A stretch of 32,300 nucleotides of DNA from Bifiguratus adelaidae (taxonomy: Eukaryota; Mucoromycota; Endogonomycetes; Endogonales), in the NCBI GenBank assembly GCA_002261195.1, contig MVBO01000161.1, positions 1-32,300 of the forward strand, given 5' to 3'. A model generated the notes under the pieces. The model was not told the origin of the DNA and ran no database searches. It saw nothing but the letters and a program-made list of their open reading frames with translations. This document shows positions 1 through 32,300 of the stretch, in pieces (the first letter of the stretch is position 1; each line of letters begins with the position of its first letter). The position numbers and the translations under genes were made by a program.

Positions 1-1398
1 AGCACTGGAGGTCGCGAAAAGAATGGACACAATCATGCGCTACACCTGCCATCGAAAAACTTGAAAGAGTACGTGATGTCCGTGTTCATTCCGGTATAGC
101 GCCTGAACAAGGCATGCAGCGCGGTACCGAGACCTCTGTTCCTGATTTTGGACGCTTACGTTCTATTTTCACTGGATGTCAAGTTTGTGTCGCGGATTGT
201 CGGCGAAGGGAATTCACTGATCAACCGCGGGAGGACATGACGTTTGATGCATTCGTAGACGTGTTTGAAAGTCATCGCGGCTCACCGGACGATCCCATAG
301 AATGCGACGAAGGAACTCATGATCAAAGAGATTTGCTTTACCTGAAGGATTGGCACTTTGTGCGAGACCGTCCAGAATATGGCGCGTACACGGTTCCCGA
401 TATTTTTGCAGACGATTGGCTCAATGGATTCTGGGCTGCCAGGAAAGACACCGAGGATGACTATCGATTTTGCTACATGGGTGGACCGGGAACCTTTACA
501 CCACTTCACGCTGACGTCTACAGGTATGCGTGTAAATTGATATTCGCATGGAGGCTCACAGGTAAGCCGCAGGTCATATTCATGGTCGGCCAACATTACG
601 GGCATTAAACACTGGATATTCTTTCCGCCCGATCAACAACCGCTTTTGCGATCCGTAAAGACCGGCCAACCTCCCTACTTGATCTCCGAAGCTCTGGCTG
701 ACCCTGCCGAATATCCAAATGCGGCCAAGGCTGTACGCATCGACGTATGGCAATTTCCCGGCGAAACCATCTTTGTGCCATCCGGATGGTGGCATCAAGT
801 CATAAACGAATCCCACACCATCTCCATCAATCACAATTGGGCCAATGCTTGCAACTTGGTTTACCTATCCGAAAGCCTCGTGCACGACTGGATTCAGGCA
901 CGTTGGGATATCCGCGACCTTTGGCAAGACAAGATTATCACGGATGTGTACGAGTATGAGACGGTTGTCAATGATCTGGTTCGAGCCAATAGTGGGTGGG
1001 ATTGGGTTCTTCTTTTTCGCTTATTAGCTTGGGGTGTTGGACTGGTGCGTCAGCTACAGAACCCATCACAGCAACATGATAGGTTGACCTCGTGCGAGCA
1101 TCCGGGTCTTGAGGATGTGCGGCGCGACCTCTTTCCTTCATCCACGTTCATACTAGAGCAAATTCGAAAAGTACTGGACAGATTCCGGTTACCTTCTAAA
1201 CTTCCAGTCGAACATCTGCAGGAATTGCCGACTGATTGCTTGGCAAAGGATCTGGTGCAGCGATGGTACGAAGGTGATGATAAACACGTTCGCTTGGCCG
1301 AACTACATTTCTTTGTAGGGCAAGCTATACCCCATAGCACTGTTGTAAACTCTTTATACGACTGCGTGTGTACATTGTCAGATAGAACGGGATTCTAG
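1..1398 (+). CDS. JMJD4-like JmjC-domain 2-oxoglutarate/Fe(II) oxygenase (5' end outside the window)
   Basis: Exons <3-523 and 573-1398, joined over a 49-nt intron (524-572, GTATGC...GCAG); 448 residues are visible. The frame is open to the window edge and begins HWRSRKEWTQ, resembling the WRSRRRW segment of animal JMJD4, so the true start lies upstream and the ATG at 114 is internal. Iron ligands are visible: HAD at 507-515, and the distal His in PSGWWHQVINESHTISINHNW-type sequence near 780-840. The ITGIKHWIFFPP segment supplies the lysine expected to bind 2-oxoglutarate. The intron falls between HADVYR and SYSWSANI, and splicing restores the conserved strand order. Animal JMJD4 hydroxylates a lysine of translation termination factor eRF1; the same role here is inferred. 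The stop codon is 32 nt from that of the convergent neighbour. Confidence 0.88.
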
Positions 1399-1430
1399 AT
1401 CATAACACACGCATCAAAGTTACCCTCCGT

Positions 1431-2432
1431 CTAAGCAGACTGCTTTCGCAAATCGGACAGAATCTTGGCATAGTATTGCTCCACGGTGAGACATTGCTTG
1501 GTCACTTCGGGATACAATTCTGTCGTTGATAAATAGTCATCGGTGCGTTTGAGACCATCATGAAAATGAACATTACGCATGATTCGTAGCTAGAATGCAT
1601 TAGTACTTACCGACGACATCAATACGGAGTTTCCACTTACGCCAAAGTTCACTCGTGGATCCGTTGCTTGCTCAATCAGTTTCATCACTTCCTCCTCCGT
1701 AATCGGCTCGCCAATGGTCGGCCGTGGGCCACCGACACGAACCCATGACTCCACAAGTTGCTTTTGACTCGTCACGTTCACATCCACCATCACACGTTTA
1801 TTAATCGTGCGATCATCGGCAACAATTTCGGCCGTTAAACGCGAGTTGTCCTCCAAGGTCTGAGTTATGATCGGCGAGTCACCTGAACCCATGAACCGAA
1901 TCTCTTGGGGCGACAGAGAAAAGTCCGGATTAAGCGGGTTGCCAAACTTGCCAGCTCCAAACACCATCCATGGACCATTGTCAATAATGGTATACGGAAT
2001 ACCGCTCTCAAAGAGTGCTTGATGAAGCTCCAACTTTTCCCTAAAGCTCGGTACGAAGTCGGGTTCAATTCTGACATCACTGCCAAAATCCGAAGGCACG
2101 AATCGTTTGATATGGCCGACCCTCTTCATCGCTTTGATCAAGGTGAATTGCAACGAAATACCCGGAATAGGTGCACACGAAACCACGACAGTAATCCCCT
2201 TGAGCGCAGCGACAAGGCTTTCTTCGTCGGTCAAGTCACCTTGACGGACGACCACCTTGGCGTCTTCGAGTGCTTTGACCTTGTCCGGGTTTTCTTGAAA
2301 TGTCTTTGGTCGCATAAGCACAGCTACTTGGTACTTGGTTTGAAGAAAAGGTAAAAGAGACTTGCCCACTTGGCCCGTAGCACCAATCAAGAGTACGTTC
2401 TGGCTCGTAGGTTGCTCCACTATTCCTAACAT
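1431..2432 (-). CDS. NmrA/isoflavone-reductase-like NAD(P)-binding protein
   Basis: Exons 2432-1611 and 1589-1431, joined over a 21-nt intron; product 326 aa. The N-terminus (VLLIGATGQVGKSLLPFL) is the glycine-rich dinucleotide-binding turn of the NmrA/atypical short-chain dehydrogenase family. It is followed by the family's RFVPSDFG and PYTIIDNGPWM-type segments. Without splicing the protein ends at residue 280, right at the intron's own TAG. With splicing it gains 52 residues including DDYLSTTELYPEV, the ELYP-type C-terminus usual in fungal members. The family includes oxidoreductases and redox sensors, so substrate and role cannot be read from sequence. It is convergent with the JMJD4-like gene and divergent from profilin. 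Confidence 0.88.
1590..1610 (-). other. 21-nt spliceosomal intron
   Basis: Read on the minus strand it starts GTAAGT, carries TACTAAT overlapping the donor by one base, and ends CTAG. All three splicing signals are compressed into 21 nt. It is phase 0, a multiple of three, and its acceptor TAG is an in-frame stop if the intron is retained. The downstream frame encodes the conserved NmrA-family C-terminus. Confidence 0.82.
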
Positions 2433-2772
2433 GACGAAACAAAAAGTTAGAGCGAGGCTATGCTCGGAACGAGATGAATCGAAGGGCTGTGCATCAGGAT
2501 ATTGGGTTAGGGTAACGTTGCGCGCGTAGACACGTAGAATTGTTTGTTATCCATATTACAGAGGCCATGAGCATGCGCTACCAGCCTGCACTTGGAGCAT
2601 GCTTTGATCTACGGCGTTAGAGGTGCTACGTATGCCCGTCAATCCCACCGGTAGCTGTTCCTTTCTGAGTCCCTAATGTGTTTGGTGACGTAGGCAACAT
2701 TAAATTACGTCACAAAAAGTGATCCCAAAAGGCGAGCGCACAGAGCTTCTCGCTGCTGTTTATCATAAAACC
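2433..2772. promoter_or_regulatory. Divergent promoter between the NmrA-like gene and profilin, with paired CRE-like half sites
   Basis: This 340-bp spacer separates two divergent start codons. It contains TGACGTA at 2686-2692 and its exact inverted copy TACGTCA at 2706-2712, about 60-90 bp upstream of the profilin ATG. TGACGT is the core of CRE/ATF-type bZIP sites. GAGCATGC also occurs twice near 2570-2600. No clear TATA box was seen. The regulatory role is inferred from motif and position. Confidence 0.4.
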
Positions 2773-3302
2773 ATGTCTTGGCAACAATACGTCGACTCAA
2801 ACCTTGTAGGCACCGGCAAAGTCACCCAAGCTGCCATTTACGGTGCGCAAGGAGGGCTATGGGCTGCTTCATCGGGCTTCCAGGCAAGTCATCGCGTCAT
2901 TCATGCCGCTCAGGGTCTGATGATACCGTAGCTTCAGCCCAACGAGGTACAAGCTATTACCAAGGCGTTTTCAGATCCAAGTGACATTCGTGCCAACGGG
3001 TTGCACGTTAACAATGTCAAGTACTTTACACTAAGGGCCGACGACCGAGTTATCTATGGCAAGAAGGTAAGTGTTCTATCGAAGAGGGCGAGGGAACGGT
3101 ACTGATATGCGTAGAACGCGACCGGTGTTGTTCTCGCTAAGACCACTCAAGCAATTTTGATTGGTGTCTATGGCGAAGGCCAACAAGCTGGAGATGCTAA
3201 TAAGGTTGTAGAAGGCTTGGCCGACTACCTCATCAGTGTCGGATACGTGAGTATTGGATTGTATCTGCAGAGCGCATCAGCTAAACGTAAATGTTACAGT
3301 AA
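2773..3302 (+). CDS. Profilin
   Basis: Exons 2773-2883, 2932-3066, 3115-3246 and 3300-3302; product 126 aa, the usual fungal profilin length. The N-terminus MSWQQYVDSNLVGTGKVTQA and the C-terminus LADYLISVGY are diagnostic. Profilin binds G-actin and poly-proline proteins such as formins, and feeds actin assembly at growing tips. Intron 1 (2884-2931) is GC-AG, with donor CAG|GCAAGT. Intron 3 (3247-3299) splits TAC from TAA, so the last coding exon is only the stop codon. Reading through intron 3 would add a 30-odd-residue tail not found in the family. An AATAAA lies at 3400-3405. Confidence 0.95.
2884..2931 (+). other. GC-AG intron in profilin
   Basis: Donor CCAG|GCAAGT, acceptor CCGTAG, 48 nt, phase 0. 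No GT donor nearby keeps the frame, and splicing joins SSGFQ to LQPNEV as expected for profilin. The strong match around the GC (AG before, AAGT after) is typical of genuine GC-AG introns. Confidence 0.88.
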
Positions 3303-3399
3303 ACACTACATAAAATTGGAGAGGATACCAACGGGATTCTGATTGTCAGCTTTTCGTTTGAGTTCGTTGACATGTTCAAGGATGCGTTCTAGATACTTC

Positions 3400-3405
3400 A
3401 ATAAA
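3400..3405 (+). terminator. Polyadenylation signal AATAAA of profilin
   Basis: A canonical hexamer about 100 nt after the profilin stop codon and before the convergent MAPKK gene. Confidence 0.5.
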
Positions 3406-3565
3406 GTAGGATTGAACACTAAACGTCTATATTGGTATGTAAGGCTACAGGCTGACGAATTTACAATTACATGCAAGGGGGTAGATACATGAACTTTTCC
3501 TTTATATCATATGCTTGGGGGTATAGCGATTGGGATGTTCAGATGCCGGCAGGGAATTGACCGGC

Positions 3566-4974
3566 TCACCTGTTAACGCTTGCCGCCCAACCTTGCAAAT
3601 CCACCTTATGAGACATTGCATTCTGCAGATATGGATGCGACTGGAACAATTGCAGTGAGCCTCATCATTGCGACGAACGGAAAAAAACCACCTACCTTCA
3701 GCTCGCTTGGCGTTGCACGTTTGTCCACATCCTTCATGAGACACCGCGCCAAGAAATCTTCCAGATCCTCAGGATATTTGCCTGGGGGTAACGTTGGAAC
3801 CGCTTCATGGACAATGTGCTGTAGCAGCTCGAAGATACTGAGTGCAGTGCCGTCAGCAGGAAACGGAAATCTGCCGAGTGCAAGCTCCATGATGGTGATT
3901 CCCAAGGACCAAACATCCGATTTAACGGTATAGGGCGCGCCTTGTATCCGTTCTGGAGACATGTAAGATGATGTGCCGACAAAGGTGTCGGCAATTGAGT
4001 TGATGAGTTGACCAGAAACACCAAAGTCGCATATTTTGATCTGACCGCTAGAGTTGATCAACACGTTAGATGGTTTTACATCTAACAGGTATGTCAGCAA
4101 CATGCGCATCCACTTGAAGGCAAGTAAGGTGTCACTTACCACGATGGATAATCCTGTGATTATCATAGAGATAGATAAGTCCATCAACAACCTGGCGACG
4201 GCGATCAGCGGGGTACTCCACAAAACACCTCAAAGACTTACTGCATATGCTATCTGTGGCAATATGTCCATAGGAATCGGCCCATTCTTCTTGTAAATTT
4301 TGTCTAGAGAGCTAAGGAAAAGCGTGAATAAGAAAGATTAAGAGGGAATTCGCTGTGGACAGCTTACCCCACGTCCATATATTCCATGCAGATGTTGATG
4401 TCGCCTTCCGTCGTAAAAGCGCCATAAAATGACACGATATGTTCAGAGTTACAATCATGAGCAAATTGGAGCTCCCGCATGATTTGTTTTCGCACAGTAG
4501 GTTTCGCATCAATGTGAATGATCTGAACGCCATTACATGGTAAGCGAACGGTCTCCCGCACGACCATACACTTACCTTTCTAGCCATAACAGTTTCCGTA
4601 GGTATATGCATCACACGACAGACCGTCCCACCGTTACCAGCACCCAGTTCGCCCAGTGTCTTCAAGTCCTCAGCTCGCAGATCGAGTCGCAACTCTAGTC
4701 CAATCTCTAAACCGGAGAGATGCTCACAAAGCTTGCTGTAATCACTGCTACCACGTGGACGTGGTCGCTCGCGACTTGCCACTAGACCGGAGGTTGGTAA
4801 GCTGGAATTCCGCGGTCGGATGCCGTTGCTAGCTTCTGAAGAGAGCCGTGTTTTTGAACTTGCTGCCGTCGCATTCGCCAGAGTGTCTGTGCCTTCCGGT
4901 TCAATAACGTCATTTATAGAGTTGTCTAGCGTTAAGTTCTTAAAGTTCCGTTTCTTGCGAGAGTTATTGGCCAT
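3566..4974 (-). CDS. MAP kinase kinase (Ste7/Byr1/Fuz7 type)
   Basis: Exons 4974-4576, 4522-4368, 4311-4242, 4191-4140, 4081-3696 and 3640-3566; introns 50-58 nt; 378 aa. The start at 4974 gives MANNSRKKRNFKNLTL, a basic-plus-hydrophobic MAPK docking site. An in-frame ATG at 4995 would add seven residues. Kinase signatures are in order: LGAGNGGTV loop, IDAKPTVRKQIMREL, CMEYMDVGSLD hinge, HRDVKPSN, DFG, and the activation segment SIADTFVGTSSYMSPERI, whose Ser and Thr are the phosphorylation sites. The spliced C-terminus runs SHPYLQNAMSHKVDLQGWA, as in fungal MAPKKs. The pathway (mating, filamentation or integrity) cannot be fixed from sequence alone. It diverges from the dysferlin-domain gene with about 120 bp between starts. 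Confidence 0.95.
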
Positions 4975-5096
4975 AGTCGATGAACTGAACAGCATCTCTC
5001 ACGGCAAGCAATTGAAAGGAAGTGACAAGGTGGGAAAGTGTGACGTAGATAATGACCGCTTTTGGAACTCGCTGTCTTTTGCCTTGCGCTTCATGA
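4975..5096. promoter_or_regulatory. Compact divergent promoter of the MAPKK and dysferlin-domain genes
   Basis: About 120 bp lie between opposed start codons. A CRE-like TGACGTA stands at 5041-5047, the same heptamer as in the profilin promoter. No TATA box was seen. The regulatory role is inferred. Confidence 0.35.
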
Positions 5097-6645
5097 ATGG
5101 CAGCTGGAACAGGCTCGCCCCAACATGACAGCACAGGCGAGTGCTCAGGTGGTGTTCGCTTCTCACCGTCTCAGAACTCTGTCGGACCCAAACAAGTTCA
5201 GTCTAAAGTCGACAATACCAAAAGCGACTCGTCACCGTCACCTGCACCCGAGCTCCAGTACAACGGAGAAGCCGAACCTTCCAAACCTTCACATTCCTAT
5301 AGGCAGAATGCTGAACTCGGCGACGACCTTGTACTCCCGCACCCGACTCTGAAGGGGGACGAAGCATGGCCTTCCCTCAAGCAGAAGGGCCGCGAGCTCG
5401 AACAAAAGGTGACGCAGATGTACAAGGATACAGAAAGAAAACAGCGCACAGAGCCAGCTAGTCAAGAGCGTACACTTGATCAAGATGATGATGCAGGTCC
5501 GACGACACCAGCAATAGTAAACGGAAAGGTTGGAAAGCGAGAGATTGGCGGCGTCGAGTACGAATACGATGTGCTGTATGAATGTCAACGAGGGTGGGTG
5601 TCACTTACAGGTCTGTCAACGTGTGTACTCAGTTCTTTTCACAGCATGTATCTATTTGGATTGCCCAAGTACAGTGCGAAATCGTAAGCCTGATCGTTCG
5701 TCAGCATGAAAGAATCTCCTAAGTGTTAGCCAGGCTTATACAGTTCGATCCTCCGCCATGGTCCGATCGCGATCTCAAATATACACCTATGGACATCCAC
5801 AACTTTCAATTGCCGGATATGACATGGGAATGGGTTCGTATCGCCTGTCTCACGTTTTGAGGCACGTATGAAGTATACTAAACCCGGATCTTCTCAGGTC
5901 CACAATGAATGGCTCGCCGACATGACTGGGGATGTCGACGAAAGTAGGTGGCAGGTTTAAGTCAGTGTCGCGATTCATTGATTTCCTACCTAGATGGCTG
6001 GCGGTACGCTGTAAAATTTCACGGCTCAGTGTGGCATGGCAACTGTGATACTTTTCGCTCCTTTGTTCGCCGGCGCCGATGGATCAGACCACGTCGACGC
6101 ATTTTGTCTAGCAACGGTCAGCGTTCAGATTCCACCTCATCCGCTCCGCCTATTCGAAACACCACCTCGGACTCGTGTTCCGACAAGATTATACCGGTCG
6201 AGTTACCATCACGAAATGCGCCACTTGTCACCTCACCTAATACAGAAGAGGCAATGCCATCCTCATTGCCAAGCGACGTGAAAATCGACGAATTAGAGCG
6301 CGAGCTTACGGATAGACTGAGGAGCGCTCGACTAGACAGAGAAAAGACGAAAGCTTTCAAAGACTTCATCGAGGCTGGCGGAGACGAGGCAACAACTTTA
6401 TGTGCAACGCGTCTAAAAAGCTATTTGCAAGTCTTTGACTATGATCAAAGCAAAAGGACCTTCATAAAGGTAGTGCATGCAGACTAACCATCTTGGCACT
6501 AATGTCTTTTTAGCTCATCTTTGAACGACTTTCACAAAAGAAGGATAATGAACAATTATACCAATGGCAACAAGAAGCTCTCCGCTCTTTAGACTACTAC
6601 TCTGATTCTCAAGAACTAAGACAAGAGTTGCGATCGCGCATGTAA
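5097..6645 (+). CDS. Dysferlin (DysF)-domain protein, Mug65/Spo73-like
   Basis: Exons 5097-5593, 5645-5683, 5734-5833, 5898-5943, 5994-6469 and 6514-6645; 429 aa. After a disordered N-terminus (about 150 residues) comes a split DysF domain: YDVLYECQRGMYLFGLPKYS, then LIQFDPPPWSD, FQLPDMTWEWVHNEWLADM, DVDENGWRYAVKF and FVRRRRWIRPRRR. The aromatic/Arg pattern is typical of fungal DysF proteins, which include the meiotic Mug65 and Spo73 and peroxisomal Pex30-like proteins. A charged C-terminal helix follows. No membrane segment is seen, which fits Spo73/Mug65 better than Pex30. A role in membrane shaping during sporulation is inferred from those relatives. Intron 1 (51 nt) is in frame and stop-free, and intron 3 has an unusual GTTCGT donor. 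Confidence 0.85.
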
Positions 6646-6859
6646 AAGTAACATGGATGTGCATTCGAAAATAGCTCCGTAATGTATTTTTCCTTAAAAG
6701 GAAATTTTGTGTTACCTTGGCGCGAGTTGATATGATTGCTTATCCCGCACATCCTTCGTCTCTATCTCTCTCGTGCTACCTACTTGCTTATACCTCTCTA
6801 CGTCTCGCCTTGGCTGGCTGGTCTGGCTATAGTTGACGCTCCTGTCATTCTTTATCAAT
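6646..6859 (+). promoter_or_regulatory. Pyrimidine-rich promoter of the surface-protein gene
   Basis: The 214-bp spacer ends in a C/T-rich stretch (about 6755-6850, with TCTCTATCTCTCTC and repeated TGGCTGGC-like words) immediately before the ATG at 6860. CT-rich tracts upstream of the start are common in strongly expressed fungal genes. The role is inferred. Confidence 0.35.
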
Positions 6860-7609
6860 ATGAAACACATTTTCGTCGTCGCTGTCCTCGTGTGGTTGTG
6901 TGCTGTGGCCTTGGCCAGGGACACTAACCGTGCCTTGGAGAAGAGAGCTGGCCAAGCGAGTGCCTTGGTTATTCCCCTTGTTGGTAATGTTGGCTCTCAA
7001 GCTACTCCTACCGTTGCATCCGTTGCATCCGTTGCATCCAAGAAGGTAACCAAGATAACCACCACCAAGAAGACAACGGCAAAGAGCACCAAGAAGACAA
7101 CGACCACAAAGACCAAGGCCACTGTCAAGGCCGCAAGTATTCCCAGCATTGGCGTCTCACTACCCATTTCGCAACTGACGGGCTCAAAGACTACAGGAGT
7201 GCCTTTCATTTCGATCCCCAGCTCCGTTTCACCCATCATTACGCATAATCCAGCCCTGGTGACATCACATTCCTCAAGCACCAAGTTTGGATCCTCTAGC
7301 GGGAGCTCCAGTGCGTCCAGTGCGTCCAGTGCATCCAGTGCATCCATGTTTACCATCATTTACGCTCAAGCATCCAGTTATACAATGGCAGCTGCTTCGA
7401 TGCCCACGACGTACGTGACGACGCAAACAACCATAGGCCCTACTGGTCCTGTGGTTGTCTTGGCTACCGTTACCGGCTCTGCCTCTCCTGATCCCAACGT
7501 TCAGGCAGCTGCAGCCAACTTGAGTTCCTCCGCCCACGGATTTGGCGCGTCCCGCAACATGTTGCTTGGAACTCTCTTTGCTGCTGTTGTAGGTCTTCAT
7601 TTACTTTGA
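6860..7609 (+). CDS. Mucin-like Ser/Thr-rich, GPI-anchor-type cell-surface protein
   Basis: Single exon, 249 aa. The ATG at 6860 was chosen because it gives a classical signal peptide, MKHIFVVAVLVWLCAVALA, and nothing upstream improves it. A Kex2-type EKR site follows at about residue 30. The middle is low-complexity: VAS repeats, a Lys/Thr block (about residues 60-90), then Ser/Ala repeats and Thr-rich segments. These are probable O-mannosylation regions. The C-terminus has small residues (SSSAHGFGASRN) followed by a hydrophobic tail (MLLGTLFAAVVGLHLL), the layout of a GPI-attachment signal. It is probably a wall or plasma-membrane mannoprotein. No enzymatic domain is visible. It converges on the CUE-like gene with 65 nt between stops. 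Confidence 0.8.
   Translation: MKHIFVVAVLVWLCAVALARDTNRALEKRAGQASALVIPLVGNVGSQATPTVASVASVASKKVTKITTTKKTTAKSTKKTTTTKTKATVKAASIPSIGVSLPISQLTGSKTTGVPFISIPSSVSPIITHNPALVTSHSSSTKFGSSSGSSSASSASSASSASMFTIIYAQASSYTMAAASMPTTYVTTQTTIGPTGPVVVLATVTGSASPDPNVQAAAANLSSSAHGFGASRNMLLGTLFAAVVGLHLL
7012..7038 (+). repeat. Three tandem 9-bp units encoding VAS
   Basis: Three exact copies of CGTTGCATC in a row inside the mucin-like gene. The unit length keeps the frame, so copy-number change would lengthen or shorten the protein without a frameshift. Confidence 0.85.
7306..7346 (+). repeat. Tandem 9-bp minisatellite encoding Ser-Ala-Ser
   Basis: About four copies of a CCAGTGCRT unit, two with G and two with A at the R position, encode SASSASSASSAS. 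The ordered substitution suggests local duplication. Confidence 0.8.
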
Positions 7610-7674
7610 AGAGATTATTGAATACATGGATGTACGTGATATCATAAAGTTTTGAAACGCATTTAAGATGATCG

Positions 7675-10042
7675 TCATAACCGTCCTTCATTGGCATCTT
7701 GCATGCATAGAGCGATGGCAACAGTGTAATCACCATTGGCTCTCATCAAGTAGTCAGCAAGCAGAGGTCGAGAGTGCATGGGCAGGATGGCACAAAGATC
7801 GTTGAGTGTTTGCTCGTCCACGGACAGCATGGAGCCATTGTCTGCCATTGGAGAATAAGCGCGCTGATGATCTTCGGGATCTGACGAATAAGAGATCATG
7901 GATGATTCGACAATGCTGTCCCTTGGTGTCACCAAGACGGAATCAATCGGTGAATCATCACGGTCGTGACAACGAGCGTTGGTAGGATTTGATTGCGCAG
8001 ACGCTGAACGCATTTGTCCTTGCATGGGTCGCGGCGGGATAACGGACGGAGATGTCTGTGCGCGATTCATGTTCCTTTTGGCGTTCCAAGGCGCTTTGGA
8101 GGATGTGACCTTGAGCCTGTTGGATGATGGAGACAGGTTTGCATTATCAAAGTCCGTAGGAGACAAATTAGTAGAAGAAGTATTCGTAGGCGATAGGGTA
8201 TCGGTAGACAAATTTGCCCATGGTTGGTCAGTGTTGGAACGATTGTTTTGCTTGAGCTTCATAAGCTTGGATGATGAAGACTGCGGGGTTGCAAAAGATC
8301 GGAGTTTGTTGCCAAACGATGTCTTTTCGCGGTGAGCTCTGTGAGGAACACGTGCAAAGCGATCATCTGCGAGGAAGGCGGGTGATTCTTTGGCACTAGG
8401 CCGATGAAGCCACTCTTGCAAGCCGCTTCTTGCATTGATGCAATGGTGAAAACCTTGTTCTACGATATGATTAGCGAGAGCGCAATATATCAGTTACAAG
8501 TTATCAGCTCACCATATGCCAAAGCGCGCTGCCTGGCGGACTTCATCTTCATGGTATGAAACAAAGTTAGCGGTCGATGCTCGACGCCGTTTCGATAGGC
8601 ACCTGTTAGAACATCCAATCGGGGTGGCAAGACGACTGGAGTGCTTACTGCCGTTTGTTGTTGGGCCTGCATCTTTTTATTTATGATGTCCTGCTGAATT
8701 CCACTCTCGACGATGTCTGATAGACCTTCTGTGCCAGCATGGTTATCGCTGTCCAAAATGCTTCGGAGCCGGTGAATGGGGTCGAGCAAGGAGTCTCCAG
8801 TATCATCTTGCCAGTCAAAACGGTAGCCATCATCCTTCCCAGAGATGACTTCGATGCTTGGTTTTTGGTCTCGCTGACCATTGCCACTCTTGGATGCTTG
8901 CGTAGATAGAGGGTAAATAGACTCATCCTTCGAGGCTGCTTTGTAGGCTTTGGGTCGCTTGCGCAATGTTCCTGTCCGAGAGACGGACGCTGGTATGCTA
9001 TTGGTATCCTTCTCCTCTATTTGAGGTTCCTGCTTGGACTCTGCATCGTGTCTCTGATCTTCCTGATCCATTTGAGATCCTGCGGCAGAAGTTACGTCTT
9101 CTGGTTGTCGATAAGGTATATACCGCTCTTGTACATTGTAATGTGACTTGCTATTGTCGTCCACCTTGGTACTGTGGTTCCGATGTGGTGTGTACGCTAC
9201 ATCATCAAGGGACAGCTCGGTCACTTGATCTGTAAGCTGTTGGTGAGAGAGCAGAGCGCTTCCCACTTCCGTCTTTTTGGCGGCTGACACATTGGATGAC
9301 TCCACTGAGCCGTTTCCGGGTCCCTCATTATGATTTGATACAGTAGACTTTGAGGAACTCGTAGAATTGAGGCGTCGAAAGCGGCTTCGAGGTGCATTTT
9401 CTCCGTTTCCACTCGCATAGCCTAGAATGGAGGCTAGATATGGGTCGTTATTGTCAGTCGTCAAGGTTGGAGTTGCGGATCCTAGAATAGAGGCTAGGTA
9501 TGTGTCCCCCGAAGAAGATCTACGCGAGTGGTCAGCCATCGGGTAGAGGAAACTGCAAATACATACCCTGGATGCTCAGCTGCCATCATTTTGTACGTAA
9601 TTTGCTCCTTGACAAACCTCGTAGGTGGCTGTAAAGACAGGGCTATATCCGAACCACTTGAGATCGAGACCGAGGATCCTGTGAGCTCTGGTGTAGTATA
9701 TGGGCTCTTGAGACTCGTGGTATAGTTGTTGAGGCCAAAAAAGTCTGATCCACCAAATGATGGTAATGAAAGGAAAGGAGCGGGTGTCTCCGGTAGCGTG
9801 CTCACTTTCTCATCTACCGTATAGTCACCTGAGTTGCAAACTATAATGAACATATGAGCAGCTACTACCAATATCTACTTCATCAGCTCTCAGAACACAT
9901 ACATGCACTTTGAGTCTCGTCTATAGCTAAACCAAGACTCTCAATAGTCGCAGAGATGGCTAATGAAACCAAAAGCCGTCAAGAATGCGAAACGGAACGC
10001 TTCTCCCTTACCACTGCCAGCTTCCATTTCAGGATGTTGCAT
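7675..10042 (-). CDS. Disordered protein with a C-terminal CUE-like domain (function unknown)
   Basis: Exons 10042-10012, 9959-9903, 9840-9567, 9519-8513 and 8459-7675; about 717 aa. I do not recognise the family. Two in-frame ATGs (10042 and 10027) could start it. Most of the chain is Ser/Thr/Pro/Gln-rich and probably disordered. Three blocks look constrained: RFVKEQITYKMMAAEHPG (exon 3), TLFHTMKMKSARQRALAYEQGFHHCINARSGLQEWL across the exon 4/5 joint, and the last 50 residues. The last block (LNDLCAILPMHSRPLLADYLMRANGDYTVAIALCM) follows the CUE/UBA-fold pattern, with ILP in place of MFP, suggesting ubiquitin binding. YLASILG occurs twice just after intron 3. Intron 2 may use either of two acceptors (9841 or 9829), both in frame. 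Promoter sequence lies in 10043-10429. Confidence 0.72.
9420..9504 (-). repeat. Internal duplication encoding two YLASILG motifs
   Basis: On the plus strand, CCTAGAATRGAGGCTAGRTATG occurs near 9421 and again near 9481, differing at two positions. Each copy encodes YLASILG preceded by an acidic residue (DTY or DPY). It is either a short recent duplication or a repeated linear binding motif. Confidence 0.75.
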
Positions 10043-10429
10043 TTGCCTTTTTAAGCAAGTGTTGTGGAACCTAGAGTGTATGGGTGCGTATCCCGCTCTG
10101 GCATGGATACCGTCCCGTTGAACTTGGAGAGTGCGTTTTTACAGCAAGCAGGTATCGAGGCTGTCCAAAGAACGATTCAGTTGAGACTTACATACTTTAG
10201 GGACACTGAATTAAAGGGGGAAGTCTGGAGTGGTCGAGCTTGGAACATCAACAAACAATTCGGACAATTTCATGTCTGGAGCCCACAAAGTAGAAGAGAT
10301 GGGGTTGGCTAAATTTGATTTTGACCTGTTTCCTTCGTCTCAAACAATGAACGTAACTTGATGGACGTTGGCAGGAGATTGCCTATCGCAAACAGACATA
10401 CAGCAAGCTTTTGGCGACAAAATGTCTTT
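10043..10429. other. Intergenic spacer with no convincing gene
   Basis: This 387-bp spacer lies between two minus-strand genes: upstream of the CUE-like gene and downstream of the sorting nexin. A plus-strand frame at 10064-10312 has no recognisable features. The spacer most likely holds the CUE-like gene's promoter and the nexin's 3' UTR. Confidence 0.5.
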
Positions 10430-12148
10430 TTAATCTGCTGATACACCTTTCGCTGTCATGTATTGTTGGATATGTAACTGGCAATTCTTTAGGGCGATCA
10501 ACGCATTAGACTCTCCAGCAATGTTTGTGTTGACATAATGGAGTAGGGCTTCGTTCATATCTGTTTGGGATTGGGGCACAAAGTTCTGCCATACATCGCT
10601 TTGCAACGCTTGCTGTAAGTGTTCGTGTCGCCTTTCTGCAAGCTGCGTTGCCTCCTGGGCCTGCATTTCCATGGTGAGTAATTACTTCCTTTCGTTCAAA
10701 TCGACCTCCCTAGATACTCACGTCCTCGGAGTCTCTTATGGCTTCATTGACTTTTTCTGGCTTTATATTATTCGATGACTTGAGCCGTTCCAGAGCCCGC
10801 AGCTTATTGTCTGCGGTCTTTCTTGCTGCCAAATGTTGTTGCAGCGCGGAATGCTTGAGCTCTAATCGATCCTAGCAAGGTGAACATAGGTCAGGAATTT
10901 AGGAGATGTAAGTTGACCAACTTACTTTGACTGTTTTGATTTGTTCGCCTCGATAATTGATGGCATCCGTAATGAGACGCAGAGATGCTTCACTTTGTGC
11001 TTTATACAAATCAGCGACAAGACTTAATGTACCAGCCAAGTCGTTCGTCGTGCTAATATCTATCGTTATGAGAAAAGCCAAATAGCATGGGTATACTTGC
11101 CTTACGAGCTCATGGTCTTTGTCAGGATTTAATACCTTCGTTTGGAATTCGGCCAAGTGTGAATGCAAGTCTTCATAACCTTGTCCTAGTGCTGTCCTGG
11201 AATCAGTCCTCTGCCACGGCCTAGGTGTAAGCTGCTTACCTCGCTGCGCCTTATCCACCGACTGAAGGTTTTTGGACATTTGTTGGAGCGCGTCGCTGAT
11301 CTTGTCAACCTCCTCGGTAATCGCGATAGTCTGGCCCTCCGGATCCACCATAGATACTACTGCTCTTGATCCCAAATTTGACGTGATACGCCGTATAGCT
11401 CCAAAGCGATTCTTGGTCTGGTTTGACAGTGGCACCGGTTCATACTAACGAAGAGGTCTAAATAAGAGATCTGTCCAAAGACTTCCGAGTTTAATGCCTT
11501 ACATTTCCCAATCTGAGAAATTCCTCAAAGTAAGGACTCTCGCCTAGCACTGCGTGTTCATTGACCCGACATAGCCATATTTGTAGCTTGTTTTTCAAGC
11601 GCATCTCAACCTCTGCTCCCGGCCTTGTATCTTGTGTTATGGTCGGCAATACTGGTATGATAGCTTCTGGATGGGCTACATTCAAACGATGAGACAATGT
11701 CACAAAGTCGTTATAGGATCTGTAAATAGAAAGGGTATCATTGCAGGTCTAGGTTAATGTCAGTGACCCATCGGCTCAAATTATGCGGTCAAAGCCGGCA
11801 TACCTCAATCTCAAGGTGTAAAATTGTCTCCGGCTTCTGGTTACCTTGCTGTACCGAACTGCCTGTCACCGTTACTTGCCACCCTATGACTGGTTTAGCT
11901 TCTTCCTGAGGTGTGAGTTTGTTCTCGCTTGCGTCGGTGTGTTGAATAGGCGGGTTGGCGGGTAGGTCGCCGGAATGATCGTTCGGCGTGTTCCATTCGT
12001 CCTGACCGGTGTACGCACTCTGTGAAGCGGTTTGGAACGCTGAGCTCTGATCATTGGAGCCTACATAGCCGCTATACCCGTCCGCAGACGCCCACGGCGA
12101 ATGGTATGTATCTTCGCTACCGTACAATGTACTCAATGGGTCGCTCAT
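10430..12148 (-). CDS. PX-BAR sorting nexin, probably retromer subunit Vps17
   Basis: Exons 12148-11804, 11748-11503, 11444-11240, 11191-11101, 11052-10926, 10871-10722 and 10660-10430; 464 aa. An acidic, aromatic-rich N-terminus (MSDPLSTLYGSED) leads to a PX domain: VIGWQVTVTG, IYRSYNDFVTLSHRLNV, a PE..IPVLP loop and LKNKLQIWLCRVNEHAVLG. The rest is a helical BAR region with heptad-like charge. The PX motif reads RSYNDF, so the residue just before Tyr, normally the Arg that contacts the 3-phosphate, is Ser. This loss and the LQ.WL.RV pattern resemble Vps17, which pairs with Vps5 on endosomes to form retromer tubules. Vps5/SNX1 or another SNX-BAR is the alternative. Intron 4 (11053-11100) is GC-AG. 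Confidence 0.75.
11053..11100 (-). other. GC-AG intron in the sorting-nexin gene
   Basis: Donor GTAAG|GCAAGT, acceptor ATTAG, 48 nt. A GTAAGG five bases upstream looks like a donor, but splicing there shifts the frame into a stop within 14 codons. Only the GC donor joins HELV to STTNDLAGTL in frame. Confidence 0.75.
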
Positions 12149-12232
12149 ACTCGACGCGCTACTATCCCAATGAATTCAAAATCACAATCCCCGTTTCGAA
12201 CATGGCGTCCACTATATAATGGATATGATACA

Positions 12233-14252
12233 TCACGTAGTAGATTTTCGTGCTAACCAAAGCAATGACTTTGGATATTGCGGGCTTGCACTAGGTCGTA
12301 TACTCGCAGACTTTTGTGCCGTTGAATTAGCTTGGATTATAGGTGGATATAGCGATAGCAAGTTGGCATTGTCAGCGGCTTCTTTCTTTACCTGCAGATC
12401 CGATTTGACGGAAGTCTGAGAACTCGAGGGGGATCTTTGAGAGGTGGAGATGTGTGATTTTGTGGATGATGAGGTGAGTTTTACGCTTTCTAGCTGTGAA
12501 GTCTGGGAGGATGGATTGGCGTCCTCGAATTCATAGTTCGAGGGAGTCGTATCCAATATGTGTTGCCAATTGCTCTGATCCATAAATAAGGGCAAATGTG
12601 GAGGATCTTCTATAGTGGCACGTCCTCGGGGCGAAAGCTATAAGGAATTAGTGACCATTCTCTCCTATCCTTGGCTCACAACTCACAATTTCCGTTGCCC
12701 ATAGGAAAATTAGTGATGGTTTTAAAGGTAAATGCCACTGAAAAGTCATGAGATAGACACGCATTGGACCCTGTCAACACAAGATGCACTTACGTTCCCA
12801 TAGATCGCACAGTACTGATGATGCTCACAATTATCCAAGTAACGCTTTTCAATTTCCTCTATAGTCTCGTACAACTTGTCGACGTCCGAATCCGTGTAAA
12901 CCTAAGGCAAAAGCTGAGCATATGAGTTTGCGTCGTCCAGTTTCCATACCACTGTGTTTGCGATCTCGACCCTGGCATGATTTACGTCTCCCTTTGTCCC
13001 CTTTTTCACTGCTTCGTGGCAAAATTAGGCCAAAATCCAATATCAGAGAGATCTCAACTTACGCGATACGGTTACGAAATCAGAAAGATCGTCAATGATC
13101 TGATGTCTATTTGATGTTGGCGAGTAATTCTGTTGTTTTCTTGGTCGCAGATTCCGCCGAGCTGCCGAGCCTGGAGAGGTAGAGATTTGCACTTCTATCG
13201 GATCCGGTGAATCCTGCCTAGCTCTTTTTGAAACTTGCTCCAGTGGTGCTTCGCTGTACCGCGCGCGTTTGATCGAGGTCGCTATAGGCTCACTTGATCT
13301 AAAAGGGCTAGAACTTGGACTTTCGTCTCGTGCCGTGACAGTTTTGTTGTCCGAAGTCGCTATAGACATGGTTGGACTCACGGACTTTGGGGTTTTTTCT
13401 CGTCTGATCGGTTGTCTGAGCTTCGATTTCTCCAAGTGCACGGGAATAATAAAAGGGGTGGTTGACTTTTTGGCGACTTGAGGGAAGCCGTTCGGCTTTA
13501 GGGGCTTTGTACCAAAGGGTGTGTCGAGTCCAGGTCGCTGTGTCATTGAGCCATTGTGAGCGGAAAACTCAGGCCTCAGTAAGTCTTTGACCTTCATGGA
13601 TTGGCTTGGCGAGGTATCATTTCGAGTACGCTACTTCTGTTAGTTCACCGATCACCGGCTGACACGTTTATGGACTTACAGAGAAGAGATATTCCATGAT
13701 ATCCGGGTTGTTGTTGATATTCTGCTTCCATGTTGGACCATGGGAATGATGGGTGGAGAGAGCTGAAATGACACGGGATAGATTTTTGGCCGAGAAACGA
13801 ATATATCGCAAATATCTCAGGAGGTTGCTAGAGCTGATGGGAAAGAGTGATCCGTCCTTGTTCTTCAAGTTGAGTTCCTTTTCAGCTACCCTTTGGAAAT
13901 CCCGAAGAATGCCCACTACGTCTCTTTTCATCAAAGAGGCAAGAAGCGTCTGCGCTGGCGTATTGGCCGGTGAAGGCGGCTGTATTGGTGACGGAGCTTT
14001 TGAGGTTACGTCGGTTGCTTTTGTTGGTAACGTTAGGCTATGTACATCATTTGGCGCGGTTTTTTGTGGAGAAGGAACGCGACTGTTGGCGTAGGACTTG
14101 GGAGGATTGACTGACGAAATCGGGGATCTCTCCTTATAACCGAGATAGAGCTCTTGCGCACTGTTTTCGACAACACCGTTTTGCTTTGGCGGCTCCTCTA
14201 TTAGATCTACATACAGTACCGGGCGCAGTTGGGGAACCACATACTTTGGCAT
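12233..14252 (-). CDS. Unrecognised, probably nuclear protein (587 aa)
   Basis: Exons 14252-13680, 13630-13063, 13008-12950, 12901-12794, 12737-12687 and 12637-12233. I do not recognise the family. Two ordered regions flank disordered Ser/Pro-rich sequence. The first is helical, about residues 100-190: [20 protein letters not shown], then [20 protein letters not shown]. The second is cysteine/histidine/aromatic-rich, about residues 400-460: [50 protein letters not shown]. Basic clusters ([24 protein letters not shown]) look like nuclear localisation signals. Four small exons cover the second region, and each joint preserves phase and sense, which supports the model. The start at 14252 is 49 bp from the divergent GPI10 start. 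Function unknown. Confidence 0.72.
13009..13012 (-). other. Tandem NAGNAG splice acceptor
   Basis: Minus-strand sequence GAAGCAG offers acceptors ending at 13012 or 13009. Use of one or the other changes a junction residue pair (PV versus L) without a frameshift. Confidence 0.6.
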
Positions 14253-14301
14253 CGAAGGCTGCGCTGTTGAAAGATTGACGCGAAATTTGAGACGTGACTG
14301 T
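14253..14301. promoter_or_regulatory. 49-bp divergent start-codon spacer
   Basis: The start codons of the unrecognised protein (minus strand) and GPI10 (plus strand) are only 49 bp apart. Promoter elements and 5' UTRs must overlap each other or the opposing coding sequence. No TATA box is visible. Confidence 0.5.
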
Positions 14302-16437
14302 ATGGATCCACTCCCTGAAAAGGAGGGTTTGCGCGCTCGCCATGGAACGCAGGCGGGTAAAAGCGGTTCAAGTCAGCAACAGACAAAGGTAGAGGCACTA
14401 AAAACAGCTCCACGCGACTTTGTTCTGCCAGTGCAAGAATCGAGTCGCCAATCAACATTCTTGCTACTATTACTCCTGTTTGCGTTTCGGTGCCTGAACG
14501 CGCTGCTGGTGAGGACCTACGATGCTCCCGATGAGTATTGGCAATCTCTGGAGGTCGCTCATCGTTTGGTGTTTGGATATCCTTTTGCACACTGCCATTT
14601 GAACTGTATTCACGATATGATCCTTAACTTGATCTTCCTTTTACATATGGGCATCTGACGTGGGAATGGAAGGAGAGGATACGGAGTTACGTTCACCCAT
14701 TGATATTCGCTGCAGCTTATAAATGCCTCATGCTGCTAGGACTGGATCATGGGAGACTGATTGTAAGTATCGTCTGCTTTTAGAGTTGCATGTTCTGATC
14801 AGGGCGATTTGCGTATGCCTTATGTAGACAATTATACCCAGGCTACTGCAAGCTTGCTTTGCTGTCACGACCGATTATTTTACCATTCAACTCGCAAAAG
14901 ATACCTACAATCCATCCATTGCACCTTATGTCGTAAGTCACGGTGCCGAAATACGCTCTGGGTTGCCCAACTGAAGGTGAAATAGCTTTTCTGTACCCTG
15001 ATATCGTGGTTCAATTTTTACACATCGACTAGAACATTCTCAAACTCCATGGAGACGTCCTTGACGATAATAGCCTTGTATTACTGGCCCCGACCGGCTT
15101 CCAAGAAGAATCTGCGGACAGCATGGCGCAGGTGAGGTCTGATGTCTTTCTTGCTCACGTCTTTGCTGACTTGCTTCAAATCTGAAAGAAACTATCGGAT
15201 CTCGCTAATCTTGGCGGCCTTAGCATGTATCATTAGGCCGACCAACGTGGTGATATGGATTGCACTGCTTGCCTATACGGTAGTTGACAAGATAAATTAT
15301 CTTGCTGTGATGGTTTGGGATGCGGCAATCGTAGGGTATGCGTGCACAAAGTGGTCGTCATCACCGTTTTCTGAAGTAGTCATCCAGGACGATTGCGGTT
15401 GGTGCCATGACTATTGTTGACACATGCTTCTACACCGGGACCCTGGACGCTCTTACCACTGCGCCAGTGTTCGTACCTTGGAAATTCTTTCAACACAACG
15501 TGATCAATTCGATCTCGCTCTTCTATGGGTCTCATCCATGGCATTGGTACGTCACTCAAGGTTTGCCGACCATGCTGACGGTTTTCGTTCCATTCGTTCT
15601 TGAGGGATGGAAACGATCGTCAGCCGAGACAGGCATGCGATATCGCACTGCCGCGTTGAAGATACCTGTCTTGTGGGTCATCGGAGTCTATAGTCTGCTG
15701 TCGCACAAGGAGTTTCGCTTCGTCTATCCGATTCTGCCTCTTCTAATCATTTTCGCTTCTTACGGTTTGCAAATCACATCTCCCAAGTTGAGATCTGCCG
15801 CCGTTCTTTTGATCATTATTGTCAATGTCCCGTTGGCTTTTTATACATCAATGATACATCAACGTGGAGTTGTCGATGTTATTGATTGGCTTCGGTTTCA
15901 CATCCCGGTCACGTCAAATCACTCTGCGACTGTTGGCTTTCTCATGCCTTGCCATTCTACCCCTTGGTATGCTCAACTGCATCGATCAGATATTGACATG
16001 TGGTTCCTCACGTGTGAGCCCGATATCAGGTAAAGAGCGCACTATTTAGTACATTGGCTCTGCTCTGACCGTGCATATTTTCTTTTAGTCGTACCCAGAC
16101 ACAATATCTTGACGAAGCTGACAGGTTCTACCAAGATCCACAAGCATTCTTGGAGACATATTTCACTGATTCTAAGCTTACAAAGTCACAACAACAGGAA
16201 GGAAAGAGAGAGTGGCCAGAGTATGTTGTTCTGTTCGAATCCTTGCTCAACAAAAGTGATGCACGGGGAAATCCTCGGCAAACTCTCCTTGCACGCTATA
16301 CTGAGGTACGTATTCCACACGTATACAACAGAAATCGTGACTTACGCCGACGCTATAAGCGTACTCGGTTCTTCAACTCACATTTTCACGATGATTCGAG
16401 AAGAGAAGGCGATGTAATTGTCCTGCAAAAGAAATGA
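14302..16437 (+). CDS. GPI10: GPI mannosyltransferase III (PIG-B/Gpi10)
   Basis: Exons 14302-14576, 14645-14762, 14828-14932, 14986-15131, 15189-15335, 15388-16029, 16089-16305 and 16360-16437; 575 aa. The ALG9/PIG-B family signatures are clear: luminal [15 protein letters not shown] near the N-terminus, [10 protein letters not shown], a [14 protein letters not shown] segment, [29 protein letters not shown], and [13 protein letters not shown]. Many hydrophobic segments mark it as a multi-pass ER membrane enzyme. The family adds the third mannose of the GPI anchor precursor from dolichol-phosphate-mannose. The mucin-like GPI-type protein at 6860-7609 would be a client of this pathway. Intron 1 is a U12-type AT-AC intron; the other six are GT-AG, 52-65 nt. 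Start chosen because no other Met precedes the PDE motif. Confidence 0.94.
14577..14644 (+). other. U12-type AT-AC intron in GPI10
   Basis: The 68-nt intron begins ATATCCTTTT, an exact U12 5' splice site. It contains ATCCTTAACTT at about 14619-14629, matching the U12 branch consensus TCCTTAAC, and ends TTTTAC. It splits Gly codon GG|A and joins FG to YGHLTWEW, an invariant stretch of the PIG-B family. No GT-AG or GC-AG choice in the region gives that join. Branch adenosine to acceptor distance is about 17 nt, slightly longer than typical for U12 introns. Confidence 0.93.
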
Positions 16438-16467
16438 TCTGACGCCCATTGTTCTCTATTCCACTCA

Positions 16468-18050
<1,583 letters not shown>

Positions 18051-18143
18051 ATCATTTTGTACACTAGGTTATTTGACGCAAGAGGCTTGATTCATAAAGC
18101 AATTATCGCTGTCCCAATGTTTCACGGCGGCCGAAAAGTTGGT

Positions 18144-18149
18144 CACGTG
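18144..18149 (+). promoter_or_regulatory. CACGTG E-box upstream of uL4m
   Basis: A palindromic CACGTG lies about 55 bp before the uL4m start codon, in a 154-bp spacer. bHLH factors of the Cbf1/USF type bind this core. Role inferred. Confidence 0.35.
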
Positions 18150-18204
18150 CAAAATTCTTTTTTGCTTCGGTTCTGGACGTTTTGTTGATCCATAGCCGCT
18201 GTTC

Positions 18205-19121
18205 ATGTCTACTGGAAGAGGCTTACATAGCGGCACTAGGTGCTGTCTTGGTATAGCATCTCAAACTTTGTCACATAATATACGCCCTGTAGCAAAGCGA
18301 ACACTAGCCACAGCTGTCTCGCCTAATGTCACCGGTAAATGCATTTGCGAGCGTGACCCAAGATCGACTGCTAATACCGCATTGGGATAGCCACTTCCCC
18401 TATACCACCAACCTCAGAATGCTGGATCCGTAAGCTGGACACCAATGAACCCGTCGGCATTATCAATCTTTCCAACAAAGTATTTGCTGCACCGATAAGA
18501 AAGGACATACTTCATAGAGTTGTCGTATGGCAGAGAGACGGCCTTCGGCAAGGAACGCAAAGTGCAAAAACCCGCGCAGAAGTCAGCGGAACCACCCGGA
18601 AAGCGGCTCCGCAAAAGGGTCGAGGTAAAGCCCGCGTGGGTTCTTTGAGAGCACCACAACATCGAGGAGGCAAGTATGATCTAGTCGCCATGAGATGACG
18701 ACATTACCAACTTCGATTGTAGCTAACGATGGATCCTTTAGGTGGTGTTGCCTTCGCTCCCAAGCCACGAGATCACACCACGCAATTGCAGAGAAAGGTT
18801 CAAGATCTGGGTCTTCGCATCGCTCTTTCCGCGAAATATGCGCAGAATCAGCTTCTCGTGGTAGATGATATGTCGCTACCGACAAGCAAGACCAAGGATT
18901 TGGTGAATAGACTATTGCAGAACGAAATGCTGAGGGACTCAAGTGTGCTCTTCCTAACCTCAGAAGAGAACGTGAACCTGGAATTGGCATCAAGAAACGT
19001 TCACAGAATCGGCATGCTGGAGGCTCTGGATACCAATGTTCTATCATTGCTCCAGTATGACTATCTAGTCTTAGACAAAGAGAGCGTAAACATGTTGGAA
19101 CTCGCTTTGGCGAAGGAATAA
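18205..19121 (+). CDS. Mitochondrial large-subunit ribosomal protein uL4m
   Basis: Exons 18205-18334, 18391-18669 and 18742-19121; 262 aa. The first 40 residues are rich in Arg, Ser and Ala without acids (RGLHSGTR...AKRTLATA), as in mitochondrial targeting peptides. The body matches uL4: NKVFAAPIRKDILHRVVVWQ, the TTRKAAPQKGRGKARVGSLR loop, then APQHRGGGVAFAPKPRD across the second intron. uL4 lines the exit tunnel and binds domain I of the large rRNA. Intron 2 (18670-18741) is GC-AG. An antisense frame over much of exon 3 is a shadow. The next gene's ATG is 62 nt downstream. Confidence 0.92.
18670..18741 (+). other. GC-AG intron in uL4m
   Basis: Donor GGAG|GCAAGT, acceptor CTTTAG, 72 nt, phase 1. 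Splicing joins QHRG to GGVAFAPKPRD, the conserved uL4 glycine run. There is no GT alternative in frame. Confidence 0.88.
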
Positions 19122-19183
19122 AGGCCAAGATTTCCTTTTTAGGGTTGCTCATCCGGTCTCACGTTGGGCATGTCAGTAGAGAC

Positions 19184-21836
19184 ATGGCGGCAACACCTTC
19201 TCAAGCTCTGCCCATTAGTCTCGTCATTGTTGGCCTTCTCACCATAGTGATAGCACTAGTATACTATTATGGCTCTCGCAAAAAGCATTCTTGGCTTGCG
19301 CAGTGCGTGACGCTTGTCAGCTGGTTCTTTCCCTTCGGTATTGTCTTTCTGCTACCACTGGACCTTGCATCAGTGAGTATTGACCGATGTAGCTGGTTTG
19401 TATTCATTGTTAACGCCGATGTATAGACCATGTATAACAACTGCACCGAAGCGACTTGCCGAGAGCCTTGGGCATATGTCTCGCAAGAATTTCTCTTTAT
19501 CGCTTGGCGAACGGTCTATTGGTCGACATTTTGTCTTACTTGGTGGGGCATTGGAAAGATACATTCTTGTAGTCACAAAGCTGACACCATTGTAGGGTTA
19601 TTATACCTTTCCTGCAATCTTATCTTAGTGCAGGCGGCTTTACAGTGAAAGCCAAGATTTGGTATGCGGTGCGAACGAATCTATACTTCTACGGCGTCTA
19701 CCTCGCATTAGGCATACTCGGATTAGTCTATATAGTGGCTTACAAACCCTTTGAGTCGCGGTAAGCATAGATGAAGCTTGCATTGCTTCAATCATATGGA
19801 ATCTGAATCCAACGATCTATATTTAGGGCGGCATTACAAGGCTACATCATTGCTATCGCCAATAGCTGGGGCTTGTTGCTAATCATCATCTTCATGGGAT
19901 ATGGATTGGTGGCCATACCGCGTCACTTCTGGAATCTAAGCAACATTGATCTTCAACTGGACAGATGTTATCAGAATGCGCCAAGGTTGAAGGAGGAGCT
20001 TATGGACGCCGAGGTTGAGTTGGACAGCCTATACAAGGAGTTGAGCAATGTCTCTCGCAAAGTCACCACGGCCAACCCCTTACGTCGTCACGTTAACGAC
20101 ATGCAAAGAGAATTCTTGGCCGACAAGGACTTTGAAGGGAACAGGGAGCGTCGGCTTTTCCAAGAAAATATACCGGGAATAATTGATGAAAAATATCTAT
20201 CTGAATTAAACCGGAAGCTCAAGAAGGCGGTGAGAATCACTGAAAGGCACTCAGCGTATGTCATTGAGCGGAACTTTCTATCTTCATTCATGCTTACATT
20301 TGCAACTTAGGTTATGGCAGCGACTGCTCAACCGAGCGTTCTACTTCCAAGATATTATGAAATGTAGAACCGAGTCAAGCCGCCGTTTCGCCTCGTCATC
20401 GACAATATCGACTCGCTTTGTTCGCTGGCAGACGACTGCAGAACGCTGTGCATGGTGGTGGCATGTCCGCTTGAGACCCTTGTTTCTTCGAGCAACAAGT
20501 GTTGTATGTGCAATTATCAGTTTGCTGCTAATTTGGTCAGAGGTTACATTCAACGTCAAAAGTCCAATTCTCTCTATCGTCGGCATAAGTCTTCGTTCCA
20601 TTGGTCAACATTATGGTATCGCAGAGGTTAGTAACATTATTGCGCGCCTCCTTGTGTTGACATGTTGCATCCTATAGCTTATTGCATTCGTCACTCTTGG
20701 ATACATGTCCGTCTGTGCCTACAGCTCCCTTCTCAAGGTCAAAGTCTTCAATCTATATCTTTTGGTGCCGAACCATCACACAGACGAGCTTTCCATGCTC
20801 TGGTTTGGCGGGTATCTCTGTCGACTGATGTAAGTCCATATGCAATACGTGTGCAGCAGCGTAACACACGCACCCAGGGCTCCGCTGTGTTATAATTTCC
20901 TCAATCTGGCCGCGGATCAAAAGAGTTCTGGAGATACCGTATTCTCCACGGTAGGGAGGAAGCCGATCCTGCGTACGCTCGCTAATGCATTTATTCCTGC
21001 CAGTTTATGGGCAAATCGGACTTGGTTCCATTTCTTGGAACAGCGTTTGTAGATTGGTCACCGGTTCTTTTGCTACTGCCAGTCGCAGCAGCTGTCTTCA
21101 ATTTACAGAAGCGTATTGTAAGGATATGCGGATTTGACGATTACGTGGCCGATGACGACGATGATTTCATAACACGCCCAAGCGATGTGGAGGACGGACA
21201 TGCGCCGTCTCGGAGTGCCCTGAATGCCGAGTTGGCCGAGGGCAGATCGATAATACAGCAAGGTAAGACTATTTTCATCATTTGGATCACCACCCTTAAG
21301 CGTAATACAGAGCGTGCGGCGCAAGAACGGCGACCAGCATCAAGTACGCGGCCTAGTAGGACTGCAATTGGGAACGGTGACCGAAATGTAGGTGAAAATA
21401 AGAATTAAATGAACGTTGAGGTATTTTACTTACATGGCAACAGAGAACCGATGGGCTCGATCAGCTGGATCATAGTTTGTCCCCCGTCCAAGGGGATTCA
21501 AGGCGTCCAGGAAGCTATTCTCCATCTGTTGCTGACAGCGAAGAAGAGCTTGATCTCCGTGGCCCAAGCGCTCAGGGCACACGGCATGCTGTAACTGATG
21601 CCTACCATGACAGCAGCGATGAAGACGATACCTTTGATGATAGCGCTTTCCTACGCCTGGCGGATCGTAGCAGGAAAGACGCCTCTGAACGATCAGAGCC
21701 TGGTCGAAGAAGAGGACGACGGTTAGGTCCAGTTGCTCAGCAAAATTCCTCCAATATCTCAGAGGCGCCAAGTAATCCTGGGCGTGAACGTTCGCCTTCG
21801 CCAAATCCATTCTACCGACCTCCTAATCACGTATAG
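19184..21836 (+). CDS. LMBR1-domain multi-pass membrane protein (LMBRD2-like)
   Basis: Exons 19184-19372, 19427-19542, 19596-19760, 19827-20255, 20311-20626, 20678-20829, 20878-20950, 21004-21262, 21311-21387 and 21444-21836; 722 aa. Hydrophobic N-terminal helices, FIAWRTVYWSTFCLTWVIIP and FLQSYLSAGGFTVKAKIWYA are followed by a charged helical loop (about residues 190-300). Then come QRLLNRAFYFQDI, further membrane segments, and the diagnostic KVFNLYLLVPNHHTDELSML and MGKSDLVPFLGTAF. The tail is acidic and Ser-rich, probably cytosolic. In animals LMBRD2 has been linked to GPCR signalling; the fungal role is unknown. The start at 19184 is the first in-frame ATG, 62 nt after the uL4m stop. Confidence 0.9.
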
Positions 21837-22154
21837 ACACAAGTGTAATTTCACGCCTATCCCCAAAACCTTGTAGACTTGGCTTCTTTATATGGTAAAT
21901 GAATTAAAAGTCAGCTGACTTTCATAGCATCCTGCGGAAGGGCAAAATCCACGGCAACTTGCAAGAGGGTTCTGTCTCTTTTCATCACATCCGTATTCAG
22001 GTATGTAAGTTGTTTGCCCTATATTGTCAAGGAGCATGGGGCACATGGATCGCGTATACGGTGCAGTGCCGAGGATGACAGGCAGAAAATGAAGCGCACT
22101 TCAATCGATGCATCATACTTACATCCATCCTTCTTTCCATCCATCCAGCACAAT
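21837..22154 (+). promoter_or_regulatory. Spacer and promoter of ribosomal protein S16
   Basis: The spacer holds a perfect 16-bp palindrome at 21907-21922 and a C/T-rich run with CCATCC repeats (about 22125-22147) just before the start codon, a common arrangement in ribosomal protein promoters. A frame opening at 22014 has no features and is rejected. Role inferred. Confidence 0.4.
21907..21922. repeat. Perfect 16-bp palindrome
   Basis: AAAGTCAGCTGACTTT is its own reverse complement and has a CAGCTG core. It lies 71 bp after the LMBRD2-like stop and 233 bp before the S16 start. It could be a dimeric factor site or part of the 3' end signal. Confidence 0.8.
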
Positions 22155-22903
22155 ATGGAAGCTGTTCAGACATACGGTCGCAAGGTTAGTATCGTAGAGG
22201 GTTGGAAGACTCCTGACGATGTGGAAGAGTGCTCAACAGGAGCAGATGCCAGCTACATCGCGCTTTCATGGGCCATATGCTCATCCTTTCGATTGTTGAG
22301 CCCTCATGCGCATCGTCATCGCGGTTGTGCGCAACTTGATGCTTACTCCTCTTTTCTATTTTTTGTACAGAAAACTGCCACCGCAGTTGCCTACGCTAAG
22401 CGAGGACGGGGTTTGATCCGTATCAACGGCTCTCCCATTGATCTGCTTGAACCTGAGATCCTCAAGTTCAAGGTATATGAGCCTATCCTTCTCCTCGGCC
22501 AAGACCGCTTTGCCAACATGGACATCAGAATCCGTGTCCAAGGTGGTGGTAAGTTTCAGTGCTGATGTATAACAAAAGTTGTTGGTTTCTGCAGTATTCT
22601 GAGCGATACCCTCAGGTCACACTTCCCAAGTCTACGCTATCCGTCAGGCTTTGGCCAAGGCCATCGTTGCCTTCTACCAAAAGTATGTTGATGAGGCTTC
22701 CAAGAAGGAGATCAAGGACATCCTCGTCCACTACGACCGTTCCCTCCTTGTAGCTGATCCTCGTCGCTGTGAACCCAAGAAGGTATGTTGTGATCAAAGC
22801 TTAGCTTTTATCAAGTATGTTCTATCAACCTGTTACTAACTGTTCATTCTTATAGTTCGGTGGTCCAGGTGCCCGTGCCCGCTACCAAAAGTCCTACCGT
22901 TAA
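22155..22903 (+). CDS. RPS16: 40S ribosomal protein S16 (uS9)
   Basis: Exons 22155-22184, 22371-22548, 22616-22782 and 22856-22903; 140 aa, close to the 143-146 of yeast and human. The sequence is near-textbook: [74 protein letters not shown], and the invariant C-terminus [14 protein letters not shown], whose terminal Arg reaches the P-site tRNA. Intron 1 is 186 nt, the longest in the window, and follows only ten codons, a pattern typical of fungal ribosomal protein genes. Intron 3 carries a TACTAAC branch sequence. I saw no C/D-box snoRNA signature in intron 1. Confidence 0.97.
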
Positions 22904-23321
22904 AGCCTTCTATATCATTGTACAAGTTCTGGGAGATTATATCGACGGCGTGTTGCTTGTTGTTTCAATGAGCAAAATAAAGACTTACACATAGTACGCT
23001 CTCTCATCATGGCCTTGAGTCCAACAGTCTACGTCCTTGATCTATCCATTTGAAGACGTAGGTATTCTGGATCGCATGAATAGGTAGTTGGGCAGCGCTT
23101 TTTTACATTGATGATACGTTATCCTTGCACACATGAAGCTCGGAAGGTGCCTATACCTACGCCAAGGGCTTACAAAATCATACGCGAAGCAATGGTCGAA
23201 TTGACTCTGCTATTGTCGAAGTGAGGCAACTGCAGAAGAGCAAAATGCCGAAGCCAATATGTTGTTTCAGAACGAATGACTGATAAATTGGGCATGTCTT
23301 CTGGGGTTCCCGTATGCCTTC
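22904..23321. other. Spacer: S16 3' end and F-box gene promoter
   Basis: This 418-bp spacer has AATAAA at 22976-22981 as a likely S16 polyadenylation signal. CTACGTC (23029-23035) and GACGTAG (23055-23061) form an inverted repeat with a 19-nt loop. No gene is visible. Confidence 0.45.
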
Positions 23322-24143
23322 ATGGCGCACGTAGACATGCTCAGTCCTATGCTGAGCTGTAGACTGTCGGCTGACCTTGCGTTGCGTGTCCCCTGGAACC
23401 AGCTACCAGTCTTTCCCGTCGAGATTCTCTTGTCCATCCTCAGCTACCTGCACCCTCTCGAGCTCTGGCGCTTACGGTCGGTGTCTCGGACCTTTGACGA
23501 GCTCTGTACAACCACTCTGTTGACCAAGGTTAGAGACGAACAATGGCGTATTGAACTTTCGGCCGCAACCTATTCGTTCTATCCGATCGGGCACTATCCT
23601 CACTATTCAAAGATGATGCTTCAATGCACGGGATTCCATAGGGAGCGCAAGACGTGCATTTTTCGTCCACAACCAGCGCACGTCAATTGCTTTCTTCAAG
23701 AGCTCCCACCCAACACGACCTTGTCGATGCAAGAGATTTCGCTCTTTTTGTTAAAGTGGTTGGACAAGGGTCTGCGCACTGTTCCCAGAAGGTCCGATCT
23801 GTGTCCGCCCATCGGGTATGCTTATCCGTCGCACATGTGGGGTAGCTATTTGAATGCAGCAACGGTATGTGCGTGTCCACCTTATCATCATCGGCAATAC
23901 TTGCCCATCACCCTCTCACCTTATCCTCACATCACCTATACGCCCGAAATTGCTTTACGCTATCATGTTTGGTTGCGGGACCAAGAACGCTGCGAAGCCT
24001 GTGAAAATGAACATTGTGGTCGACGACATACGGCCTTTGTCCTTGTGGATGAGATTGAAGTGGCTGTGAGCTGGTTGTTGGATGGTTTTGCGCAAAAGGA
24101 AGTGGATCAGATGCGAGTCTTTGATCCGCAATTGAGTTATTAG
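23322..24143 (+). CDS. F-box protein
   Basis: Single exon, 273 aa, the only clearly intronless gene here besides the mucin-like one. Residues 28-60 (LPVFPVEILLSILSYLHPLELWRLRSVSRTF) fit the F-box, which would bind Skp1 in an SCF ubiquitin ligase. The remainder has no repeats (no LRR or WD40) but is rich in Tyr, His and Pro. It has a compact Cys/His cluster near the C-terminus (ERCEACENEHCGRRH) that could bind zinc. The substrate is unknown. Downstream in-frame Mets at residues 6 and 10 are alternative starts. It converges on the exonuclease gene with 58 nt between stop codons. Confidence 0.8.
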   Translation: MAHVDMLSPMLSCRLSADLALRVPWNQLPVFPVEILLSILSYLHPLELWRLRSVSRTFDELCTTTLLTKVRDEQWRIELSAATYSFYPIGHYPHYSKMMLQCTGFHRERKTCIFRPQPAHVNCFLQELPPNTTLSMQEISLFLLKWLDKGLRTVPRRSDLCPPIGYAYPSHMWGSYLNAATVCACPPYHHRQYLPITLSPYPHITYTPEIALRYHVWLRDQERCEACENEHCGRRHTAFVLVDEIEVAVSWLLDGFAQKEVDQMRVFDPQLSY

Positions 24144-24201
24144 ACGTGTATATATGGCACAATACTGTACATATGCAACAAGGTATATAGAGAAAGATGG
24201 T

Positions 24202-26421
24202 CTAAGTACGTTTCTGAACTTTGAGCGCTACCAATTCCAGTGCGGCACGAGCATCCTCCGCACTGTCATGTCCGGCGGCATCCACATCATTCTGGATGAA
24301 AATCTTGAGATATTTCCGTGCCAGGTTCTTGAGAGAATGGCGATAAGGAAGACCGCCAGGATGCGGATAGAGTTTGACGGTATCGATCACTCGACCATGC
24401 AATAAGCGAAGCGCTCTTAAGTCGTTTTCGAGGCCGTGGCCAATGATGATGGTACTCTTTTGGAGGAGGGCCATGAGCTTTTGCCGAGCGAGGTGAAACT
24501 CGATGGCGCCATCTAAGGAAGTTACGCCACTGAATCGACTGTTGAGGTCGAGCACCGGATGGGTCGGCCTCACGAGGGTGTCTAAGACTGCTTCCTCCTT
24601 CATGTCGATCACGCTGAGACGTATCAATTCCATGCCTATGGTGGTGTAGCCCTATATGGCAAACGTGTGAGCCAGTGCTTTTCTTTCGCTTCAAACATTC
24701 TCCTGTGCTTACCATCTCACAATCAAGAGCAATGATGTCCAATGCATGGCTCCCATCCGGTATTGATGGATCAGCAGTGTCCACAAAAGGCAGCAAATTG
24801 TGTAAATCTGCGTCGTCGGCAACTGTAAAGCAAAAAGGTCATTAGCCTTGGCCCAACGTATGGTTACCAGGGTAGCTACATGCCTTTAAATACGTGTGCA
24901 CCTGTGGAGCAACCTTGTGAACCGGGATCTTTGTCACAACACAGGTACGTGCGCACTCGGTCACCTAAGGATGCTTTGGAAACAATTCATGAATGCACAC
25001 CTGATAACCATACCTTGGTTTCGATTCACCCGGAGAGGTCCCCAATGATAAGTACACACCTTGTAATCTTCCTGGGTCAATTCTTGCTTGACAACAAAAG
25101 TCATGCCACATCGGTCACACTTTTCTTTTTGTTGATGCAGAATGGTCGACGATCCTTGTGCTGGTCCAAGGTGCACAATGGTGTATTTGGGCCGAATGGT
25201 TTCGGGTAACGGGTATCCCATCGTCTTTTGATCGTTCAAGGATAGAACAAGCGATGCAAGATCATGCCCGTGGACTCTAGCGAGCACTTTGCGCACTTCT
25301 GATGGAACATCCTTTGGTGGAGTAGGCACATGATCTCCTCCGACCGTTTCATATTTGCCTACATCTCCATCAAGGCCAATGCCAGCTTGCATGGTTGTTG
25401 CTTGTGGACGCTTCTTGAGTCGTCCTAATATGGTTGCGGCCATGGTTTTATAGCTTGCGGTATTCGTCGTAGCATTCAAGATACGCTCTTCTTGTAAAAG
25501 CGCATGCTTTGCTGGTAAATCCTCTGGGAGATCTTGCTGGACGCGTTCATAAATATGCCGAAATAGATTGTAATAGTGATTGACAATTGTCTAATATCCT
25601 TCGCGTTGAGTTTTCCAGGGGCAGTACCATTGGCTACGGTTCTTACCTGTCGCGTCTTGTGCGCTGTGTGCGCCTGTGCGTTGGGTACCAATAAAGGAGG
25701 CTTGCCAGGTCCACCGTTTCCCTGTGCTGGGGATTAAGATACGTATGTGGGTGCATATCAAGAGAAATACCTCCATGGCATGCGCCACTCTCTTTACGGA
25801 TGAAGATATCTTGGTAGACAGATGATTTGGAAGGCCATGTCGTGCTTGTGATGGCATCTTTTCAGAAAGAGTCTCCTCTTTGCTCGGCGTCAAGGTTTGG
25901 GTTACGGTAGTTGCAGAGGCGGTAAGTGTGGATGCCGTATCCGCTGACGTGTTTGCTCTATGTGGAATATTGACAGACTGAACGAATGTTTTTGAGGATG
26001 AGGTCTGCATTAGAAGCGACGCAGGGTCTGTGGGTTCCGCTCGAGGAGCTGGTTTTGCCGATATCGCCACTGCATCCACTCGATCTCGTGCAGTCTGGAA
26101 TCGATCTGCATCCTGCTGAGGTTGCTGAAAAGTTTGACCCTGCCTTTCCGTCGACCGTTCTACGACCCTATTCTTTCTCCTCTTCTCGTCCTGTTCTTTA
26201 CTTGGCGTGTCCAACTCCGTTGCCGAGCGCTTTGTAGCTGTGATAGCTGCTGGATAGTGTACTCCAGTAGGGCCATTCTTCCGTGATTGTTGCGCTGTCT
26301 TGGCCTCTTCCTCTTCCGCTTCACTTCCATGCAAGAAGGGACAGCCAGGCGTAAGACAAATGCGATCTCCAATGCTCGACGGACATCGAATCTTGAATTG
26401 CCGAGCACCTTCACCAGGCAT
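24202..26421 (-). CDS. DEDDh 3'-5' RNA exonuclease, Rex3/REXO1-like, with N-terminal zinc finger
   Basis: Exons 26421-25771, 25721-25647, 25590-25014, 24964-24884, 24822-24713 and 24651-24202; 647 aa. A CCCH-like finger (RCPSSIGDRICLTPGCPFLH) starts near residue 12, followed by a disordered linker to about residue 215. A conserved middle follows: THYHWG-type segment TYHWGPLRVNRNQGDRVRTY and a CCDKDPGSQGC cluster. The exonuclease domain begins at about residue 490: Exo I IIALDCEM, Exo II IIIGHGLENDLRAL, Exo III HDSAEDARAAL. The four acidic residues and the catalytic His are present. Relatives trim 3' ends of snRNA, rRNA and RNase MRP RNA. Intron 4 (24823-24883) appears to be GC-AG. ATG 26421 was chosen because the frame is closed upstream. 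Confidence 0.9.
24823..24883 (-). other. Probable GC-AG intron in the exonuclease gene
   Basis: Donor AAAG|GCATGT, acceptor TTACAG, 61 nt, phase 1. It joins TGAHVFK to VADDADLH, as expected for Rex3-type proteins. A GT donor 20 nt upstream (at 24903, GTGCAC) is also in frame and would delete GAHVFK, so this call is less certain than the other GC-AG introns. Confidence 0.65.
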
Positions 26422-26530
26422 GACGATCGAAGCAACGGGAGTGGTGAAGCAAGAAGGCTGGAGTGGAACTTGCACCTTCACTCAATTTCCACGGTTGAGG
26501 CGCAGCACTTTAGCACCAGTGTCCAGGGCG

Positions 26531-26537
26531 TATAAAA
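26531..26537 (+). promoter_or_regulatory. TATA box (TATAAAA)
   Basis: The clearest TATA box I found in a gap. It is 24 bp before the ATG at 26561 and about 850 bp before the PAS-kinase start. Confidence 0.4.
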
Positions 26538-26560
26538 AGCACAGAAGAGCCAATGCTTCA

Positions 26561-26773
26561 ATGCATGATATGGATCATCACCACTCGTCTACAGGTATGC
26601 CTGTTCAGACAAGACATGGACAACCCAACGAGCCGTTTTATGAAAGTCATTCCCCGACTATCCAACATGACATTTATGAAAGGCACGTGGTGGGGCCCAT
26701 GGGCACGGATCCAGTGCTGAATTGCCACTTCTATCGACGTCGCTCATTCGCTCGATGGAGAGAACAAGAATAG
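26561..26773 (+). CDS. Possible small His-rich protein (70 aa)
   Basis: Begins MHDMDHHHSSTGM and ends RRRSFARWREQE. No family is recognised and there is no signal or membrane segment. The Met/His-rich start resembles a metal-binding tail, but no copper-transporter membrane helices follow. The only support is the TATA box just upstream and the lack of another gene in the gap. A GTATGC after ACAG at about 26596 could be an intron donor. It may be chance. Confidence 0.25.
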   Translation: MHDMDHHHSSTGMPVQTRHGQPNEPFYESHSPTIQHDIYERHVVGPMGTDPVLNCHFYRRRSFARWREQE

Positions 26774-27389
26774 GCGCAAGGTTGGACAGCCAACCAGCAA
26801 TGATGTTACTTGTCAATAGACTATTTCATGCGACCGAGTCCCGAGCATTGGGTATATCTTCATCACGCTTATACACATCTCCTTTCCTCTCCTTCCATAC
26901 CATTACCATTGGTCCTTCATCTCGTGATACCCTTTTTCATTGTATCACTGCTCTATCTCTACTCTAGTCTTTATTTTTCTCTCTCTACCCTCTATTTGCG
27001 TTCCGGCCCATTCATTGTCTCGAGTGCGGTGATCAAACCCAAAAAAGAAGTGCAAAAGGGGAATTTGGACCCTTTCTGCTTCAACTGGCCCGGAAAGGGA
27101 TTCACATACATAGAACGCACGCTCTCGGGGTCGCTACAACCTACCGTCTTACTCCTTGTAGGCGCAACGCTATAGCATATAGACTTTTGGAGAATCTTGC
27201 CCGACGGGTCATCTCTCTTTCGGGCTACGGCGATTGACTAGGTCATTGAGCATCGACCTCATTGGGGTTCAAAGTGGCATTGAGCGGACTCGAGTACGCT
27301 AGTAACTCAAGTGGAGCTGGATCTACTGACAACAGCCGTCTGCAGGACGCAAAAAGGCGCACCCTCCCCGTGAACAGCAGGGGTCCGAT

Positions 27390-30300
27390 ATGACAGACGT
27401 GGACGGTAAGTCACGGACGGGTTTTTTGTAATGAGCAACCGGGAACTTTTGAGCGCTTGCTTGAGCTCCGGGACGGGCATGCGTGCCTTTTTCAATTGCC
27501 TTCTGTCACCTATTCCTTCATTTCGGGCTCTTGCTAATTCCTTTTACCCTTTGCTATTCTGCAGAGGTTCATCCAGGTCGTGGTCACGATCGGGCCGTGC
27601 ATTTCGATCCAGGCTTTTCATTTCCGTCGCCTTCTCCGAATGAAAAAGAGGCCGGTCAAAGTGACATGCATCCGGACAATAAGGCAGACGCGCAATCTTT
27701 AAGCAACAGCGAAAAAGTAAATCTACTTGCCATCGACACGGCATCTACACTCCATCATCCGACATCGCCAAATTTGCCATCATCACAAGACTACTTCTCC
27801 CCTCGACCATCGTTGTCCATACCGAGATCCGAACAAGATGAGTTGGAACCCACGTTAATGAATGAGCAGCCGCAAGGTTTGCTACGCATTCGTGAAGGCA
27901 CCTCACTCAGCAGCACGGCCGAACCGAACCCTGGTGGAAGGAGGCCCAGCAAGGATGGTGTGAGCAACGAGACCGGGGGACAACCCGCGCCACATGACGA
28001 CGTTCAACATACCGATGACATTGCACGGTTTTCCGCCGAATCCCTACACAGTTTCAGTTTCTCATCTACCTACATACCGGCAAATGATATCAACCTGCAG
28101 GAGACACGGCGGAATGTTATATCACGTAGTATTGACTTTATGCGATCTCGATTCAAAGGATGGAAGGCAGCGGATGTTCATCGTAGTAGCTATGTGGGTG
28201 GTGCAAGTCAAACAAGTTCAGCGGATCTGGCGAGCATGCCTTCCTCTCCGACTCATAATGCCTGGGCTAGAATGGTGGCCATGGAGCGCTATGGTTGGCC
28301 AAAGAATTGGAGCGCCCAAAACACCCCGAGAAACAGTTTTGAGAAAGGTGATGGGTCAAGTCTAGATTCTACGACAGAGAACGCAACAGGCGGTGAGAAT
28401 GCGCAAGACTCGGAAAACCGCACTTTGGACGACAATGAGCAAAACACTAATGAGATATCGCCTCCGGATATCGAACCAGATGCAACTGTGACGAGCGTCC
28501 CGCGTCGTATACATTTGCGAAATCAACGTTCGCGTAGTGCAATTCCCAAATTTGGTACGTCTCGCACACGTCGACAGCATATACCACCCCCTCTACAATT
28601 CACTCCATCTCAATCAACCCCTACCACAACCTTTGATGATGACACGCACAGGTTTTCTGCTGGTGTCATGCGAAGTGGCAGCACGGCCCTATCTCAACCC
28701 GGATCTGCAACACAAATAGATTTTCCTTCTGATCTCCATACAAACACAGGGGAGTCCTGTCGAAGAAGCTTGATCGAATCCAGCGTGCGACAGGATACTT
28801 CTCAGACAGGTTTTGGTCGAGAAGTCTCCGAATCACCTGTACGGATACAGCACGGTGTACCAGCACATGTGCACGCGTCCACACGCTTTCTTCCCCAAAA
28901 CCAGGCTCTGTTGGCGACAGATGCCAAACTACAGATCAAACTGGCCAACGATGTTGCTAGCTTGGTCTTTGGATATGCTAATCGCGAGCTACTGGGCGCG
29001 GACTGCACCATGCTCGTCGCTGAGGAATGCCGTCAAAAAACACGCGATATCATCCAGCGGAGGCTGGATGAGGTAAAATACTCCCACATGTCACCGGAGC
29101 AGCTTTCTCGAGGCGCTGTTTTGGTGTGCGGAAAAGTCATTCCGATCGTTCGCTGCGACGGTAGCAAAGGAGCGGCATCTCTGTGGCTCAAAGACCGGAC
29201 CGATGATAGTGGAAACCACGTCTTTACCTGGATATTTGAAGAGATTGCCGAATTCTTGGTTCGTCTCGCTGTTACTCCTTCCGGCACTATTCAATATATC
29301 GATGCGACGGTGAAGGATCTTTGGGGATATAGTGTTGAACAGGTCAAAGGCGAGAACATTGAGATGTTAGTTCCTGGCTTGGGTAAGACTCGCATGGCCG
29401 ACAGCGGATTCGCCGAACTCAGTGGCCTGGATGATGACGATGAAAAGCCCGAGGTCTCCGTCTCGCCGAGTGGTTGGATGCAAGTAGGAGGGTTCTCAAA
29501 AATTGGAGCGAGCGGAGTCACACCTGGCACACCTGGCACGCCAGATTTTGACGACGCGGTCATGGTCAAGAAAGTAACCACTCGAATGTGGGATTTTGAT
29601 GGTAATGACAAGATTCAAGACAAGCGACCGCTCAGCGTCACTGAAATCAATCGTCTGAAATTCTTTGCTGGACGAACAAGGAAAGGTGCTTACTTTCCGG
29701 TCATTGTCAAGATCAATCCTGGATCGGAAGCGTCCATTTCAGCTATGACTGGTCAAACGTCTTCAGATAAGGGTGGAGCAAAACCACTTATCGTCAAAAT
29801 CATTTCCATACCCACCATCGCCGGTCTTGTCACCATTCACAACTCTGGCCTCATCCAATCTTGCAACATTGTATTTGCCAAATATCTGTTTGGGTATAAT
29901 CCGTCCGATCTTGCTGAAAAGAAGTATATTAGCGAACTTCTGCCTCAGTGGTCAGTGTTGATCCGAACGCTAAGGCAAGATCCCGCGCTTGGTCAAGGAA
30001 ACATCATCAATGATGACACCTGTCGGCAGGCGTTGGCGATTGGTCTAGCGGCTGAACGAAATCCACCTGCCTTGAGCTCTGCTGGACGAGAATATGGAGT
30101 TGCACGGTTCGGCAAAGCGTCACCGCCAGCACAAGAAGACGAAATATTCCATCTGTCTCCAGATTTTGGCAGCCCACAGACGAAATCACCTGATAATTCC
30201 AACGCCAGCTCCGTCGTGAGCACACCCGATCTCTGCATATCTGCGGATCATGCGGCTATCATTGCTATCCATCGCGATGGAACCGAGATAGAAGTGCAAT

Positions 30301-31635
30301 TGCAGTTGCGTAAGGTCGAAAGTGCCGAAGAAGATTTGGTCGCCTTGTGGATCACTTTTGATCGGGCGGCAGTATTTGCGAAATACGGTCAACGTGATGC
30401 AGGCAATGAGGTGATCATGTCACCGTCTCGTGTTGCCTCCTCGGGCAACCTTACGCACATGCAACGGCGGTCCCCAGGGTTTGCAAAATTCTCAGTCTTT
30501 GGAGCTGCAAACAAACAAGAGAACGACGATGAGATTGCAAACGAGATTGCAGCTCCTGTAGCTCAAAAGCAAGCCAACATCGACGGCACACGTGCTTTAT
30601 TAGGCTCTGTATCGAAGCATATCGTTCCCGTTACCCCTCCCTTGTCGTCGACGCCCCCGGTCTCGATGCGAAATTACTCTGCACTTACGAATTCCCGAAG
30701 TCTCGATGATTACATCATCCTGGAAAGTCTTGGACAAGGAGCCTATGGTGTTGTTAAGCTTGCCTACCACAAAGATGACCCGTCGCAGGTATGTTTACCC
30801 TTGCGTTGATCTGCTGGTCACCGCTCATACATTGTCATTAGACCAAAGTGGTCATCAAATACATCATCAAGTCAAGAATCCTCGTTGATTGCTGGACACG
30901 AGATCGATATCTTGGATTGATTCCGCTCGAAATTCACATTTTGCATACACTTCGGAGAATCCCTCATCCCAACATTGTCACCATGAGTAAGTTGACTTGC
31001 GTCGTGCCCACAAGATGACTAATGGTATGTATTAGATGATTATTTTGAGGATGAGGATCATTACTATGTCGAAATGAACCTGCACGGCAATGGCATGGAT
31101 CTCTTTGACTATATCGAGCTCAATGAGGGGATGTCTGAGCGCGAAATCAAGCACATGTTTCGACAAATTGCGTCTGCCGTTCAGCATCTTCACAAGAACG
31201 GTATCGTGCATCGAGACATTAAGGATGAAAATGTGACTTTGGACGAGAAGGGCAACGCGCAACTCATCGATTTCGGAAGCGCAGCGTACCTCAAGAAAGG
31301 CAAGAAATACGACACCTTCTGCGGCACGCTCGATTATGCTGCACCTGAAGTGTTGCAGGGAAAGAAGTATGAAGGTCCTCCGCAAGATATTTGGGCACTC
31401 GGTATTCTCTTGTACACCCTTATCTACAAGGAGAATCCGTTTTACAACATTGATGAGATTATTGCTCGGGAGCTGCAGATGCCCTATGTGCTCTGTGAAG
31501 GTAAGGCGCAACAAGCGATGACGAATTTTGGCTGACGTTTAAGTGTTAGATCTTATCAAGCGTATGCTTAACCGTGATGTGGAGAAGCGGCCCAGCATCG
31601 ACCAAGTCTTGTCGCACCCATGGCTTACGGACTAG
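27390..31635 (+). CDS. PAS-domain serine/threonine kinase (PASK/Psk type)
   Basis: Exons 27390-27405, 27565-30788, 30842-30986, 31036-31500 and 31550-31635; 1311 aa (human PASK 1323, yeast Psk1 1356). Exon 1 encodes only MTDVD, before a 159-nt intron. A long disordered N-terminus is followed by PAS-like repeats at about residues 448-530 (LANDVASLVFGYANRELLGA), 571-640 (GTIQYIDATVKDLWGYSVEQ) and 755-820 (SCNIVFAKYLFGYNPSDL). The kinase domain, about 1051-1309, shows LGQGAYGVVKLA, VVIKYIIK, HRDIKDENV, IDFGSAA and GTLDYAAPEVL. PAS kinases sense metabolic state and control glycogen and translation factors; the Ugp1-type substrate known in yeast is inferred here. The activation loop lacks a typical phosphorylatable cluster, in line with PASK activity without loop phosphorylation. 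Confidence 0.94.
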
Positions 31636-31916
31636 TCTTCGCCGTCAATATCTACCATCTATTGGTTGTCTGTATAGACTATATAGTGTTCTAACTCAGT
31701 GTATTGTTCACGACCCATTGTATATTCCTCACTAAAAAATACCGTTGCAACCTCAGCGTAAAGGCAATGGTTTAATCCAATCATAATCACACAGAGAGCA
31801 CATTTGACACCACGATCCCGTCTCACCTGATACGCTAGCTGTTTGCAAAAACGATCGCGAAATCTAGAGTAGGGTAACGCAATGAGTATGTTTGTCTTGA
31901 AACTAAGAAGAGCGAC

Positions 31917-32120
31917 ATGTCTGCCGATGACTCGAACAAGCCACCCTTCAACTCTACCAAGACGACGCCAAACTTCGTCTCTCTCTATCTGAACGGTCCA
32001 AAACGGACAAGTTCAAGTCGAGAAAGATGGGAAGCTGAACACCTAATCTGCCATGATTGTAACGAGACGCGGGTTATGGGCGTCTCATCTGACGATTCGA
32101 CAACCAGCGCTCTGACTTAA
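31917..32120 (+). CDS. Possible small hypothetical protein (67 aa)
   Basis: Begins MSADDSNKPPFNSTKTTPNF and contains RERWEAEHLICHDCNETR, with a CHDC pair. Hydrophilic, no signal peptide. The amphipathic, charged middle looks more protein-like than most chance frames, but I do not recognise it and the window ends 180 bp later. An intron or further exon beyond the window is possible. Confidence 0.35.
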   Translation: MSADDSNKPPFNSTKTTPNFVSLYLNGPKRTSSSRERWEAEHLICHDCNETRVMGVSSDDSTTSALT

Positions 32121-32300
32121 TCATGGCGTACGGTATATGCGTGTTCCCTGGCGTCCTTGTAGTTGTCCCGTCCCGATGACTTACCTCCGATCTTGGGGTT
32201 AAAAATAACAAGAAAAGGTAAATAGATACAAACGTAAAAAAAAAATGGAGCATTTGCCTTGAAACGCGCGGTGCTCTTCTGACCACCTGATCAAGTACAC
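32121..32300. other. Right-hand end with no clear gene
   Basis: A short A/T-rich stretch with a run of ten A near 32235. A minus-strand frame (32074-32286) encodes a hydrophobic run but overlaps the small plus-strand ORF and has no supporting features. Confidence 0.3.

Follow-up and report, generated by a model that had tools for sequence, protein, structure and literature searches.

The gene for GPI mannosyltransferase III (GPI10/PIG-B) in the window (the whole stretch of 32,300 nucleotides analyzed) carries what is, to judge by its sequence, very nearly certainly a genuine U12-type AT-AC intron, in a Mucoromycotina fungus close to Endogonales. The intron and its elements are located as follows.

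14577..14644, plus strand: U12-type AT-AC intron of GPI10/PIG-B, 68 nt, phase 2, splitting a Gly codon
14577..14586, plus strand: 5' splice site ATATCCTTTT, with the donor ATATCCTTT at 14577
14621..14628, plus strand: branch site TCCTTAAC
14643..14644, plus strand: 3' splice site AC, 16 nt past the branch element

The 68 nt thus read ATATCCTTTT...TCCTTAAC...TTTTAC. The donor at 14577 agrees with the U12 5' splice site consensus RTATCCTTT, the branch site with the TCCTTRAY element expected near the 3' splice site, from which it is separated by 16 nt up to the intron end, and the termini, AT-AC or GT-AG in U12 introns, are those of the AT-AC subtype. ATAT is present at both ends of the intron, and ends shifted by up to 4 bases consequently yield an identical product; among these equivalent end points, the AT-AC placement is the only one which fits the consensus. 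The coordinates, donor, branch site and terminal AC given in the initial annotation are base-exact in the sequence, and the remaining introns of the gene, described there as ordinary GT-AG, are of this type in six of six cases in the 8-exon model. This model spans 14302-16437 (plus strand) and encodes 575 residues.

14302..14576, plus strand: GPI10 exon 1
14645..14762, plus strand: GPI10 exon 2
14763..14827, plus strand: GPI10 intron 2, ordinary GT-AG
14828..14932, plus strand: GPI10 exon 3
14933..14985, plus strand: GPI10 intron 3, ordinary GT-AG
14986..15131, plus strand: GPI10 exon 4
15132..15188, plus strand: GPI10 intron 4, ordinary GT-AG
15189..15335, plus strand: GPI10 exon 5, 3' end picked by frame, the least certain boundary of the model
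15336..15387, plus strand: GPI10 intron 5, ordinary GT-AG
15388..16029, plus strand: GPI10 exon 6
16030..16088, plus strand: GPI10 intron 6, ordinary GT-AG
16089..16305, plus strand: GPI10 exon 7
16306..16359, plus strand: GPI10 intron 7, ordinary GT-AG
16360..16437, plus strand: GPI10 exon 8 and stop codon

The six GT-AG introns measure 52-65 nt. The protein matches the Alg9-like mannosyltransferase family (Pfam PF03901) over residues 55-462 (E 1.1e-101), and several of its best 120 homologues (of 2,693) carry the name GPI mannosyltransferase 3; on both grounds the gene is identified as GPI10/PIG-B. A minus-strand frame at 13668-14372 of the window may start (MPKYVV..) near 14252; some 50 bases would then separate it from the first codon of GPI10 at 14302, a disposition corresponding to divergent, very closely spaced genes.

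Joining 14576 to 14645 maintains the frame, in phase 2, across a conserved segment, and the PF03901 match spans the junction at residue 92. In the spliced protein a PDEYW-like motif and TWE are set at a spacing of 24 residues, the same found in 94 of the best 120 homologues (of 2,693); the search expression found no match in 22 of the 120, and 4 have other lengths. The commonest local form at the junction is VFGYGYLTWEW, present in 26 of the same 120 sequences. The claim that splicing recreates a highly conserved PIG-B segment is borne out by the spacing, less so by the exact string originally quoted, which occurs in 6 of the 120 homologues only. Junctions combining GT, GC or AT donors at 14531-14640 with AG or AC acceptors at 14601-14720 were enumerated, provided that the frame stayed open. 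Many alternatives are open on paper, and yet the use of a different junction (GT-AG, GC-AG or other), or retention of the intron, with a variant protein as the outcome, is very improbable: the listed alternatives all disturb the conserved segment, each of their products having residues added or missing in it, the spacing obtained with the AT-AC junction is the one prevailing among the homologues, and translation of a retained intron would end early. If the intron were retained, the frame that opens at 14302 would close with a stop codon at 14658, 118 residues long and not far into the mannosyltransferase domain, so the minor spliceosome should be necessary for GPI10.

The initial annotation had predicted that the genome also encodes the U11, U12, U4atac and U6atac RNAs and proteins of the minor spliceosome. 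Rfam family searches of the 18,628,366 bases (286 contigs) of the assembly revealed candidates for all four RNAs, each at a single locus and each covering the whole Rfam model; the four loci are on contigs C262, C22, C55 and C90. The U11 candidate scores 68.7 bits (Rfam cut-off 39), the U6atac candidate, on contig C22, 35.6 bits (cut-off 33), the U12 candidate 53.6 bits, only 0.6 over the cut-off of 53, and the U4atac candidate, on contig C55, 45.7 bits (E 9.3e-6), below the cut-off of 53. The U12, U6atac and U4atac searches gave no match in 14 control genomes, and the U11 search, at a looser E of 1, one sub-threshold match; as the controls are bacteria and archaea, they say little on eukaryotic false positives. 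With G-U pairs allowed, the U4atac candidate can form an 18-nt duplex with the U6atac candidate. Since the two loci were found separately and reside on different contigs, this duplex is the strongest argument for U4atac, the score of which is below the cut-off. The pairings with the GPI10 intron, computed by script as the former, involve 7 bp between TCCTTTT of the donor and AAAAGGG at the U11 5' end, 6 bp between TCCTTT of the donor and AAAGGA of U6atac, and 5 bp between TCCTT of the branch site and AAGGA of the U12 found in the genome. Of the predicted proteins, one was found, a U11/U12-25K-like protein (SNRNP25; PF18036 at C224:2065-2283, E 9.7e-11), the frame of which has the U11/U12 25 kDa protein as best match among solved structures (E 4.7e-6). 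CENATAC, a factor for AT-AN introns, was searched for as PF14968, and no match was detected in the genome nor in the control genomes, a result not to be taken as evidence of absence.

The elements, the restored frame and the snRNA and 25K candidates are read directly from the DNA, the splicing steps are modeled on established splicing biology. The U11/U12 di-snRNP would recognise UCCUUUU and the branch site, and U4atac/U6atac.U5 would then join; AAAGGA of U6atac would replace U11 at the donor, AAGGA of U12 would bulge the branch adenosine of UCCUUAAC, and the exons would be joined at AC. Excision by the ordinary U2 spliceosome has very little probability. U2-type AT-AC introns do exist, but those of sodium channel genes have G at +5 (Lin et al. 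2010), whereas the GPI10 donor has C at +5 within a full U12 consensus, and is accompanied by a perfect U12 branch element and by matching snRNAs. Even less probable is that the snRNA loci, or the window itself, represent contamination from another eukaryote. The assembly is in 286 contigs and comes without a completeness figure, but GC content ranges from 0.46 to 0.50 across the 13 loci compared (snRNAs, introns, RPB2 and SNRNP25), with 0.48 in the window. The Rpb2 domain search finds just three loci, one of them intact and the others split into two pieces each, the number that a single set of three polymerases would give, and GPI10 and RPB2 both indicate early-diverging fungi.

The U12-type reading of the GPI10 intron was placed in its taxonomic frame by means of the same two proteins. 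The partial RPB2 protein is 90% identical over the whole query to that of Jimgerdemannia flammicorona (Endogonales), the closest identity among the matches listed, and 84-87% identical to those of Mucorales, Calcarisporiella and Basidiobolus among the same matches. The top bit score among the matches listed belongs to a Puccinia striiformis record (80% over 63% of the query), set aside because of its lower identity and coverage. A maximum-likelihood tree was built from 34 rows, the query and 33 sequences hand-picked from the best 120 listed, Puccinia triticina being included and Puccinia striiformis left out. The query groups with Jimgerdemannia and Mucorales in an eight-member clade (support 99/98), its order relative to Jimgerdemannia not being fixed by the tree, and falls outside the set of nine Dikarya rows (support 100/100). 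An origin from Dikarya is ruled out by the RPB2 grouping with Mucorales and Jimgerdemannia. The five best listed matches of GPI10 (of 2,693) include Mucorales and Gigaspora, at 44-47% identity, and are followed by a mix including chytrids and Glomeromycota. On these protein sequences, the fungus is a member of Mucoromycotina, near Endogonales. A review puts genome size at 22-30 Mb in Umbelopsis and at 240 Mb in Jimgerdemannia, to be compared with 18.6 Mb here.

Further introns of the same kind were sought in the whole genome. The pattern RTATCCTTN{25,55}TCCTTAAC is matched 5 times over the 18.6 Mb and its reversed control not once, figures which rule out a chance motif; three of the five, with AT donors, are read as introns (one of them AT-AG), and two, with GT donors, sit inside Pfam domains. 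The looser pattern ATATCCTTN{18,48}CTTRAY has 63 matches, corresponding to 60 distinct donors, against 6 in the reversed control, most of the 63 being read, partly by eye, as coding or undecided from their frames. Seventeen of the 60 donors have ATATCCTTTT, and were read as AT-AC introns (10), AT-AG intron (1), uncertain (1), and, by eye, coding (5; L016, L024, L027, L041 and L055). The other 43 were provisionally read as non-introns from the frames, and C7:47120, one of the 60 donors, was set aside. In a search for longer introns L088 was accepted and L087 read as coding, L035, L089 and L090 staying outside the intron count. The accepted AT-AC introns are 11, all in frame, the one of GPI10 and ten in other genes.

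L006: AT-AC intron in LSM12, a Pfam domain above cut-off spans the junction
L033: AT-AC intron in ELP4, Pfam PAXNEB above cut-off spans the junction
L049: AT-AC intron in an importin-beta-type gene, Pfam IBN_N above cut-off spans the junction
L038, C218 about 158336: AT-AC intron in FANCD2, Pfam FancD2 above cut-off spans the junction
L037, C216 about 100914: AT-AC intron in a DNA-PKcs-like gene, Pfam DNAPKcs_CC3 above cut-off spans the junction
L088, from the longer-intron search: AT-AC intron in a syntaxin-6-like gene, Pfam STX6 N-terminal domain above cut-off spans the junction
L039: AT-AC intron in an inositol polyphosphate kinase gene, a Pfam domain starts at the junction
L050: AT-AC intron in an unnamed gene, weak TBC match (E 0.023), below cut-off
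L012: AT-AC intron in a PPME1-like gene, no Pfam support across the junction
L019: AT-AC intron in an unnamed gene, no Pfam support across the junction

All 11 donors are ATATCCTTTT, the introns vary in length from 53 to 84 nt, and the distance from branch site to intron end ranges from 9 to 18 nt. A Pfam domain above cut-off spans the junction in seven of the 11 (GPI10 and six others). Going by sequence motifs, we take L012 to be PPME1-like and L049 to be IPO9. The acceptors of several of the other introns rest on frame plus presumed homology, and some of these introns, such as those in ELP4 and the DNA-PKcs-like gene, also have AG sites that would keep the frame. The presence of AT-AC introns in the DNA-PKcs-like and FANCD2-like genes implies that two DNA-repair genes would depend on the minor spliceosome. 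L009 (C263:5913-5972, minus strand) is a U12-like intron of about 81 nt, AT-AG by frame and devoid of a Pfam hit; L029 is an uncertain intron, ending in AC by frame only, again with no Pfam hit.

U12 introns with GT donors were looked for with the pattern GTATCCTTN{18,48}CCTTRAY, which has 14 matches, against 2 in the reversed control. Seven of them (L007, L008, L021, L073, L078, L079 and L080) are located inside Pfam domains above cut-off, counted on either strand, and hence are exons; the domains are those of coatomer gamma, MFS, the ATPase domain of ketoacid dehydrogenase kinase, glycoside hydrolase 52, histidine phosphatase, G6PD and RRM. The frame around L073 (C94 about 12213), 777 codons long, matches glycoside hydrolase family 52 (PF03512, E 3e-143), a mainly bacterial family. 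For L069, L071, L072, L074, L075, L076 and L077 no Pfam domain above cut-off was found in the 19 frames scanned; these matches are provisionally read, by eye, as coding. None of the seven has T after GTATCCTT, in contrast to all accepted AT donors. A stop-free frame covers all 14 GT matches, but also 59 of the 60 AT donors, GPI10 included (58 of 60 if a slightly longer stretch is considered), so that this test cannot separate introns from exons. L089 (C240:197258, plus strand) reads GTATCCTTTT...CCTTGAC...CAG, does not fall in any clear coding exon, and counts as a candidate GT-AG U12 intron; it comes from the search with longer gaps, the 5 matches of which, against 2 in the control, prove nothing alone.

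The tally of minor introns is therefore 11 AT-AC, 1 AT-AG and no supported GT-AG, in a strict-pattern sample which is not a full catalogue, obtained with patterns not identical between the two classes and with rows judged partly by eye. Assuming that AT-AC and GT-AG introns are equally common, finding no GT-AG among 11 has p = 0.0005, and finding at most one among 12 has p = 0.003. The genome appears to retain a small set of minor introns, mostly AT-AC. In the genomes of U12DB the GT-AG to AT-AC ratios range from 3:1 to 1:1 (Lin et al. 2010); the AT-AC share is about 26% in human and 77% in Blastocystis (Larue and Roy 2023). Among U12 introns, conversion to the U2 type is reported to strike the GT-AG class much more than the AT-AC class (Lin et al. 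2010). This is the mechanism proposed for the bias found here: the mostly AT-AC set would be the residue left as GT-AG U12 introns were more easily converted to ordinary introns. A tentative reading, to which we give somewhat less than an even chance, is that the minor spliceosome has been reduced to almost only AT-AC (and AT-AG) introns, through loss of the GT-AG U12 introns or their conversion into major ones. AT-AC introns would be stranded, as the major spliceosome could not readily take them over, and the genome would represent the end state predicted by the class-conversion model.

Minor introns are not new to this part of the fungal tree. According to Larue and Roy (2023), Ascomycota and Basidiomycota offer no convincing support for them, and 205 are present in Rhizophagus irregularis and 249 in Basidiobolus meristosporus. 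U12 introns, AT-AC included, were published for Rhizopus oryzae and Phycomyces blakesleeanus, two methods finding 9 or 8 AT-AC and 8 or 12 GT-AG in Phycomyces, and 1 AT-AC and 2 or 3 GT-AG in Rhizopus (Bartschat and Samuelsson 2010). The view first taken of the GPI10 intron, that fungi very seldom have AT-AC introns and that well-studied Dikarya have none, is for Dikarya in line with the survey of Larue and Roy (2023), but AT-AC introns are on record in Mucoromycotina, where this fungus belongs, and the GPI10 intron is accordingly less surprising. Phycomyces and Rhizopus share with it the subphylum, the intron class and the presence of AT-AC members, but both have GT-AG U12 introns, whereas here 11 AT-AC and no supported GT-AG introns were found. 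Rhizophagus and Basidiobolus likewise belong to lineages that diverged early among fungi, and the former has the full set of four minor snRNAs, but their 205 and 249 minor introns compare with about a dozen here, detected by strict patterns only. The AT-AC subtype is dominant also in Blastocystis (196 of 253, 77%; Larue and Roy 2023), which is however a stramenopile, and its minor introns, numbering in the hundreds, are very short (median 39 bp, vs. 53-84 nt for the AT-AC introns accepted here). The GPI10 intron and the machinery fit what is known of related fungi, except for an apparent prevalence of the rarer AT-AC subtype. The main text of Larue and Roy (2023) makes no mention of Endogon-, Bifiguratus or Mucoromycota; among the papers listed by literature searches none deals, by its title or abstract, with minor introns of Endogonales, and no paper was found in which PIGB is mentioned together with 'U12-type intron'. 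The intron itself is of an already known kind; the composition of the set may be new.

Fungi are a main test case for the persistence versus the disappearance of minor introns. A compact Mucoromycotina genome of 18.6 Mb, with candidates for all four minor snRNAs and around twelve minor introns detected so far, makes a small model, in which every gene with a minor intron could be listed and tested. If nearly all of these introns are AT-AC, this would support the idea that GT-AG U12 introns slip over into the major class, which AT-AC introns rarely do (Burge et al., cited in Lin et al. 2010), and it could be asked which proteins of the minor spliceosome an AT-AC-only system still needs.

Other genes were noticed in the window. 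The region 19807-20310 (plus strand) holds an exon of an LMBR1-like membrane protein (PF04791, E 1.4e-27). Further on, an open frame of 1,114 codons at 27465-30809 (plus strand) features a PAS domain, and is continued by exons near 31023-31535 which resemble a protein kinase by eye; frame and continuation probably make up a PAS kinase gene.
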